This document shows, in pieces, positions 1 to 64,000 of a stretch of 64,000 bases of DNA; position 1 is the first letter of the stretch; each line of letters opens with the position of its first letter. A program made the translations under genes and the position numbers. The DNA comes from Dietzia alimentaria 72 (lineage in GTDB: Bacteria; Actinomycetota; Actinomycetes; Mycobacteriales; Mycobacteriaceae), in the NCBI RefSeq assembly GCF_000226215.1, contig NZ_AGFF01000007.1, positions 62,001-126,000 on the forward strand, read 5' to 3'. The notes beneath the pieces were generated by a model. It saw only the letters and a list, made by a program, of their open reading frames with translations. It was not told where the DNA came from and made no database searches.

Positions 1-12
1 TTCCGCGCTCAT
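1..12 (-). CDS. Start of the next biotin gene, probably bioD (partial)
   Basis: Only the first four codons (Met-Ser-Ala-Glu) lie in the window. The ATG overlaps the bioF stop codon in an ATGA arrangement, which marks translational coupling within the biotin operon. Dethiobiotin synthetase (bioD) normally follows bioF in this group, so bioD is the likely identity, but this comes from gene order alone and not from the protein sequence. Confidence 0.4.
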
Positions 13-1247
13 GCGGGCGCCCCGGCTGCTGCCCCGGCGAGTGTGGAGTCGGCAACGTGGTGCCCGCGCCCGTGCTCGCCGAGGACCTGCGTGAGAACCT
101 CGCAGGCGGTTGCCAGTTCAGCGTCGGAGAGATCGGCACGGGCGGTGAGTCGCAGCCGCGCTGTGCCCGCGGGAACCGACGGCGGCCGGAAGCACCCGAC
201 GCGAAGTCCCAGTTCAGCGCAGCGCTGAGAGGCGGAGAAGGCGCGTTCGGCGTCGCCGAGGATCACCGACACCACCGCGGACGACGGTCGCTGCGCCCCG
301 GTCACCGAGGCCAACCGCTCGGCCACCTCCAGCACGCGGCGGGCCCGATCGGGTTCGCGTCGGAGTACGGCCAGTGCCGCCCGCGACGCGCCCACGCTCG
401 CCGGCGCGAGGCCGGTGTCAAAGACGAAGGTGCGGGCGGTATCGATGAGGTGGTCGCGCACCCGCTGCGAGGCCAGCACCACCCCGCCCTGCGCCCCGAG
501 TGCCTTGGACAGCGTCGCCGTGACCACCACGTTCTCGTGTCGCGTCAGCCCCAGCTCGTGCACGAGTCCGTGTCCGCCGACGCCGCGTACTCCCAACCCG
601 TGGGCCTCGTCGGCCAGCAGGACCGCGCCGTGCTGCTCGCATGCGGCGTGCATCGCGGCCAGTGGTGCGAGGTCCCCGTCAGCGCTGTAGACCGAGTCGG
701 TGACAACCAGCGCCCGTGCCTCGGACCGCCCGGCGAGGGCCTGTTCCACGGCGATGGTGTCGCCCCGTTCGACGACGACAACGCGAGCCCTCGACAACCT
801 GCACGCATCCACCAATGAGGCATGGGAGCCGCCGTCGGAGACGATCAGCGACCCGCGACCGGACAGCGCCACCACAGCGCCCAGATTGGCCGTGTAGCCG
901 GAGGAGAACACCAGCGCCGAGGGATGGCCGGTGAAGGCGGCGAGCTCGGATTCCAGCGCCTGGTGGTCGGCGGTCGTGCCGGTGACCAGGCGTGACCCGG
1001 TGGCGCCGGCACCAAAGCGGCGGGTCGCCTCAATCGCGCCGTGCACCACCTCGGGGTGAGTGCCCAGGCCCAGGTAGTCGTTGGAGGCCAGGTCGATCAC
1101 GTCGTCGCCCGGGCCGCGAGGTCGGAGGACGCGGTGCAGGTGGCGGGCGTGCCGGTCGGCGGCGGCGGCGTCGAGCCAGTCCAGCGAGGTCGAGCGGATC
1201 TGCCCCTCGCAGGAGCGGCCCGGCGTGGTCGGCGGATGGTCAGGCAT
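9..1247 (-). CDS. bioF: 8-amino-7-oxononanoate synthase BioF
   Basis: PLP-dependent condensation of pimeloyl thioester with L-alanine to 8-amino-7-oxononanoate, the first ring-forming step of biotin synthesis, in the cytoplasm. With the chosen ATG the protein has 412 residues, typical for the alpha-oxoamine synthase family. The family signature NDYLGL is near residue 56, the aspartate motif DEAHG near 213, and the Schiff-base lysine in [11 protein letters not shown] near 248. A longer frame upstream would run deep into bioA, so I chose the ATG at 1247, which overlaps the end of bioA by a few bases. It sits in the bioB-bioA-bioF-(bioD) transcription unit and should be controlled by BioQ through the operators upstream of bioB. 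Confidence 0.93.
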
Positions 1248-2601
1248 CGGCTCGGGCTCCGGTGGTGTGCGCGCGGGAATTGGCTGCAGCCCCGGCCTGG
1301 GCGGCAACGCAGATGGTGTCGATCTCCGCATTGCTACAGATGTAAGGCGGCATCGTGTAGATGAGATCGCGGAAGGGGCGTAGCCACACGCCGTGTGAGG
1401 TGATGGCTGTTGTCGTCGTCGTCATCTCTACGGGCCGGTCCAGCTGGATCACGCCGATCGCTCCCAGCACGCGCACGTCCACCACTCCCGGCAGGTCGAG
1501 CGCCGGGGCCAGGCCGGCGCGCAGCCGCTCCGAGATCCGGGGCACCTGCTCACGCCAGTCGCCGGCCTCGACCAGGTCGAGGGAGGCGCACGCGACGGCG
1601 CAGGCCAGCGGGTTACCCATGAACGTCGGCCCGTGTGCGAGGCCGCCCGCCTCGCCGGAACTGATCACCTCGGCCACGTGATCGGTGGTCAGAGTGGCCG
1701 CCAGCGTCAGGTATCCGCCGGTCAGTGCCTTGCCCACGCAGAGGATGTCCGGGGCGACGCCCGCGTGGTCGGCGGCAAACAATTCGCCCGTGCGGCCGAA
1801 ACCGGTGGCGATCTCGTCGAAGATCAGCAGCGCGCCGGTCTCGTCGGCGAGCCGCCGCAGGTCGCGGAGATACCCCGGGTGGTGGAAGCGCATACCGCCC
1901 GCGCCCTGGACCACCGGCTCCACGATGATCCCGGCCAGCTCGTCTGCATGATCGCGGATCGTGCGTTCGAGCCCAGCCACGTACGCGGGGTCGTACCCGG
2001 CGGGCGGCACGGGCGCGAAGACCTGCTCGGCCACCACCCCGCGCCACATCGAGTGCATGCCGCCCTCGGGGTCGCACACGCTCATCGGGCTGAGGGTGTC
2101 GCCGTGATAACCGCCGCGCCAGGTGGCCAGCCGGGTCCGGGCGGGCCGGCCCAGCGAGCGCTGGAACTGGAGAGCCATCTTGGCCGCGACCTCGACCGAC
2201 ACCGATCCCGAATCCGCCAGGAAGACCTTGTTCAGATCGCCCGGCGCCATCCGGGCCAGCCGCTGCGAGAGTTCCACCGCGGGCCCGTGGGTGAGCCCGC
2301 CAAACATGACGTGACTCATCGTGTCGACCTGTCGATGCGCGGCCGCGTCGAGGTGCGGGTGGCGGTAGCCGTGGATCGCGGACCACCACGAGCTCATGCC
2401 GTCGATGAGCTCGCGCCCGTCGGCCAGGCGAAGTCGAACGCCTTCGGCGGACGCCACCGGCAGCGGCTGCGTGGACGCCGGAAACCCGCCGTAGGGGTGC
2501 CAGACGTGCTCGGCATCGGCGGCGAGCAGGGCGGCGGTGGCGGCGTCACCGGCGTCGCGACCCGGCTCCTCCTGCGCGGGGGCGTGAAGCGAGGCGGACA
2601 T
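1240..2601 (-). CDS. bioA: Adenosylmethionine-8-amino-7-oxononanoate aminotransferase BioA
   Basis: Class III PLP aminotransferase that converts 8-amino-7-oxononanoate to 7,8-diaminopelargonate using S-adenosylmethionine as amino donor. The 453-residue protein has the expected length. Visible motifs are HPYGGF near residue 35, the PLP-contacting [12 protein letters not shown] with Asp at about 262, and the Schiff-base Lys at about 291 in [10 protein letters not shown]. It starts one base after the bioB stop codon and overlaps bioF at its end, so the three genes form one compact operon. Nothing is unusual in the sequence. Confidence 0.95.
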
Positions 2602-2602
2602 G

Positions 2603-3733
2603 TCAGGCGTTCGCGGGTTCGCTGGTCCCGGCTCCGCGCGTACGGATGGCGACCTTCTCGTCCTTGCCGGGGGCGGCGAGCGGGGCCGGGTCGGCGGCGG
2701 AGTTCTGCTCGGCAGCCGCGGTAGGATGATCCATCTGCAGGATCTCGAGTCCGGCGTCGGCGATCATCTGCAGGTCCTCGCCACCCGGCTGGCCCTCGGA
2801 GGTCAGGTAGTCGCCCAGAAACAGGGAGTTGGCGACGTACAGCGCGATGCCCTGGAGGTGGCCCAGATGGCGCTCGCGGCCGGCGGCCACGCGGATCTCG
2901 ACGTCCGGCGCGACAAAGCGGACCATCGAGAGGATCCGCAGGCAGTCTCGGGGGTTGAGCGTGTCCACGCCCTCGAGCGGGGTGCCGTCGAAGGGCAGCA
3001 GGAAGTTCACCGGGATCGAGTCGACGTCCTTGGCCCGCAGGTCGAAGGCCAACTCGACCAGCTGCTCACGCGACTCACCCATGCCCGCGATGAAACCCGA
3101 GCACGCCGATAGCCCGGCACCGTGGGCCTGGGACACGGTGTGCTCGCGGTCGGCGTAGGTGTGTGTGGTGCAGATGTCCTCGTAGTGGCTCTCGGCCGTG
3201 TTGAGGTTGTGGTTGTAGGCGTCCGCACCGCTGGCGCAGAGCTTCTCGGCCTGCCCGTCCTTGAGAGCCCCCAGACAGGCGCACACCTCGACGCCCGGGG
3301 TGTCCGACTTGATGGCCTCGATGATGTCGGAGACCTTGCCCACTTCACGGTTGCTCGGACCGGTGCCACTGGCGACCAGGCACACGCGGGAGGCGCCGGC
3401 CGCGATGCCGGCCTTGGCCGCGGTGACCGCCTCGTCGGTGTTCAGCCATGTGTAGCGCAGGATGCCGGCCGTGGAGTTGAGGCGCTGCGAGCAGTAGAAG
3501 CAGTCTTCCGGGCACAGGCCGCTCTTGAGGTTGACCAGGTAGTTGACCTTGACCTTGTTGCTGAAATGCTCGAAGCGTAGGCGGGACGCGGCCGCCACGA
3601 CCTCCATCAGCTGGGCATCGGGTGAGTTGAGCACCGCGAGGGCGTCCGCGGCGGAAACCTGCTCACCGGCCAGGACACGGTCGGCGAGGTCGTGCCAACG
3701 AGGGGCTGCGTGGGTCTGCGGGGTGGTGGCCAT
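2603..3733 (-). CDS. bioB: Biotin synthase BioB
   Basis: Radical SAM enzyme that inserts sulfur into dethiobiotin to make biotin, the last step of the pathway. The CxxxCxxC cluster motif is at about residues 74, 78 and 81 ([11 protein letters not shown]), followed by the asparagine-rich YNHNLNT segment typical of BioB. An in-frame ATG lies 24 bases further upstream, but the start at 3733 has a strong Shine-Dalgarno (AGGAGG, then AACCC) and leaves the two BioQ-like palindromes upstream of the gene, so I chose it (376 residues). The C-terminal 40 residues after the conserved domain are Ala/Pro-rich and probably disordered. Confidence 0.95.
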
Positions 3734-3743
3734 GGGTTCCTCC

Positions 3744-3805
3744 TGAACGCCGTTCATTGAACGCTGTTCAAGTTAGCGGAGGGGTTCTGACTTGTACAGC
3801 GTTCA
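3744..3805. promoter_or_regulatory. Three BioQ-type operators between bioB and bioQ
   Basis: Two perfect 13-bp palindromes of the form TGAAC-N3-GTTCA occur at 3744-3756 (TGAACGCCGTTCA) and 3758-3770 (TGAACGCTGTTCA), one base apart. A third copy with one mismatch, TGTACAGCGTTCA, is at 3793-3805. They lie between the divergent bioB operon and the TetR-type gene. BioQ repressors of corynebacteria and mycobacteria are known to bind TGAAC-N3-GTT-type sites; the match to that motif plus the location make this a confident operator cluster. The third site lies close to the bioQ promoter and would give autoregulation. Confidence 0.85.
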
Positions 3806-3837
3806 GGAGAAAGGGTCCGCCGGTAGGATCAGTTCTC

Positions 3838-4377
3838 GTGGCCCTCACCAAGACGGCGGTTGTCGCTTCCGCGCTCGAACTCCTCCGCGAATCCGGTCTA
3901 CCCGGAATGTCGATGCGCACCCTCGCGACCCGACTGGGGGTCCAGCCCAGCGCGCTGTACTGGCACGTCCCGTCCAAGCAGGCGCTGCTCACGGCCGTGG
4001 CCGAGCAGGTGTTGGGCCGCGTGGGAGCGGTGGACGCCGAGAGTTCGGCGACAGGCGAGCTCCGCGCGATCGGCGTGTCTCTGCGGGACGCCGTGACGGG
4101 AGTCCCCGACGGCGCCGAGATCGTGGCACTCGGATTGGCCGCCGGCGCGGAGAACCCGGTGGCGAATGCTGTGCACGCCGCCTGCGCACGGCACGGACTC
4201 GAGGAGCGTGGCCCGGGACTGACCACGGCACTCACGGGCTATGTAATCGGCCTGAGTCTGGAGGAGCAAACGCACCACAATCTGCGCGTTGCCGACCCCG
4301 AGACGCCGGCCGTCGACTTCCGGCCGCGATTCGAATCCGGGTTGAACGCGTTGCTCGCCGGCTGTGTGGCCGGATAA
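3838..4377 (+). CDS. bioQ: TetR-family repressor of biotin genes, BioQ
   Basis: One-component TetR-family transcriptional repressor, 179 residues. The N-terminal helix-turn-helix is clear: a short helix 1, then SMRTLATRLGVQPSALYWHV, with the recognition helix in the conventional position. The C-terminal ligand/dimer domain is of unremarkable TetR length. The GTG at 3838 is chosen because the TetR domain begins directly there and a TANNNT hexamer (TAGGAT) ends 8 nt upstream; the open frame continues upstream only through the operator region. Divergent placement from bioB and three BioQ-like palindromes between them support repression of both the biotin operon and itself. Confidence 0.88.
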   Translation: MALTKTAVVASALELLRESGLPGMSMRTLATRLGVQPSALYWHVPSKQALLTAVAEQVLGRVGAVDAESSATGELRAIGVSLRDAVTGVPDGAEIVALGLAAGAENPVANAVHAACARHGLEERGPGLTTALTGYVIGLSLEEQTHHNLRVADPETPAVDFRPRFESGLNALLAGCVAG

Positions 4378-4416
4378 CGGCTCGGGCCGACTCAGCGTGA
4401 GCGACTGATACAAAGA

Positions 4417-4478
4417 CGCCCGTCGCGATGTACTCCCGCGCCCGCGGCGGCGGTGGCGGGAGTACATCGCGACGGGCG
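4417..4478. terminator. Bidirectional terminator hairpin, 23-bp perfect arms
   Basis: A perfect 23-bp inverted repeat (4417-4439 and 4456-4478) with a 16-base loop separates convergent bioQ and the first CAP-domain gene. Its core CGATGTACTCCCGC closely resembles that of the hairpin at 36755-36796. It lacks a clear U tract, as is common for actinobacterial terminators. Confidence 0.7.
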
Positions 4479-4546
4479 CCTGCGGGCAAGGGCCGGGGCC
4501 GGGGCTGGGGCTGGGCGTCTGTCCGCGAGCGGGGCCTGCGGCGGGA

Positions 4547-5194
4547 TCAGCGGCGGAGGAAGTCCTGCACGAGGTGCACGGTGCCGTCGGCGGCTGTGGC
4601 CACGCCTACGCCGACCCTCGTGAATTCTCCTGAGAGCATGCGTTCACGCATCCCGGTGTCACTGAGCAGCGCGGTGAGCGCGTTCTGCGGAGTCGCGCCC
4701 TTGGGCAATGTGAGCACGGTGCGGTCGGTCAAATCGCTGGTCTTGACTGCGGCGGCTCCCTCGGCATCGTCTGCGCCGGTCGTCGCGTCCTCGGGCACGG
4801 AGAGTTCGCCCGTCGTGGGATCGCCCTCGGCCAACGCCGCGGCCCGCTCGCGCGCGGAAGCTTCCATCGCCGGGTCGGTCACCAGTCGATCGGCGCCCAC
4901 AGCGAGGCGGGCCTCGTTGACGGCGGCCACCACGGCGCCTTCGAACGCCATCGCCTTGAGCTCAGCGGGTGCGAGATCGGAGGGGGAGAATTCGGCGCGC
5001 GTACCCGCGGGGCCGACGGCCGGGCCGCCGGGGATGAGCCCTGCCTCCGCTGCGAGCGACGAGAGTCCCGGGATATCCACCGGGAACGGCAGGGCGGACT
5101 CGAGAGAGCCCTGCGCGGCCGCAGTGCCCGCGCCGGAGGCGAGCAGGAGCGCGGAGGTGCCGACGACAACAGCGGAACGGATGGGATGACGCAC
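4547..5194 (-). CDS. Secreted CAP-domain-like protein
   Basis: A 215-residue exported protein with an N-terminal signal peptide (about residues 1-28, ending AAAQG). The C-terminal half resembles a divergent CAP/SCP domain: a helix with AVVAAVNEARLAVGADRLVTDPAMEASARERAAAL, and a final strand pair RVGVGVATAADGTVHLVQDF that matches the end of bacterial CAP domains. The usual catalytic-like histidines are not evident, so it is a degenerate member. It lies directly downstream of a clear CAP-domain gene on the same strand, which supports the assignment. The role of bacterial CAP proteins is not well defined, so I assign no activity. Confidence 0.7.
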   Translation of the reverse strand: MRHPIRSAVVVGTSALLLASGAGTAAAQGSLESALPFPVDIPGLSSLAAEAGLIPGGPAVGPAGTRAEFSPSDLAPAELKAMAFEGAVVAAVNEARLAVGADRLVTDPAMEASARERAAALAEGDPTTGELSVPEDATTGADDAEGAAAVKTSDLTDRTVLTLPKGATPQNALTALLSDTGMRERMLSGEFTRVGVGVATAADGTVHLVQDFLRR

Positions 5195-5335
5195 GCGATG
5201 GGTCCTTTCTTCGGGCCGCAGCTTTCGCCGGGACCTGCTGTTAACGAGCGACGGTTGTGGCCAGTTCGGTCACCAGAGTCACTCCTGCATCTGTCGTCAC
5301 TCTAGCCCCATCCGTTACAGCGGTGTAACTACGAC

Positions 5336-5379
5336 GACGCCCCCGCCGCTGAGAAGGGTCGGCGGGGGCGGGGGCGTCG
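5336..5379 (-). terminator. Terminator hairpin between the two CAP genes
   Basis: GC-rich inverted repeat: GACGCCCCCGCCG at 5336-5348 pairs with a complementary run ending at 5379 across an 11-base loop. It lies just downstream of the second CAP gene in its direction of transcription. Confidence 0.65.
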
Positions 5380-5393
5380 AGGGGGCGTGCGGG

Positions 5394-5927
5394 TCAGCGC
5401 AGACTGACGAAGTTCTGTGTAGCGAAGAGCTTCTTGTTGTCGGCCACCGCGACGCCCACGCCGAGGTGCGTGTGCGCGGGGTTAATCAGGTTGAGGCGGT
5501 GGGGTAGTGAGTTCATCCACTGAGTGACCAGATCTTTGCCGGTCTTTCCGCACCAGTTCTGTAGAACATTCTCGCCGTAGCTGCGCCACTGCCCCGGGTA
5601 GGTGGTCGAGACCTGGTCCCGGATGTTCGGGTTGTGGTACATCCGGTTCTCGTTGGCCATCTGCGAGCTCCAGGTCTGGGCGATGTCGTCCAGGCTGTCG
5701 AGACGCTTGACGGGGTTTTGGCCCGCGGCCTCGCGCTCGCGGTTGGTCTCTTCGTGGATCTCTGTGACGAGTTCCTCAACCTCAGCCGGGCTCGCGGAGT
5801 CACATCGCGGGGCTGTGGTTATCTCGAATGAAAAGGACTGTGCTCCGGCCACGGGCGTGGCAAGTGCTGCGGTGGTAGCCACCGCGGCGACCGCCGCGAA
5901 CGCGTGGCGGGCGAGGGTAGAACACAT
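5394..5927 (-). CDS. Secreted CAP-domain (SCP/PR-1-like) protein
   Basis: A 177-residue exported protein. Residues 1-29 form a signal peptide (hydrophobic AFAAVAAVATTAALATPVAG). The rest is a CAP domain: an N-terminal helix IHEETNREREAAGQNPVKRLDSL, then WSSQMANENRMYHNPN with the family His, YGENVLQNW, and SLPHRLNLINPAHTHLGVGVAV, which holds the second conserved His/Glu region. Two cysteines (in CDSASP and NWCGK) could form a disulfide. Function in Gram-positive bacteria is unsettled. It is transcribed separately from the neighbouring CAP-like gene because a hairpin lies between them. Confidence 0.85.
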   Translation of the reverse strand: MCSTLARHAFAAVAAVATTAALATPVAGAQSFSFEITTAPRCDSASPAEVEELVTEIHEETNREREAAGQNPVKRLDSLDDIAQTWSSQMANENRMYHNPNIRDQVSTTYPGQWRSYGENVLQNWCGKTGKDLVTQWMNSLPHRLNLINPAHTHLGVGVAVADNKKLFATQNFVSLR

Positions 5928-6143
5928 GAGGGTGCCTTCCTTGGGTTGAGGGATTGCAGGGTTGAGAGAGCGCCAGGAGGGGGCTGGCCTAGGAGCCTCG
6001 TCAAGGGATTCAACTCAATAGTGGTCAACCGCGCAGGGGTTTGGTCCCGAAATCACCCCGACCGGAAAGGTGCGAAACCGCAGGTAGGAGCCTCAGGTGC
6101 CACAGCAGTGCACACGCTGATCATGCGCCACACGGGGTGCCGG

Positions 6144-7781
6144 TCAGGCCGGGGACCCGCTGCGGATTTCGCGGCGCCGGTCCACGACGCTGAACGCCAT
6201 CGCGCCCGCGGCCAGCGTCGCGATGAGCCCCAGTGCCACCCGGAACGCCAGGAGCCAGTCGTCCTGTGACTCGACGATCCAGAACAGCACACCCGGCACG
6301 ATCGCCGTGCCCACCGCCGTACCCATTCGCTGGCCCAACGAGATGATGCTGCCGGCGACCCCGCCGTATTCGGGATCCACCGCCCGCAGGGTGAGGGTCT
6401 GATTGGGCGAGATGGTCATGCCCTGTGCGGTCCCCATCAGGGCTGCCGGGGCCATGAAGACCAGATAGCTCACCGCACCGGAGTCCACCAGGCCTGCCAG
6501 CAGGATGAAGACCAGTAGCGCGGTGATGGTGATCGCGAAACCCGCCACAACCATCCGTCGGCCGAGGCGCAACACGAAGCGCCCGGCGACCTGCGCCGAG
6601 ACCGCCGCGCAGATCGACGCCGGCAGGCTGATCAGCGCTGAGTTGATGGGTGCGTATCCGAGATGGAACTGCAGGTACATCGGCGTGATGATCCAGAGGC
6701 TAGTGCCGCCCACGAAGTAGATAGACACGATGATCATGCCGTTGCGGAACGCCGTGTCGCGGAAGATGTCGGGATTGACCAGCGGCGGCCGCCCAATGCG
6801 CTCATACCGCCGCTCCCACCAGGAGAACGCGCCCATCAGGACCAACCCCACCGGTACCAACGCCCAGTAGGCGAGGTTCCCGCCTCGGGTCAGGAAGGGC
6901 AGCATCAGCGAGAGCACAGCCGCGCCGAGCAGCACGATGCCTACCGGGTCGAGGTCCAGGCGCCTTCTGCGGCGGGTGGTGGCAGGTGCCTGCACGGGCG
7001 CGTCGGGAGAGGCTGCGAGTCCTGCGGTGGGGATCGCGTTGTCGTCGTCGCGGTTGTGGTCATCGTCCCCGGGGCGGTGCTCATCGCTGGGCTCGGCCAG
7101 CTCCAGAGAGGCCAGCGCCCCGGCTCGCGAACGCGAACCGCCCACATCCGGCCCCACGCCGGGCGGGGAGGGGATGCGGCGGTCGTCGGGTAGCCAACGC
7201 TGGCCCAGCACCAGCGCCAGCACGCCCAGCGGCACGTTGACCAGAAACATCGCGCGCCACCCCAGGTCTTCACCGACCGCCTGGATCAGGAGCCCGCCGA
7301 TCAATGGTCCGGAGGCAGTGGCGATCGAGACGGTGGTGGCCATGGTCGCGAAGGCGCGGGCCCGTGCCTCCTTGCGGAAATATTTCTGTATGAGGCCGAA
7401 GGTCTGCGGATTGAGCATGCCCGAGCCCAATCCCTGGATCACTCGCGCCAGGTTGAGCATCTCGATCGACTGCGCGAGACCCGCCACCACGGCGCCCACC
7501 ACGAACACCGCCACGCCAGCCAGGAACAGGCGTTTGCGGCCGGTCGCGTCGCCGAGACGGCCCGCCGGGACGAGCAGCAACCCGAACGACAACGCGTATC
7601 CGGAGACCACCCACTGCAGGCCGCGAGAATCCGAATCCAACGCCGTCCCGATCACCGGGAGCGCCACGTTGATCACGGACAACGCCAGCAACGCCATGAA
7701 GAGCGGAACCATGAGTGTGGTGAGGATCCGGGCGGTGCTCACAGGCCGGGTCAGCGCAGGTGTCTGGAGCTGGTCGTTCAC
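6144..7781 (-). CDS. MFS drug:proton antiporter, DHA2 (14-TM) family
   Basis: Inner-membrane exporter of the major facilitator superfamily, 545 residues from the chosen start. Fourteen hydrophobic segments fit the DHA2 class. Motif A is GRLGDATGRKRLF in the first cytoplasmic loop, and motif C-like SGPLIGGLL occurs in TM5. A long hydrophilic, Asp/Pro-rich loop (roughly residues 205-265) separates the halves. I chose the GTG at 7781 rather than 7811 because a TACCAT hexamer ends 7 nt before it, the leaderless pattern used elsewhere in the window. The substrate cannot be told from sequence; multidrug or metabolite export is likely. A 216-base gap separates it from the CAP gene. Confidence 0.85.
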   Translation of the reverse strand: MNDQLQTPALTRPVSTARILTTLMVPLFMALLALSVINVALPVIGTALDSDSRGLQWVVSGYALSFGLLLVPAGRLGDATGRKRLFLAGVAVFVVGAVVAGLAQSIEMLNLARVIQGLGSGMLNPQTFGLIQKYFRKEARARAFATMATTVSIATASGPLIGGLLIQAVGEDLGWRAMFLVNVPLGVLALVLGQRWLPDDRRIPSPPGVGPDVGGSRSRAGALASLELAEPSDEHRPGDDDHNRDDDNAIPTAGLAASPDAPVQAPATTRRRRRLDLDPVGIVLLGAAVLSLMLPFLTRGGNLAYWALVPVGLVLMGAFSWWERRYERIGRPPLVNPDIFRDTAFRNGMIIVSIYFVGGTSLWIITPMYLQFHLGYAPINSALISLPASICAAVSAQVAGRFVLRLGRRMVVAGFAITITALLVFILLAGLVDSGAVSYLVFMAPAALMGTAQGMTISPNQTLTLRAVDPEYGGVAGSIISLGQRMGTAVGTAIVPGVLFWIVESQDDWLLAFRVALGLIATLAAGAMAFSVVDRRREIRSGSPA

Positions 7782-7915
7782 CCGAGCGATGGTAACCGCG
7801 ACGGACCCCACGCCGATGGTTCCCGGTGGCCAGGTCCCTGTGCCGGTAGGTCACGACCCCACAACGTCCTGGCTATAACCGCCCCCGGGGACAGCGATGT
7901 CCGTAGCGTCAGGTC

Positions 7916-9049
7916 ATGGCTGATCTCATCCGTACCGCAGAAGTCGATCCGATCCCGACGACCGACCTCACCGAGCTGGGAACCGCCACCGGCAGGTCGG
8001 TGTCCATCTTCATGCCCACCGCCCGCGGTGGTGCCGAAGTCCGCGAGAACGCCATTCGCGCCAAGGCACTGATCAAGGAAGCCGAGGCGCAACTCAAGGC
8101 GCACGGCGCGGCGGAGGAGGAAACCGACGAGATCCTCGGCCCGCTGGTCACCTTGCTCGAGGATGACGCCTACTGGCAGCACCTCGCCGACGGCCTGGCG
8201 CTGTACGCGTCCAAGGGATTTTGGCGCGCGTACCGCGTGACGAAGGACTTCCCGGAGGCTGTGCACGTCAGCGACCGCTTTGCCGTCCGACCGATCGTGC
8301 CCGCCGCTGTTGGCGACGGCGAGTTCGTGGTGCTGGCGGTGAGCCAGAACAAGGCCCGCCTCCTCGAGGGCACCGCCGCCACCATTCGCGAGCTCGAACT
8401 CGGGTCGATCCCGTCCTCGATGGATGACATGCCCGGGGATGACCTGCCTCCCTCACAGCAGCAGTTCAGCCCCGGTCCGGCCTCCGGTTCAGTCTCGCGC
8501 AGCGTCGGCGGGGGCGTGCTCCACACTCACGGCACCGGCGCCGAGGTGGGCGACGTCCAACTGAAGAAGTTCCTGCGGCAGGTCGCTCAGGGGCTCGACG
8601 AAGTGTTGGACCCCAACGACCGCCGCCCGGTCGTGCTGGCCTCGGTGTCCGAGTACCACGGGCCGATTCGTGACAACCTGCAGCACGGCACACTCGTGGA
8701 CGGTGTCGCGGCCGGCAACCCCGACGCCCTGTCACCGGCTGAGCTGCACCAGCGCGCGTGGGCCGTCGTCCAGCCGGAGATGAAGCAGAAGGCCGAAGCC
8801 GATGCGGAACGCTTCGGCGACGCGATCGGTGCCGGTCGCGCGCTGGCAGGTGGCGGTTCGGACATCCTGCACAGTGCGCGCGAGGGGCGCATCGACACGT
8901 TGTTACTCACCAGGCATCGCTGCAGCGCAGACCATGGCCCTGACGATCTGGACGCCGCTGTTGGTCACGTGTTGGCCACCTCCGGCGCCGTGGTGGTGGT
9001 CGACACCCTGCCGCAGGACGTGGCGGAGGGCGCGCTTCTCCGGTTCTGA
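7916..9049 (+). CDS. baeRF3-type protein (bacterial release-factor-like domain)
   Basis: A cytoplasmic 377-residue protein of the bacterial Vms1/eRF1-like (baeRF3) family. Features are the N-terminal SVSIFMPTARGG segment, a helical AIRAKALIKEAEAQLKAHG stretch, the central strand FVVLAVSQNKARLLEG, and the C-terminal eL30-like domain with RIDTLLLTRHR and VVVVDTLP. Members have been proposed to act in ribosome-associated quality control or stress, but this gene's role is unknown. A Gly/Ser-rich linker with VGGGVLHTHGTG replaces the part that would carry the eukaryotic release-factor GGQ loop. The ATG is preceded by TAGCGT exactly 6 nt upstream and no Shine-Dalgarno, so the transcript is probably leaderless. 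Confidence 0.8.
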   Translation: MADLIRTAEVDPIPTTDLTELGTATGRSVSIFMPTARGGAEVRENAIRAKALIKEAEAQLKAHGAAEEETDEILGPLVTLLEDDAYWQHLADGLALYASKGFWRAYRVTKDFPEAVHVSDRFAVRPIVPAAVGDGEFVVLAVSQNKARLLEGTAATIRELELGSIPSSMDDMPGDDLPPSQQQFSPGPASGSVSRSVGGGVLHTHGTGAEVGDVQLKKFLRQVAQGLDEVLDPNDRRPVVLASVSEYHGPIRDNLQHGTLVDGVAAGNPDALSPAELHQRAWAVVQPEMKQKAEADAERFGDAIGAGRALAGGGSDILHSAREGRIDTLLLTRHRCSADHGPDDLDAAVGHVLATSGAVVVVDTLPQDVAEGALLRF

Positions 9050-9061
9050 CCAGGTGGGCGC

Positions 9062-9105
9062 GGGTGCGGACGGTGCGCTTTGGCGCAGCGTCCGCACCCC
9101 TTTTT
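9062..9105 (+). terminator. Strong intrinsic terminator after the baeRF gene
   Basis: Arms GGGTGCGGACG (9062-9072) and CGTCCGCACCC (9089-9099) pair perfectly. The loop contains a further TGCGC/GCGCA stem, and TTTTT follows at 9101-9105, giving a classic Rho-independent terminator. Confidence 0.88.
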
Positions 9106-9183
9106 GTCTCGTGCACAGGTCCCGCCTAAGTCCGGTGTGTACCGTCGGCGTCCTCATGCACCCCGTCAACGTCAGGAGATCGA

Positions 9184-9969
9184 GTGCTCAGTAGGACATT
9201 GCGGACCGTTGTGGTCGCAGCCGGGGCCGTGCTGATCGCGGCTGGTTGTAGTGCCGGCGGCGACGACGGCGACACTGCCCCGGCCGAGACCCAGGCGGCG
9301 GCCGAGCAGACGGAACAGGGTGACGGCGCGGACTCCGGCGCCGAGCAGGCCGACGGGCCCGACACCTCGGGCATCCCTGACCCGGTAGCGGAGGTCAACG
9401 GCACCAAGATCTCGCGCGAGGAATTTCTCTCGGTATTCGAGAGCCAGTACAAGCAGATGTCGATGCAGGCGCAGATGACCGGCCAGCCCGTGGACGAGGA
9501 GCAGCTCAAGAAGATGACCTCGGAGGGCCTGGTCGGCACCGAGTTGCTGCTCCAGGAAGCCAAGAAGCGCGGCATCGACGTCTCCGACGACGAGGTCAAG
9601 GCCGAACTCGCGGTGTTCGCCGAGCGAAACCAGGTCAGCGCCGACGAGTTCATCACCGGTATGGGCGAGCAGGGGCTTGACCGCCAGGACGTGCTGGACC
9701 AGATCGACAAGCAGCTGCGCGTCCAGAAGCTGCTGGCCGAGGAGTACGGCGAATTCGAGGCGACCGACGCGGAGGTCGATCAGGCCTACAAGCAGGTCGC
9801 CGATCAGCAGGCCGCGATGGGCGGCGGCGAGGGCGCACAGCAGTTGCCTCCGCTCGAGGAGGTCCGCGGCGAGGTCGAGGAGCAGGTGTCGACCGAGAAG
9901 GAGGCCAAGGCGATGGAGGAACTCTCCCAGAAGCTGCGCAAGAACGCGGACGTGACCATCCACATCTGA
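9184..9969 (+). CDS. SurA-like N-terminal-domain lipoprotein
   Basis: A 261-residue membrane-anchored lipoprotein. The signal peptide ends in lipobox LIAAGC, with Cys at about residue 22. After an acidic linker rich in Asp, Glu and Ala (about 23-60), the core DPVAEVNGTKISREEFLSVFES begins a SurA_N-type chaperone fold, followed by helices to DQIDKQLRVQKLLAEEY and a charged C-terminus. The parvulin PPIase domain of full-length SurA/PrsA is missing, so a chaperone-like extracytoplasmic role is inferred rather than isomerase activity. The GTG start has AGGAG about 6 bases upstream. Cytoplasmic stress or secretion folding roles cannot be distinguished here. Confidence 0.8.
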   Translation: MLSRTLRTVVVAAGAVLIAAGCSAGGDDGDTAPAETQAAAEQTEQGDGADSGAEQADGPDTSGIPDPVAEVNGTKISREEFLSVFESQYKQMSMQAQMTGQPVDEEQLKKMTSEGLVGTELLLQEAKKRGIDVSDDEVKAELAVFAERNQVSADEFITGMGEQGLDRQDVLDQIDKQLRVQKLLAEEYGEFEATDAEVDQAYKQVADQQAAMGGGEGAQQLPPLEEVRGEVEEQVSTEKEAKAMEELSQKLRKNADVTIHI

Positions 9970-10062
9970 TCCGACGTCAGCCTCTCCGCCGCTGCATCCG
10001 GCGGTGGCGGGATCATGGCCGTATATCTGGCGGCAGCGAGTCGAGCATGATGAGATCAGCTC

Positions 10063-11640
10063 ATGCAAAGTGCAGGCCGGATACGGATACTCACCACGAC
10101 CATCGCGGCTCTGGCCACGGCGGCCGCAACAGTTGCGACGGCGACACTGCTCCACCCACCTGCTGCCGACGCGCGGACGCCGTGGCCGCCCGAGCTGGGC
10201 CCCGCCGGAACGGCCACCGTCCACGGCGACCCCGCCGCCACGGACACCCTGCCGGGCCGCGGCCCCGGGTCGAACCCGACCATCACCTCCGCGCTGACCG
10301 GTGCGACCTGCTCCACGGTCTTCGTGGGCTCGGACGGCATGCCGGTCGCGCTGTGCACCTCGTATGTCGGGCTCAATCCGCCCACCCCGCTGGCGCCGAC
10401 CGTGAAGCTGTTCCACCCGGACACCGCCGCGGTGCTGGCAGAGGTGCAGCTGGCCAAGGGGGCGCTGCTCGGCGGGGTGTACGGCTACCTCGACGACCAT
10501 GACCGCGTGGTGGTGGCCGACGGCAACCGCCGGCTCCTGGCCGTGGGCCACGAGCGCACCCCCGAGGGGCCGTGGCGCATGACGGTCGACGTCCTGGCCG
10601 ATCTGTCGTCGGCCGTCCCAGACGGCGACGCGATCACCGGCCTGATGCCCGCGTTCGACGGACGCGTGTGGTTCGCGACGTCGGGTGGGACGGTCGGCAC
10701 GGTGAGTCCCGCGGGGGGCCGCGCCAGGGCCGGCGGCCCTGGTCATGACGACGAGCTTCGCTTCCTCCGCCTACCCGCGGGGGAGAAGATCTCTAATGGA
10801 CTCACTGTGCGGCCCGGAGGCGCGTCGGTGATCACCACCCGGGCGCTCTATGAGATCGACCTCCGGGCGGACGGGATGCCCGTCGTGCGGTGGAGTCGCC
10901 CCTACAAGGTGGAGCCGGCGCGCAAGCCGGGTTTGTTGGCCCATGGTTCGGGCACGACGCCGACCTACTTCGGTCCCGGCGGTGAGTTGGTGGCGATCAC
11001 CGATGACGCCGAGCATCCGGATCTGATCGTGATGCGCCGCGATGACGGATCCGAGGTGTGCCGGATGCCCGCCTTTGCCACGACTCTGGAGCCCTCGTCC
11101 GCGGCGGCTGACGGGGTGCTGATCAAGGGGCCCGCGGTTTCGGAGAACTCGATCATCGCTTCAGGCAACGCGTTGGTATTGGTCAACACCTATGGCTTCG
11201 AATACCCACCGTTCGCCGTCGACGGTCCCGCCGCTCCCGCGTCCGCGCCGTACACCGGCGGGATGACCCGCATCGACGTGGGACCCGGCGGCGACTGCTC
11301 ACGGGCCTGGACGTCCCTGGCCCGGACCGCGTCGCTGCCCAAGCTCACCACCGGCGATGGCCTCATCCATGCGATGGCGTACGGCCCGCCCCGTGCGGAG
11401 CAGGGTCTGGGGCCGGACCTCGGGTCGATCTCTGATCAGGGTCTCGCACAGAAGTTCGGCCCGGTGGATGTGACCTCGACGGATGTCGAGACCGGCCGCG
11501 AGGTCATGCGCACATTCGTCGGGCACGCCCCGCTGGACGAGCCGATGGAACTCACCGGCACCATCGATTCCCGGGGCGATGCCCCCGGCGTGATGTGGCA
11601 GCCCACGCTCACCCGCATGCTCCGGATCGGGCCTGCCTAG
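10063..11640 (+). CDS. Secreted protein of unknown function, possibly beta-propeller-like
   Basis: A 525-residue protein with a signal peptide (about residues 1-38, AALATAAATVATATLL then a cleavage-like AADARTP). I do not recognise the family. The mature part has repeated short strands with patterns such as VWFATSGGTVGTVSP, ASVITTRALYEIDL and NALVLVNTYGFEYPP, which suggest a beta-propeller of about 45-60-residue blades, similar in feel to streptogramin-lyase-like or quinoprotein-type propellers. About seven cysteines in the mature part allow disulfides. No catalytic motif is evident. It follows the SurA-like lipoprotein by 93 bases, and the two may share a promoter. Downstream it converges on the universal stress gene. 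Confidence 0.7.
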   Translation: MQSAGRIRILTTTIAALATAAATVATATLLHPPAADARTPWPPELGPAGTATVHGDPAATDTLPGRGPGSNPTITSALTGATCSTVFVGSDGMPVALCTSYVGLNPPTPLAPTVKLFHPDTAAVLAEVQLAKGALLGGVYGYLDDHDRVVVADGNRRLLAVGHERTPEGPWRMTVDVLADLSSAVPDGDAITGLMPAFDGRVWFATSGGTVGTVSPAGGRARAGGPGHDDELRFLRLPAGEKISNGLTVRPGGASVITTRALYEIDLRADGMPVVRWSRPYKVEPARKPGLLAHGSGTTPTYFGPGGELVAITDDAEHPDLIVMRRDDGSEVCRMPAFATTLEPSSAAADGVLIKGPAVSENSIIASGNALVLVNTYGFEYPPFAVDGPAAPASAPYTGGMTRIDVGPGGDCSRAWTSLARTASLPKLTTGDGLIHAMAYGPPRAEQGLGPDLGSISDQGLAQKFGPVDVTSTDVETGREVMRTFVGHAPLDEPMELTGTIDSRGDAPGVMWQPTLTRMLRIGPA

Positions 11641-11673
11641 CCAGCCCCACCTGGCAGTGCGGCTTCCGCTGGC

Positions 11674-12528
11674 TCAGTCGGTCGGCCGGATGACGGCGAC
11701 CGCGCAGGGGGCGGTCTGGAGTAGTCGGCGGCTGACCGAACCGAGTAGAAGTCCCTTGAAGCCGCCGTGACCGCGGGACCCTGTGACCAGCAGGGCGGCG
11801 CCGGTCGCTTCGTCGGCGACCGTGACAGCGGGTTCGCCCACCACCAGGATCAGGTCAACGGTGACATCGGGGTGGCGGGCCTCGTGCGGCGCGAGAGCGT
11901 CGAGCACGGTTTTCTCGTCCTCGGCGAGGACACTTTCGGCCAGTTTGTCCAGGTCGAAGAGCGAGGCGCCCGGCAGTTTGGGGACCTCCACCGAGTTGAC
12001 GACCCGCAGCGTGGTGCCCCGCCGCTCGGCCTCGGCGAACGCGAACGCCATGGCGGGATCGTTGGCGGCGGAGCCGTCGGCGGCCAGGACGACCGGACCG
12101 CTCGACGGGCCTTCAGGCGTTCGCGGGGTGATCACGATGACGGGGCAGGTCGCATGCTCGACCACACCGGCGGAGGTGGACCCCATGGCAAAGTCCTCAC
12201 GAGCGGTGAGTCCGCGGCTGCCCACGACGATCGCGGAGGCGATGCGGCCGACCTCGACGAGCGCCCCGACGGGACTGTCGGCGAGAACACGGAAGTTCGC
12301 CTCGACGCCTGTCGTGAGGTCGGCGAGCTGATCTCGCATGGCGCCCTCGACGTTGGCGCGGGCCGTCTCGTCAAAAGTGACCACCCGGCCGACGGCACGA
12401 TCGGCGGAAATCACCTCGAGGGTCGTGCCGTGCTCGATGGCCCAGGCAGCAGCCCAGGCCACTGCACGGCGTGCATCCTCCGAGCCGTCATAGCCGCACA
12501 CGACCGGTCCGATGGCGGTCTCCGACAT
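11674..12528 (-). CDS. Universal stress protein, two tandem UspA domains
   Basis: A cytoplasmic 284-residue protein with two UspA folds (about residues 1-138 and 145-283). Each ends with the ATP-binding signature G-x2-G-x9-GS: VGSRGLTAREDFAMGSTSAGV in the first and TGSRGHGGFKGLLLGSVSRR in the second. Both are intact, so nucleotide binding is expected. This tandem layout is the common type in mycobacteria, where several are induced under hypoxia and by NO. The start has AGGAGGAAGCC directly upstream. No operator of the DosR type is obvious in the 172-base gap towards furA. Confidence 0.9.
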   Translation of the reverse strand: MSETAIGPVVCGYDGSEDARRAVAWAAAWAIEHGTTLEVISADRAVGRVVTFDETARANVEGAMRDQLADLTTGVEANFRVLADSPVGALVEVGRIASAIVVGSRGLTAREDFAMGSTSAGVVEHATCPVIVITPRTPEGPSSGPVVLAADGSAANDPAMAFAFAEAERRGTTLRVVNSVEVPKLPGASLFDLDKLAESVLAEDEKTVLDALAPHEARHPDVTVDLILVVGEPAVTVADEATGAALLVTGSRGHGGFKGLLLGSVSRRLLQTAPCAVAVIRPTD

Positions 12529-12660
12529 GGCTTCCTCCTGCGGTTTGTTGATCTCGACCCACCCTAGTCGGCGACGGCAGGGCCGGAAGGAAGCGCGGCC
12601 CAGTGGGATATCCGCGGGTCGCGGAGGTCGTGTGCGCGGCCCTAGAGCAGAATTGATCGT

Positions 12661-12681
12661 TTTCTGGACCTCTTCCAGAAA
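12661..12681. promoter_or_regulatory. Candidate FurA operator
   Basis: Perfect inverted repeat TTTCTGGA-N5-TCCAGAAA, 20 bases upstream of the furA ATG and beside its -10 hexamer TATGGT (12689-12694). Mycobacterial FurA is known to autoregulate from a site at its own promoter ahead of the catalase gene. Binding here is inferred from position and symmetry. Confidence 0.65.
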
Positions 12682-12700
12682 GGTGGGCTATGGTGGTGTC

Positions 12701-13147
12701 ATGACGACAGAGACAAAGAACCCGGGAGCGCTGCTCCGGGAAGTCGGGTTGCGGGTCACCTCTCCGCGGCTTGCGGTCCTTGCCGTCGTCGATGCTCGTC
12801 CCCACATCGCGGCGGAGGACGTCGCGACGAGGGTGCGCGAGCGGCTCGGTGCGGTCTCCACACAGACCGTCTACGACGCGCTGCGCGTCTGCACCGATGT
12901 CGGACTCATGCGCCGCATCGAACCCGCCGGGTCGCCGGCCCGGTACGAACGACGCACCGGGGACAATCACCACCACCTCGTTTGCCGCCAATGCGGTCTG
13001 ATCGAGGATGTCGACTGCGCGGTCGGGCACGCACCCTGCCTCGCCACGGACCGTGACCACGGCTTCCAGATAGATGAAGCAGAGGTCAACTATTGGGGCA
13101 TATGTCCCGAATGTCGGGCGAGCGAGGCCCTACTCGTCGCAGACTGA
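12701..13147 (+). CDS. furA: Fur-family redox repressor FurA
   Basis: Metal-dependent repressor of the Fur superfamily, 148 residues. The winged helix covers residues 1-80 (GLRVTSPRLAVLAVVDARPH, then TVYDALRVCTDVGLMRRIE). The metal sites follow: the HHH segment in NHHHLVCRQCGLIEDVDCAVGHAPCL and the C-terminal CPECRA, giving two CxxC pairs. It sits 48 bases upstream of a catalase gene on the same strand, the classic furA-kat arrangement, so peroxide-responsive repression of itself and katA is expected. The ATG is preceded at 6 nt by TATGGT, giving a leaderless transcript; the open frame upstream of it is not coding. Confidence 0.92.
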   Translation: MTTETKNPGALLREVGLRVTSPRLAVLAVVDARPHIAAEDVATRVRERLGAVSTQTVYDALRVCTDVGLMRRIEPAGSPARYERRTGDNHHHLVCRQCGLIEDVDCAVGHAPCLATDRDHGFQIDEAEVNYWGICPECRASEALLVAD

Positions 13148-13195
13148 GACACAGACCACACCGCAACTCCACCCAACCTCAGAGGAGCCACTGAC

Positions 13196-14722
13196 GTGAC
13201 TACGCATCCCGCCGATCGCGGCGTACGAGATATTGCCCCCAAGGCGCCCACCACCACCGATAGCGGTGTGCCGGTTCCCCACGACGAGTTCAGCGCCCAG
13301 GTCGGCCGCCAGGGCCCGCAGCCGCTGCACGACTTCTACCTGATCGAGAAGCTCGCGCACTTCAACCGGGAGAATGTTCCCGAGCGCATCCCCCACGCCA
13401 AGGGATCCGGCGCGTTCGGCGAGTTCGAGACCACCGAGGACATCTCGGACATCACCTGCGCCGGCCTGTTCCAGAAGGGCGTCAAGACCCCGATGCTGGC
13501 ACGGTTCTCCACCGTCGCCGGCGAGAAGGGCTCGCCGGACACCTGGCGAGACCCGCGTGGCTTCGCTCTGAAGTTCTACACCGAAGAGGGCAACTACGAC
13601 CTCGTCGGCAACAACACGCCGATCTTCTTCATCCGGGACGCCATCAAGTTCCCGGACTTCATCCACTCGCAGCGTCGGAAAAACGCGTCCGGCCTGCGCA
13701 GCCACGCCATGCAGTGGGACTTCTGGACCCTCAGCCCCGAGACCACCCACCAGGTCACCTGGCTCATGGGCGACCGCGGGATCCCCAAGACCTGGCGTCA
13801 CATGGACGGCTTCGGCTCGCACACCTACCAGATGATCAATGCCGAGGGCGTCCGCCACTGGGTCAAGTTCCACTTCAAGACCAACCAGGGCATCGATTTC
13901 CTCACCCAGGACGAGGCCGACAGGCTGGCCGGTGAGAACGCCGACTACCACCGTCAGGACCTGTTCGAGTCCATCAAGAACGGGGAGTTCCCCTCCTGGG
14001 ACCTTCACATCCAGGTGATGCCGGTCGACGAGGCCGAGAACTACCGGTTCAACCCGTTCGACCTCACCAAGACCTGGTCGCAGAAGGACTACCCGCTGCG
14101 CAAGGTCGGTACCATGACGCTGAACCGGAACCCGCAGAACCATCACGCGCAGATCGAGCAGGCCGCGTTCGCGCCCACCAACATCGTGCGCGGAATCGGC
14201 TTCTCACCTGACAAGATGCTGCTCGGCCGCGTCTTTGCGTACCCGGACATCCAGCGCTACCGCATCGGGCCCAACTACCAGCAGCTGCCGGTCAACATGC
14301 CGGTATCGCCGGTCAACTCCTACTCCAAGGAGGGCCACATGCAGTACGAGTTCAACCATCCGGCGGTGGCCGAGTACCACCCCAACTCGATCGACGGCCC
14401 CACTGCAGACCCGGCCAAGGCCTACGACTTCGGAGAATGGGACACCAAGGGCTCGGAGATCTACCGCGGTGACGTCGACCCGCACCAAGAGGACACCGAC
14501 CAGGTGCAGGCCACCATCCTCTACCGCGAGGTCATGGACGATGCCGCTCGGGAGCGCCTGCAGAACAATGTCGCAGGCCACGTGAGCGCGATCGACCCGT
14601 CCGAGACGGAACTGCTCGACCGCGTGTACGCCTACTGGTCCGCAGTCGACCCGGATCTCGGCGCAGCCGTGAAGTCCAAGGTCGAGGCATCCGAGCGAGG
14701 CAACACCCGCCTCCAGGACTGA
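13196..14722 (+). CDS. katA: Monofunctional heme catalase
   Basis: Cytoplasmic enzyme that dismutates hydrogen peroxide, 508 residues, small-subunit clade by length. The distal His is in RIPHAKGSGAFGEFE, the distal Asn in LVGNNTPIFFIRDAIKFPDF, and the proximal heme Tyr in RVFAYPDIQRYRIGPNY. The GTG start has AGAGGAGCC about 7 bases upstream. It lies downstream of furA, with no terminator between, so it is most likely in a furA-katA operon. Note that this furA partner is a true catalase, not the catalase-peroxidase KatG that follows furA in M. tuberculosis. Confidence 0.95.
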   Translation: MTTHPADRGVRDIAPKAPTTTDSGVPVPHDEFSAQVGRQGPQPLHDFYLIEKLAHFNRENVPERIPHAKGSGAFGEFETTEDISDITCAGLFQKGVKTPMLARFSTVAGEKGSPDTWRDPRGFALKFYTEEGNYDLVGNNTPIFFIRDAIKFPDFIHSQRRKNASGLRSHAMQWDFWTLSPETTHQVTWLMGDRGIPKTWRHMDGFGSHTYQMINAEGVRHWVKFHFKTNQGIDFLTQDEADRLAGENADYHRQDLFESIKNGEFPSWDLHIQVMPVDEAENYRFNPFDLTKTWSQKDYPLRKVGTMTLNRNPQNHHAQIEQAAFAPTNIVRGIGFSPDKMLLGRVFAYPDIQRYRIGPNYQQLPVNMPVSPVNSYSKEGHMQYEFNHPAVAEYHPNSIDGPTADPAKAYDFGEWDTKGSEIYRGDVDPHQEDTDQVQATILYREVMDDAARERLQNNVAGHVSAIDPSETELLDRVYAYWSAVDPDLGAAVKSKVEASERGNTRLQD

Positions 14723-14760
14723 CGCCGGCCCCAGCCCGGAATCCGCTACTCGTCCGCGCG

Positions 14761-14808
14761 ATCCGCTACCCGAATCCGGGCAGCGGATGCCTGGTTCGGG
14801 TAGCGGAT
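14761..14808. terminator. Bidirectional terminator between katA and the kinase gene
   Basis: Arms ATCCGCTACCCGAA (14761-14774) and TTCGGGTAGCGGAT (14795-14808) pair perfectly over 14 bp with a 20-base loop. An additional outer element, GGAATCCGCTAC at about 14739, can pair with GTAGCGGATTCC, so alternative foldings exist. Confidence 0.7.
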
Positions 14809-14835
14809 TCCGTGCGTTTGAGGCCGGTGTGGCGA

Positions 14836-15897
14836 TCAGCCGGCCCGGACCACAGCCAGTCCGTCATGGTCGGCGATGGCCCGGCAGGCCCGCCGCATCA
14901 GCAACGCGAACATCTCGTCACCACGGGCAGTGCGGGTGCCGTACATCCAGCCGAAGATCCCTACTACCGGGGTCTGGAGTAGTCCGTAGACGTAGTCGTT
15001 CCAACAGGCCTCAAGTGTGTAGTCGGTGACACCGTGCTCCAGCAGGGCCCGGTGGTAGTCGGCCACGATGTCGCGCTCCGCGGCCCGCCGGTCGTCCACG
15101 GTAAGGCTCGACTCAAGGAAGCCGCCCAAGTCGCGGCCGGGTAGTCCCACCGTGAGCGTCTGCCAATCACATGCCAGTGACGGAAGCTTCCCGGCCGGGT
15201 CGACCAGCATGTTGTCGGCCCGGTAGTCCGAGTGCAGCAGAGCGAATCGCTCAGACCGACCGTTGGCCCACTTCGCGATCATGGGGGCGATCTCGGACAG
15301 GATGCCTCGCTCTTCGTCGTCGAGCTGGTCCCCGAGTTCGGAGAGGAAGGCGTCCAACGCCGGCCCACCCATTTCCTGCAGCGTGAGGTTGTCCTCGACC
15401 GTAGCCACCGAGAGGCCGTCGATCTGTAGGAGTGCGGGATCGCTCCAACGCGGCCCGTGGAGGCCGGCGAGGTTCACGGCGCAGTCGCGGGCCTGATCCA
15501 CCGTGAGCCCGGCCAGTTGATCGCCCTGGACCAGCGGTGTCACGTCGTCGAGGATGAGCGTGAACTCGCCCTCCCGCTCACCGAGTGCGGCGAACCGGGC
15601 CCGTGGGACCCGAACCGCGACCGTCGGCGCGAGGTCGCGGTAGAACACCACCTCACTGCGGTACACACCGTGCAGCAGCGGGCGCATGCCCTCATCCGGG
15701 TTCGGTAGCTTGACGAACAGCGTTGCCGGCAGATTGTCGGCCTCCACGTGCGCGATCACGCAGCACCCGATCTGGCCTGTGCCCACAAGGTCGGTACGCA
15801 CCGAGCGGACCTCGGTTCCGAGGACCTCCGATAGCCACGACGCCGTCACCGCGTCCGGTGTGCTGACCACGCTGGGGTTCGATGCAACACTGCTCAT
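14836..15897 (-). CDS. APH/CHK-type small-molecule kinase
   Basis: A 353-residue phosphotransferase of the aminoglycoside phosphotransferase / CHK kinase-like superfamily. The Brenner motif is HSDYRADNMLV (catalytic Asp and metal Asn), followed by the second metal Asp in LACDWQTLTVG. N-terminal ATP-site strands include TLFVKLPN (the Lys) and EVVFYRDLA. Actinobacterial members near LLM oxidoreductases and acyl-CoA enzymes are not true resistance genes as far as known; the substrate is open. The ATG overlaps the stop of the upstream gene (ATGA), so the two are co-translated. A longer frame upstream would overlap the neighbour and is rejected. Confidence 0.83.
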   Translation of the reverse strand: MSSVASNPSVVSTPDAVTASWLSEVLGTEVRSVRTDLVGTGQIGCCVIAHVEADNLPATLFVKLPNPDEGMRPLLHGVYRSEVVFYRDLAPTVAVRVPRARFAALGEREGEFTLILDDVTPLVQGDQLAGLTVDQARDCAVNLAGLHGPRWSDPALLQIDGLSVATVEDNLTLQEMGGPALDAFLSELGDQLDDEERGILSEIAPMIAKWANGRSERFALLHSDYRADNMLVDPAGKLPSLACDWQTLTVGLPGRDLGGFLESSLTVDDRRAAERDIVADYHRALLEHGVTDYTLEACWNDYVYGLLQTPVVGIFGWMYGTRTARGDEMFALLMRRACRAIADHDGLAVVRAG

Positions 15898-17114
15898 GAT
15901 GAGTTGTCCTTCCGGGGACGTGCGAGTGACGGGCGTGGGTGTATCCGGCCTGGGTTGGCTTCGAGGTGGGCGAAGCGTTCGGGGTCTCGGCGTGCGCTCC
16001 ACTCGGCGAGCACCGGGGCGAGCTCGTCGGGAGTCGCGCCGTGCAGGACCACCGAGTCGGCGCCCAGGGCGAGCTGACCCTCGATGCGGTCGGCGCAGTG
16101 GGCGGCACTACCGACAGCGGCCGTAGCGAGCCACTCGTCTGGCAGGACATCGTGGGCGTGGCGCAGCAGGTCGAGATCATCGGTGGCGTCGAGTGCACCT
16201 GAAAAAGAGGACAGGCGTTCGTCCGCCCGGAACGCCTCGAGTCCCGCCGGATCCCAGCCATTGACACGGACCAATACGTCGCCGTACCCGGTCAGGTATG
16301 TGGCCAGCCGCCCGACGAGTTTGCGCAACCGGGCCGTCTCGTCGAGGGAGTCTTCGATGGTGGCCATGACCGACCAGACCCGCACGCCGGCGGGATCGCG
16401 ACCGGCCTCTTCGGCGGACTCCCGGACCAGGCGCACGCAGCGCTCGACCGCGGAATCCGACATGAACGTATGCAGCACGACGCCGTCGGCGATCCGTCCG
16501 GCCAGCCGCAGTTGATTGTCACCCATCGCCATGAGCAACACCGGGATGTCCTCGTCGAACGACGCATCCTGCACGAGGTACGGGTAGCTGCCGGCGGGGC
16601 CGTCGTGGCCGACCACCGACCCACCTGACCAGAGCGTGCGGTAGATGCCGATGGCGTCCTCGAGCTGCGCCGAGGTCACGTGCGGCAGGCCCATGATGTC
16701 GAACAGAATGGGAATGCCCCGGCCCAGCCCGAAGGCGTACCTCCCGCCGGACATGCGGTGCAGGGTGGTGGCCATGGTCGCGCTGACCAGCGGATGCCGG
16801 GTGTTGTGATTGGTCGCGGCCGTGCCCACCCCGATCCGGCTGGTCGCGGCCACCGCCGCGCCCGCCATCACGGCGGCGTCCTTGAGCGCGAACCGCTCGG
16901 AGAGCAGGATCGAGCCGAGCCCCAGCTCCTCCGCCCGGGCGGCCTCGGCGATGAGGTCGGCGGGGGAGGCGCTGTGCCCGGCGAGGCCGTAGCAGGCGAG
17001 CTCTGGCATAAGCGCTTCGGCAGGAGGGGCGGGAGGAAGAACGACGGCGGCGGCGTGGGCCATGGGCACCTTCGGCAGGCGGAACTCCGGCGGGCCGGAC
17101 TTGACACTCGTCAC
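15894..17114 (-). CDS. F420-dependent LLM-class oxidoreductase
   Basis: A 406-residue luciferase-like monooxygenase-family TIM barrel of the F420-dependent type. It has the DLIAEAARAEELGLGSILLSERF start of the barrel, GVGTAATNHNTRHP, and FGLGRGIPILFDIMGLP near the flavin-type cofactor site. It resembles the mycobacterial TIGR03857 group. The first 35 residues are hydrophobic-Pro-rich and may be dispensable; MPELACYGLAGHS is an alternative start. Coupled to the CHK-type kinase, the pair may act on one small molecule. F420 use is family knowledge, not visible directly. Confidence 0.83.
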   Translation of the reverse strand: MTSVKSGPPEFRLPKVPMAHAAAVVLPPAPPAEALMPELACYGLAGHSASPADLIAEAARAEELGLGSILLSERFALKDAAVMAGAAVAATSRIGVGTAATNHNTRHPLVSATMATTLHRMSGGRYAFGLGRGIPILFDIMGLPHVTSAQLEDAIGIYRTLWSGGSVVGHDGPAGSYPYLVQDASFDEDIPVLLMAMGDNQLRLAGRIADGVVLHTFMSDSAVERCVRLVRESAEEAGRDPAGVRVWSVMATIEDSLDETARLRKLVGRLATYLTGYGDVLVRVNGWDPAGLEAFRADERLSSFSGALDATDDLDLLRHAHDVLPDEWLATAAVGSAAHCADRIEGQLALGADSVVLHGATPDELAPVLAEWSARRDPERFAHLEANPGRIHPRPSLARPRKDNSS

Positions 17115-17151
17115 GCTAGCCGTTGGCTATGCCTGCGGCCGGATGATTCGC

Positions 17152-18585
17152 CTACAAGCCCAGGACCGCCCGCGCGATGAGGAAGTAGACCACCAGCCCG
17201 GTGGCGTCGACGAAGGTCGAGATGAACGGGTTGGAGAACACTGCAGGGTCAGCGCGCAATGTCTTGGCGAGCATCGGCATGATTCCACCGACCGATGCCG
17301 CGATCGTGCACAACGACAGCAGGGTCAGGCCGATCACCAGTCCGAAATCCGGGCCGTAAACGAGGCCCGCCACACAGAACGCGACGATACCGAGGATGAG
17401 TCCCAGGGTGAACCCGGTGCGAACTTCCTGCCAGAGCACGCGGAAGGTGTCCCTGGGGCTGACATCGCCCAGCGCCAGCGCGCGCGTGACGGTGGTCGCG
17501 GCCTGATTCCCGGTATTTCCACCCGTGCCGATGATCAGCGGCACGAACAGTGACAGCGCCACCACCTGCTCGAGCGTTGACTCGAAGACCTCCAGCACCT
17601 GCACCGTGAGCGCGGCACCCACCGCGAGTACGAGCAACCAGAGCACGCGCGAACGAACGAGGGACCGCAGGGGAGTCGAGAGGTAGGGCCGACGCAGGGG
17701 TTCGACACCGCCCTGTCGGGCGGTGTCCTCGGACTCGGCGTCCTCAAGAATGCGCAGCGCGTCGTCAAAGGTGAGGATCCCGACCAGTCGGTCTTCGTTG
17801 TCGACGATCGGCAGCACGATGAACCGCTCACCCGAACATCGACGGGCCGCCTTCTCGGCAGACTCCCGTGCGCGGGCGCTCACGGCGTTGTTCATCAGAT
17901 CGCGGATCGGGGTCTCGGGATCTGCCTTCATCACCGCGCGCAATCCCACGATCCCCACCAGGGTGCGCTGCTCGTCGGTCACCGGCAGTGCATAGATCGT
18001 CTCGACATCGTCGATTCGGCGCGAGACCCGTTCGAGCGTCTCGGCCGCGGTGGTGTCGGGGTGGGTGGAGACGAACTGCGGCGTCATGCGACGCCCCACG
18101 GAACCGATGGGGTAGTCGAGGACGACGGCGGTGAGCGCCTGCTCCTCTGGGGAGAGCTCCCGCATCAACCGGGTCGCCACATCGGCGGGGAGTTCGTCGA
18201 TGAGACCTGCGCGGTCGTCGGGATCGAGGTCCGAGAAGATCTGCCTGACGCGGTCGTCCTGCAGATCGTGGATCAGTTCGGACTGCAGCGGAGGGTCGAG
18301 CGACTGGAAGGCGGAATGAGCGCTGCCCTTGGGAAGCAGGCGGAACAGGACGGCCCGGTCCTTCGCGCCACTGCGTTCGAGGACGTCGACGACAAGCCAC
18401 GATGGCATGGCGGACACCAGTTCCGCGGCTTCACGGAGCTCGCCGGCGCCGATGAGCGTATCGAGTTGGCGAGCGGCCATGCTCGGATCGCGCAGCGCGA
18501 CGGCGGTCATCTCCGCGTCGAGCGGATCGGTGGACGGGTTTCCCCAGTCATCGTCGTCGTGGGGCGTGTCTTCGGAACCGCGCAT
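17152..18585 (-). CDS. mgtE: Magnesium transporter MgtE
   Basis: Mg2+ channel/transporter, 477 residues. The N-terminal MgtE_N superhelical domain (about 40-140) is followed by two CBS domains (about 150-270, with MTPQFVSTHPDTTAAETLERVSRRIDD and FIVLPIVDNEDRLVGILTFDDAL) and five membrane helices. The family signature PLIIGTGGNTGNQAATTVTRALA lies in the pore region. It starts one base after the mrpG stop, which places it at the end of the mrp antiporter operon. That coupling of Na+/H+ exchange and Mg2+ transport is not usual. Confidence 0.95.
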   Translation of the reverse strand: MRGSEDTPHDDDDWGNPSTDPLDAEMTAVALRDPSMAARQLDTLIGAGELREAAELVSAMPSWLVVDVLERSGAKDRAVLFRLLPKGSAHSAFQSLDPPLQSELIHDLQDDRVRQIFSDLDPDDRAGLIDELPADVATRLMRELSPEEQALTAVVLDYPIGSVGRRMTPQFVSTHPDTTAAETLERVSRRIDDVETIYALPVTDEQRTLVGIVGLRAVMKADPETPIRDLMNNAVSARARESAEKAARRCSGERFIVLPIVDNEDRLVGILTFDDALRILEDAESEDTARQGGVEPLRRPYLSTPLRSLVRSRVLWLLVLAVGAALTVQVLEVFESTLEQVVALSLFVPLIIGTGGNTGNQAATTVTRALALGDVSPRDTFRVLWQEVRTGFTLGLILGIVAFCVAGLVYGPDFGLVIGLTLLSLCTIAASVGGIMPMLAKTLRADPAVFSNPFISTFVDATGLVVYFLIARAVLGL

Positions 18586-18586
18586 G

Positions 18587-18925
18587 TCAGTACTCCTCCG
18601 CGATGTCGTCGTACGCCGTCAAGGGGTCGAGCTTGCCGTCAGCTCGGTAGGCCGCCCGAGCGAGGGTGATGGAAGCGACAGTGGTCACCACCACCGTCGC
18701 TCCGAGGGCTACCAGCGCCTTGGCGAGATCCACCCAGCCGAAGCCGGATTTCAGTTCGTGAACGTACGCCGACAGGATGAAAAGCATCATCCCGAGGCCG
18801 GTCGCCACCGACAAGATATTGATGCGGGTGAGCGCATCGCCGGCCCTGGACATGGTCACCGCGGCCACCAGGAAGCATAGCGACCCGAACAACGCCAGTA
18901 CGCCGATCAGCAGATCCGTGAGCAT
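18587..18925 (-). CDS. mrpG: Na+/H+ antiporter subunit MrpG
   Basis: Small membrane subunit of the Mrp (Mnh/Sha) cation-proton antiporter, 112 residues with three helices: LLIGVLALFGSLCFLVAAVTM, GLGMMLFILSAYV and ALVALGATVVVTTVASITLARAAYR. The GxxF...R...D region (MSRAGDALTRINI) is characteristic of the G subunit. The start is the ATG of MLTDLL. It is the penultimate gene of the operon, followed immediately by mgtE. Confidence 0.9.
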   Translation of the reverse strand: MLTDLLIGVLALFGSLCFLVAAVTMSRAGDALTRINILSVATGLGMMLFILSAYVHELKSGFGWVDLAKALVALGATVVVTTVASITLARAAYRADGKLDPLTAYDDIAEEY

Positions 18926-18942
18926 CGACCCCTCCACCTACC

Positions 18943-19215
18943 TCACCGCCGCCCTCGCGAGAGCAGCCTCGCCAGTGCGACCGTTGAGAGCACACCGATG
19001 AGCGAGCCGAGCATCACCACGTCCAGAGCCACCGTGGATCCCCGACGGATCACGAAGAGCACGAACAGTGACACGGCGCAGAAGTAGCTCAGATCGGCCA
19101 TGACGGCACGGTTGGCATCTCCCGGCCCGCGTACCGCGCGGACCGCAGCGACGACCATGCTCGCCATGACGATGGCAGTGGACAGGAGCAGAAGCCCCGT
19201 CAGCAGCGGGCTCAT
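18943..19215 (-). CDS. mrpF: Na+/H+ antiporter subunit MrpF
   Basis: Membrane subunit, 90 residues with three predicted helices. The conserved R-x2-R-G-P-x3-D-R motif appears as RAVRGPGDANRAVMADL, typical of MrpF/MnhF. The ATG overlaps the mrpE stop by four bases. It functions only as part of the complex at the cytoplasmic membrane. Confidence 0.92.
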   Translation of the reverse strand: MSPLLTGLLLLSTAIVMASMVVAAVRAVRGPGDANRAVMADLSYFCAVSLFVLFVIRRGSTVALDVVMLGSLIGVLSTVALARLLSRGRR

Positions 19216-19544
19216 GCCCCATCACCCCGCAGAACGGAGAGAATGCGGTCCTCGGTCTGTCCCAGCAATTCGATCATCTCCTCCCGGGGCCCGCCGAGCA
19301 CCACGTGCACCCACAACTCGTCGTCGCCGATGACGGTCACCAGTGTGCCGGGAGTCACCGTGATCGCCCATGCCAGGGCCGTGACCTCGATATCGGTACG
19401 GCACCGCATGGGATAGCGCACCAGGACCGGTGTCCCGATCGGTCCGGGCGTCAGCGCCTCCCCGGCCAGTGCCAACGAGGAGAGCACGACGTTCCACAGC
19501 AGCCAGCCCAGGACGAGAGGGGCGCGGAGCACGCGACGGATCAC
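19212..19544 (-). CDS. mrpE: Na+/H+ antiporter subunit MrpE
   Basis: A 110-residue subunit with an N-terminal hydrophobic segment (LVLGWLLWNVVLSSLALAG) and the conserved ITVTPGTLVTVIGDDELWVHVV core of the MrpE/MnhE family. It overlaps both neighbours by four bases. Somewhat shorter than the roughly 160-residue Bacillus protein, which is common for actinobacterial forms. Confidence 0.9.
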   Translation of the reverse strand: MIRRVLRAPLVLGWLLWNVVLSSLALAGEALTPGPIGTPVLVRYPMRCRTDIEVTALAWAITVTPGTLVTVIGDDELWVHVVLGGPREEMIELLGQTEDRILSVLRGDGA

Positions 19545-21097
19545 GGTTGCCCACCGATCGTCGAGGCGGTCATCGCGCCCGGTCCGTCGAGCACAGCCGA
19601 GACGTAGGCGTCGGTGTCGACGAGGCCGGCCACCGCCCGGTCCACCTCAGGTGCGACCGCACCGTATCCCAGGAACAGCGCCACCGAGACGACGGCGAGT
19701 GCGCCACCGGGCACGAGCAGACGGGCCGGCACGCGAGGCGCCCGGCCGGACTCGTTGTCCTCCTGCGACGGCTCTCCGCTCCCGCCGGACTCACCAACCG
19801 GGAGGGCCGGCCCACCCCACATCGTGCCGCGCCACAGGCGGAGCATCGCCACGAGCCCGATGAGCGAGGAGATCAGGATGACGACGACGGTGACGATCCC
19901 CCACGCGCCGCCCGTCCCCAGGGCTGCGCTGACGACCTCGACCTTGCCGATCAGTCCCGAGGTGGGGGGCAGGCCGACCAGCGCCGCGATCGCGAGCACC
20001 AGCAGTACGCCCAGGGGACGTTCTCGATACCACAGCCCGGACAGCCCGCCGAGCTGGCCGCTGCGGTAGACGTGCTCGGCAGCACCGAACAGCAGCACGA
20101 GAGCGCCGATGGTCACCATGTGGTGGATCATGTAGACGATCGCCCCGCCGGGGGCCTGCGCGACGGCCAGTGCTGCCAGGATGACCCCGACGCCCGAGAC
20201 CATCTGCCAGGCGAGGATCTCGCGCGCACCGATGGGGGCGGCCGAGGCGACGGCGCCCCACAGCGTGGTCACCAGCGCCACCACCAGAAGTACGCGTCCC
20301 CACGCGGGATCGAGGTCGAACGCGGTGGCCCAGATGCGGATGACCGCGTACAGCGCGACCTTGGTGTGCAGTGCGGAGAACAGTGCCATGACGCCAGCGG
20401 AGGTTCCGGGGTAGGCCCGGGGGAGCCACCCGTGGACGGGGACGGCGCCGGCCTTGATGCACAGGGCCATCAGGACCACCCCCAACGCGGCGGCGACCCG
20501 GCCGTCCTCCGTCGCCGCCCCCGCCAGCACGGCGAGGTTCACGCTCCCGGCGGTGGCGTACACAAACCCGACGCCCGCGAGCAGCAGTGTCGAGGTGAGC
20601 AGGTTGATCACGACGAACAACCGGCCCGCCCCCAGCCGGCGCCACGTGCCCGTCATGGCGATGAGCGCGTAGGAGGGCAGCAGCATGACCTCGACAAAGA
20701 CGAAGAGGTTGAACAGGTCACCGGTGAGCAGAGCGCCGTTGGCCCCTCCGAGCAGGAGCAGTGCGAGGGGCGCGAAGTAGCGGCTGCGACCGAATTCGCC
20801 GGTCTGAGAACAGAACACGAGCGAGAGCATGGCCACCACCCCGGTGGTGACGAGCATGAGTGCGGTGAAGGAATCGGAGACGAACGGGATGGCCACGCCG
20901 GGGACGAACCCGCCCACAGAAGTGGCGATCACCGGCTCCGAGCGATGCGCCGCGAGCAGCGCGAGGCCGGCCACCGCGGTGGCCGCCGGGATCGACAGCG
21001 TCACGAGTCGGCCGGCGATGCGGGACGGCAGGATCGCCGTCACGGCGGCCGCCATCACCGGGATGGCTGCCAGCAGGGGCAGGAGTTGGGCGGTCAC
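19541..21097 (-). CDS. mrpD: Na+/H+ antiporter subunit MrpD
   Basis: A 518-residue polytopic subunit homologous to the proton-pumping NuoL/M/N subunits of complex I. About 14 helices. The conserved membrane Glu is in LFVFVEVMLLPSYALIA, and the Lys in IKAGAVPVHGWLPRAYP with the preceding MALC. Thought to carry part of the proton path with MrpA. A hydrophilic Ser/Gly/Glu-rich loop near residues 430-460 is an actinobacterial feature. Starts within the mrpC stop region (ATGA-type overlap). Confidence 0.93.
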   Translation of the reverse strand: MTAQLLPLLAAIPVMAAAVTAILPSRIAGRLVTLSIPAATAVAGLALLAAHRSEPVIATSVGGFVPGVAIPFVSDSFTALMLVTTGVVAMLSLVFCSQTGEFGRSRYFAPLALLLLGGANGALLTGDLFNLFVFVEVMLLPSYALIAMTGTWRRLGAGRLFVVINLLTSTLLLAGVGFVYATAGSVNLAVLAGAATEDGRVAAALGVVLMALCIKAGAVPVHGWLPRAYPGTSAGVMALFSALHTKVALYAVIRIWATAFDLDPAWGRVLLVVALVTTLWGAVASAAPIGAREILAWQMVSGVGVILAALAVAQAPGGAIVYMIHHMVTIGALVLLFGAAEHVYRSGQLGGLSGLWYRERPLGVLLVLAIAALVGLPPTSGLIGKVEVVSAALGTGGAWGIVTVVVILISSLIGLVAMLRLWRGTMWGGPALPVGESGGSGEPSQEDNESGRAPRVPARLLVPGGALAVVSVALFLGYGAVAPEVDRAVAGLVDTDAYVSAVLDGPGAMTASTIGGQP

Positions 21098-21426
21098 GAC
21101 GCGTGTTCCTCACCTGTGGGCGGGACGTTGTGGGTGTCGTCGTCCCGGCTCACGACGGCGAGGGCGAGCATGAACACTGTCACCGCGAGCGTGATGACGA
21201 TCGCGGTGAGGACGAACGCCTGGGGCAGAGGGTCCGCGGACACCTCGGGCCCGTTGACGTTGGCCAGGGGCTCGGCCCGCCACGCCGAGACACCCGCGCT
21301 GAGCAGCACGAGGTTGACCGCATGGCTGATCAGGGACAGGCCGAACACCACGCGGACCATACCCCTCTGCATCATCAGGTAGACGCCGCCGGCGGTGATG
21401 ACTCCGATCATGATCGCCACGGTCAT
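21094..21426 (-). CDS. mrpC: Na+/H+ antiporter subunit MrpC
   Basis: A 110-residue NuoK-like subunit with three helices. Typical segments are AGGVYLMMQRGMVRVVFGLSLISHAVNL and ALVLTAIVITLAVTVFMLAL-type helix 3 (here PQAFVLTAIVITLAVTV). Overlaps both neighbours by four bases. Confidence 0.93.
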   Translation of the reverse strand: MTVAIMIGVITAGGVYLMMQRGMVRVVFGLSLISHAVNLVLLSAGVSAWRAEPLANVNGPEVSADPLPQAFVLTAIVITLAVTVFMLALAVVSRDDDTHNVPPTGEEHAS

Positions 21427-24400
21427 CGGACGACCTGCCCGCCTGCGTCGCGACCTGCTCGGCGACCACCGCCCGTGCGGTGCGCCGTGTCCGGCGCATC
21501 CGGACCTGGGACGACCTCGGCGGGGGCGCGGCCCGCCCCGAGGGTGTTGAACGCCGTCATGACCAGCCCGAGTACGGCGGCGAACACGCCGAGGTCAAAG
21601 ATGAGCGCGCTCGAGATGTGCTGGCCGGCCACGAGCCAGTGGGCGGGCTCGAGGAACTGTCCGATCGCGTAGCCGCCGACCCCGGTCAGCCCCGTGAGCA
21701 GCAGTCCCGCGCCGATGAGCGCGACCGGGGTGGAGGGCCGGCTCACTGGACGGTCCGACTCACGAGCCAGGTAAATCAGGGCGAACGCGCACGACGCCAC
21801 GAGGGCAGCGATGAAGCCGCCTCCGGGCTCGTTGTGGCCGCGCCACAGCAGGATGAGTGAGATCAGGGCCAGGACCGGGGTCACCCCTCGCGCGAGTAGT
21901 TGGAGCGGCACGGTGTTGCGTGCGGCGTCCTCGAGTGCCTCCGCTGCCGTTCCGGTGCTCTGCTCGGTTCCGGGGAGGGATTCCTGATCAGGCGCAGACT
22001 CCCCGGCGTCGGCGGGGGTCCGAACCGAGCCCAGGACGGCGAGGATCGCGATGCCTGCCACGCCGAGCACGGCGACCTCCCCGAGTGTGTCGAGTGCTCG
22101 GAACTCCACGAGGATTGTGTTGACCACGTTGTTTCCGCCGGTGATCTCCGGACCGTTCTCCAGCAGGTACATCCCGATTGGGGACCGTTCGCGACGCCCG
22201 GTGAAAACCAGCACGCTGACCGTGGCCACGACGCCGGTGAGCGCGGCCAGCACGATGGCCGCGATGTTCCTCCGGCGTGAGGCCGGGATGAAGTCGCGGG
22301 GAAGTCGCCGCAGGACGAGCACGAACATGATGATCGTGAGCGCCTCGACCAACAGCTGGGTAAGACCGACGTCGGGCGCGCCGAGACCGAAGATCTGGAT
22401 GGTCACCGCGATTCCGACCGCGGATAGCAACACGGCGGCGGACAGTCGCGAGTGTGCGATGCACAGCCCGACTACTGCCACGGCCACCACGATGAGCAGG
22501 ATGATGTCGATCGCGCTGTCGAGCCCGGCGACACGCGGGGGGATCGCGGCGCCGCTCGCCAGAGCCCATCCACCGATCCCGACGGTGTAGACGATCAGGG
22601 CCGCGAGCAGTGCGCCGGCATGGCGGGCAGGGGAGTCCGACTCGGTCGGACGGATCAGCGCGCGGCCGGCCCTGGTGGTGGCCGACATCAGGCCCTCCAG
22701 GGCGGAGGCGCCGGTGAACGGCAGCAGTTCGCGGTCCAGGGCGCGGTCGATCAGGCCGCGGCGCCACACCAGGAGGACCCCGACGATCAGGATCAGGGCG
22801 GTGAGCCCCAGCTCGAGGGTGACCCCGTGCCACAGCGCGAAGTCGGCCTCGTAGGACAGGTCCGACTCCGTGGATCCGGGTGGGAGGGCGCGGTACTGCG
22901 CGAAGCCGCTTTGCACCGGTTCCCACCCGAATGGCCCGGCTGCCGCCTTCGCGACCGCCGACATTGGCGCGTCGAACACCCCGACCACCAGTGCGAGTGG
23001 CAGTCCGATCGCGGCGGGCAGGGCGGCGGGTAGCCAGAGGCGCAGCGGGCCCTCGTGGACGTCGCCTGCGCCGACAGCCGGCCGGGCCGGGTCGCGGTAG
23101 GCGCCGAGGAAGCCGCCCAGGACGATGCGAGCGCAGTAGAGGAATGTCAGAATCGCGCCGATCACCGCAGCCGCGAGCAGGGCCGTGACCGCCACCGGGC
23201 CTCCGACCACGTCACCGAACGCGGTGAGCATGGACTCCTTGGAGACGAAACCCAGGGTGGGCGGCACGGCGGCCATGGCGGCTGCGCCGAGCACGGTGGC
23301 GCCGAACGCCCACGGCATGCGGCGCCACAGCGGGCCGAGCTCACGGATGTCTCGCGTCCCCGCCCCGTGGTCCACCACGCCGACCAGCATGAAGAGCCCG
23401 GACTTGAACAGGGCATGGGCGACGGTGTGTAGAGCAGCCGCGGCGAGGGCGGCCTGCGTCCCGACGCCGATCGCGGTGATGATCCACCCGAGCTGGCTGA
23501 CGGTCGAGTAGGCCATGAGCTGCTTGAGGTCGGTCTTCTGCAGTGCGAACACAGCCGCCATCACCGCGGTACCCATTCCCACCGACACGAGCACCGCGTT
23601 CCACACCGGTACGTCGTGGAACGCAGGAGAGAACCGCATCAACAGGAAGATGCCGGCCTTGACCACCGCTGCAGCGTGGAGGTAGGCGCTCACCGGTGTG
23701 GATGCGGCCATCGCGTCGGGCAGCCAGAAGTGGAACGGAAACTGCGCGGATTTGGTGAACGCCGCGATCGCCACGGCCACCGCCACCGCGGCGGTGAAAC
23801 CGGGATCGGTGGCCCAGACGTCGTGGGTGAGGGCCGCCGAGATGGACGTGGTGTCCGTGCGCAACCAGATGGCCACGAGCGCGCCCAGCAGGACCAGGCC
23901 GCCGACGATCGTCACCGTGAGGGTGCGTAGCGCGGCCGCGTACGCGGGGCGGCCCGAATTGGCGATCAACGCGAACGACGCCAGCGACGTGAGCTCCCAA
24001 CACACGTACAGCAGCAGCATCGAGTCTGTGAGCACAAGCCCCAGCATTGAGACCGTGAACACGGTCATGAGCTGGAAGAAGCCGTAGTGCTGAGGTCGTA
24101 ACCCTGCGCTGGGTCCGCCCTCGCCGCCCTCGAGATACGACGACGAGTAGATCAACACGATCGCGCCGATCACCAGCGCGAGCATCGCGAACAGCAGACC
24201 CGTGGGGTCCGCGAACAGATCCAGGGTCCAGCCGCGGGCGGGCACCCAGGGAATCGAAATGACCCTGCTGAAGCCAACTCCGGCGTTGTGGATCTCAGGC
24301 AGGAGGAGCGCCGCGCCGAGGAGATACAGCGCCGCGAGCGGCCACCCCGCACCCCGCCCGAGCCACCGCGAAAGCGGCCAGGCCAGCAACGTGGCCAGAC

Positions 24401-24431
24401 CTGCAGAGGCGATCGCGAGGACGGGGCTCAT
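21423..24431 (-). CDS. mrpA: Fused Na+/H+ antiporter subunit MrpA-MrpB
   Basis: The 1002-residue main subunit. Residues 1 to about 560 are the NuoL-like proton channel (SMLLLYVCWELTSLASFALI with the conserved Glu, and TKSAQFPFHFWLPDAMAASTPVSAYLHAA). The region about 640-780 is the MrpA C-terminal membrane domain. The last about 150 residues (VTPVLALISLILLWRGHNEPGGGF onward) form the MrpB/MnhB domain, so A and B are fused, as in other actinobacteria. First gene of the operon, with GGAAGGAG directly before the ATG; the promoter should lie in the 188-base gap shared with the divergent gene. The operon exports Na+ in exchange for H+ and supports alkaline and salt tolerance. Confidence 0.94.
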   Translation of the reverse strand: MSPVLAIASAGLATLLAWPLSRWLGRGAGWPLAALYLLGAALLLPEIHNAGVGFSRVISIPWVPARGWTLDLFADPTGLLFAMLALVIGAIVLIYSSSYLEGGEGGPSAGLRPQHYGFFQLMTVFTVSMLGLVLTDSMLLLYVCWELTSLASFALIANSGRPAYAAALRTLTVTIVGGLVLLGALVAIWLRTDTTSISAALTHDVWATDPGFTAAVAVAVAIAAFTKSAQFPFHFWLPDAMAASTPVSAYLHAAAVVKAGIFLLMRFSPAFHDVPVWNAVLVSVGMGTAVMAAVFALQKTDLKQLMAYSTVSQLGWIITAIGVGTQAALAAAALHTVAHALFKSGLFMLVGVVDHGAGTRDIRELGPLWRRMPWAFGATVLGAAAMAAVPPTLGFVSKESMLTAFGDVVGGPVAVTALLAAAVIGAILTFLYCARIVLGGFLGAYRDPARPAVGAGDVHEGPLRLWLPAALPAAIGLPLALVVGVFDAPMSAVAKAAAGPFGWEPVQSGFAQYRALPPGSTESDLSYEADFALWHGVTLELGLTALILIVGVLLVWRRGLIDRALDRELLPFTGASALEGLMSATTRAGRALIRPTESDSPARHAGALLAALIVYTVGIGGWALASGAAIPPRVAGLDSAIDIILLIVVAVAVVGLCIAHSRLSAAVLLSAVGIAVTIQIFGLGAPDVGLTQLLVEALTIIMFVLVLRRLPRDFIPASRRRNIAAIVLAALTGVVATVSVLVFTGRRERSPIGMYLLENGPEITGGNNVVNTILVEFRALDTLGEVAVLGVAGIAILAVLGSVRTPADAGESAPDQESLPGTEQSTGTAAEALEDAARNTVPLQLLARGVTPVLALISLILLWRGHNEPGGGFIAALVASCAFALIYLARESDRPVSRPSTPVALIGAGLLLTGLTGVGGYAIGQFLEPAHWLVAGQHISSALIFDLGVFAAVLGLVMTAFNTLGAGRAPAEVVPGPDAPDTAHRTGGGRRAGRDAGGQVVR

Positions 24432-24619
24432 GGCTCCTTCCTGCGACGGGGCCTGCGCTGGAACCCGTGATGAGGCGTGCGGTGCGGTGAGGTGTCATTC
24501 CCGCTCGGGGGAGGGGTCATGTCGATTGGGGGCGAGTTTATCAACCGGCTCCGACACCGATGTTGTGGCGTGCCGGGTGACCTGCGGGTATGGCCCGGGC
24601 CAGCGGTTACCCTCCGAAT

Positions 24620-26077
24620 ATGAGCCCCTCTGCGACCCCCTCGGAGAACTCGAAGGCGGAGACGGACACCGAAACGGATGTCCTACCGGTCAGCGATCCC
24701 GACCCCGAATCCGTCCCCAGGGACGGCGCCGACGTCCGCGCCGACGCACCCCGTCCGGGTATCGCGCGACGGATCCTGGGCCTGATCCTCATCGTCCTGC
24801 CACTGGCGCTGGCTGCCCTGTGGGCAGTGGTGGGGCCGGCACCCCACCAGGAGCAGGCCGCGGACGGCGCGGGCGGCCCGGTGCGTTCGGCGCTCTCCGA
24901 CGCCGCGGCCAACTCCTCCTTCACCGTGGCGGGCGCCGAGCGCCTACGAACCGGGTCCGCTGAACTCGCCGACGGCGCCGTGGAATTACGTGACGGCTCC
25001 ACCGAATTGGCCACCGGTATGGAACAGCTCCAGGCCGGGATGGGAGAGGCCGGGTCGGGAGCCACCGAGCTCTCCGACGGAGTCAGCCGGGTCGTGGGCG
25101 CCGTGCGTGGCGTGGCAGTGATCCAGGGGCAGGTCTCCACCGCGATCGAGGACGCCCTCAGTCGACTCCAGGGCGACGCCCCCGAAACCGTCCGCGCACG
25201 CGAGGCGCTCACCGGCCTCCGCGACCAACTCGCGGCGCAGGGCATGGACCAGGACACCCTCGGAGGCCTGGACCGGCTCGAGGACGGCGCCACCGAACTC
25301 GCCCGCCAGCTCTCCGCCCCCGGCGCCCCGATGCGCGACGGGGTCTACGAGGCGACCCGCGGCGCCCGCGACCTCGCGGGCGGCGCGGGTGAACTCGCCG
25401 ACGGCGCGATCACCCTGCGTGACGGCGCCGCCAGCGTCTCCGACTCCGCGATCCGGACGCAGGACTCCGTCAGCAGCACCGGGCGCGCCCTCGCCGCCGA
25501 GCAGGGCGACGCCGGGATGGAGGCCGCCGCCGCTGCTGACGACTCGCAGCGCCGCACCTCCGCAGGGATCATGGCCGTGGCCGCAGCCGCGGTACTGGGC
25601 GCACTGCTGGTGCAGCTCGTCCGCCGGCCTGGCTCCTCGATCGCCGAGCCGGTACTCGCACTGGCCGTGCTCACCGCGGGTCTCTCCGCGTGGGCGCTGG
25701 CCACCGCCGACGCGCCCTCGACCCTCGAGTCGGTCGCTGTGGTGGCGTTGGTGGCCCTCGTCGTCGTCGCCTCCTCCACGCTGTGGCGCGCCCTCGTCGC
25801 GGTTCTCGGGGCCTGGCCCGGCCGGATCATCGCTGTGATCCTCGCGGGGGCCTCGGCCGGCGTCGCGTGGTGGGTGTGGGTCTCCGGCGGTGCGCCGTCC
25901 GCGGTGGTCACCGCAACCTCGGCGACGACGACGGGGCAGGCCACCGCAGCGCTCGATGCCGTCCTATTGGCGGGCTCCGGCACGGTCGCGTGGACAGCGG
26001 CCGCCGTGTTGGTGGCCGTGACCGTGTGTTCCGCGGTGGCCGTGAGACTGGCCGGCGGGGCGAGCCGACGCGCCTGA
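24620..26077 (+). CDS. Membrane protein with YhgE/Pip-type heptad repeats
   Basis: A 485-residue membrane protein. One helix near residues 45-70 (ILGLILIVLPLALAALWAVVG) is followed by an extracytoplasmic segment with YhgE/Pip-like repeats of the type ELADGAVELRDGSTEL and GELADGAITLRDGA, then about five helices. This layout matches the actinobacterial Pip/YhgE or MmpL-associated repeat proteins. Function is unknown; related phage-receptor Pip proteins exist in Firmicutes. The start is at 24620 because TACCCT ends 6 nt upstream (leaderless); an ATG at 24590 has no such signal. Divergent from the mrp operon. Confidence 0.75.
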   Translation: MSPSATPSENSKAETDTETDVLPVSDPDPESVPRDGADVRADAPRPGIARRILGLILIVLPLALAALWAVVGPAPHQEQAADGAGGPVRSALSDAAANSSFTVAGAERLRTGSAELADGAVELRDGSTELATGMEQLQAGMGEAGSGATELSDGVSRVVGAVRGVAVIQGQVSTAIEDALSRLQGDAPETVRAREALTGLRDQLAAQGMDQDTLGGLDRLEDGATELARQLSAPGAPMRDGVYEATRGARDLAGGAGELADGAITLRDGAASVSDSAIRTQDSVSSTGRALAAEQGDAGMEAAAAADDSQRRTSAGIMAVAAAAVLGALLVQLVRRPGSSIAEPVLALAVLTAGLSAWALATADAPSTLESVAVVALVALVVVASSTLWRALVAVLGAWPGRIIAVILAGASAGVAWWVWVSGGAPSAVVTATSATTTGQATAALDAVLLAGSGTVAWTAAAVLVAVTVCSAVAVRLAGGASRRA

Positions 26078-26094
26078 CGCGCGCGCTCGCCCCG
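26056..26094. terminator. Hairpin at the end of the heptad-repeat gene
   Basis: CGGGGCGAGC (26056-26065) pairs with GCTCGCCCCG (26085-26094); the left arm overlaps the last codons. It lies between convergent genes and can act for both. Confidence 0.5.
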
Positions 26095-26116
26095 GGCCGG
26101 TCCCGGTGCCGACGGG

Positions 26117-28186
26117 TCAGGCGTCGATGGATTCCTCCGACGCGACCGTGTCCACGCCACCATCGGTGAGCATGGGCACGTCAAACACGAATTCCGGGAT
26201 CGCGAACGCGTCCACCAGGGTGCGCGCCCGGCCAGCGAGCTTGGTGCACAGCCGGTTGCGGGCCGCGCTGGCAGCCTTGGTGCGCTCGGTCGTCAAGCGG
26301 TTGTGCTCGAGGAACCAACCCCTGTCGCTGTCCACGATGTCCAGGACGTAGAGGTCGCACAGCATCCCCATGACCTCCTTGGCCTCCGGGTCCTCGCAGG
26401 CGTCCACGGCCTCGGCGAACCGGGCGAACACCCAGCTGTCCATGTGCGCGCGACCGGCCTGCAGCAGGTGATCCTGCGCCGAGTTGAACACCTTGAACGC
26501 GGCCGAACCATCCTGGCCCTGAGCCTTACGCAGGCGGCGGGCCACCGTCTCCAGAAGGTGCTCCTCGCGATCGACGAGCACCTCCAACTGGTGGCCGCGG
26601 TCGAGCAGATCGGTGTGCTCGCGGTCGGTCACGGCGTCGACGAGCTTCTGCCACAGCGTGGACGCCCGAGTCTTCTCCTGCACCACGTCGACCGCGGTAC
26701 TGAGCGCGAACGCCACGGTCTCCCGCTGGTCCATGTCGCCGAACTCCGCCGCGTACGCGCCCATTAGCTCCTTGCCGACGAGCTGCGTGAGCACCACATT
26801 GTCGCCCTCGAACGTCGAGAAGACATCGCAGTCCTTACGCATCTCGGTGATGCGGTTCTCCGCCATGTAGCCAGCACCACCACACGCCAACCGGGCTTCG
26901 GTGATGGTGTCGTTGGCGAACGCGGTGACGGTGGCCTTGATGCCCGCCGCGTGGGTCTCCATCTCGCGGCGACGGACCTCGTCGAACGCCTCCGGGTTCT
27001 TCTCGAACTCATCCAACTCGGCGATGATCGCGTTCTGCGCACACGCATACGCGTAGGCGCGGGCCACCCGCGGTAGGAGTCGACGCTGGTGCTCGCGGTA
27101 CTCCAGTAGCGGGATACCCCTTCCGGTCTCCGGATGGTCGAACTGGCGACGTACCAACGAGTAGCGAACAGCCATCGCCAACGCGGTACGTGCGGCCGCG
27201 CCCGAGGCCGCACCAACCGACACGCGTCCCCGGATCAGCGTGCCGAGCATCGTGAAGAAGCGCGCGCCGACCGAATCAATGGGCGAAGAGTACTTTCCGT
27301 TCTCATCCACCGCGCCGAACCGGTCGAGCAGCGCATCGCGGGGCACCCGGACCTCGTCGAAGCGGATCCGGCCGTTATCGACGCCGAGCAAGCCGCCCTT
27401 ATGTCCGTGGTCGGTGGTGGTGACCCCGGGCATGTCCGCGCCCGCCTCGTCACGGATGGGCACCAGCAGGCAGTGCACACCGTGCCGGAGCTCCTCGCCG
27501 TCCTCGTGCGTGATCAGCTGCGCGAACACCGCGGCCATACGGCCGTCGCGGGCCGCGTTGCCGATGTAGGCCTTCTCCGCGCTGGGGGTGGGGGTATTGA
27601 TCACGAACTCGCCGGACCCGGTGTCGTACGTGGCCGTGGTCTCCAGATTCTGCACATCCGACCCCTGACCCATCTCGGTCATGGCGAAGCAGCCCAGCAG
27701 GTCCAGTGACATGACATCCGGCAGATACTTCTTGCGGGTCTCGGAGTTGCCGAGATTGGCGATCGCGCCACCGAACAGTCCCCACTGGACACCGGCCTTC
27801 ACCATCACCGACAGGTCCAGGTGGCCGAGCATCTCGAATGAGGTCAGCGCGCCGCCGGTGTCGCCTGTGCCCCCGTCCTCCGCGCGGAAGCTGAGCTTGG
27901 CCATGTTCGAATCGGCAAGTTTCCGGAGCTCCGACAGGACGTGCGCGCGGTGCTCCTCCATGCTCAGACCGATCGGGTTGAGCATGTCCGGGGTCATGGC
28001 CGCGCGGGTCGTCTCGCGGGCCTCCGCCCACGTGCCGTCGAGGACTTTCTGCATGGCCTCAGCGAGCGCGGCGTCGCCCTTGCCGGTGGTGGTGATGCGG
28101 CCGTAATTCGGATGCACGGTACGGGCGGTCTCGCTGGTGGGAGTCCCCGAGGGGGCGGTGATCTGGGCGTCGGTCTCAGTGGTCAT
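26117..28186 (-). CDS. Acyl-CoA oxidase-like acyl-CoA dehydrogenase
   Basis: A 689-residue flavoprotein of the acyl-CoA dehydrogenase/oxidase family, first oxidation step of fatty acyl-CoA beta-oxidation. The flavin-site sequence CFAMTEMGQGSDVQNLETTATYD, the RGRVSVGAASGAAARTALAMAVRYS helix and LACGGAGYMAENRITEMRKDCDVFSTFEGDNVVL are typical of the peroxisomal oxidase-like group, in which the catalytic Glu is in TFEGDN. The length (with a C-terminal ACOX-type helical domain, about 480-690) also fits the oxidase-like class rather than the 380-residue dehydrogenases. Substrate chain length is not deducible. Monocistronic by position. Confidence 0.9.
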   Translation of the reverse strand: MTTETDAQITAPSGTPTSETARTVHPNYGRITTTGKGDAALAEAMQKVLDGTWAEARETTRAAMTPDMLNPIGLSMEEHRAHVLSELRKLADSNMAKLSFRAEDGGTGDTGGALTSFEMLGHLDLSVMVKAGVQWGLFGGAIANLGNSETRKKYLPDVMSLDLLGCFAMTEMGQGSDVQNLETTATYDTGSGEFVINTPTPSAEKAYIGNAARDGRMAAVFAQLITHEDGEELRHGVHCLLVPIRDEAGADMPGVTTTDHGHKGGLLGVDNGRIRFDEVRVPRDALLDRFGAVDENGKYSSPIDSVGARFFTMLGTLIRGRVSVGAASGAAARTALAMAVRYSLVRRQFDHPETGRGIPLLEYREHQRRLLPRVARAYAYACAQNAIIAELDEFEKNPEAFDEVRRREMETHAAGIKATVTAFANDTITEARLACGGAGYMAENRITEMRKDCDVFSTFEGDNVVLTQLVGKELMGAYAAEFGDMDQRETVAFALSTAVDVVQEKTRASTLWQKLVDAVTDREHTDLLDRGHQLEVLVDREEHLLETVARRLRKAQGQDGSAAFKVFNSAQDHLLQAGRAHMDSWVFARFAEAVDACEDPEAKEVMGMLCDLYVLDIVDSDRGWFLEHNRLTTERTKAASAARNRLCTKLAGRARTLVDAFAIPEFVFDVPMLTDGGVDTVASEESIDA

Positions 28187-28267
28187 GACCCGACCTTACG
28201 GACGCCCGTCTCTGCTGTGCACCGGAAAACCCGGGAGAGGTGACGGAAGCCATGCATTACAGCAGAA

Positions 28268-28295
28268 GTCCCGGGTCACATCAGTGACCCGGGAC
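28268..28295 (-). terminator. Terminator after tRNA-Pro
   Basis: GTCCCGGGTCAC (28268-28279) and GTGACCCGGGAC (28284-28295) form a perfect 12-bp stem with a 4-base loop, nine bases downstream of the tRNA 3' end in its transcription direction, followed there by TTCT. Confidence 0.85.
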
Positions 28296-28304
28296 CTCTT
28301 ATTG

Positions 28305-28378
28305 TCGGGGTGGCGGGATTCGAACCCACGACCTCTTCGTCCCGAACGAAGCACGCTACCAAGCTGCGCCACACCCCG
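28305..28378 (-). tRNA. tRNA-Pro (anticodon CGG)
   Basis: A 74-nt cloverleaf on the minus strand. Acceptor CGGGGTG pairs with CACCCCG; discriminator A. The anticodon stem CTTCG/CGAAG encloses loop TTCGGGA, anticodon CGG. T loop GGTTCGAATCC is canonical. No encoded CCA tail (the sequence continues CAAT). Confidence 0.96.
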
Positions 28379-28429
28379 GTGACAACGATGGATACTCTAG
28401 CGCCCCGTCCGCGGATTCGCGAAACCGGG

Positions 28430-29413
28430 TCAGGCGGGCAGGGGGACCTTCTCCTGCAGCGGCATCGCAGGGACCTCTCCCGGATCGTCGCCACCACCGG
28501 GTGCGGCCACCAGTTCGAGCAGAGTGGCCTCGGGCGGGCAGAACGTCCTGAACGGCACATACGGCGACGTTCCGAGCCCCGCCGAGACATGCAGGATCAG
28601 ATTCCGGCCCCACGCGGACAGTCCGCTGACGCGCGAACGGTCGATCCCGCAGTTGGTGACGATCGCTCCGGTGGGAAGACAGAGCTGGCCGCCGTGGGTG
28701 TGCCCCGCCACTGCCAGGTCATACCCGTCGGCGTCGAAGCGGTCCAGCACCCGCGGTTCCGGTGCGTGCGCGAGGCCGATCCTCAGGTCGAATCCGGGCC
28801 CGGCCGGGCCCGCGATCTCCGAGTAGCGGTCCCGACCGATATGCGGGTCGTCGACACCGGCTACCAGGACCCGGCGGCCGTCCACCGCGATCTCCGCCCG
28901 GCGATGGGTGGCGTCGATCCAGCCACGTTCGGAGAACGCGGCCTTGAGATCGCGCCATGGCAATGGGATCGCAGAGTGCTTCTGGCGACCGATCCCGATA
29001 TACGGCAGCGGGTTCTTGGGCACGGGCGCGTAGTAGTCGTTGGATCCGAAGACGAACGCTCCCGGCAAGCCGAGGAGCGGGCCCAGCGCCTGCACCACTG
29101 ACGGGACCGCGCGATCGCTGGACAAATTGTCGCCGGTGTTCAGCACGAGATCCGGCTCCAGATCGGCGAGAGAGGAGACGAACTCCTGCTTACGTCTCTG
29201 GCCCGGCATCATGTGCAGATCCGAGATGTGCAGGATCTTCAGCGATCTGGACCCGGGTGCCAGCAGTGGCAGGGTGTGCCGCCGCAGTGTGAACGCGTTC
29301 CGCTCCCACCCTGTGGCGTACACCGTCCCGGCCACGGCCGCCCCGGCTAGGACGGCCGCCGCGCGAGCGGGGGAGGGGATCGGGTTACGGCTCTTTCGTG
29401 AGGGGCGCTGCAT
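28430..29413 (-). CDS. Membrane-anchored metallophosphoesterase
   Basis: A calcineurin-like metallophosphoesterase, 327 residues, with an N-terminal membrane or Tat-free hydrophobic segment (AAAVLAGAAVAGTVYATGW). Metal ligands are in HISDLHM, LNTGDN, FGSNDY (in place of the usual GNH) and VAGHTHGGQ. The replacement of His by Asp in the GNH motif is an oddity to be noted. It is the homologue by position of Rv3683, next to ponA2. A TAGTCT hexamer ends 6 nt before the ATG, so it probably has its own leaderless transcript, although ponA2 ends only 46 bases upstream. Confidence 0.88.
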   Translation of the reverse strand: MQRPSRKSRNPIPSPARAAAVLAGAAVAGTVYATGWERNAFTLRRHTLPLLAPGSRSLKILHISDLHMMPGQRRKQEFVSSLADLEPDLVLNTGDNLSSDRAVPSVVQALGPLLGLPGAFVFGSNDYYAPVPKNPLPYIGIGRQKHSAIPLPWRDLKAAFSERGWIDATHRRAEIAVDGRRVLVAGVDDPHIGRDRYSEIAGPAGPGFDLRIGLAHAPEPRVLDRFDADGYDLAVAGHTHGGQLCLPTGAIVTNCGIDRSRVSGLSAWGRNLILHVSAGLGTSPYVPFRTFCPPEATLLELVAAPGGGDDPGEVPAMPLQEKVPLPA

Positions 29414-29459
29414 CAGCCCAGACTACCGACGCCGCCGTTCCCGTCCCGGCCGCGAGCGA

Positions 29460-31844
29460 CTAGCGGGGTGGCGAGATGGTGATGGGCGCCAGGCCTGGGA
29501 CATTCAGGACGATGGGTTCGTCGCCGACCGCGGCCCCCGGTCCAGAGGCTCCCGGACCGCCCGCCCCGGTACCGCCCCCGCCACCACTTCCAGACGAGCC
29601 GTCGGAGACGCGGAGTGTGACCTGGGATCCCGCGATGCCGGTACCGCCGTCAACGCCCACGACCGTCCCGTACGGGCGGCCGGATCCGGAGACGAACTGG
29701 GTGTTGACGACGAACCCGGCGTTGGTGAGCAGTGACGTGGCGGTGGACTGGCTCATGCCCTCCACGTCAGGCAGCGCGGCGCCGGTTGTGCCCGCCTGGT
29801 AGGCAGGGTCCGGTTCCGGCAGCTGAACGGGCCCGTAGATGGTCGCGATCGGGGAAAACGCCGAGAACCAGGTCTGCGCCGGCTCGAGACCACCGAAGAG
29901 ATTGCCGTATGAGCACTGCCGCAACGGACTGGTGCACAGCTCGCTGGTGGTGGTGCCGTCGTTGAAGGCGTACACGGCGGCCGCGTAGTTGTTGGTGAAC
30001 CCGAGGAATGCCGAGGAGCGGTTCGCCTCGGTGGTTCCCGTCTTGCCGGACATCGGCAGTCCCCATCCGGCGCCGCCGGCGGCGCCCGCCGCGGTGCCGG
30101 CGCCCACGGAGTCCTTGGACATGGCCACGGAGAGGGTGTCTGCCAGGCCCTTCTCGACCACCTGCTCGCACTCGGGCTCGTTCAACTCGACAGGTTTGCC
30201 GGAGCGGTCGGTGATGGACTCGATGGGGCTCGGCGGGCACCAGACACCACCGGAGGAGAGGGTGGCACCGACGTTGGAGAGTTCGAGAGCATTGACGGCG
30301 GTCGGGCCGAGCGTGAACGAGCCCGAGTTGTTCTTCTTGATGAACGAGCTGATCGAGTCGCCGTCGCTCGCCGTGCCCTTGCGGTCGTAGGACCGCAATC
30401 CCAGCCGGACCGCCATATCGACCGTCGGGGCCACGCCCACATCCTTGATCAGGTTGACGAAGGTCGTGTTAGGTGACTGGGCCAGCGCGTCGGTAACCGG
30501 CAGGGAACTGGGGTATGCGCCCGCGTTCTCCACGCAGTATTGGCCGGGCGGGCAGCCCAAGGCGCCGCCGGCGCCAAACCCGGAAAGCTGCACGCGGCGG
30601 GGGACAGCCAGGCTCGTGTTGGTGCCCATGCCCTTCTCCATGCCCGCGGCCACGGTGAAAATCTTGAACACCGATCCGGCGCCATCGCCCACCAGGGAGA
30701 ACGGCTGCGGCTGGACGGTCTGGCTGTCGCCCAGTTCGAGCCCGTACTGTCGGCTCGAGGCTATGGCCACGACCTTGTGCGACTCTGTGCCCGGCCGCAC
30801 GACACTCATCACCTCGGCCACACCCTGGGCCGTCGGATTGCCGTGGGCGTCGAGGGATCGCTGAACATTCGCCTGAACGGTCTCGTCCAGTGTGGTGCGG
30901 ATGGTGTACCCGCCCTGCTCGACCATCTCGCGGCTCAGGCCGTTCTGGTCGAGGTAGTCCAGGACGTAATCGCAGAAGAAGCCGCGATCGCCCGCGGTGA
31001 TGCAACCCCGCGGCAGGGAATTGGGCCGCTCCAGGACCCCGAGCGGTTCGGCGGTGTACCGGGCACCGTCCGCCGGGGAGATTGCGCCCGTCTGGACCAT
31101 CGTGTCGATCACGGTGTCCCGACGCTGCTTGGTGTCCTCGGGGTTCGTGTACGGATTGAAATTGCTGGTCGACTGCACCATCCCGGCGAGCATCGCCGAC
31201 TGCGGGACCGTGAGTTCCGAGGCGTCGACGCCGAAATAGGTCTGTGCAGCGGTCTGGATGCCGAAGGAGCCGTTGCCGAACGAGATCAGGTTGAGGTACT
31301 TGCTCAGGATCGCGTCCTTGCCCATCTCCCCGTCCAGGGTGAGGGCCATGCGGATCTCTTTGATCTTGCGCGCCGGGGTCGTTTCCACCGCGGCTCGACG
31401 TTCGGCGTCGTTCTCGGCGGAGACGAGAAACTGGAAGTTCTTGACCAGTTGCTGGTCGATCGTCGAGGCGCCCTGCTGGACGTCGCCGGCCGTGGCGTTG
31501 GTCAGCGCGGCGCGGATCGTGCCGCGCCAGTCGACTCCGGCGTGGTCGCCGAACCGGCGGTCCTCGATCGCGATGATCGCCAACTTCATGTTCTGGGAGA
31601 TCTCCTCGCTGGGGACCACCACCCGCTGTTGGTCGTACAACCAGGCGATGGGTTCACCGGCCGCGTCGGTGACCGTGGAGATGGACGGCAGGTCGCCTTT
31701 GATCAGGTCCGCGGAGGTGCCGGCCAACGAGTCGGCCATCTTGTTGGAAGCCAGTCCCACAGCTCCGGATATCGGGAACACCGACCCAGCCGTGACCACT
31801 CCGGCGGCGACACAGGTCGCGACCAGCTTTCCCAGGGAACTCAT
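29460..31844 (-). CDS. ponA2: Class A penicillin-binding protein PonA2-like, with PASTA domain
   Basis: Bifunctional peptidoglycan synthase, 794 residues, anchored by an N-terminal helix (LVATCVAAGVVTAGSVFPISGA). The glycosyltransferase domain has EDRRFGDHAGVDWRG and QGASTIDQQLVKN. The transpeptidase has the active-site Ser in SVFK, the SPN motif and KTGTT. A single C-terminal PASTA domain (DVEGMSQSTATSLLTNAGFVV) precedes a Gly/Ser-rich tail. Order next to whiB4, the ATPases and the metallophosphoesterase matches mycobacterial ponA2. I chose MSSLGKLV; the frame upstream of it overlaps whiB on the other strand. Confidence 0.93.
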   Translation of the reverse strand: MSSLGKLVATCVAAGVVTAGSVFPISGAVGLASNKMADSLAGTSADLIKGDLPSISTVTDAAGEPIAWLYDQQRVVVPSEEISQNMKLAIIAIEDRRFGDHAGVDWRGTIRAALTNATAGDVQQGASTIDQQLVKNFQFLVSAENDAERRAAVETTPARKIKEIRMALTLDGEMGKDAILSKYLNLISFGNGSFGIQTAAQTYFGVDASELTVPQSAMLAGMVQSTSNFNPYTNPEDTKQRRDTVIDTMVQTGAISPADGARYTAEPLGVLERPNSLPRGCITAGDRGFFCDYVLDYLDQNGLSREMVEQGGYTIRTTLDETVQANVQRSLDAHGNPTAQGVAEVMSVVRPGTESHKVVAIASSRQYGLELGDSQTVQPQPFSLVGDGAGSVFKIFTVAAGMEKGMGTNTSLAVPRRVQLSGFGAGGALGCPPGQYCVENAGAYPSSLPVTDALAQSPNTTFVNLIKDVGVAPTVDMAVRLGLRSYDRKGTASDGDSISSFIKKNNSGSFTLGPTAVNALELSNVGATLSSGGVWCPPSPIESITDRSGKPVELNEPECEQVVEKGLADTLSVAMSKDSVGAGTAAGAAGGAGWGLPMSGKTGTTEANRSSAFLGFTNNYAAAVYAFNDGTTTSELCTSPLRQCSYGNLFGGLEPAQTWFSAFSPIATIYGPVQLPEPDPAYQAGTTGAALPDVEGMSQSTATSLLTNAGFVVNTQFVSGSGRPYGTVVGVDGGTGIAGSQVTLRVSDGSSGSGGGGGTGAGGPGASGPGAAVGDEPIVLNVPGLAPITISPPR

Positions 31845-32059
31845 AGCCGACACCCGCTCAGAGTACGTGACCACCCCCGTCGCGCATCCCCGCGCGGTCG
31901 GTTCCACAACCAACTCTTTACTTCTGTTGTGTGACTGCGGTAACAATATGAGTGAACGCGGGACGAATCGATCCGGATCAGGATCATCGTCAGATGGACC
32001 TGGGATCAGGAGTTCCGCGAACACAGTGGGCCCTCCGCGCCGGGTGGGTCCAGAAGGCC

Positions 32060-32093
32060 GGAAGTGTGAACCGAAGAATCCGTTCACACTTCC
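32060..32093 (+). promoter_or_regulatory. Perfect inverted repeat in the whiB leader
   Basis: GGAAGTGTGAAC (32060-32071) and GTTCACACTTCC (32082-32093) form 12-bp arms with a 10-base loop, ending 20 bases before the whiB ATG. It could be an operator or an RNA hairpin close to the ribosome-binding site. No U tract follows, so a terminator is unlikely. Confidence 0.6.
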
Positions 32094-32113
32094 ACACAGA
32101 TTGGGGTACTTCG

Positions 32114-32491
32114 ATGACGGCCACCCTTCCCGGGACCTCCAGCTCCCTAGACACGGGGGTCCGCCCCGGAAGCAGCAATCCTCTCGGATCGGAGGAGACG
32201 ATCATCGGGGAGGGCCGCCAGGAATGGGTGGCCCAGGCCCGATGCAAGGACATTGACCCGGACGAGCTGTTCGTTCGCGGGGCCGCGCAGCGTAAGGCGG
32301 CCTCGATCTGTCGACACTGCCCGGTTCTACTGCAGTGCCGTGCCGACGCACTCGACAATCGTGTGGAGTTCGGCGTGTGGGGCGGAATGACCGAGCGTCA
32401 GCGTCGTGCACTGCTCAAGCAGCACCCCGAGGTGCGGTCCTGGGCGGACTTCTTCGCCCAGCAGATCGAGCGTCACACCGCCGTCTACTGA
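32114..32491 (+). CDS. whiB4: WhiB-family iron-sulfur regulator, WhiB4-like
   Basis: A 125-residue WhiB protein. Four Fe-S ligands: Cys44, Cys66, Cys69 and Cys75 (ARC, ICRHC and LQC). The GVWGG turn at 87-91 and the basic TERQRRALLKQHP segment bind DNA or the sigma factor. WhiB4 of mycobacteria senses redox state and NO; assignment to WhiB4 rests on synteny with ponA2 and the ATPase pair. The start is the ATG after a weak TTGGGG Shine-Dalgarno. The 269-base divergent gap to ponA2 holds the inverted repeat described separately. Confidence 0.92.
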   Translation: MTATLPGTSSSLDTGVRPGSSNPLGSEETIIGEGRQEWVAQARCKDIDPDELFVRGAAQRKAASICRHCPVLLQCRADALDNRVEFGVWGGMTERQRRALLKQHPEVRSWADFFAQQIERHTAVY

Positions 32492-32976
32492 GTCACGACG
32501 CAGGGTCGTCTCTGACCCGGCGCCCCTCGACGATCGGCAGCGGCCGACCCTCATCGGCCCGCTCGAATCGACAACACTGATCCTCACGCGGTCCGCGGCA
32601 CGTCGCCGTGGGCCGCGTTTGTCGTCGGTGGCAGTTGCTGTGGCTGGTTCCTGTGGCTGTGGCAGTAACAGTGCGCTGTAGCGGACACCGCTTCGCCTAA
32701 TGGCGCGCGCGCCCCGTCAGGTAGGGCGTAGTTCGCGCCATGCCGCGTCGGAGGGTCGGGCCAGGTCCCCGCGCCGCGTTTGCTCGTGCTCACTGCGAAA
32801 AATACCGTCTCGGATCGCAGTGGTGACGACAAAACCGCGGGGGCTACGCAGCAGGCCTGCAAACCGTCGGCCCCAGCGCAGCAGGCCTGGTGCGCTGAGC
32901 TGGGGCCGGGCGGGACCTGCGAGGGGCGGCGGGCGGCGCAGGAGGCCGGGCACAACCGGCGCCGCGGATGTCCCGC
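32492..32976. other. Gap between whiB4 and the ATPase genes, no gene seen
   Basis: The 485 bases hold open frames on the minus strand, but none has a plausible start signal or protein-like composition. There is a near-tandem GCAGCAGGCCTG repeat (about 32850 and 32880) and a hairpin reported separately. I see no RNA gene. Confidence 0.6.
32868..32908. terminator. Hairpin downstream of the ATPase operon
   Basis: CGGCCCCAGC (32868-32877) pairs with GCTGGGGCCG (32899-32908) across a 21-base loop. It is about 70 bases beyond the ATPase stop codon in the minus direction. Confidence 0.5.
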
Positions 32977-34086
32977 CTAGCCGCAGAGTTGGTCGCCCAC
33001 AGAGCGCAGGGCCTCGAGGTTGGAGATCTCGAACGGCAGCGACGGCACTCCCACGATCCGTACGTCCGGGTGGGTGTCGGTGAACGACTCCAGCAGCCGG
33101 ACCTCCTGCTTGGCGGTCCCGGCGCGATCGGCGTGGATGCTAAGCACTGCCGCGGCCTCTGGATTGCTGTCGGCGAGCCGGTCCGCGGCGGCGCGGGCCT
33201 GCTCGGCGTCGAGGTCGGTCAGTCGCGGGTGCGTGCGGTTGATCACGACCCCCGCCAGCGGCATCTTCTCCTCGGCCAGCCGCTCGGCGAAGAACGCGGC
33301 TTCACGTAGGGCGGGCCGCTCCGCGGAGGAGATCACCAGGAATTCGGTGCCCTTGCGCCGCAGGATGGCCTGGGTGCGGGCGGCGCGCGTGGTGAATCCG
33401 CCGAAGGTGGTGTCGAGGGCCACCACGACCTCGGAGGCGTCCTTGAGCATCGACGAGCCCACGACGGCGGAGACCCCGCGCATGGCGGTACTCATGGCGC
33501 CGGTGACCAGGCGTCCGACTCCGCGACCCGGGGCGGAGAACAGTCGCATCAGTCGGCTGTCGAGGAAGGTGCCCAGGCGGCGTGGGGCGTCGAGGAAGTC
33601 GAGCGCGTTGCGGGAGGGAGGGGTGTCGACGACGACGAGATCCCACGTCGAATCGTCGAGCAGTTGCCCCAGCTTCTCCATGGCCATGTACTCCTGCGTT
33701 CCCGCGAAGGAGGTGACCATGGTCTTGTAGAAGCGGTTGTCGAGGATGGACTGCGACTTCTCGGGGGTCGTATTGGCCGTGACGAGCTCGTCGAACGTGC
33801 GACGCATGTCGAGCATCATCGCGTGGAGCGAGCCGCCGGCGGCCTCTTGGTCCGCACCCATGTCGACGGGCGAGGGCTCGTTGGTCAGGGAGTCGATGCC
33901 CAGCGCCTGGGCCAGACGGCGGGCCGGGTCGATGGTCAGCACCACTGTGTTCCGGCCGAGCTCAGCGGCCCGCAGGCCGACGGCGGCGGCAGTGGTGGTC
34001 TTACCCACGCCGCCGGCGCCCGTGCACACCACGACCCGCGTGGTGGGGTCGGTGAGCATGGCGGTGATGTCGAGGCGACGTGTCAT
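32977..34086 (-). CDS. ArsA/GET3-like ATPase, second of a pair
   Basis: A 369-residue P-loop ATPase of the ArsA/GET3/MinD class (SIMIBI). Deviant Walker A is [18 protein letters not shown] near residue 20, switch I-like [13 protein letters not shown], and Walker B-type [12 protein letters not shown]. Corresponds by position to Rv3680. Mycobacterial homologues act together and have been tied to glycerol tolerance and redox resistance; the biochemical cargo is unknown. Neither transmembrane helices nor the ArsA metal cysteines are evident. Confidence 0.87.
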
Positions 34087-34087
34087 A

Positions 34088-35152
34088 TCAGTGCACTCCC
34101 TGGTCGACGAGGGCGGAGGCGAGGTCGTAGAGATCAGTGATCTCGACGCCGTGGTTCAGCGCTGGCAGGACGAGCGTGGGGCAGGCCGCCGACGTGAGCG
34201 TTTCGCCCGCGCGCAGCTGTCCGCGTGCGACACGGGCGTACTCGATGGCCTGCACGAGGAGTCCCTGAAGGCCCTCGTCGTCGACCTCCACGCCGGCTTC
34301 CTCGAGACCGGCCAGGACGGCATCGGCGTCGATCTCCTCGTCGGCGATCCGCTCCAGCGAGGCGTCGTCGAGGTGGCGGGTCTCGGCGCGATTGATGATG
34401 ACCTGGCCCATCCGCAGGCCGTGACTCTTGAGGTCGGCGATCGCCTCGATGGTCTCCTGCACGGGCAGCGACTCGAGCAGGGTCACCAGGTGCACGACCG
34501 TCCGATTGGAGTGGACCAGCTCGGACACGGACTCGGCCTGGCGGCGGATTGGTCCGCCACCGCCGGCGAGGTCGGCCATCGCGGTGGTCACGTCGAGGAA
34601 CTTTCCGATCCGGCCGGTGGGCGGGGCGTCCACGACCACCGCGTCGTAGACGACTTCTTTCTTGGCGTGCTCGCGCGTGACGACCTCGTAGATCTTGCCG
34701 GTGAGCAGCACGTCTTTGAGGCCGGGGGCGATAGTGGTGGCGAACTCGATGGCACCCACCGTCTTCATCACCCTGCCCACCACGCCGAGGCGGTAGAACG
34801 TCTCGAGGTAGTCGAGCATCGCGGCTTCGATGTCGATCGCGAGGGCGAAGACCTTGCCGCCGCCGTCGACCCTGGCCACCAGTTCCTCGCGGTAGGGCAG
34901 CGGTTCGCGATCGAAGGTCCGGGCGATGCCCTGACGTTCCTCGACCTCCACGAGTAGTACCCGCTTGCCGGTCGAAGCCAGCGCGAGGGCGAGCGAGGTG
35001 GCGACGGTCGTCTTGCCCGTGCCTCCCTTACCCGAGACGTAGTGCAACTCGGCGCGTGCGGAACTGTCGGACCAGCCGGTGGACAGCTCGTCGGCGATCG
35101 TGGCATGGGTCGCCGACGATGTCTGCATTCCTGGACTCTCGGTGGACGGCAT
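34088..35152 (-). CDS. ArsA/GET3-like ATPase, first of a pair
   Basis: A 354-residue partner ATPase (Rv3679 position). Walker A is [20 protein letters not shown] with the signature Lys, switch/Walker [18 protein letters not shown]. Only one base separates it from the second ATPase, so they are co-expressed and probably form a heterodimeric or tandem complex. Start is taken at MPSTESPG (GGAG just upstream); MQTSS is possible. It is divergent from the DUF4177 gene, with 65 bases between the two start codons. Confidence 0.86.
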
Positions 35153-35217
35153 GCGCTCCAGACTAGGCCCACGCACCGGCGCGCGCATGTTGCTTCCGAC
35201 TTACCTAGAGTGGGGCC

Positions 35218-35388
35218 ATGAGCGAATCCACTGCCGCAGCCCGGTTCGAGTACGCCACCATCCCGCTGCTGACCCATGCCACCAAGCAAATCCTCGATCA
35301 GTGGGGAAGCGATGGCTGGGAGCTGGTCTCCGTGCTGCCCGGCCCCACGGGTGAGCAGCATGTCGCCTACATGAAGCGGCAGCTCTGA
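35218..35388 (+). CDS. Small DUF4177 protein
   Basis: A 56-residue protein (MSESTAAARFEYATIPLLTH... ending AYMKRQL), with the DUF4177 pattern FEYATIPL, ILDQWGSDGWELVSVLPG. It is the homologue of the small Rv3678A-type gene next to ridA. TAGAGT ends 6 nt before the ATG (leaderless), and its stop overlaps the start of the ridA-like gene (TGATG). Role unknown; it is likely an RNA- or protein-associated small cofactor, but that is not shown by sequence. Confidence 0.85.
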   Translation: MSESTAAARFEYATIPLLTHATKQILDQWGSDGWELVSVLPGPTGEQHVAYMKRQL

Positions 35389-35867
35389 TGGCGGACCCGG
35401 AGGCCACCGGCTACTGGACCCGCAAACTCGCCCAGCTGGGGTTCGAGCTACCGACGGTCGTGCCGCCGGTCGCCAACTACGCCCCCGCCGTGCGGACCGG
35501 CGCGTTCGTCTACACCTCGGGCCAGCTGCCCATGGCGGACGGCGAGCTCGTCGCCACCGGCAAGGTGGGCGCCGCGGTGTCTCCGGAACAGGCCACCGAG
35601 CTGGCCCGCACGTGCGCACTGAACGCACTGGCGGCCGTCGACGGGCTCGTAGGCATCGACTCTGTGGTCCGGATCGTCAAGGTCGTGGGGTTCGTGGCGT
35701 CCGCGCCCGGCTTCAACGGCCAGCCGGCGGTCCTCAACGGTGCGTCGCACGTGCTGGGTGAGATCTTTGGCGACGCCGGCGTCCACGCCCGTTCGGCCGT
35801 CGGTGTCTCCGAGTTGCCGCTGGATGCCCCGGTCGAGGTTGAGCTCATCATCGAGGTTGAGGGATAG
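35388..35867 (+). CDS. RidA-family protein
   Basis: A 159-residue member of the YjgF/YER057c/UK114 family. RidA proteins hydrolyse reactive enamine/imine intermediates from PLP enzymes. Visible are AVRTGAFVYTSGQLPMADGELV, VSPEQATELARTCALNALAAV and VGVSELPLDAPVEVELIIEVEG; the catalytic Arg of classical RidA (near the C-terminal SELPLDAPVE) is replaced by Leu/Asp, so imine deaminase activity is uncertain. It is translationally coupled to the DUF4177 gene and followed by the MBL gene after 5 bases. Confidence 0.88.
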   Translation: MADPEATGYWTRKLAQLGFELPTVVPPVANYAPAVRTGAFVYTSGQLPMADGELVATGKVGAAVSPEQATELARTCALNALAAVDGLVGIDSVVRIVKVVGFVASAPGFNGQPAVLNGASHVLGEIFGDAGVHARSAVGVSELPLDAPVEVELIIEVEG

Positions 35868-35872
35868 ATCTG

Positions 35873-36721
35873 ATGTCCGCAGGCTTGGCCCCGATCAGTT
35901 TCCCGGCGTACGAGACGCTGCGCCCGGTGACGGAGCTGGCAGGGGTCATCCTGTGCGATAACCCCTCCGAGATGACGTTTGAGGGGACTAATACGGTCGT
36001 CCTGCGAGCCCCGGGGTCGCCCACCTGCGTGGTGGTGGATCCGGGGCCCGACGATCGCGCGCATGCCGAGCGGATCGCGGCGATCGTGGGGGAGATCGAG
36101 CTCGTCGTCATCACCCATCGTCACGGCGATCACACCGACGGCATCGATCACTTGCGCTCCTTTACCGCCGCCCCGGTGCGGGCCGTCGAGGAGCGCTTCT
36201 GCCGGGACGGCTTGCCGCTGGTCGACGACGAGGAGATCCACGCCGCCGGACTCGACATCATCGTGCTGGGCACTCCGGGGCATACGGCCGACTCGATCAG
36301 TCTCGAAGTGCGGGCCGCTGGTGCCGGGTTCACTGCTCCCGCCGACTGCGTGGTGCTCGGCGACACGATCCTGGGCAGGGATTCGACCGTGTTGGATTCC
36401 ACCGACGGCGACCTCGGCGACTATCTGGCCAGCATGGACCTGCTCGCCGGGCGGGCCGGTGGCCTCACCGGGATTCCGGGACACGGCCCCGACGTCGCGG
36501 ATACCGGCCGTACCGCCCAGGTTCTGGGGCAGCACCGACGGAATAGGCTCGAGCAGATCGTGAACGCCCGTGCCGAGCTCGGCCGCGAAGCCACCGCCGC
36601 CGAGATCACGCAGCACATCTATCGCGATGTGACGCCATTTCTGTTGAAGGTTGCCGAGCAGTCGACGATGGTGGCGCTGCGCTACCTGGACCGTCTCGCC
36701 GCCGGCTCCTACGACGCCTGA
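35873..36721 (+). CDS. Metallo-beta-lactamase-fold hydrolase
   Basis: A 282-residue MBL-fold protein with metal ligand motif THRHGDHTDGIDH (near residue 82), LGTPGHTADSIS, and GHGPD. It is of the LACTB2/Rv3677c type, with the C-terminal winged-helix-like domain (EITQHIYRDVTPFLLKVAEQ). Substrate unknown; nuclease or thioesterase roles occur in relatives. Third gene of the DUF4177-ridA-MBL operon; a strong hairpin separates it from convergent crp. Confidence 0.9.
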   Translation: MSAGLAPISFPAYETLRPVTELAGVILCDNPSEMTFEGTNTVVLRAPGSPTCVVVDPGPDDRAHAERIAAIVGEIELVVITHRHGDHTDGIDHLRSFTAAPVRAVEERFCRDGLPLVDDEEIHAAGLDIIVLGTPGHTADSISLEVRAAGAGFTAPADCVVLGDTILGRDSTVLDSTDGDLGDYLASMDLLAGRAGGLTGIPGHGPDVADTGRTAQVLGQHRRNRLEQIVNARAELGREATAAEITQHIYRDVTPFLLKVAEQSTMVALRYLDRLAAGSYDA

Positions 36722-36754
36722 CCTGCGCGCCTCGACCCCGCATCCGCTGCCAAC

Positions 36755-36796
36755 GATGAACTCCCGCACCGGCGGCAGCGGGTGCGGGAGTTCATC
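36755..36796. terminator. Bidirectional terminator between MBL gene and crp
   Basis: GATGAACTCCCGCACC (36755-36770) and its perfect complement at 36781-36796 make a 16-bp stem with a 10-base loop. The core GATGAACTCCCGC differs by one base from that in the hairpin at 4417-4478. Confidence 0.78.
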
Positions 36797-36857
36797 TTCA
36801 GGTGCGCCTGCTGAAGCGATGGGCGCGATGGGTCGGGCGCCGCTGCGGTGACTCAGG

Positions 36858-37562
36858 TCAACGAGCGCGGCGGGCCAGACGCTCCGTGTCTGAGATGATG
36901 ACGCTCTTGCCCTCGAGTCGCAGCCAGCCGCGGTGGGCGAACTCGGCCAGAGCCTTGTTCACCGTCTCGCGGGAGGCGCCGACGAGCTGCGCGATCTCCT
37001 CCTGCGTGAGGTCGTGAGTCACGCGGATGTTGCCACCCTCCTGGGTGCCGAATCGCTGCGCCAACTGGAGCAGGGCCTTGGCCACGCGACCGGGTACGTC
37101 GGTGAAGATCAGATCCGCGAGGTTGTTGTTGGTACGACGCAGACGACGCGCCAGCACCCGCAGCAGCTGGTCGGAGATCTCGGGCCGCTCGGCGATCCAG
37201 CGCTTGAGCGCGGACCGGTCCATGGCCTGCACCGTCACGTCGGTCACGCAGACAGCGGACGAGGTGCGCGGGCCCGGGTCGAAGATCGAGAGCTCACCGA
37301 ACATGTCGGACGGCCCGAGGATGGACAGCAGGTTCTCGCGACCGTCGGGCGACTTGCGGGACAGCTTCACCTTGCCCGAGGTGACGATGTAGAGACTGTC
37401 GCCCTGCTCGCCCTCGCGGATGATCACGTCACCCTTCGAGTACTCCTCGCGAGTGAGGTCGGAACGGAGCGCGGAGACGGCCGCCGGCTCCACACCCTGG
37501 AAAATACCGGCCCGGGTAAGGACGTCGTCGGCAGACTGGTCCGTGCGGCGATCAATCGTCAC
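36858..37562 (-). CDS. crp: cAMP receptor-type regulator Crp/GlxR
   Basis: Global CRP/FNR-family regulator, 234 residues. The N-terminal cyclic-nucleotide domain has [22 protein letters not shown] and the phosphate-binding [15 protein letters not shown]. The C-terminal winged helix has [21 protein letters not shown]-type recognition (here [21 protein letters not shown]). Homologous to Rv3676 and corynebacterial GlxR. The GTG at 37562 has GGAGGG nine bases upstream; frames further upstream are not coding. One matching TGTGA-N6-TCACA site occurs in this window upstream of acs. Confidence 0.93.
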
Positions 37563-37683
37563 AGTCTGTGACCCTCCGTTCGGGCGAGGACATGGGTGTC
37601 CCCGCCATGGCGTGCGTGTGGCGAGAGCCACTGTAGTCGTTCCTGCGCCGGAGATGTGTCCAACGCGCGGTCTATAGAAAGGC

Positions 37684-37794
37684 TCAGGATTCGAGCTGCT
37701 CGGGTTCGGCCAGGATAGCGTTCTCGAAGCGTTCCATGAGAAGGGCGAATCCGGCCAGGAGGACCGGCACCAGGACGACAAGAATTCCCTGCAT
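37684..37794 (-). CDS. Small membrane protein, 36 residues
   Basis: A short frame encoding [15 protein letters not shown] then [21 protein letters not shown]: one strong hydrophobic helix followed by a charged amphipathic tail. It lies between crp and nth on the minus strand. A GGGGGGTGG run lies about 13 bases upstream. Composition is convincingly membrane-like, and small proteins of the pattern VLAP...FALLMERVE next to crp/nth occur in related genera as far as I recall. The function is not known; existence as a real gene is inference. Confidence 0.55.
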
Positions 37795-37887
37795 GCAGTC
37801 GATTATCCACCCCCCGGTCGCGGGCCGCACACCCGGCCGGTCGGAGCGGCTCCGCGCGGCGGAGGGACGGGACCGTAATGTGGATGC

Positions 37888-38682
37888 ATGCCCGACCCAG
37901 CTTTCGCTTCCCCGAAGCGCCGCAGACGAGGGGTGGCCGCGAGGGGGGTGGAAACCGACCTCGGGCGCACCCGCCGTGCCAGGCGCATGCTCCGCTCCCT
38001 CGAGAAGGCGTTCCCCCACGTCTACTGCGAACTGGATTTTACGAACCCGCTCGAGCTGAGCGTGGCCACCATCTTGTCGGCGCAGTGCACGGACAAGCGT
38101 GTCAACGAGGTCACACCGGCTCTGTTCACGCGTTACCGCACCGCCGCGGACTACGCGGGGGCGGATCGCGAGGAGCTGGAGGAGTTCATCAGATCGACGG
38201 GCTTCTACCGCAACAAGGCCCGCAGCATTCAGGGCCTGGGCGCGGCGTTGGTGGAGAAGTACGACGGCGAGGTGCCGCGGACGCTGGAGGAGTTGGTCAC
38301 GCTCCCGGGATTCGGACGTAAGACGGCCAACGTGGTGCTGGGGAACGCCTTCGGGGTGCCGGGGATCACCGTCGATACGCACTTCATGAGGTTGGTGGCC
38401 CGGTGGAAGTGGACCGAGGCCACGGACCCGGTCCACATCGAGCGGGACATGATGCGACTGCTGCCCCGCGCCGGTTGGACTGATGCCAGTCACCGGATCA
38501 TCTTCCACGGTCGCAGGGTGTGCCATGCCCGTACCGCGGCCTGTGGAGCGTGCGTCCTTGCCGATGACTGCCCGTCCGCGGGGGAGGCCGGCCCGCTCGA
38601 TCCCGTCGCCGCCGCCCGGCTCGTGGCGGGACCCGAACGTGACGACCTGCTTGAACTGGTCGGATTGGGGGAGTTGGTATGA
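37888..38682 (+). CDS. nth: Endonuclease III (Nth), DNA glycosylase/AP lyase
   Basis: Base-excision repair enzyme for oxidised pyrimidines, 264 residues. The helix-hairpin-helix [18 protein letters not shown] holds the catalytic Lys, the catalytic Asp is in [11 protein letters not shown], and the four [4Fe-4S] cysteines form C-x6-C-x2-C-x5-C ([18 protein letters not shown]). The first about 25 residues are basic and variable. TAATGT ends 6 nt before the ATG (leaderless). First gene of a nth-tlpA-NUDIX-marP operon with four-base overlaps. Confidence 0.95.
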
Positions 38683-39347
38683 GCGCCTCTCTGAGATGGT
38701 CGCTGGTCGCCTTTGTGGTGCTGATCGGCGTCGTCGTCGCTCTTCTCTCCACCCTCGGTGGCCCCGAGGAGGGCGCCGGCGACACGGCCGCATCGGCTAC
38801 CGCACCACCCGTCGGTGCGCCGCCGGCCGAAGAACCGCGCACGATCGTGGACGCCGAGACCCGCGGCACGGTCGACCTGCCCGAGTGCCGCGACGGCGCC
38901 GTGCCCGCCACCACGACGGGGCCCGCCGCCGGCCTCATGGTTCGCTGCATGAACGACGGCTCCACCACCACGCTCGGCAAGATCCAGGCCGGCAAGCCGA
39001 TGCTGGTGAACATGTGGGCCTACTGGTGCGAACCGTGCCGGCGCGAACTGCCCGCGATCCGTGACGCCCGGGCCACCCTCGGCGACGACGTGCGCGTGGT
39101 GATCTCGCACACCGACCCGTCCGAGACAAAGGGGTTCGACACCCTGGCAGCGCTCGGGATCGAGGACCTCATCTCCGTCTCCGACCACGACGAGGAGCTT
39201 CCCGCGCTGCTCGGAGCACCACCAGTGCTGCCGCTGACGCTGTTCGTCAACGCCGACGGCACGATCGCGCACGTGCAGATCGAACCGATGTACACCGAGC
39301 AGGACGTGCTGGACGCGGTCTCCGAGCATCTGGGGGTGACGGCGTGA
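38679..39347 (+). CDS. TlpA/ResA-like extracytoplasmic thioredoxin
   Basis: A 222-residue membrane-anchored thiol-disulfide protein. The N-terminal helix ([21 protein letters not shown]) is followed by an Ala/Pro linker and the thioredoxin fold with the [13 protein letters not shown] active site and the cis-Pro region [11 protein letters not shown]. Corresponds to Rv3673c. Acts outside the membrane, as expected for redox maturation of envelope proteins. Overlaps nth and the NUDIX gene by four bases each. Confidence 0.92.
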
Positions 39348-40270
39348 CGGATCCCGCGACGAACCCGCACGTGCCCCGGCCCGGCGACATCACCGGTGCG
39401 CCCCACCCCGGGTGGATGGACCCGCTCATGTTGGCGTGCGTGGACGGCAGTTTCGACGGGCTGTTGCCCCGGCGTCGTCCCCCCGAGGACAGCGGACCCA
39501 ACGAGATCGGACGCCCGCACCGCTATGCCGCCGTGCTGGTGCTGTTCTCCGGCTCCGTGGACGCGCCCGGTCCGCGGCCCCCGTCGGACGCCCGGATCCT
39601 GCTCACGCACCGCGCACCCACCCTGCGCAGCCATTCCGGACAGGTGTCGTTCCCCGGCGGCGGTGTCGACGACACCGACAGCGGGCCGGTCGAGACCGCT
39701 CTGCGCGAGGCCTGGGAGGAGACCGGTCTCGAACCCGACGGTGTGGAAGTCCTCGCCGTGCTTCCGGAGCTGTACATCCCGGTCTCCAACTTCTCAGTCG
39801 CCCCGGTGCTCGGCTACTGGCGCGAACCGATGGAGGTTGACGTGGTGGACACGGGGGAGACCTCGCGTGTCATGACCGTGCCGGTCGACGAACTCCTCGA
39901 TCCTGCCAATCGCTTCCTGCTGCGCCATTCCACCGGCTGGACAGGGCCGGCGTTCCAACACGACGACCTGGTGGTGTGGGGGTTCACCGCCGGGATCATC
40001 GCCGCCATGTTCCACTCCGCCGGCTGGGACCTCGACTGGGACACAAGCGACATCCGCGACCTCGAGCAGACTCTCGCCGCCTCCGGCAACGGGGAGAAAT
40101 ACCGCATGTCCGACGAGGAGGCCCGCCGCGAGCACACCGACCCCCTGGCCGACAGGACCGTGGCCGGGGTGCCGGGCGTGAGTTCGGGGTCCGACGTGCC
40201 CGATGACGCGCCGAGAACCGAGGAACCGCTCGACCTTCCCGCCGACGATCCCCGGAGGGGGTACCGGTGA
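39344..40270 (+). CDS. NUDIX hydrolase, CoA pyrophosphatase-like
   Basis: A 308-residue protein with a CoA-type NUDIX domain. The NUDIX box is spread over FPGGGVDDTDSGPVETALREAWEETGLEP, with the upstream LRSHSGQVSFPGGG typical of NudL-type CoA pyrophosphatases. C-terminal about 80 residues are Asp/Glu/Pro-rich. Corresponds to Rv3672c. GTG start overlaps the upstream stop. Likely removes CoA or acyl-CoA derivatives in the cytoplasm. Confidence 0.9.
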   Translation: MTDPATNPHVPRPGDITGAPHPGWMDPLMLACVDGSFDGLLPRRRPPEDSGPNEIGRPHRYAAVLVLFSGSVDAPGPRPPSDARILLTHRAPTLRSHSGQVSFPGGGVDDTDSGPVETALREAWEETGLEPDGVEVLAVLPELYIPVSNFSVAPVLGYWREPMEVDVVDTGETSRVMTVPVDELLDPANRFLLRHSTGWTGPAFQHDDLVVWGFTAGIIAAMFHSAGWDLDWDTSDIRDLEQTLAASGNGEKYRMSDEEARREHTDPLADRTVAGVPGVSSGSDVPDDAPRTEEPLDLPADDPRRGYR

Positions 40271-41463
40271 CGGGCTCTCAGTGGCTCGACATCGCCCTCT
40301 TCGCGCTCGCGGCGGCCGCAGCTATCTCCGGATGGATCAACGGTGCGGCAGCCTCGGGTTTCGCGCTGCTCGGCGTGGCCATCGGCGCCACGTCCGGACT
40401 GCTCGTGGCGCCCCACCTGGTTCGTGAGGTCGACTCGCCGCTGGGCCGTCTCGCGGCGGGGTTGACGATCATCGCGGTGATGGTGATCATCGGGCAGATC
40501 GCGGGTGTGACCATCGGTCGGGCGGCCCGCCGCTATATCTCCGGTCCCGGTGCTCAACTACTCGACAGTACGGTGGGTGCGCTGTTCCAGTCCGCGGCGA
40601 TGCTGCTCGTGGCGTGGCTGGTCGCCGTCCCGGTCGCAGCCCAGGAGGGGACCGTACCCGGCAAGGTGGTGCGCGGCTCCACCGTGCTGGCGAAGATCGA
40701 CGACGTGGCCCCCAATCAGCTGCAGCGGATCCCGGCAGCGTTCAGCCAGGTCCTCGGCACCACCGGATTCCCCGACATCCTGGGCCCGTTCGGAACCACC
40801 CCGATGCAGGAGGTGCCGCCACCGGACCCCGTGCTCGCGGGGTCGGAAGTCGTGGCCAGGGTTCGGCCGTCGGTGCTCAAGATTCGTGGCCGCGCCGAGT
40901 CCTGCAGCCGTGCGCTGGAGGGCTCCGGCTTCGTGGCCGCCCCGGGGCTTGTGATGACCAACGCCCATGTGGTGGCGGGTACGGGTTCGGTGACCGTCGA
41001 GTCCGGCGGCACCGAGCTCGACGCCGAGGTGGTGGTCTACGACTCGAGTGTGGACATCGCGGTGCTGCGGGTCGACGGGCTCGATGCGCCGGCCCTCCCG
41101 CTGGCCGCCGAGCACTCCCGCACCGGAGACAACGCGATCGTCCTGGGCTATCCGGGCAATGGTCCCTACCGGCCGGACGCGGCACGCATCCGCGAGCGGG
41201 TGACCCTGCGTGGGCCGGACATCTACCGCGAACAGACCGTTGAGCGCGAGGTGTACATCCTTCGGGGGACGGTCCGCGAGGGCAATTCCGGTGGCCCGCT
41301 GATCTCGCCGGACGGGCAGGTCGTGGGCGTGGTGTTCGGGGCCGCGATGGACGCCGCCGACACCGGCTATGCACTCACCGTCGAGCAGGTACTGCCGCAG
41401 CTGCAGGCGGGTGTCGATGCGGTGGGCGCGGTGTCGACCGGCAGCTGCGTCGGGGTCCGCTGA
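40267..41463 (+). CDS. marP: Membrane serine protease MarP
   Basis: A 398-residue acid-resistance protease (Rv3671c homologue). Residues 1 to about 130 are four CvpA-like membrane helices; the rest is an extracytoplasmic chymotrypsin-like domain. The catalytic triad is His in VMTNAHVVAG, Asp in VDIAVLRV and Ser in REGNSGGPL. Two cysteines (SCSRAL and the C-terminal SCVGVR) could form the redox-sensitive disulfide known in the mycobacterial enzyme. Last gene of the nth operon. The known homologue is required for acid survival. Confidence 0.94.
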   Translation: MTGSQWLDIALFALAAAAAISGWINGAAASGFALLGVAIGATSGLLVAPHLVREVDSPLGRLAAGLTIIAVMVIIGQIAGVTIGRAARRYISGPGAQLLDSTVGALFQSAAMLLVAWLVAVPVAAQEGTVPGKVVRGSTVLAKIDDVAPNQLQRIPAAFSQVLGTTGFPDILGPFGTTPMQEVPPPDPVLAGSEVVARVRPSVLKIRGRAESCSRALEGSGFVAAPGLVMTNAHVVAGTGSVTVESGGTELDAEVVVYDSSVDIAVLRVDGLDAPALPLAAEHSRTGDNAIVLGYPGNGPYRPDAARIRERVTLRGPDIYREQTVEREVYILRGTVREGNSGGPLISPDGQVVGVVFGAAMDAADTGYALTVEQVLPQLQAGVDAVGAVSTGSCVGVR

Positions 41464-41486
41464 CGCAGCTGGCTGAAGCGCCTCGG

Positions 41487-42455
41487 TCAGAGGTCGCTGA
41501 TGCTGCGCGCGAAATCCACGATCAGGTGTGACGTCGCGGCAGGGGCCTCCATGGCGGGGTAGTGCCCGGCTCCGGTGATCAGTTCCGTGCGGAAGTTGCG
41601 GGCCCAGGGAGCCGAAGCGCGAACGGTTTCCGGAAGGATGAATCGGTCCTCGGCGCCACTGATCCCCAGAACCGGCTGGTCCAGGACCCCCGAGACGGCC
41701 CGTCGGAAGTCTCGGCCGTCCGGGCGGAGCTGGCTGCGCACCATCCAGCGGCGACTTTCCAGTGACAGGTGCGCGACCTTCGGGATGAGCATCGCGCGCC
41801 GGAGCAACTCGGCGGATTCGCGGAAGTCCTCCGTCTCCGGCCACGCGGCGCCGGAGCGGGTGCGGAGCATCTCCTCCACGTCCGCGGCGCCGTCACGGGT
41901 CAGTCGTCGTTCGGCGAGTCGCGGTGTCTGGTCACTCAGCAGGCGGGGCACGATCGCCCGCCGCTGGGTGCGGTCACGCAATGCGGCTCGGCGGGTTGCG
42001 AGTGGGTGGGGGGATCCGACGACGACGAGGCCCCGCACCGCCCGCGGCCGGCGGTATGCGGCGGTCCACGCCACGAATCCACCCTCGCCCTGACCGACGA
42101 GCACGGCTGAGGAGTGCCCGAGTGCCCGGACGAGGTTGGTGACATCGGAGGCCAGCGTCCACGGGTCGTAGCCACGTGGCGGTTTGTCGGAGTCACCGTG
42201 GCCCCGCAGGTCGAGTGCCACCGCGTGGAAGCCCGCCTCCGCCAGTGCCAGCATCGGCGCGCGCAACGTCCACCAGATTCCGCCGAGTCCGTGGATCAGC
42301 AGGACCAGCGGTGGCAGCGCACCGGGGTCGGTGTCCGCGGGGAGTGCCTCGGCGACGTGCAGGCGGATGCCGTTGGCCGAGATATCACGATGCCGCCACG
42401 ACCCGTCGATCCTGACGATCGACGGGTCGGGCGGCCTGTGAGCGGGCGTTCTCAG
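41487..42455 (-). CDS. Alpha/beta hydrolase, epoxide-hydrolase-like (EphE position)
   Basis: An alpha/beta hydrolase, 322 residues from the proposed start. The homologous core needs the N-terminal stretch VRIDGSWRHRDISANGIRLHVAE and the oxyanion motif HGLGGIWW, which lie upstream of the first ATG/GTG/TTG in frame. No canonical start codon exists between the upstream stop and these residues; a CTG overlapping the TGA of the holin-like gene (CTGA, 42453-42455) is the best candidate. The nucleophile region reads VLVGQGEGGFVAW, with Glu between two Gly where Ser or Asp is expected (G-Q-G-E-G), so hydrolase activity is uncertain. C-terminal His is in GAGHYPAMEAP. Confidence 0.78.
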   Translation of the reverse strand: MRTPAHRPPDPSIVRIDGSWRHRDISANGIRLHVAEALPADTDPGALPPLVLLIHGLGGIWWTLRAPMLALAEAGFHAVALDLRGHGDSDKPPRGYDPWTLASDVTNLVRALGHSSAVLVGQGEGGFVAWTAAYRRPRAVRGLVVVGSPHPLATRRAALRDRTQRRAIVPRLLSDQTPRLAERRLTRDGAADVEEMLRTRSGAAWPETEDFRESAELLRRAMLIPKVAHLSLESRRWMVRSQLRPDGRDFRRAVSGVLDQPVLGISGAEDRFILPETVRASAPWARNFRTELITGAGHYPAMEAPAATSHLIVDFARSISDL

Positions 42456-42967
42456 CTGCGTGCGGAGGGCTCGGGCGTCTCGGTGACACGCACCGTGCCG
42501 GGCCGCGGCTCGGTACCCCTGGGCATGGCCAGCTTGAGGTCGGACACCGAGTCGATCGTGCGCTGGGGCTTACGGATCTTCTTCACCTTGCGGTAACCGA
42601 GAAACCCGAACAGCGCGGCCAGCACCACCAGGACCACAAATACGATGAGGAAGCCCATCCAGTCCCAGGTCTTGGTACCGAACCACATCGAGATGAGCTT
42701 GGCCCACATGAACACGAACGGGAAGAACGACATCATCAGGAACACGAGCGCCGCCACGAAGAACCCGGAGCCGGTCGCCGCCTTCTTCACCTGCTCGGTG
42801 ATCTCGGTTTTGGCCAACTCGAGTTCGGAGCGCAGAAGCGTCGACACATGGGTCGAGGCGTTCTTGACCAGGGTGCCGATACTTGCGTCGCCGCTCCCGA
42901 TCGAGTCCGCATCGTGCAGGGGGATCGATGCCTGGGTCGGCGTGTGGGTTCCCTGGGCGTGGCTCAC
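42452..42967 (-). CDS. Phage-holin-superfamily-like membrane protein
   Basis: A 171-residue protein of the actinobacterial phage_holin_3_6-like (PF07332) family: a cytoplasmic N-terminus with TLVKNASTHVSTLLRSELELAKTEITEQVKKA, two membrane helices (FFVAALVFLMMSFFPFVFMWA and GFLIVFVVLVVLAALFGFLGY), and a basic tail. Corresponds to Rv3669. Despite the name it is a chromosomal housekeeping membrane protein, not a phage gene. GTG start with GGAGGAACAACC directly upstream; co-transcribed with the alpha/beta hydrolase. Confidence 0.85.
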   Translation of the reverse strand: MSHAQGTHTPTQASIPLHDADSIGSGDASIGTLVKNASTHVSTLLRSELELAKTEITEQVKKAATGSGFFVAALVFLMMSFFPFVFMWAKLISMWFGTKTWDWMGFLIVFVVLVVLAALFGFLGYRKVKKIRKPQRTIDSVSDLKLAMPRGTEPRPGTVRVTETPEPSARS

Positions 42968-43048
42968 GGTTGTTCCTCCATTGTCCGGCGACGGGTGCAC
43001 CGTCGTCCATCGTGCCACGACACGTGGCTGCGTTCACCCGCTACCCGG

Positions 43049-45019
43049 TCAGCCGCGCGTGCCCTTGGTCCGGATCTGCTCCATGATCGACGGATCCGAC
43101 AGGGTGGAGGTGTCGCCACCGTCGCGGCCTTCGGCCATGTCCTTGAGGAGCCGACGCATGATCTTGCCGGAGCGTGTCTTGGGCAGTTCGGGCACGATCG
43201 TGATGTCCCGGGGCTTGGCGATGGGGGAGATCTCGGTGGAGACCCGAGCCCGCAGCTCGTCGATGAGCGCGCGGTGATGGTCCGTGTCCTCGGGGGCGCT
43301 CTCACGCAGGATCACGTACGCGACGATCGCCTGACCTGTGGTGTCGTCGTTCGCGCCCACGACCGCGGCCTCGGCGACGGAGTCATGTCCGACGAGGGCG
43401 GACTCGACCTCGGAGGTCGAGATCCGGTGGCCGGAGATGTTCATGACGTCGTCGACGCGACCCAGGACCCAGAGCGCACCGTCGGCGTCCCACTTGGCGC
43501 CGTCACCGGCGAAGTAGTACCCCTCCTCGGCGAAGCGTGACCAGTAGGTATCCCGGTAGCGCTCCATGTCGCCCCAGATGCCGCGGAGCATGGCGGGCCA
43601 CGGCTCGGTGATCACCAGGAAGCCCTGTTCCTCGGCGGCGACCTCCTTGGCGTCGCCGTCGACGATCGACGCACTGATGCCGGGCAGTGGTCGCATGGCG
43701 GAACCCGGCTTGGTCTCGGTGACGCCGGGCAGCGGCGAGATCATGATCGCCCCGGTCTCGGTCTGCCACCAGGTGTCGACAATCGGGACGGCGTTGCCAC
43801 CGATGTGCTCGTGGTACCAGCGCCATGCCTCCGGGTTAATGGGCTCACCCACTGAGCCGAGCACCCGGATCGAGCTGAGGTCGTGGGCCTTGGGGATCTC
43901 GCGGCCCCACTTCATGAACGTGCGGATGAGCGTCGGCGCGGCGTAGTAGATGCTGACGCCGTACTTCTCGATGATCTCGAAGTGCCGGTGCTCGTTCGGC
44001 GAGTTGGGCGTGCCCTCGTAGACCATGCAGGTGGCGCCGTTGGAGAGCGGGCCGTAGACGCCGTAGGTGTGACCGGTGACCCATCCGACGTCGGCGGTGC
44101 ACCAGTAGACGTCCTCGCCGGCCTTGTGGTCGAACACCACGTGGTGCGTGTAGGACGCCTGGACCAGGTACCCGCCGGTGGTATGGATGATGCCCTTGGG
44201 CTTACCGGTGGTCCCGGAGGTGTAGAGCACGAACAGCGGGTGCTCGGAGTCGAAGCCCTCGGGGGTGTGATCCGCGGACTGGGCCGGGATGACCTCGTCC
44301 CACCACACGTCACGCTCGTCCTGCCAGTCCACGTCGATCCCGGTGCGGCGCACCACGAGGACCTTCTGGACGGACGCCGCCGGGCCGTCGACGCTGGGCA
44401 TGGAGTCGCCGAGTGCCTCGTCCACGGATGACTTCAGCGGGGCGGGCTTGCCGCGCCGGAACTGCCCGTCGGCGGTGATGACCACCTTGGCCTCCGCGTC
44501 GTCGACACGGGATCGGAGTGCCTGCGAGGAGAACCCGGCAAACACCACGGAGTGGGTCAGGCCCAGGCGCGCACACGCCAACATCGCGACGTAGGTCTCG
44601 GGCAGCAGAGGCATGTAGATGGCCACGCGGTCGCCGGCCACCAGACCCAGAGAGCTCAAGTAGTTGGCGGCGCGGCTCACCTCGTCCTTGAGGTCGGAGT
44701 AGGTGATGTCGCGGGAGTCGTCCGTGGGCTCTCCCACCCAGTGGATGGCCACCCGGTCGCCGTTGCCCGCCTCGACATGGCGGTCCACGCAGTTATAGGA
44801 CGCGTTGAGCGTGCCGTCGACGAACCACTTGGCCACCGGGGCGTCGGACCAGTCGAGGACCTGGTTCCACTCGGAGTTCCAGTCCAGTCGCCGAGCCTGC
44901 TCGTCCCAGTAGGCCAGACGGTCGGAGGATGCGCGCTCGTACTCATCGGGACCGGCGTTGGCCTGCTCGGCGAACGCGGGGTCGGGGGCGAAGGTCTCGT
45001 TGTGGTCCTGAGCGGTCAT
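43049..45019 (-). CDS. acs: Acetyl-CoA synthetase
   Basis: AMP-forming acetate-CoA ligase, 656 residues. Motifs: YTSGTTGKPKGIIHTTGGYL (adenylate loop), GWVTGHTYGVYGPL, and TWWQTETG. The C-terminal PKTRSGKIMRRLL contains the Lys that is reversibly acetylated in homologues. Monocistronic. A perfect TGTGA-N6-TCACA palindrome 74 bases upstream of the ATG suggests control by Crp/GlxR, as known for acs in relatives. Confidence 0.96.
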   Translation of the reverse strand: MTAQDHNETFAPDPAFAEQANAGPDEYERASSDRLAYWDEQARRLDWNSEWNQVLDWSDAPVAKWFVDGTLNASYNCVDRHVEAGNGDRVAIHWVGEPTDDSRDITYSDLKDEVSRAANYLSSLGLVAGDRVAIYMPLLPETYVAMLACARLGLTHSVVFAGFSSQALRSRVDDAEAKVVITADGQFRRGKPAPLKSSVDEALGDSMPSVDGPAASVQKVLVVRRTGIDVDWQDERDVWWDEVIPAQSADHTPEGFDSEHPLFVLYTSGTTGKPKGIIHTTGGYLVQASYTHHVVFDHKAGEDVYWCTADVGWVTGHTYGVYGPLSNGATCMVYEGTPNSPNEHRHFEIIEKYGVSIYYAAPTLIRTFMKWGREIPKAHDLSSIRVLGSVGEPINPEAWRWYHEHIGGNAVPIVDTWWQTETGAIMISPLPGVTETKPGSAMRPLPGISASIVDGDAKEVAAEEQGFLVITEPWPAMLRGIWGDMERYRDTYWSRFAEEGYYFAGDGAKWDADGALWVLGRVDDVMNISGHRISTSEVESALVGHDSVAEAAVVGANDDTTGQAIVAYVILRESAPEDTDHHRALIDELRARVSTEISPIAKPRDITIVPELPKTRSGKIMRRLLKDMAEGRDGGDTSTLSDPSIMEQIRTKGTRG

Positions 45020-45092
45020 CGGAAGGCTCTCTCTCGGGGACAGAATTCACGGCGGCCGGGGTCGACACGGCGGAGGCGACGGAACCGGTGAT

Positions 45093-45108
45093 TGTGAGGG
45101 TAGTCACA
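45093..45108. promoter_or_regulatory. Crp/GlxR binding site upstream of acs
   Basis: TGTGAGGGTAGTCACA, a perfect TGTGA-N6-TCACA palindrome, lies 74-89 bases upstream of the acs start. The regulator itself is encoded about 8 kb away in this window. The centre is G-T-A-G rather than the preferred N-T-A-N of GlxR, so affinity may be moderate. Confidence 0.8.
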
Positions 45109-45172
45109 CGACCTAGCGAGTGTTTGACAGCACACCCGTCGGGGGGAGAGTGGGTGTCCCCGTCCCCTCTGC

Positions 45173-46174
45173 TCAGTCGCGGGACGCGGAGTCGTCCTCG
45201 GCGCGGCCTTTGTCCGAGGCGGCCCCCGAGGGTTTGGCGGGTGCGGACGTGGAGGTTTTCGCGCTCGTGGTGGAGTCGCCGGACTTTCCGGGGGCGGTGG
45301 GCTTCGTCGTCGTCGCTGTCGGGGTCTTCTTGTCGCCGCGGTCCTTCGACGACGCCTCGGGAGCGTCGCCGGGGGATGTCTCGCGAGAGATCGGCGTGGT
45401 CTGCGCGGTCGGTTGGTCTTTGGGCTCGGTGGATTTGTCCTTCGATCTAGTGGCCTCGTCCCTCGGCCCGGCGTTCGTGTTCTCCGGCGCCGGCGTGGTG
45501 CTCTTCGCAGGGGCGGCCGTGGTGCCCTTCGGCGTTTTCTGCTCAGGCTTGGAGCCGGTAGCGGTCTTGTTCTTCGTCGCGGCGTTGGTCTCGGTCGAGC
45601 GCTCGGTCCTGGGCTCTGTCGTGGGCTCGGTGGAGCTCGTATCCGTTCGTTTGGCGCTGCCCTTGTCCGTGGGCTTCCCCGCGCTCTTCCCCGTGCCCTT
45701 GTCGGCGCTCTCGACGGTGGGCTCGACGGTGGGCTCGACGGTGCGCTCGCCGGGGCCCTTGGACTTGTCTTTCGAGGTGCGGTTGCTCTCATCTGTGCGA
45801 GCGGCGCCGGCAGCGACGTCGGCGGTGCCAGCACGTGGAGCATCGGCACGGGCTCCCGACGGGGCCTCGATCCCGTAGTACTCGAGCAGTGTGATCTCCT
45901 GCTCTGGGGTCAGAGCGTCCTCGGTGTGGTCGGGGCGAGGCGAATCGCGGACGACAGCGCGGGTGTGGTCGACGTGCAGCTCGTTGTCGAGTAGACGTGC
46001 GCCGTGGAGCGGGACGATCGCGTCGGCGGAGAAGATCCCGGTCGCCACGGTCGCAAAAGTGATTTTGCCGCTGGAGTCGTCCACATAGACCTGGCGTACC
46101 GCGCCGATCTTGGTCCCGGTCGAGTCGAAGGCGGTCGCGTCGAGCAGGGTGTCGAGCTGTTCCTTGAGGTTCAC
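45173..46174 (-). CDS. PRC-barrel protein with long Thr/Lys-rich tail
   Basis: A 333-residue protein. Residues 1 to about 85 are a PRC-barrel domain (LLDATAFDSTGTKIGAVRQVYVDD...ATVATGIFSADAIVPLHGARL). About 220 residues follow with low complexity, rich in Thr, Lys, Ser, Pro and Glu, including a short tandem TVEPTVEPTVES. No membrane segment or signal is present. The GTG start has GGAG upstream; a longer frame begins in the intergenic region. The tail is predicted to be disordered. PRC-barrel proteins of this order are involved in RNA processing or chromosome-associated tasks, but the tail is unusual, and I assign no function. Confidence 0.8.
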   Translation of the reverse strand: MNLKEQLDTLLDATAFDSTGTKIGAVRQVYVDDSSGKITFATVATGIFSADAIVPLHGARLLDNELHVDHTRAVVRDSPRPDHTEDALTPEQEITLLEYYGIEAPSGARADAPRAGTADVAAGAARTDESNRTSKDKSKGPGERTVEPTVEPTVESADKGTGKSAGKPTDKGSAKRTDTSSTEPTTEPRTERSTETNAATKNKTATGSKPEQKTPKGTTAAPAKSTTPAPENTNAGPRDEATRSKDKSTEPKDQPTAQTTPISRETSPGDAPEASSKDRGDKKTPTATTTKPTAPGKSGDSTTSAKTSTSAPAKPSGAASDKGRAEDDSASRD

Positions 46175-46377
46175 GGGGATCTCCGGGGTTCGAAGGTGAG
46201 CGTCGGACCCGAGCACGGAGTCCCTTTACCGATTGTGGTGATTACATCAGCTCGACAGCGGTTGAGTCGGCTGATAGTTAGCTGTGTCGGGGGATTTTCG
46301 ACCGTCTGCGTCCCGACGGCACCCCGACTCCGATGGTCACGGTGGGTCGCGGGCGGCTGATCGGTACCCTCGACCGC

Positions 46378-47136
46378 GTGACCTCCCCAGCCCACGACCC
46401 GCTCGCCCCGCTGGTGTCCCTGCCCGGCGTGGCCGACGCCGCGGAGGCCGCCCGGACCGCTCTGGCCACCGTGCACCGCCACCCGGCGAACAGGCGCGGC
46501 TGGCCCACCACGGCCGCAGAGTCGGTGTTGCGCGGTGCTCGGGCCTCGGCGGGTGTGGAGGGGGCGTCGGTGCGGCTCGACGCGGACGGCCACCACGACG
46601 ACGTGCTGGCCAGCGCACTGCGCGTGGCTGGGGAACTGACCGGCGAATCGCTGGACCGAGCAGTGGCGGTGTGGACCCGCTCGCCACTGCAGGAACTCGC
46701 GCACCTGCATCTGCTGGCCGCGTCCGGGCCCGGGGTGGACCCGGAAACACTCGGCCGACCGCGTGCGGAGTCGGGTGTCGCGGAGCGGCTCCAAGGTCTG
46801 GCGGAGCTGATCACCGGTGGGACCCGGGTGCCCGCGCCGATACTGGCGGCGGTCGTGTTGGGTGAGCTGTCGGGGTTGAAGCCGTTCGGTTCGTCGGATG
46901 GGATCGTCGCCCGCGCTGCGTTCCGCCTGGTCGCGGTGTCGACGGGGCTCGACCCGCACTGCCTCGGGGTGCCGGAAGTGACCTTTTATCGCGACCCGCG
47001 GGCGCACCGTACGGCGCTGGATGGATTCGTATCCGGCACCGAGGACGGCATCGCCGCCTGGTTGATCCACTGCTGCGATGCGCTCGAGGGCGGTGCGCGA
47101 GAGGCCGCGTCGATCGCCGAGGCCGCCGGCGCCTGA
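46378..47136 (+). CDS. Degenerate Fic-fold protein (Rv3662c type)
   Basis: A 252-residue cytoplasmic protein. The N-terminal RGWPTTAAESVLRGARASAGVEGASVRL resembles the inhibitory-helix-like start of Fic proteins, and LKPFGSSDGIVARAAFRLVAVSTGLDP corresponds to the Fic core HxFx[DE]GNGRxxR, but with His replaced by Lys and the GNGR loop by S-D-G-I, so AMP transfer is unlikely. Corresponds by position to Rv3662c. GTG start with TACCCT 7 nt upstream (leaderless). It converges on the HAD gene across a 404-base gap. Confidence 0.72.
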   Translation: MTSPAHDPLAPLVSLPGVADAAEAARTALATVHRHPANRRGWPTTAAESVLRGARASAGVEGASVRLDADGHHDDVLASALRVAGELTGESLDRAVAVWTRSPLQELAHLHLLAASGPGVDPETLGRPRAESGVAERLQGLAELITGGTRVPAPILAAVVLGELSGLKPFGSSDGIVARAAFRLVAVSTGLDPHCLGVPEVTFYRDPRAHRTALDGFVSGTEDGIAAWLIHCCDALEGGAREAASIAEAAGA

Positions 47137-47540
47137 CGTTTCCGGGGCCTGACGTGCGATTGGCGGGCCGGCCCTGGGGCCGACCCGCCGTCTCACTGCG
47201 GATCCATCGAGAGTTCCGGGTACCAGGCGTCCAATGGTCCGCCGTGTGGCCGGTCCGGGACAACCGCCGGTGGCGGCTGGCGCGGACCCACGGCTGGGTT
47301 TGCCTCTCGGGCGTTATCCGTCGCGTGGGTTCCGGAATGTCGATGACGGTGACTCGGGCGGGGGGCCGGTACTTCTCTTCCGTTCCGGTCCTGGCGTCGT
47401 TGCCACCGTGCACTCAGCATGCACGGACGAATGTCCTCCCGGCGATAGTGGAATCCCACAAGGAAACCCTCGGCTCGTGGGTGGGTTCGACTATCGCTCC
47501 GGAGTCGTCTTGTGACCCATGATGAGCGATTGGGCGGTTG
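47137..47540. other. Convergent gap, possible eroded small gene
   Basis: No confident gene. A minus-strand reading ending at 47193 (…HGGPLDAWYPELSMDPQ) and another minus frame upstream (EEKYRPPARVTVIDIPEPTR, about 47330-47390) both look protein-like but are in different frames, as if a small gene had suffered a frameshift. A hairpin directly downstream (47162-47189) fits a terminator for such a gene. Confidence 0.35.
47162..47189. terminator. Terminator hairpin after the Fic-like gene
   Basis: GGCGGGCCGGCC (47162-47173) pairs with GGCCGACCCGCC (47178-47189) over 12 positions with one mismatch and a 4-base loop, 25 bases after the stop codon. Confidence 0.7.
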
Positions 47541-48371
47541 CTACGCTGGGCGACGGGCGTCGCGGGCGAACGAGAGCACCGCGGCCCCCACTGCCAGCAC
47601 GATTGCCCCGACCCCCACGATCGGGCCCGTGGCGCGTTCGAGCGTCGGCAGCAGCGGGGTGGGGTTCGAGAACGTGAGGATTGGCCAGCCGCGTTCCAAG
47701 GCTTCGCGGCGCAGAACCCGGTCGGGGTTGACGACCGTGGGGTGGCCGACCTCCTCCAGCATCGGCAGGTCCGTCGACGAGTCGGAGTAAGCGTACGAGG
47801 CCTCGAGGTCGTAGCCGTAGCGCGTGGCGAACGCCCGGATGGCCTCGGCTTTACCAGGCCCCTGACAGTAGAACTCGATCTCCCCGCCATAGCGGCCGTT
47901 CGCGTCACGGTTCATGCGTGTACCGGCGTAGTGGTCCACGCCGAGCATCCTGGCGATCGGCGCCACGAGTTCCTCGCCGGAGGCCGAGACGATCACCAGG
48001 TCGTGGCCGAGGGCGCGGTGTTCGTCCAGGAGTTCCTGCGCCTCTGCGTAGACGGTGGGGGAGACGGTTTCCGTGAGCCCCTCGGTGACGATGCGCTCGA
48101 CCTTCTCCGGCTCCCAGCCCTTGGTGGCGGTGGCCATGGCCTGCCGCACCTTCTTCATCTGCTCGTCGTCCGCATCCGACAGGCTGAACGCCAGCTGCGT
48201 GTACGCCAGATCGATTACCGAGCGGCGCGAGAGGAGGCCTTCATCGAGGAATGACTTGTTGAAGGCGAACACCGACGAGGTGGCGATGATCGTCTTGTCG
48301 AGATCGAAGAACGCGGCGACCCGGCGGTGACGGTACGACGACCTGGGGCCCTGACGACGTGGGGCGGACAC
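47541..48371 (-). CDS. HAD-IB phosphatase with C-terminal membrane helix
   Basis: A 276-residue HAD-superfamily IB hydrolase (SerB-like; Rv3661 type). Motif I FFDLDKTI, motif II VIVSASGEE, and motif III SYAYSDSSTDLPMLEEVG are all intact. The last about 45 residues contain a hydrophobic helix (IVGVGAIVLAVGAAVLSFA), which suggests membrane attachment. Mycobacterial homologues lie beside ssd; phosphoserine or lipid phosphatase roles are possible. GTG start with TATCCT 7 nt upstream (leaderless). Divergent from ssd. Confidence 0.88.
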   Translation of the reverse strand: MSAPRRQGPRSSYRHRRVAAFFDLDKTIIATSSVFAFNKSFLDEGLLSRRSVIDLAYTQLAFSLSDADDEQMKKVRQAMATATKGWEPEKVERIVTEGLTETVSPTVYAEAQELLDEHRALGHDLVIVSASGEELVAPIARMLGVDHYAGTRMNRDANGRYGGEIEFYCQGPGKAEAIRAFATRYGYDLEASYAYSDSSTDLPMLEEVGHPTVVNPDRVLRREALERGWPILTFSNPTPLLPTLERATGPIVGVGAIVLAVGAAVLSFARDARRPA

Positions 48372-48497
48372 ACTCTCGAGGATACGGCCCCGGCCGCCGA
48401 GGCGTGGTTATCCACAGCCCCGTTGTTCTCCACAGTCCGGGCTCCCGACGCGCGCACGGAGGCCTATCCCGCACCTGAGGTGCGCGACGCTGTGTCC

Positions 48498-49589
48498 GTG
48501 AACAACACCACCGCACCGGCGTCGGCAGGTCGCCACGGCCAGAGCCGTACCCGTGCCTCCTGGCAGGTACCCGGGCTGGCCGGGGCCGTGGCGGTGGATG
48601 TGACCGACCCTGACCTCGATGCCGACGTGCGCGCCGTCCTGGCCGCCCTCGCGCTGGATGCAGCCCCGGGTGGTGACCCCTCCGCCGGCGTGCTGGTCAC
48701 GGACCGAACCGATGCCGGAGCGGGCCGCGGAAGGTCACGCGTGGTGCGGGTCGGTTCGGACCAACGGCCCCACGGCGACGACGACGAGGTTCTGCGGCTG
48801 CCCTCCGGGACCGGCGATCTGGTGGCAGCGCTCGTGGCGCAGGAACGGACATCCTCCGGTCTGCTGGTCATGGTCCAGAGTGCGGTGGGTGGCTGCGGTG
48901 CGAGCACGCTGGCGGCGGCGATAGCAGTCCGGGCCGCATCGTCAACACGCACGCTCCTGGTGGAAGCAGATCCGCGCGGCACGGGTGTCGACATCTTGCT
49001 GGGCAGCGAAACCGAGCCCGGCCTCCGTGTGGAGGACGTGCGTGCCGAGCTCGGCGGACCCGATCCGGAGGCACTCTGGGGCGCCGTCGCGATGGCACTG
49101 CCCGGGCTCGGGATCCTGGCCCGATCCCGGACCCGGCCCGCAGACGGCACGCCGGACGCCGCGACCGATGGCGCACTCGGCGCCGCGTGGGCACATCGTT
49201 CCGCGGGCGGGCTGGTGGTCTGCGACTCGGGCGCCATCAGCGGCGGGCAGGGACCCGGAGGGCCGGGGGGCGCGGACCTCGCCGTCGTGGTGACCAGGGC
49301 CGATCTCTCCGGAGCGGTGGCGGCTGCACGGGCGTTGGCCGCCGCGCCGGACGCGGTCCTGGTGGTGCGCACCGGACGGGCGGACCCGCTCCACCCGGCT
49401 GATGTCGCCGACGCCGCCGGGGTGGGGCGCTGGCACGCCCTGCCGGAGCTCGGGGCGGTCAGGCGCGCGGTCGGAGCCGGGAACCTGGCGGCCGCGCTCG
49501 GGGGCCGACGTGCAGGTCGGGGGCGTGTGCGTCGATTGACTGCTGTGGCCGATGCGGTGCTGGGGGAGGTCGGAATCGATGAACGGTGA
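48498..49589 (+). CDS. ssd: Septum-site-determining-like ATPase Ssd/TadZ-type
   Basis: A 363-residue MinD/ParA-like protein of the Ssd (Rv3660c) family, associated with tad/Flp pilus loci. The deviant P-loop region is MVQSAVGGCGASTLAAAIAV with Ser in place of the catalytic Lys pattern, and LLVEADPRGTGVDILLG is switch-like. Start uncertain: GTG at 48498 (MNNTTAP-type) is used; GTG at 48492 or an upstream start are possible, limited by the divergent HAD gene. In mycobacteria Ssd alters septation; here its tad partners downstream are truncated. It overlaps tadA by 11 bases. Confidence 0.85.
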   Translation: MNNTTAPASAGRHGQSRTRASWQVPGLAGAVAVDVTDPDLDADVRAVLAALALDAAPGGDPSAGVLVTDRTDAGAGRGRSRVVRVGSDQRPHGDDDEVLRLPSGTGDLVAALVAQERTSSGLLVMVQSAVGGCGASTLAAAIAVRAASSTRTLLVEADPRGTGVDILLGSETEPGLRVEDVRAELGGPDPEALWGAVAMALPGLGILARSRTRPADGTPDAATDGALGAAWAHRSAGGLVVCDSGAISGGQGPGGPGGADLAVVVTRADLSGAVAAARALAAAPDAVLVVRTGRADPLHPADVADAAGVGRWHALPELGAVRRAVGAGNLAAALGGRRAGRGRVRRLTAVADAVLGEVGIDER

Positions 49590-50146
49590 GGACGCGGATA
49601 CCGGGGTGCTGCCGCCGGATCTGGTGGACCGGGTGCGCGCACGCCTGGCGGGGCTCGGTGTGGAGCCCGACCCGGATGAAGTGGTGCGTGCCGTCCGCGC
49701 CGAGTCCGGCGTGCTGCACGGGCACCTCGATCTGCTGCGCACCGCCCGACTCGTGCGAGAGCATCTTGCCGGGGCCGGGCCGCTCGAAGCGCTGCTGGCC
49801 AGTCCCGGGGTGACCGATGTGGTGGTGGACGGGCCCGGTCCCGCACTGGTCGACCGCGGTGCGGGCCTCGAGGAAACTGAAGTCGTGGTGCCGACGGAGG
49901 CGGAGTTGCGCTCGCTCGCCGTCCGACTGGCCGGGCGGGCGGGGCAGCGGCTCGACGACGCCCGTCCCTGGGCCGATTGAGTGGTGCGTTCGCGCGACGG
50001 GATGGCGTGGCGACTCCATGCGGTCCTGCCGCCGGTCGCCGTCGATGGAACCTGCCTGTCACTACGGGTGTCGAGGCCTACGCAAGCGACGTTCGACAAG
50101 CTGGTCGACTCCGGCACCGTGCCCGCGGACGTTGAACCCGTGGTCG
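49579..50146 (+). pseudogene. tadA: tadA (secretion ATPase) truncated and interrupted
   Basis: The N-terminal part of a TadA/CpaF-type ATPase (Rv3659c). The ATG has GGGAGG upstream. It reads normally to DARPWAD, then meets a TGA at 49978-49980 and continues in the same frame (RLHAVLPPVAVDGTCLSLRV...FDKLVDSGTVPADVEPVV) up to about 50146. There homology to TadA stops, just before the Walker A and B regions that follow in intact members. So the gene carries both a nonsense codon and an end cut by the island. No ATPase could be made. Confidence 0.85.
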
Positions 50147-50535
50147 AATCGCCGCTGGCCATGGACGCCGCGACGACGGCGATCACGGCCACGAGCAGAA
50201 CTGCGGCCAGAGCGGCCAAATACGAGGAGAATTCACCCTCGGCCCCGAACCCGTGCCCCAAGGGGCATACGTCGCTGGACTTCAAGATGGTTTCCAGCAG
50301 CAAGGCTAAACGGATTGGCGGCAGACTACGAGAATGTGCCGAGCAGAGGGACCTGCAGCACCCACCGTCGGTACAGACCTGATTACACGCGAGCAGGGCG
50401 GAACGTCGTCGACCGACACCGGCTTACGGTCATGTCGATCGCGACAACAATGGAGCACACCTACCGTTTTTGAACGGTAGGTGTGTACACTTGTCGTAGC
50501 CGACAGGGCTGGCATCGATGAGAGGAACTTCGCGA
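50147..50535. other. Left end of island, no complete gene
   Basis: Between the cut tadA and the regulator there is no intact gene. On the minus strand, 50160-50303 reads as a membrane-like segment (EFSSYLAALAAVLLVAVIA near its centre), which is cut at the tadA junction and may be a gene fragment brought in with the island. The last 80 bases hold the promoter and hairpin of the regulator. Confidence 0.45.
50456..50485 (+). promoter_or_regulatory. Hairpin/operator at the regulator promoter
   Basis: CACACCTACCGTT (50456-50468) and AACGGTAGGTGTG (50473-50485) form perfect 13-bp arms around TTTG. A TACACT -10-like hexamer follows at 50486-50491, directly against the right arm. Such a position suits an operator bound by the downstream regulator, or an RNA hairpin if transcription begins further upstream. 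Confidence 0.6.
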
Positions 50536-51132
50536 ATGGGGATCAAATTATCGACGGGGCAGGTCGCGGAGGAGCTCGCGAGCTTGCTCGAGACCAAGTC
50601 CGGACGGCCTACTGTGACCGGCGAGAAGATCTTGACGCTCGTTGCAACCGGGCTTTTCAAGAACATCGGGTCGGGCAAGCAGGTCCGTGTTGACCGTGAC
50701 GATGTGGTCGCGCTCGCCAGCCGTACCCGCTATGTTTCAAATCCCGCAGAAATCGCCGAACTGATCTTCCGAGTGAGTGTCATAGAGTCACGGCCTGACC
50801 CGCGCCGCGATATGCACGGAAGGCCGCTACGTAGCTCGGCCGGTGTGGACTACTCGACCCCGAGCGCGCTCGGAGGCATTGAGGGAGTGTGGGAGCTAAG
50901 TCTGCCGACGGCGAATCGACTCGTTGCTGAACGAGGAATTCTTCTCGCCAGCTGCAAAGGGTATATCCATCCAAGCCATGTTCGCGAGATCGTCCGATGG
51001 GAACAGGTGGAGGACAGCCCTCGACGCTATTTTCGCACAGCGCCGGCATCCGCCACCGTGAAGAAGGTCGTCGGCAGCGGCCTGTGGATCGATGTGCCGC
51101 CGGGTCGGGAGTCCGACATCCTTGTCGGCTGA
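50536..51132 (+). CDS. Putative HTH regulator at the left of the R-M genes
   Basis: A 198-residue protein I do not recognise as a named family. The N-terminal 60 residues (TGQVAEELASLLETKSGRPT, then ILTLVATGLFKNIGSG and VDRDDVVALA) look like a MerR/excisionase-like winged helix. The middle has LSLPTANRLVAERGILLASCKGYIHPSHVREIVRW, a second possible helix-turn-helix. No catalytic motif. I chose the second ATG, with AGAGGA nine bases upstream. It converges on the R-M genes across a hairpin, and is a candidate controller (C-protein-like) or a repressor of the island. Confidence 0.6.
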   Translation: MGIKLSTGQVAEELASLLETKSGRPTVTGEKILTLVATGLFKNIGSGKQVRVDRDDVVALASRTRYVSNPAEIAELIFRVSVIESRPDPRRDMHGRPLRSSAGVDYSTPSALGGIEGVWELSLPTANRLVAERGILLASCKGYIHPSHVREIVRWEQVEDSPRRYFRTAPASATVKKVVGSGLWIDVPPGRESDILVG

Positions 51133-51144
51133 CCCTGAGGGAAG

Positions 51145-51187
51145 CGTGTACTCCGTCTGACCTGGTTCTGGGCCGGCGGAGTACACG
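51145..51187. terminator. Terminator between regulator and restriction gene
   Basis: CGTGTACTCCG (51145-51155) and CGGAGTACACG (51177-51187) form perfect 11-bp arms with a 21-base loop, in the same convergent position as the chromosomal hairpins and with a similar TGTACTCC element. Confidence 0.65.
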
Positions 51188-51199
51188 GTGGGGACTTGC

Positions 51200-51865
51200 T
51201 CAGTTCAGTCGAGTGTCAAGATACTGGCGGGCATCCTGGGCGATTAAACTTTCAGCACCTGCTGGGCGGGCTGGGTACTTGTAGGCCCACTTGCGCCCCG
51301 GATGCAGGGTGTCCCACTGCGATCGCACCCCATCTTTGCGTCCGCTTCCAGGATCGTGATTGCCGAAGCCGTCAACCACGGCGTTCCAGACCGGGCGGTA
51401 GTTGCGGATCATGGCTGACTCTCCGAGTGGAATCCAGATGTCCTCTACGACCAACCAGCGCATGGTGAAGTGGTCGAGGTCGAGATTCTCGGCCGCAAGG
51501 ATGCTGCGTCGATGCTCGCGCAGGCGCTCGGCGAGTTTTGTGGTCCTGGTGCCGCTTTCGACCACATCGTCGTCGACTCTGGCGGTATCCGGGTGCTCCT
51601 CGCCGCCTTTGCGGGCACCCTCGGGGACGGCTTTACCGACATAAATCGGGTAGACCGATCCCTCGGCATTGGCCTGGGCAAGCTTGGCGTACGGCTCGAA
51701 GTTGCCGTGGTAGTAGATCGCGTAAACCCCAGCGCCGGTGAAGATGTTGCGCCGTTTGATGTAGGTGCTCGCCTCTTCCAGCGGCACGGCCTCGGTTTGC
51801 TCGATCTGAGTGGCGACAGCCCGGGCGAGGTTTGGTCGATCGAGTGGGTTGAACGGACTGCTCAT
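51200..51865 (-). CDS. Eco29kI-family type II restriction endonuclease
   Basis: A 221-residue GIY-YIG endonuclease of the Eco29kI family, which cuts CCGCGG in its type member. All catalytic positions known for Eco29kI have equivalents: Tyr48 (GVYAIYY), Tyr75 (YPIYVGKA), Arg114 and His118 (RLREH), Glu149 and Asn161 (GESAMIR...PVWN), with the same spacing between Arg/His and Glu/Asn. The conserved tail FGNHDPGSGRKDG...SQWDTLHPGR is present. Its start overlaps the methyltransferase stop (ATGA), a normal R-M order with M first. Specificity for CCGCGG is inferred from family only. Confidence 0.9.
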   Translation of the reverse strand: MSSPFNPLDRPNLARAVATQIEQTEAVPLEEASTYIKRRNIFTGAGVYAIYYHGNFEPYAKLAQANAEGSVYPIYVGKAVPEGARKGGEEHPDTARVDDDVVESGTRTTKLAERLREHRRSILAAENLDLDHFTMRWLVVEDIWIPLGESAMIRNYRPVWNAVVDGFGNHDPGSGRKDGVRSQWDTLHPGRKWAYKYPARPAGAESLIAQDARQYLDTRLN

Positions 51866-53058
51866 GCGGTCGCCGATCGCCGAGCGGACCGGCGGCTGGC
51901 GGCCTGCGCCCTGCGGGCGTTAAACGTGGCGATGTCCAGGTGCTCGCGTACCGACAGCGACACGGTCTCCGCAAGCATGACGGGCACAGCGTTGCCGAGC
52001 TGACGCATGGCCTCGCTCCACGGGCCGTGCAAACGGTATCCATCGGGGAAGGTTTGCAGGCGGGCGGCCTCGCGCACTGTGAAGTACCGCACCGAGCCGT
52101 CGACATCGCGGAGCATGTTCTCCCCGCCGGGGACACCGTGGACGCCAGCCTTGAGCGCCTTTCCGGGTGCGTCGATGTAGGAGCCGGTGTGGCCCGGGTA
52201 AGACCGGGCGCCAAGTTGTTGCACGTGGTTAAGGAACTCGGTGCTCTCGGTCGCGGTTGGGTTTGGAAGATCGTGCAGCGCATCTCTGACAGTGCGCCAG
52301 GGCCGCAGATCCGGATCGGCGTCTCTGGGGGTGCGCACGCGGAAGTCACGGTGCGCGCTGGGCACCTGGTGGCGATCCCAGTAGCTACCGTCTTCCTGGG
52401 CGGAACGTAGTGCCCCTGATGAGTGGGTGGGCGTAGGGAAGCTCCACTCGGCGTCCACATCGTTGCGGAAGCCGACGAAGAATACCCGCCAACGCTGCTG
52501 GGGTACTCCGTAGTCTGCGGCGTTGACCAGCTTCGGTATCACGCGGTATTGCAGATCCGAACGGACTGATGTGTGTTCAGCCTGCAGGCGTGCAAAGTGG
52601 TCACCCCATGACTCTCCGGGGTTCGCGATGATCTCGGGATGTCCGAGCCGCAGCTGAATGTAGCTGTAGTACTCCGAGAAGGCCGCACGGGTCAGACCCC
52701 GGACGTTCTCGATGACGAAGGCGCGGGGCCGTAGCTCGCGAATAACCTCGGCTGTCGCTGGGAACATGTCGCGCTTATCCTCAGCCGCGTTGCCCTTGCC
52801 GCCAGCGGAGAACGGCTGGCAAGGGGGGCCACCACTGACCAGGTCGACGCCGTCGGGCACGGTCGACCAGTCGATGTCGCGGACATCGCCTTCACGGATG
52901 TCGATGCCCTGCACTAGCGAGTATCCGGCATCCCGATTCTCGCGGAGAGTGTCGCAGGCCCAGTGATTCCACTCGGCGACGATCTCAGTAGTGAAACCAG
53001 CCTGGTGTGACCCCAGGGCAAGCCCGCCGCCACCGGCGAACAACTCGACACTTCGCAT
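51862..53058 (-). CDS. DNA (cytosine-5) methyltransferase, partner of the Eco29kI-like enzyme
   Basis: A 398-residue m5C methyltransferase. Motif I is LFAGGGGLALG, the catalytic Cys80 is in GGPPCQPFSAGGKG, motif VI is ENVRG (117-121), motif VIII is QQRWRVFFVGFR, and motif X is QLGNAVPVMLAETV. The target-recognition domain (about 200-330) is between motifs VIII and IX. TAACCT ends 6 nt before the ATG with no Shine-Dalgarno, so the mRNA is leaderless and the methylase is translated first. It should protect the host sites; CCGCGG occurs in this window, for example at 2716-2721 and 4442-4447. Confidence 0.93.
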   Translation of the reverse strand: MRSVELFAGGGGLALGSHQAGFTTEIVAEWNHWACDTLRENRDAGYSLVQGIDIREGDVRDIDWSTVPDGVDLVSGGPPCQPFSAGGKGNAAEDKRDMFPATAEVIRELRPRAFVIENVRGLTRAAFSEYYSYIQLRLGHPEIIANPGESWGDHFARLQAEHTSVRSDLQYRVIPKLVNAADYGVPQQRWRVFFVGFRNDVDAEWSFPTPTHSSGALRSAQEDGSYWDRHQVPSAHRDFRVRTPRDADPDLRPWRTVRDALHDLPNPTATESTEFLNHVQQLGARSYPGHTGSYIDAPGKALKAGVHGVPGGENMLRDVDGSVRYFTVREAARLQTFPDGYRLHGPWSEAMRQLGNAVPVMLAETVSLSVREHLDIATFNARRAQAASRRSARRSATA

Positions 53059-53130
53059 ACTGACAGGTTAGCAATGTGACCTGGGGATTCTAATCAAGGC
53101 AGGGCTGAGCGAGACTGACCGAACCGCTAC

Positions 53131-53586
53131 TCAGCCGCATTGGAGAAAACACCAGCCGAGTTGATACAGGGCGTACTCGCCGGACTCGTTCGGGGTGACG
53201 GTGTAGTTGTCCTGCGGCTCCTCTCCGAAGACGAGGAGGTTACCGTCGGGTTGGATCTCGGCAAAGGGTTCGCCATCGAGCTCGGCCAGATCGTCAATAA
53301 GGTTCCGCAGCGATCCGGCATTGACGATGGGGGTCGCCCACCCGTTCCACGGCTGGCCGAATCCGATGGCGAACCACTGGTGACCTTCGTCCTGAAGACC
53401 GTCGATAGTGAAGTCGCCCCCGGCCGCTGAGCGGTCAAGCTCAGTGCCTCGCATCTGTGCTGCAGCACTGCGCAGCAGCTCAGCGTCTCGATCCTCGATA
53501 ATGGCGCGTCGGTCAGACTCGGACAATTCCGGCCAGGTGCGCCGGAGTTCGTCGCTGCCCCAGTCGGGGACGGGGGTGTCGGTCAT
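53131..53586 (-). CDS. Island hypothetical, 151 residues
   Basis: I do not recognise this family. It is acidic, with an N-terminal helical part (SESDRRAIIEDRDAELLRSAAAQ), then a beta-rich half with GFGQPWNGWATPIV and a closing GEYALYQLGWCFLQCG. No signal peptide or membrane segment. Its ATG overlaps the stop of the KfrA-like gene (ATGA), so the two act together. A decayed relative lies on the plus strand at about 56320-56617, which shows that the family recurs within this island. An immunity, antitoxin or effector role is possible but not shown. Confidence 0.65.
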   Translation of the reverse strand: MTDTPVPDWGSDELRRTWPELSESDRRAIIEDRDAELLRSAAAQMRGTELDRSAAGGDFTIDGLQDEGHQWFAIGFGQPWNGWATPIVNAGSLRNLIDDLAELDGEPFAEIQPDGNLLVFGEEPQDNYTVTPNESGEYALYQLGWCFLQCG

Positions 53587-54224
53587 GACTTCTCCTGTGT
53601 GGTGTCTGTGGTAGGCACTATCGCGGCCAGAGCCTCGCGCAATGTTGTCGCCTCGGCCTCGGCCTGGGCCACGGCCTGTTCGGCCTGGTGGATGGCCACG
53701 TGTGCCCTCTCACGAGTCTCGGCTGCGGTGGTGTCGGCCTCGTGCGCTTGTTCTCGGGCCCGGTGGGCCGCTTGCTGGGCGGTGACGATCTCCCGGGCCA
53801 GGTTCTCAACGCGAGTCTCGGCCGCGGCGGCACGGTCGACCTGCTGCTGGGCCTTAGTGGCGGCCTGCTCGGCATCGGCCAGGGCCCGGGCTTCGGACTC
53901 GAGATGTGCGGCCAGGGTGGTTTGGTGCTCGTCCCGACGGGACTGGGTGGCCATGTCCACGGCAGCGGCCCACAGGGGTGCCAGGACCGGAGCCAGACTC
54001 TCGGCCGGGATCTCGGGGGCGCGGCGTTCGGGCGCGTGGTGGCGGAGCCAGTCGGCGGCGGCATCGGTGCTGACTCGAGCGCGCTCGCGCAGCGTTCGGA
54101 TGCTGGGCCGGCGGCCGGTCTCGGCCATGAGCTCGGCGTAGGCGGCCAGAAGGGCGGCGTCACGGTCGGTGATGCTCGCGGTACTTGTGACGGTGGTGTC
54201 TGTGCTGGCCGAGAGGGTGGCCAT
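53583..54224 (-). CDS. KfrA-like coiled-coil DNA-binding protein
   Basis: A 213-residue protein. The N-terminal part (ITDRDAALLAAYAELMAETG, RPSIRTLRERARVSTDAAADWLRHH) matches the KfrA_N winged-helix domain of plasmid proteins. The rest is an Ala/Glu/Arg-rich coiled coil (about 95-200). KfrA proteins bind operator repeats near their own promoter and contribute to plasmid stability, and small versions occur near defence or partition genes. ATG at 54224 has GGAG about 10 bases upstream. Two direct GTACCTA repeats lie upstream and could be its site. Confidence 0.75.
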   Translation of the reverse strand: MATLSASTDTTVTSTASITDRDAALLAAYAELMAETGRRPSIRTLRERARVSTDAAADWLRHHAPERRAPEIPAESLAPVLAPLWAAAVDMATQSRRDEHQTTLAAHLESEARALADAEQAATKAQQQVDRAAAAETRVENLAREIVTAQQAAHRAREQAHEADTTAAETRERAHVAIHQAEQAVAQAEAEATTLREALAAIVPTTDTTQEKS

Positions 54225-54278
54225 GGCAGTACTCCGTGGAGATGAGGTGCAGATAGGCACGTGGTTCACGTCTGTTGC

Positions 54279-54295
54279 GTACCTAAGTGTACCTA
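54279..54295. promoter_or_regulatory. Direct GTACCTA repeat upstream of the KfrA-like gene
   Basis: GTACCTA occurs at 54279-54285 and again at 54289-54295, ten bases apart (one helical turn), 55 to 71 bases upstream of the start codon. Suits an autoregulatory site, but no binding data exist. Confidence 0.45.
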
Positions 54296-54469
54296 GACGG
54301 TGCGGGCTCGGGCCGCGTTCGGGACGTGACCTGCGGAGACGAGCCGGGAGTGTAATGGCGAGCTCGGCGGGATTATGCGGGTGCAAAGTTATCATTTGAA
54401 TTCGCCGTGGGCAGAATGCCGCAGTCGCCTTCGGCGCCGTGATGTACACGGTGGTGAGCGGAGACTCGA

Positions 54470-54660
54470 TCCCCGACGGTGCACGAGGCCGCCCGGCTAC
54501 AGACGTTCCCAGACCGCTACGCGCTGCACGGTCCAGGACAGAGGCCATGCGTCAGCTCTGAAACGCTGTTCCGGCAATGTTGGCCGAGACCGTCGCGCTG
54601 TCGGTGTGCGAGCACCTGGACCTGGCAAGCTCCAGGACCGGATCAAAGCACTCTAATTCC
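54470..54660 (+). pseudogene. Remnant of a second m5C methyltransferase
   Basis: Only the C-terminal part remains. In one frame it reads VHEAARLQTFPDRYALHGP, clearly like VREAARLQTFPDGYRLHGP of the intact methylase. It then shifts frame to MRQL, a TGA, and NAVPAMLAETVALSVCEHLDL, matching motif X. Both a frameshift and a nonsense codon are present, and motifs I to VIII are gone. Confidence 0.85.
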
Positions 54661-54662
54661 GG

Positions 54663-55254
54663 GAGGGCCCGTTTAACCCGCTGGACATGCAGAATCTCGC
54701 GAAGTCAGTCGTCAACCGGATTGAGGAGATGAAGCCGGTTCCGGTCGACAACGTCAAGGTGTTCCACGGAGCCGGGGTCTAACCGCCGTGCTACATCGGC
54801 GACTTCCCGGCCTACACCCGACTCGCCCAGGCTAACGCCGAATCACTAGTCCAGTCGATCTACGTCGGCAAGGCCGTTCCCAACGGCGGCCGCCGCAGGG
54901 TGGAAGTCCAGTACCAAGGCGCTCTCGTCGCGGATCCGCGAGCACGGCAAGAGCGTCCGTGCGGCCGATAACCTCGACATCGCCGACTTCCGGGCCCGCT
55001 GGCTCGTTGTCGAGGATATCTGGATCGCACTGGGCGAGTCGGCGATGATCCGCCGTCATCTGCCAGTGTGGAACGCGATGCTCGACGTCTTTGGCAGCCA
55101 TGACCCATGCAGCGGTCGGATCAGCGGCAAGCGCTCCATGTGGGATACTCTGCACCTCGGACGAGCGTTGGCCGCCAAGTACCACGCTGGCGACGACACG
55201 GCCGATCAGATAACGCAGGACGTGACTCAGTACATCATCGACCGACTCAGCTAG
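54663..55254 (+). pseudogene. Remnant of a second Eco29kI-like endonuclease
   Basis: Follows the methylase remnant in the same M-then-R order. It begins PFNPLDMQNLAKSVVNRIEE, has TAA at 54780-54782 exactly where the first catalytic Tyr should be, continues AYTRLAQANAESL...IYVGKAVPNGG, then shifts frame and goes on with RIREHGKS, ARWLVVEDIWIALGESAM and PVWNAMLDVFGSHDP to a normal end. It is clearly related to the intact enzyme but differs at many residues, so it came from a separate related system rather than from a recent copy. Confidence 0.88.
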
Positions 55255-56252
55255 ATGTTCATCGGAGGCGAAGCAAGGAACTGAAGAAAGTCATCGATAA
55301 CCGCTTGGGTGCCCGCGACAGCGGGAACCTCTTTGAAATGCCGTGCGACCTGATTCTCTAGTTCGTTTTTGGTCTTCTCATTCTTGTTAAGCGACTTGCT
55401 ACTTCGGCCACCGTGGAGGGTGTCCCACTCAGACTTCCGGCCATCTCCGCGCCCAGATCCGGGGTCATGGTTACCAAAGCCGTGTACGGGCTCGATGCCG
55501 TTGCCCTTATTCCAAACCGGGCGAAAGTACCGGATCAATTCGAGCTCGGCTGGTGATTCCCACCCGGAAGCGACAACCAGGAATCGGCATTGGAATTCCG
55601 CCAGCCCCAAATCGACCGCATGGTCGATCGAGCTTCTGTGATCCCCGAGCCGGGTGGTGAGCGCGTTGTCTTGCTCGATCACGGTGATCGCACCGTCCGG
55701 TGGGGTTGACTTGCCGACGTAGATCGGGGTCGCCGTGTGGCTGATCGCCTGGTACAAAGGGGATTTGCCCAGAAAATAAAGCGCGTACACGCCCGATCCG
55801 TAGACGTTCGGAATTGTGCTGAGCGGGATGCGCTCCTGTGCCAGCAGCGCCATCGCCGCCACCCGGCCAAACACCCGGGTGTCAGAGGGGTCGAACACCG
55901 CAGGAGGCATGGCTCGTGGGTTGATCACCGAGCGGAACTGCGCCCTCAACTCCTCCGATGCTTTGCGAAGGTTCGCCCGGTCATCACGACTTATTCCTCG
56001 CCCTCTTAGGGAATCGACCGCATCGCCAAGCGCTTCGAGGCTGACGACGATGTCCTCAACCTGCTTGTATAGAGGCATCGCCTGGTTCGTCAGCTCGATA
56101 GCTGAACCGAGCTGGGCTCGCAGTTCCTCATTAGCTTCCCGAAGACTATCGCGCTGTTGAGCACCGAGCCGGCGCCCTTGCAGGTCCTTGACGTGCTCGG
56201 TTAGCGCTGCCAGCTTTGACACGATGTCGTCGACGTTCTTCTTTAGGGTCAC
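55251..56252 (-). CDS. Solitary Eco29kI-like GIY-YIG nuclease with duplicated coiled coil
   Basis: A 333-residue protein in two parts. Residues 7-52 and 65-110 are two copies of one 46-residue helical segment (23 identical positions by my count, including LR-A-EELRAQ in both), predicted as coiled coil. The C-terminal two thirds are an Eco29kI-like GIY-YIG domain with all catalytic positions kept: Tyr in GVYALYF and PIYVGK, Arg and His in RLGDH, Glu and Asn in AELELIRYFRPVWN, and the FGNHDPGSGRGDG tail. The GTG at 56252 is used because TACCGT ends 6 nt upstream and because the frame above it lies antisense to a pseudogene. No methylase gene adjoins it. Confidence 0.78.
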   Translation of the reverse strand: MTLKKNVDDIVSKLAALTEHVKDLQGRRLGAQQRDSLREANEELRAQLGSAIELTNQAMPLYKQVEDIVVSLEALGDAVDSLRGRGISRDDRANLRKASEELRAQFRSVINPRAMPPAVFDPSDTRVFGRVAAMALLAQERIPLSTIPNVYGSGVYALYFLGKSPLYQAISHTATPIYVGKSTPPDGAITVIEQDNALTTRLGDHRSSIDHAVDLGLAEFQCRFLVVASGWESPAELELIRYFRPVWNKGNGIEPVHGFGNHDPGSGRGDGRKSEWDTLHGGRSSKSLNKNEKTKNELENQVARHFKEVPAVAGTQAVIDDFLQFLASPPMNI

Positions 56253-56319
56253 GCTCCGACGGTATAGGCCTGAGATCTTGTGGCGCGTGAGGGGTACCCC
56301 TGTTTCGCCGTCGCGGCAC

Positions 56320-56617
56320 GGACACCCCCAGAGGCAATCTTTGATCACGACTGCAGGATTCACCATATTCGGCTTCGAGCCATAGTTGGTCTGGCCCGCC
56401 GTGCCATACGTCCGGCCCTGGAACGGCTGGACCGCGCCATCCGTCACCCGCGAGGTGCTGGAGTAGGTGATCGTCGCCGCTGACGGCGAGACCCTGCACT
56501 TCATCGAGACCGCCGCTCATCTCCGGCGAAAATCTACGTCCCTGCCCCGACGGCAACTACGATCTCGGCGAGTTCGGCTGGTGCTTCATAGAATCTGATG
56601 GCTGGGCCGGCTTCTGA
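56320..56617 (+). pseudogene. Decayed relative of the 151-residue island protein
   Basis: The plus strand reads TAGFTIFGFEP, TAG, LVWPAVPYVRPWNGWTAPSV, TREVLE, TAG, VIVAADGETLHFIE, then after a frameshift GENLRPCPDGNYDLGEFGWC and FIESDGWAGF. This matches GGDFTIDGL, GQPWNGWATPIV and the QLGWCF end of the intact 151-residue protein. Stop codons TAG at 56383-56385 and 56464-56466 sit where Gln (CAG) would fit. Confidence 0.65.
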
Positions 56618-56627
56618 CGCGGATGGA

Positions 56628-57782
56628 CTACGAGTCATCACCGTCGTCACTGTCTGGCAGCTCTCCATCGGAGATCGTATCCAGGCTGCGGAGCGCATCT
56701 TGGGGATCGTATCCAGTGACGAATATATTAAGAATCTCTGCGCGCCTGGTGAGGGCCCGCCCGTCGTTGGTCGACTGGACAAAGGCACTGTACTCGCGGA
56801 GCCTCACGTTCGCCCCACGCGTGTAGTGAGGGTCGTCCTCTCCGACCTGCGCTGCTGCTTTCCGTAGCTCCTCGAAGTCCGCGAGTTTGTCTCGGTCGAC
56901 GGCTGCGGAGAACCCGGGTGAGCGGAACGCGATGTAGTACACAACTACCGTTCCAATAGAAGAGAGGAGCCAGTCGTTCTGGTCGAATACCTCTGCCATG
57001 CGATCAAGGACAGTTTGAGCCCGGTCTCGGCAGGCGTTCATCGTTTCCGGAGTGATCCGTGGCGTATTACCGTGTGTATCCAGGAATAGCTTATAAAGTG
57101 TAGACGCCTTGGTGTCCGAGATCTTGCCGTCAGTCGACATCTGATGCTCGATCGCGAGAAACTTGGCCCCTAGTTCGCGGTACTTGTAGCGGGCGTTCTT
57201 GATCGGGGAAAGGTCTTGGAGCAGGGTGTGCCAAGACAGTGCGTTCGCAGCGTCTCTAGTTGCGCCGCTGACGGCGTTCCGCTTCTCGGCCGAGTTCAGC
57301 GCGGATGCGCTATTCAATCGCTGAAACATCTCCTCGATGAGATCGCCACTGTCGCTTGTGACACGCACAATCGGAATTTCGAAGTCAATGAAACGCCGCG
57401 CTAACAGCGGGTATTTCTCCTGAAGGTCAGAGAGCGTCATCCTCGCGGCTTGGACAGTCTCATCCTCAAAGAAAATGAAATTCTCAGGTAACGAGATTTG
57501 GTCCGACAGGAAGGCCAAGATCGCTTCCAGCCGCTGTTTTCCATCAAGCACCGCATACTGGTATGTGAGTCCTTGTGGGCTTTTCCGCCTTGACGTTACA
57601 GCCTCGAAATACAGCTTCGGCACATCAAGACCGTTGATGATTGAATCTATCAGGACACTTCTCGCGCCGGGATTCCAAACGCCGCCCTCCCGCTGATAGG
57701 GAGGATTAAGATCGACGACACTGGTCATACGCATGAATCGTGAAATCGTAATTCCTGCAAGTGATTCCGTTGCGATCCTCAT
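56628..57782 (-). CDS. DUF262 (GmrS/DndB-like ParB-fold) protein
   Basis: A 384-residue protein with the DUF262 domain. Signature residues: the N-terminal NPPYQREGGVW, the YAVLDGKQRLEAILAF motif (DGQxR equivalent) and FQRLNSASALNSAEKR. DUF262 is the nucleotide-handling half of GmrSD-type modification-dependent restriction enzymes and of other defence genes; here the DUF1524 HNH nuclease half is absent. A NTP-sensing or regulatory role is likely. The ATG overlaps the FRG gene stop (ATGA). Codon use and base composition are more A+T-rich than in the chromosome around it. Confidence 0.85.
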   Translation of the reverse strand: MRIATESLAGITISRFMRMTSVVDLNPPYQREGGVWNPGARSVLIDSIINGLDVPKLYFEAVTSRRKSPQGLTYQYAVLDGKQRLEAILAFLSDQISLPENFIFFEDETVQAARMTLSDLQEKYPLLARRFIDFEIPIVRVTSDSGDLIEEMFQRLNSASALNSAEKRNAVSGATRDAANALSWHTLLQDLSPIKNARYKYRELGAKFLAIEHQMSTDGKISDTKASTLYKLFLDTHGNTPRITPETMNACRDRAQTVLDRMAEVFDQNDWLLSSIGTVVVYYIAFRSPGFSAAVDRDKLADFEELRKAAAQVGEDDPHYTRGANVRLREYSAFVQSTNDGRALTRRAEILNIFVTGYDPQDALRSLDTISDGELPDSDDGDDS

Positions 57783-58558
57783 GCTCGTCCCCGTCCGTGG
57801 CCGGTCTTGATTCGCTTTGCGATGCGGTCTAGGTCTCGGTATATGGAAGCCTCATTGAAACCTAGCGCGTCGAGCTGCTCACGAAGCGCGGACTTGGTGT
57901 CGCCAGGAACTGGAAACGATTGAAGAGCTTTCGCCTTACGAAGCGGCTGCTGGTCAGCTGTCACAGGAGGAATCTGCGCGACGGTGAATGTGCCACTTTG
58001 AAACCGAATCCGGTCGAAAATCATCGGCGCAACCACTGAACGAGGCTTCGAAGGGTCGTCGGCATCCTTGCCCGGGAGATACTTCGTGAGCTTTTCGTCG
58101 GTGTCGGATAGCAGCCGGGGATGGCCGTCGTCGCTGTCGCCGGCTTCGGAATTCAGATCATTGGGATTGAGGATAAAAAACTCGCCGTCGGGTTCGACCC
58201 CCGTATCCTTCGCGGCCGGATCAGGCTCGCATGCGAAGTATAGCGCGACCAGCGGGCTCTGCGACCAGTCGAGTAAACGAGTGGGCAGTCCGTGGTGCTG
58301 AGCGAATGTGATCCAGCCCCAGTTATCGAAGGGGAACTGACGCCCCGTGGCGGCTGCTTCTTGGCGAAACCGTGCAAGCATCGCCCGTTCGTTCAAATGT
58401 CTGTTCTCGGGTCGTAGTGCTGACGCTTCCAATCCCCAGGTCCAATCTCGGTGACCGCGATACCACAGTTCGCGACCATCTCCAGTGATCGGCGAGAGCA
58501 CCTCCATCAATTCCCCGACGGAAGCGATCTGTGGGCCGTGGTCAGCGTCGTCACTCAT
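57779..58558 (-). CDS. FRG-domain protein, first gene of an FRG-DUF262 pair
   Basis: A 259-residue protein with an FRG domain: ELWYRGHRDWTWGLEASAL (the F/Y-R-G motif), a helix with LARFRQEAAATGRQFP, and FAQHHGLPTRLLDWSQSPLVALYFAC, the strongest part of the family. FRG proteins occur in abortive-infection and other defence loci; catalysis is not defined. TACAGT ends 6 nt before the ATG with no Shine-Dalgarno, so the FRG-DUF262 operon starts here as a leaderless mRNA. Confidence 0.85.
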   Translation of the reverse strand: MSDDADHGPQIASVGELMEVLSPITGDGRELWYRGHRDWTWGLEASALRPENRHLNERAMLARFRQEAAATGRQFPFDNWGWITFAQHHGLPTRLLDWSQSPLVALYFACEPDPAAKDTGVEPDGEFFILNPNDLNSEAGDSDDGHPRLLSDTDEKLTKYLPGKDADDPSKPRSVVAPMIFDRIRFQSGTFTVAQIPPVTADQQPLRKAKALQSFPVPGDTKSALREQLDALGFNEASIYRDLDRIAKRIKTGHGRGRA

Positions 58559-58624
58559 AAGGGAACTGTAGCGGCACTCGGGCGATCGTCGGGAAGCGGA
58601 ACGATCCACAAATCCGCTGATGGT

Positions 58625-59330
58625 TCATCCTTTGGCGTGGCGCGTGAGGGTCTCGAACATCCGATCGACCCGTTGGCGTACTCTCGTGCCGACTGGGCCA
58701 GCCGAGACCGAACCGCGTCGCACACGGGTCCGATCCACCCCATCTGCGGCGTTTTGTACTGCGCCGACGCGCATCGGTACTGCGGCTGCCTCCCCGTGCC
58801 GCCCTTGAGTCGGTACGCCGGGCGCCCGCACGCGCCGCAGAAAATCACCTGCGTGGGCAACGCCGACGAGCGCTTGGTCGGCACTTTCTTGTTCTCTCGG
58901 CCCGCCAGCTCCTTGCCGACGCGGTCGAACACGGCCTGTGTCGGAATCGGGGCCGCCCGCACGACCGGTGCCCCCGTCTCGTCCACGATGACAAGTCTCC
59001 GGGCCAAGGACACGATTGCCTTTGTCATCTCGCAGAGGCTGTCCGTCCACGGAGAGCACCGCGTCTCTGGTGACAACACGGCCCAGCATGGCCAGCGTGG
59101 TCAGCTCAGCGCACGTTTCAGCGGGGCGCTGTGCCACTGGTGCCCATGGACCTGGCGTTTCCGGAGCTGCGCAAGGCGATCCTGCGGAGTCAGGGCCTTC
59201 TGCGTCGTCGAGTCGTGGGCGGTGCTCCTTAGCGACTCGTGCTTCAACACCCGATCGACGACTTCGCGGTCGGTCGCGACCTGCTCGGCGTCCTGAATTA
59301 GCCGGTAGTGCGCGCCCTCCTTATCCGGGA
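58625..59330 (-). pseudogene. Serine recombinase (large) C-terminal remnant
   Basis: Several minus-strand frames together spell the C-terminal half of a large serine recombinase: RLIQDAEQVATDREVVDRVL and QLRKRQVHGHQWHSAPLKRA, then MLGRVVTRDAVLSVDGQPLR, then PTQVIFCGACGRPAYRLKGG with YRCASA, the zinc ribbon. At least three frames are needed, so it is dead. The catalytic serine domain is missing. It abuts the tadE-like gene and may be what is left of the enzyme that inserted the island. Confidence 0.82.
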
Positions 59331-59369
59331 TTGCTGCGACGGTTCCGGAGGGGCCGGGATGCGGGGTCG

Positions 59370-59681
59370 GTGACGGTCGAGGCGGCGCTGGGGATCGCGT
59401 CTCTGGTGGTAGTCGTAGCGATGGCTGCAGCCGGAGCCGCCGCGGGGCTGACCCAGATCAGGTTGGTGGACGCCGCGCGGGAGACCGCCCGGGTCGCGTC
59501 GATGTCGGGCGCAGCGGAGGAGCTCGCCGCGGGGCGTGCGGCGGCACCTGGCGCGCTGGTGGAGGTCGATGCGGGCGTGGCGTCGGTGACCGCGGTGGTC
59601 GTGGCTCCCGCCGGGGGCCTACCGGGCGTCGAACTCACGGCCAGCGCGGTCGCACGTATCGAGCCGGGGATGACGGGATGA
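59370..59681 (+). CDS. TadE-like protein beside the island
   Basis: A 103-residue protein with an N-terminal membrane helix preceded by the TadE-type start (VTVEAALGIASLVVVVAMAAAG) and a short beta-rich C-terminus. Homologous by position to Rv3655c. GTG at 59370 is taken as start because its homologue begins at the same place; TTG at 59331 is an alternative that would begin at the island border. Its promoter may have been lost or replaced by island sequence. Confidence 0.75.
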   Translation: MTVEAALGIASLVVVVAMAAAGAAAGLTQIRLVDAARETARVASMSGAAEELAAGRAAAPGALVEVDAGVASVTAVVVAPAGGLPGVELTASAVARIEPGMTG

Positions 59682-60100
59682 CGAGAGGGGGGCCAGTGGC
59701 CACAGGTGGCGGGCAGGTAGTGGGGGCGTCGCCGCGTCGTCGATGCGAGTGGCGTCGGAGGATCGACGATGACAGCGGCGCCATGACCGTCACCACTGCG
59801 TTCGCCGTGGCGGCGGTCCTGGCCCTCACGCTGGCTGTGCTTCTGATCGCGCGGGTCGCTGTGGCCGGGCACGCCGCTAGATCGGCAGCGGACCTGGCCG
59901 CGTTGGCGGGGGCGCACGCCGTCCGGGAAGTCGGGGAGGCGTGTGGTACGGCGGCGGGGGTCGCCTCTGCCAACGGCGCGGCAATGGCAGTCTGCACGAT
60001 CGACGGCGACGACGTGGTGGTGCGCACCGAGGTGGGCGTAAACCTCGGGCCCTTGGGCTCCCGGTCGGCGTCGGCGGTGGCGCGGGCCGGGCCGGTCTGA
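59678..60100 (+). CDS. Helicase/secretion-neighbourhood TadE-like protein
   Basis: A 140-residue protein (Rv3654c type). A basic N-terminus, then one helix (AVAAVLALTLAVLLIARVAVAG) followed by HAARSAADLAALAGAHAV, the family signature of this TadE-like group, and two cysteines. It overlaps the tadE-like gene (ATGA). In M. tuberculosis this protein has been reported to be released into macrophages. It converges with the helicase gene. Confidence 0.85.
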   Translation: MTRGGPVATGGGQVVGASPRRRCEWRRRIDDDSGAMTVTTAFAVAAVLALTLAVLLIARVAVAGHAARSAADLAALAGAHAVREVGEACGTAAGVASANGAAMAVCTIDGDDVVVRTEVGVNLGPLGSRSASAVARAGPV

Positions 60101-60128
60101 CCGGGACGTATCCGGCGGACCGCTCGGC

Positions 60129-62465
60129 TCAGGCGGCCGGGGAGTCCCGAAGTTGCCCCACCACCTCGGTGAGCAGCGCAACCGCCCCCGGTTTGGACAA
60201 CGGGTCGTTGCCGTTGCCGCACTTGGGGGACTGGATGCACGACGGGCATCCGGATTCGCATTCGCACGATCGGATCGCGTCCAGAGTCGCCCGGAGCCAC
60301 GGCAGAGCCCGCCGGAAGCCGCGTTCGGCGAACCCGGCGCCGCCCGCGTAACCGTCGTAGACAAAGACTGTGGGCAGGCCGGTATCGGCGTGCAGCGCGG
60401 TGGACACCCCGCCGATGTCCCAGCGATCGCAGGTCGCGACCAGTGGCAGCAGCCCGATCGCGGCGTGCTCGGCGGCGTGAAGCGCGCCGGGCCAGTCGGC
60501 TTCCTCGAGACCGGCCACCCTCAACAGCTGTGGGGTAAGGGTATAGACCACGGCGCGCGTGGCCAACGTGGTGGGAGGCAGGTCCAGCGGAGGCACGTCC
60601 AGGATCTCGCCGCCGCGCAGCCGCCGCTGGTAACCGGTCACCCGGGTGGTCACCTCGACCTCCGCGAACGACAGTGTGACCGGCCCGGCGGGAACTGACT
60701 CCAGGCTCTCGATCAGATCGATCGTCACCTGCTCTCGCGCCGAGGTGGTCCACTCCGGCGTCTCCGGATGGCACAGCGCCAGACCCTCCTCCAGATCCAG
60801 CTCGTCGACCACAAACGACTCGCCCTGATGCAGATACAGCGCACCGGGATGGACCTGGGAGCGGGCCCGGACGGAATCGATCGTGCCGAGCATCCGACCG
60901 TCGACCGCGTCCACGATCACGACCTCCGCCCCGCCGGCACCGCGGATGTCCACCTCGGCATGAGGTGTGTGGTCGTCCGCCGCGGGATACCAGCCCGCCG
61001 GCCGGCGCCTGACCAGCCCGTCGTCGTCGAGCTTCTCCAACACGGCGGTGGCGCCCCACTCGGCGGCCTCCGCGTGCGACATCGGGCGTTCGCTCACCGC
61101 GCACCGCAACTGGCCCGCCAGCAGGATCGGGTTACGTGGATCGGTGACGGTGGCCTCCACGGGCCGGCCGAGCAGTGCCTCCGGGTGGTGGACGAGATAG
61201 GTGTCCAGCGGGTCGTCGCGCGCGACCAGCATCACGAGCGCGCCCTGCCCGCGGCGACCAGCGCGGCCGGCCTGCTGCCAGAACGAGGCAATGGTTCCCG
61301 GGAAACCGGCGCTGACCACCGCATCGAGGCCGGAGATGTCCACGCCCAACTCCAGCGCGGACGTGGAGGCCACGCCCACGAGCGCGCCCTCCGCCAGGCC
61401 CCGCTCCAGACGACGCCGATCCTCCGCCAGATACCCCGCGCGGTACGCGGCGATCTTTCCCGCGAGCTCCCTGCCGCGAGAACCGTGATCCGACATCAGC
61501 TGCTCGCGGGCCCGGAGCGCGGTGGACTCGGCGCCCGCCCGCGACCGTACGAACGTCAACGTGCGCGCACCCTCCGCCACGAGCGAGGCCATGAGCCCTG
61601 AGGCCTCCACCGGGGCCGGCCTGCGCACCGGCGCACCGTTCTCGCCGGTCAGGCCGTCCATCAACGGCGGCTCCCACAGGGCAACTGTCCGACCGCCCTG
61701 TGGTGAGGCGTCGTCGGTGACCTCCACACACTCCCGCCCTACGAGCGTGGTCGCCGCGGCGCCGGCGTCGGAGGTCGTGGCGGACGCCAGGACGAACGTG
61801 GGTGAGGCGCCCATCGCCCGGGCCAGGCGGTCGAGCCGGCGCAGGACCAGGGCGACGTTGGAGCCGAACACACCCCGGTAGGAGTGGCATTCGTCGACGA
61901 CGACAAAGCGGAGCCCCCGCAGGAGCCGCGTCCATTGACGGGACCGTCCGAGCAGGGACAGGTGGAGCATGTCCGGGTTGGTGACGATCCACCGCGAGTT
62001 CTCCCGGATCCACCTCCGGGCATCGGTGGGCGTGTCGCCGTCGTAGGACGCGGGGGCCACGTGGGCGAGCTCCGGAACCGCGTCGACCAGCGAGACGACG
62101 GACGACAGCTGGTCCTGTCCGAGCGCCTTGGTGGGTGACAGGTACAGCACGCACCCGTTGCGATCCTCGGCGAGTGCACTGAGCGCGGGCAGCTGATAGC
62201 CGAGGGACTTGCCCGACGCGGTGCCGGTGGCCACCACCACATGGCGCCCGGCGTGCGCGTGCTCGGCGGTTGCTACCTGGTGAGCCCAGGGGCGGTCCAC
62301 TCCACGGTCGCGGAGTTCGCTGACCAGGCCGGGGAGAGACCAGGCCGGCCACTCGGAATAGCGGGCGTCGCGGGCCGGCAGATCCACGGCGTGAGTGAGC
62401 GGGGACGCCCCGGCGGGAAGCTGGGAGAGCAGGTGCCCCAGGAGTTCGCGCCCGAAAGTTGTCAC
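60129..62465 (-). CDS. MrfA-type DEAD/DEAH-box helicase with DUF1998
   Basis: A 778-residue superfamily 2 helicase (Rv3649 type). Walker [24 protein letters not shown] in [11 protein letters not shown], and [16 protein letters not shown] in the second RecA domain. The C-terminal DUF1998 region has four Cys ([19 protein letters not shown]), a zinc site as in MrfA (YprA). MrfA works in mitomycin and crosslink repair with MrfB. Here no mrfB neighbour is seen. GTG start. Confidence 0.92.
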
Positions 62466-62689
62466 CCCTCGACCGTAGAGGTGCGGCCACGGCGGGGGGC
62501 GCCAGAGGGTGGTTCAGGGGCGGTCGGGACCGACCTACGTTGATCGGTTCTCCTACCGCGGTCCTCATGATCTACTGGAGGCGGTTGCCACCATCGTCCG
62601 CGGTTTACTCCTCGGACGGGGCGGTGACCCGACCCGCGTGGCCAACCCGCGAGTCGCACCTGCAGTACGGAAAAGGATCGAATCTAAAC

Positions 62690-62893
62690 ATGGCACAGGG
62701 CACCGTCAAGTGGTTCAACGCGGAAAAGGGCTACGGGTTCATCGCCCCCGAGGACGGTTCCGCCGACCTCTTCGTCCACTACTCATCCATCTCCGGTAGC
62801 GGCTTCAAGTCGCTCGAGGAGAACCAGCGCGTCGAGTTCGAGGTCGGCGAGGGGCAGAAGGGTCCGCAGGCGCAGGACGTCCGCGCAATCTGA
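62690..62893 (+). CDS. cspA: Cold-shock protein CspA-like
   Basis: A 67-residue cold-shock domain: [17 protein letters not shown] (RNP-1) and DLFVHYSSI (RNP-2), a single OB fold that binds single-stranded nucleic acid. The leader is long: a TACGTT -10 candidate at 62536-62541 would give an mRNA leader of about 140 nt, as is usual for csp genes. A Rho-independent terminator follows. Confidence 0.95.
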
Positions 62894-62910
62894 CCTAATC
62901 GGTCGACCCC

Positions 62911-62948
62911 GACGAGGCCCCCACCGCGATCGCGGTGGGGGCCTCGTC
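62911..62948 (+). terminator. Terminator after cspA
   Basis: A perfect 38-base palindrome (19-bp arms around GATC; effective 17-bp stem with a 4-base loop) begins with GACGAGGCCCCCACCGC and is followed by TTCT. Confidence 0.85.
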
Positions 62949-62980
62949 TTCTGTCGGAGGTCGACCGTAGGCTCTGACCC

Positions 62981-63568
62981 GTGACCCAGCTGTCGTTCTT
63001 CGCCGCGGACGACCATGTCCCCGAGCCCTCCGACCTGGAAGGGGCGCTGGCCGCCCGCGGTCAGTCGACCCTGGCGGGCGACGTCGCCCAGATCTCCGTC
63101 GCGCTCGACTCCGCATGGAGAGCAGACGTCGTGGAAACCCTGCTCTCCGAGGCCGGACTCGACCCCGTGCGTTCGGATGCGGGCCCCGACGGCCGCTGCA
63201 CGGTCTCCACCATCAGGACACCGCTCCTGGCCCCCGTGGTGCGGCGTTGGCGACGCGGCGCGGTCTCGACAGTCCCGCACGGGTGGACGCCGTCGGCCGG
63301 CGCGCTGCGGGTCTGGTTCCTCACCGCCGGCGTGATCGCGCCCGGCGGGGCGGTGGAACTCGGTATCGACGCCGGGATGGAGCATCACGCTCCCCGGCGG
63401 GCCGCGCTTGCCGAGGCGCTGGAACGCGTCGGGATCCGGTCCACCTATGTCGGCTCGAAGGGCGGAGGGCCGCTGTTGCGCCTGGGTACGGCTCGCGCGC
63501 GTACCCGATTGGCGCAGAATCTGGGGGCGCCGCCCGCCGGGGTGCCGCCGGCGCAGTGGCCGGGGTAG
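62981..63568 (+). CDS. Conserved hypothetical, Rv3647c type
   Basis: A 195-residue actinobacterial protein of unknown function. Conserved-looking stretches are VVRRWRRGAVSTVPHGWTPS, ALRVWFLTAGVIA, and the tail DAGMEHHAPRRAALAEALERVG. Possibly related to the helical region of DNA-recombination proteins, but I see no motif that proves it. TAGGCT ends 7 nt before the GTG (leaderless). By position it is the partner of cspA in mycobacteria. Confidence 0.78.
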   Translation: MTQLSFFAADDHVPEPSDLEGALAARGQSTLAGDVAQISVALDSAWRADVVETLLSEAGLDPVRSDAGPDGRCTVSTIRTPLLAPVVRRWRRGAVSTVPHGWTPSAGALRVWFLTAGVIAPGGAVELGIDAGMEHHAPRRAALAEALERVGIRSTYVGSKGGGPLLRLGTARARTRLAQNLGAPPAGVPPAQWPG

Positions 63569-63578
63569 TTTCGAGCAC

Positions 63579-64000
63579 ATGTGCATGCTCGTCGTGGCCC
63601 GTCGGGTCCACCCCAGGTACCCGTTGATCGTGGTGGCCAACCGGGACGAGGTGCTCGATCGGCCCACGGAGCCCCTGCACGAGTGGGCCGCGGGCGCCGC
63701 GGAGTCCGTGGGTGAGGCCCAGTCTGAACCGATCATCGCCGGACGCGACGTCACCGCCGGCGGAACCTGGCTGGCGCTCGCGGCGGGCGCAAGGTTCGCC
63801 GCCGTCACCAATGTGCGTGAGGTCGGGCCGGTGCAGCCCGCACCTGCCTCGCGCGGCGCACTGCCCGTAGACGCGCTTACCGGACCGGTCCCCGTCACCG
63901 AGTTCGCCCGCCACGTCGTCGACGACCTCGACGGCTACGGGCCCGTCAACCTCCTGGCCGGAGATCTCGACGAGATGTGGTGGGCCTCGAACCGTTCCAG
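63579..64000 (+). CDS. NRDE (TANGO2-like) protein, N-terminal part
   Basis: The first 140 residues run off the window edge. Begins MCMLVVARRVHPRYPLIVVA, followed by NRDE(V), then AGRDVTAGGTWLALAAGARFAAVTNVRE, the hallmarks of the NRDE/TANGO2 family, an Ntn-hydrolase-like fold with Cys2 as possible nucleophile. Function in bacteria is unknown. TAGTTT ends 7 nt before the ATG (leaderless). Confidence 0.9.
   Translation, partial: MCMLVVARRVHPRYPLIVVANRDEVLDRPTEPLHEWAAGAAESVGEAQSEPIIAGRDVTAGGTWLALAAGARFAAVTNVREVGPVQPAPASRGALPVDALTGPVPVTEFARHVVDDLDGYGPVNLLAGDLDEMWWASNRS

Follow-up and report, generated by a model that had tools for sequence, protein, structure and literature searches.

The endonuclease gene

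At 55251-56252 on the minus strand of the window (the whole 64-kb stretch of DNA that was analysed) lies a gene with a GTG start that encodes a protein of 333 aa, here termed R'. It is an Eco29kI-family GIY-YIG endonuclease with a doubled N-terminal helical hairpin. The RE_Eco29kI/GIY-YIG domain occupies residues 151-305 (55338-55802, minus strand), to which the Pfam family RE_Eco29kI (PF09517) matches with an E-value of 5.7e-39 and a score of 134 bits, the gathering score being 30.8. PADLOC labels the protein a Type II endonuclease (7.2e-29), and R.Eco29kI chains are its best matches of known structure by sequence (4e-20). Foldseek returns 11 significant matches for the model of R', all of them R.Eco29kI chains (best E-value 7.3e-11; TM-score by target 0.70-0.73). 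The active site of Eco29kI, assigned by mutagenesis and modelling, comprises Y49, Y76, R104, H108, E142 and N154 (PMC1952068). When R' is aligned to the pECO29 enzyme, the counterparts of these six residues are all kept, in the same order, as Y156, Y178, R201, H205, E236 and N248. By its domain, its active-site residues and its predicted fold, R' is a member of the Eco29kI-type restriction endonuclease family, and the original prediction of an Eco29kI-like GIY-YIG nuclease with all catalytic positions is borne out. Its best reading is as a Type II restriction endonuclease of this kind, catalytically competent and presumably active.

In R', the GIY-YIG part comes after the coil, only about 30 residues remain beyond the Eco29kI domain, and no sensor domain could be detected at the C-terminus. 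CMoRE, in contrast, has an N-terminal GIY-YIG domain and a C-terminal modification sensor. A longer ORF of 417 aa, beginning at a start further upstream, was rejected because the GTG of R' aligns with the GTG of its relative at locus L016, and also because the added upstream DNA resembles the decayed end of another gene. There is no clear ribosome-binding site ahead of the GTG of R', whose start is 375 bp downstream of the previous gene on the same strand.

The N-terminal helical repeat

The front end of R' consists of two repeat copies, residues 3-52 (56097-56246, minus strand) and residues 61-110 (55923-56072, minus strand). At an offset of 58, 25 of 50 residues are identical, and the BLOSUM score of this internal repeat is 105, compared with a maximum of 48 in 1000 shuffles. 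The duplicated coiled-coil front end had been described beforehand as 46 residues, half identical, which comes close to these 50-residue segments. In the first helix, hydrophobic residues occupy 7 of 7 a/d heptad positions in copy 1 and 7 of 8 in copy 2 (shuffle p 0.0002 and 0.008, respectively). Since this heptad pattern is almost perfect in both copies, "coiled coil" appears to be a fair term for the front end. The AlphaFold model (mean pLDDT 83.7) places helices at residues 2-25, 31-82 and 89-110 before the nuclease core, with the middle helix predicted to span the junction between the two copies. An in-frame ATG at residue 59 could serve as the start of a single-copy form. The coil had no significant Foldseek match in the PDB or among viral models. 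Three other genomes (L046-L048) gave weak matches to the N-terminal region, which were discarded because they look like chance in high-GC ORFs.

The doubling of the hairpin was seen only in the R' of the window. The L016 relative, 63% identical to it, has one copy, and its AlphaFold model is predicted as one hairpin. The two copies in the window are separated by a dS of about 1.2, below the saturated dS between the window and L016, so the doubling is probably younger than the split of the two, though not recent. Assembly differs within the family, Cfr42I being a tetramer and Eco29kI a dimer on DNA (PMC4081073). The predicted hairpins most likely drive the association of subunits, as a dimer or a tetramer, and a two-site tetramer like that of Cfr42I is made plausible by the coil.

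An intact system and a decayed cassette in one island

The intact methylase-R pair lies 2.2 kb from R' in the same island. It consists of a C5-cytosine methylase of the Eco29kI type, the likely protector (51862-53058, minus strand), and a canonical endonuclease R of the same type (51200-51865, minus strand), which represents a separate M-R lineage. The methylase is the only intact one of its kind found in the genome. A small gene adjoins it (53131-53586, minus strand). The island itself (window positions 49552-59348) lies within a tad pilus locus; relative to the congener G088 (locus L095), about 2.4 kb starting at the end of tadA are absent there, and a short scrap of tad persists inside the island at 54403-54478.

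Tail to tail with R' stands a wrecked methylase-R pair on the plus strand (54476-55254). Its methylase part (54476-54636, plus strand) retains only approximately residues 327-380 and carries a frameshift and a stop; the host tad scrap (54403-54478, plus strand; a 77-column match) lies at its start. The remnant of the cognate R gene (54669-55254, plus strand) covers residues 4-200, is broken by an in-frame stop and a frameshift, and converges with R' such that the stop codons overlap. DNA identity between the plus-strand wreck and the methylase-R end of L011, a locus in a genome (G275) of the same family as the source, is 75%. Instead of the intact cognate methylase that adjoins the endonuclease in an Eco29kI-type system, R' has a fragment with a stop and a frameshift next to it. 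The earlier statement that R' has no methylase of its own thus stands in that none is intact; it falls short in that a broken methylase and R remnant touches the stop codon of R' and that, 2.2 kb away, a methylase of that family is intact. "Solitary", accordingly, is not an apt description of a gene that adjoins the wreck of its cognate methylase-R pair and has an intact Eco29kI-type pair so close by.

The wrecked R is the sister of the R genes in the M-R-R' cassettes of L011 and L016 (support 99/94), and the intact R is the sister of the R of L013 (support 100/99). These separate affinities indicate that the window formerly held an M-R-R' cassette and gained or kept another M-R system besides. 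Decay has affected the parts of the cassette unequally: there are no lesions in the 1002 bp of R', as against at least 4 in the adjoining 777-bp remnant, and an equal decay time would, as a rough estimate, predict about 5 in R'. Between the core of R' and that of L016, dN is 0.21 and dS about 2.3; on the evidence of its sequence, the core is under purifying selection.

Upstream of R', the stretch at 56359-56606 is 82% identical to the DNA upstream of the R' of L011 (10470-10719). It seems to derive, by decay, from the end of a small plus-strand gene, by its look a relative of the end of the 53131-53586 gene. Both flanks of R' are 75-82% identical in DNA between L011 and the window, yet the R' proteins share only about 38-40% identity, as though an exchange had taken place in the R' slot.

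Relatives of R' and their gene contexts

Loci were drawn from genomes, plasmids, phages and viral contigs, and a tree of 51 proteins was built; a wider alignment yielded 39 loci from viral contigs, where a three-sequence scan gave none. The R' clade has 11 members (support 100/99) and forms one group in 100% of the bootstrap trees. All members whose front end is present have a helical stretch of about 45-70 residues ahead of the canonical R start. In 6 of the 11 (L017, L019, L021, L057, L058 and L059), a methylase and R' occur with no other Eco29kI-type enzyme; L017 is a Pseudosulfitobacter plasmid and L019 a Xanthomonas plasmid. In two others, both from actinobacteria, R' is a second endonuclease after M-R. 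One of them, L011, has the order M(+) R(+) R'(-) with three open genes and R' at 9430-10344; the other, L016 of Mycobacterium sp. D16Q13, has the order Vsr, M, R, R'. The remaining members are the window and two loci at contig edges (L022 and L056). The clade is, by these comparisons, an Eco29kI-type subfamily with a helical extension, within which the doubled hairpin alone is private to the R' of the window. It had been proposed to look for proteins of the same two-part layout and for their neighbourhoods; this layout proves to be the rule for the whole clade, usually adjoining its own methylase, and the belief that no system of this design had been described does not hold.

Most of the Eco29kI-type enzymes surveyed adjoin a C5-methylase, often together with a Vsr gene. 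In at least two settings, judging from gene order and tree, one methylase is common to two divergent Eco29kI-type enzymes, an arrangement that is easily missed, as all such endonucleases are annotated alike. On a Sphingomonas plasmid outside the tree (L018, 4277-6949), a Vsr gene accompanies a decaying methylase-R' pair that is split over several frames. Locus L025 (6769-10714) has two divergent Eco29kI-type endonucleases around one methylase, again with a Vsr gene. A Deinococcus radiodurans gene of the Eco29kI type (L035, 4037-8465) stands directly before a Qat defence operon.

The methylase recognition region

C5-methylases read their target between motifs VIII and IX. The methylases considered here have the core GAR.YPGHTGS..D.P.K.LKAG.HGVPGGENM in common in this region. 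Between the window methylase and M.Eco29kI, identity is 69% in the 49-column core and 43% elsewhere. In the same core, its identity is 71-75% with the R'-only methylases of L017 and L019, a lower 53% with the methylase of L021, and 88-94% with the methylases found in M-R-R' cassettes. In the tree, at least three lineages contain methylases that accompany R' alone; the methylases of the M-R-R' cassettes group with those of canonical R.

M.Eco29kI protects CCGCGG, its system cutting CCGC/GG. From the similarity of the methylases, R' probably cuts CCGCGG as well. Because the methylases share the recognition-region core of M.Eco29kI, the intact methylase of the window is probably what shields the host from R'. 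Dependence on the methylase next door was the first of several controls that the original prediction had offered for R', and the shared core, in what is the only intact methylase of this kind found in the genome, lends it support. Avoidance of CCGCGG was not found in the 64 kb (103 sites observed, 114 expected), and an active enzyme without protection should therefore be lethal.

Comparison with described systems

The Eco29kI restriction-modification system of pECO29 (CCGC/GG) resembles the window in the catalytic domain, the six active-site residues, the fold and the core of the methylase recognition region. R' differs from it by the extra, doubled N-terminal helical region and by the broken state of its own methylase, and the identity over the domain is about 36%. 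Closer in design are the M-R' systems of Pseudosulfitobacter pDSM107133_f (WP_205387840) and of Xanthomonas plasmids (WP_223670422), which belong to the same clade, have the same two-part layout and are annotated as Eco29kI family; unlike the R' of the window, they have one copy of the hairpin and an intact adjoining methylase. The cassette of Mycobacterium sp. D16Q13 contains the closest R' (63%), together with a methylase and with a canonical R that is a relative of the remnant in the window. Its three genes are open, however, its R' has one hairpin copy, and M, R and R' are all encoded on one strand.

The DraI system of Deinococcus radiodurans likewise includes an Eco29kI-type endonuclease without an adjoining methylase, R.DraR1, whose protector is about 10 genes away (PMC10855626). 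R.DraR1, unlike R', goes with an m4C methylase, is a homodimer (PMC10855626) and falls outside the R' clade in the tree. A class of solitary endonucleases that neighbour corrupted methylase genes has been catalogued (PMC3488263), and R', full-length with a ruined methylase gene at its side, resembles it. By the rule of that catalogue R' does not count as "solitary", because an intact and probably isospecific methylase (51862-53058) lies within 4 kb.

Origin and maintenance of R'

R' is likely to be a Type II enzyme, probably cutting CCGCGG, that was left over from a decayed cassette and is guarded by the neighbouring methylase. According to this explanation, R' would once have been the second endonuclease of a methylase-R-R' cassette, of which the methylase and R were destroyed. 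It would owe its survival to a second, intact Eco29kI-type system of the island, whose methylase would modify the same site: R' would cut unmethylated CCGCGG, and methylation by the neighbouring system would block the cutting. An apparent nuclease without an off-switch would thereby become a case of cross-protection, in which an orphan restriction enzyme is safe through the methylase of another system.

It is unlikely that R' is an inert leftover, unexpressed or inactive, and merely less far advanced in the decay that ruined the methylase and R. The partners of its cassette are pseudogenes, no strong ribosome-binding site is visible before its GTG, and an orphan endonuclease is safe only when silent or protected, all of which would suit such a fate. 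The lesion-free reading frame of R' beside its damaged neighbours, the full set of catalytic residues and the constraint on the core relative to L016 argue against it, although the argument from lesions would be less compelling if the partners had been lost, or R' exchanged, only recently, and selection that preceded a recent loss would leave the same signal. Similarly unlikely is a mixed oligomer of R and R', or an R' that adds a function to R, such as second-site-dependent cutting, from which M-R-R' cassettes would gain. The arrangement M-R-R' is kept at two loci (L011 and L016), L025 has two other divergent enzymes of the type around one methylase, and Type II enzymes made of two genes exist, for example LlaJI (as cited in PMC3488263) and BbvCI (PMC6326814). 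In six relatives, however, R' and a methylase suffice; the cognate R of the window is broken, and the R that remains there is of another lineage.

Two further proposals are both very improbable. A modification-dependent, Type IV-like R' that attacks modified phage DNA would need no methylase; a one-gene GIY-YIG Type IV system is known (CMoRE, PMC12923530), and the relative R.DraR1 still cuts m5C-methylated CCGCGG (PMC10855626). The relatives of R', however, pair with a C5-methylase as ordinary restriction-modification systems, in which cutting of methylated sites would kill the host, and R' has no C-terminal sensor domain that could be found. The suggestion made at the outset that R' recognises modified DNA is thus hard to maintain when six relatives are each the sole Eco29kI-type enzyme beside an Eco29kI-type C5-methylase. 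The coiled coil might instead keep the enzyme inactive until infection, through auto-inhibition by oligomerisation, and the good heptads of the predicted coil, doubled in the window, would fit this. Relatives that have an ordinary methylase, and so no need of a lock, nevertheless possess single-copy hairpins, and no partner gene or sensor is consistently found with R'.

In systems with two divergent endonucleases under one methylase, the second, a coiled-coil form, might differ in its assembly (a two-site tetramer, for example) and so provide redundancy against the anti-restriction of phages and plasmids, and the window would then represent its retention under the methylase of another system after loss of its own partners; we regard this as a rather doubtful extension. 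Upstream of R', on the same strand, an overlapping pair of genes (56628-58609, minus strand) encodes an FRG-domain protein (PDC-S15-like, 2.5e-50) and a DUF262/GmrSD_N protein (NsnA-like, 1.5e-22), possibly another defence system.
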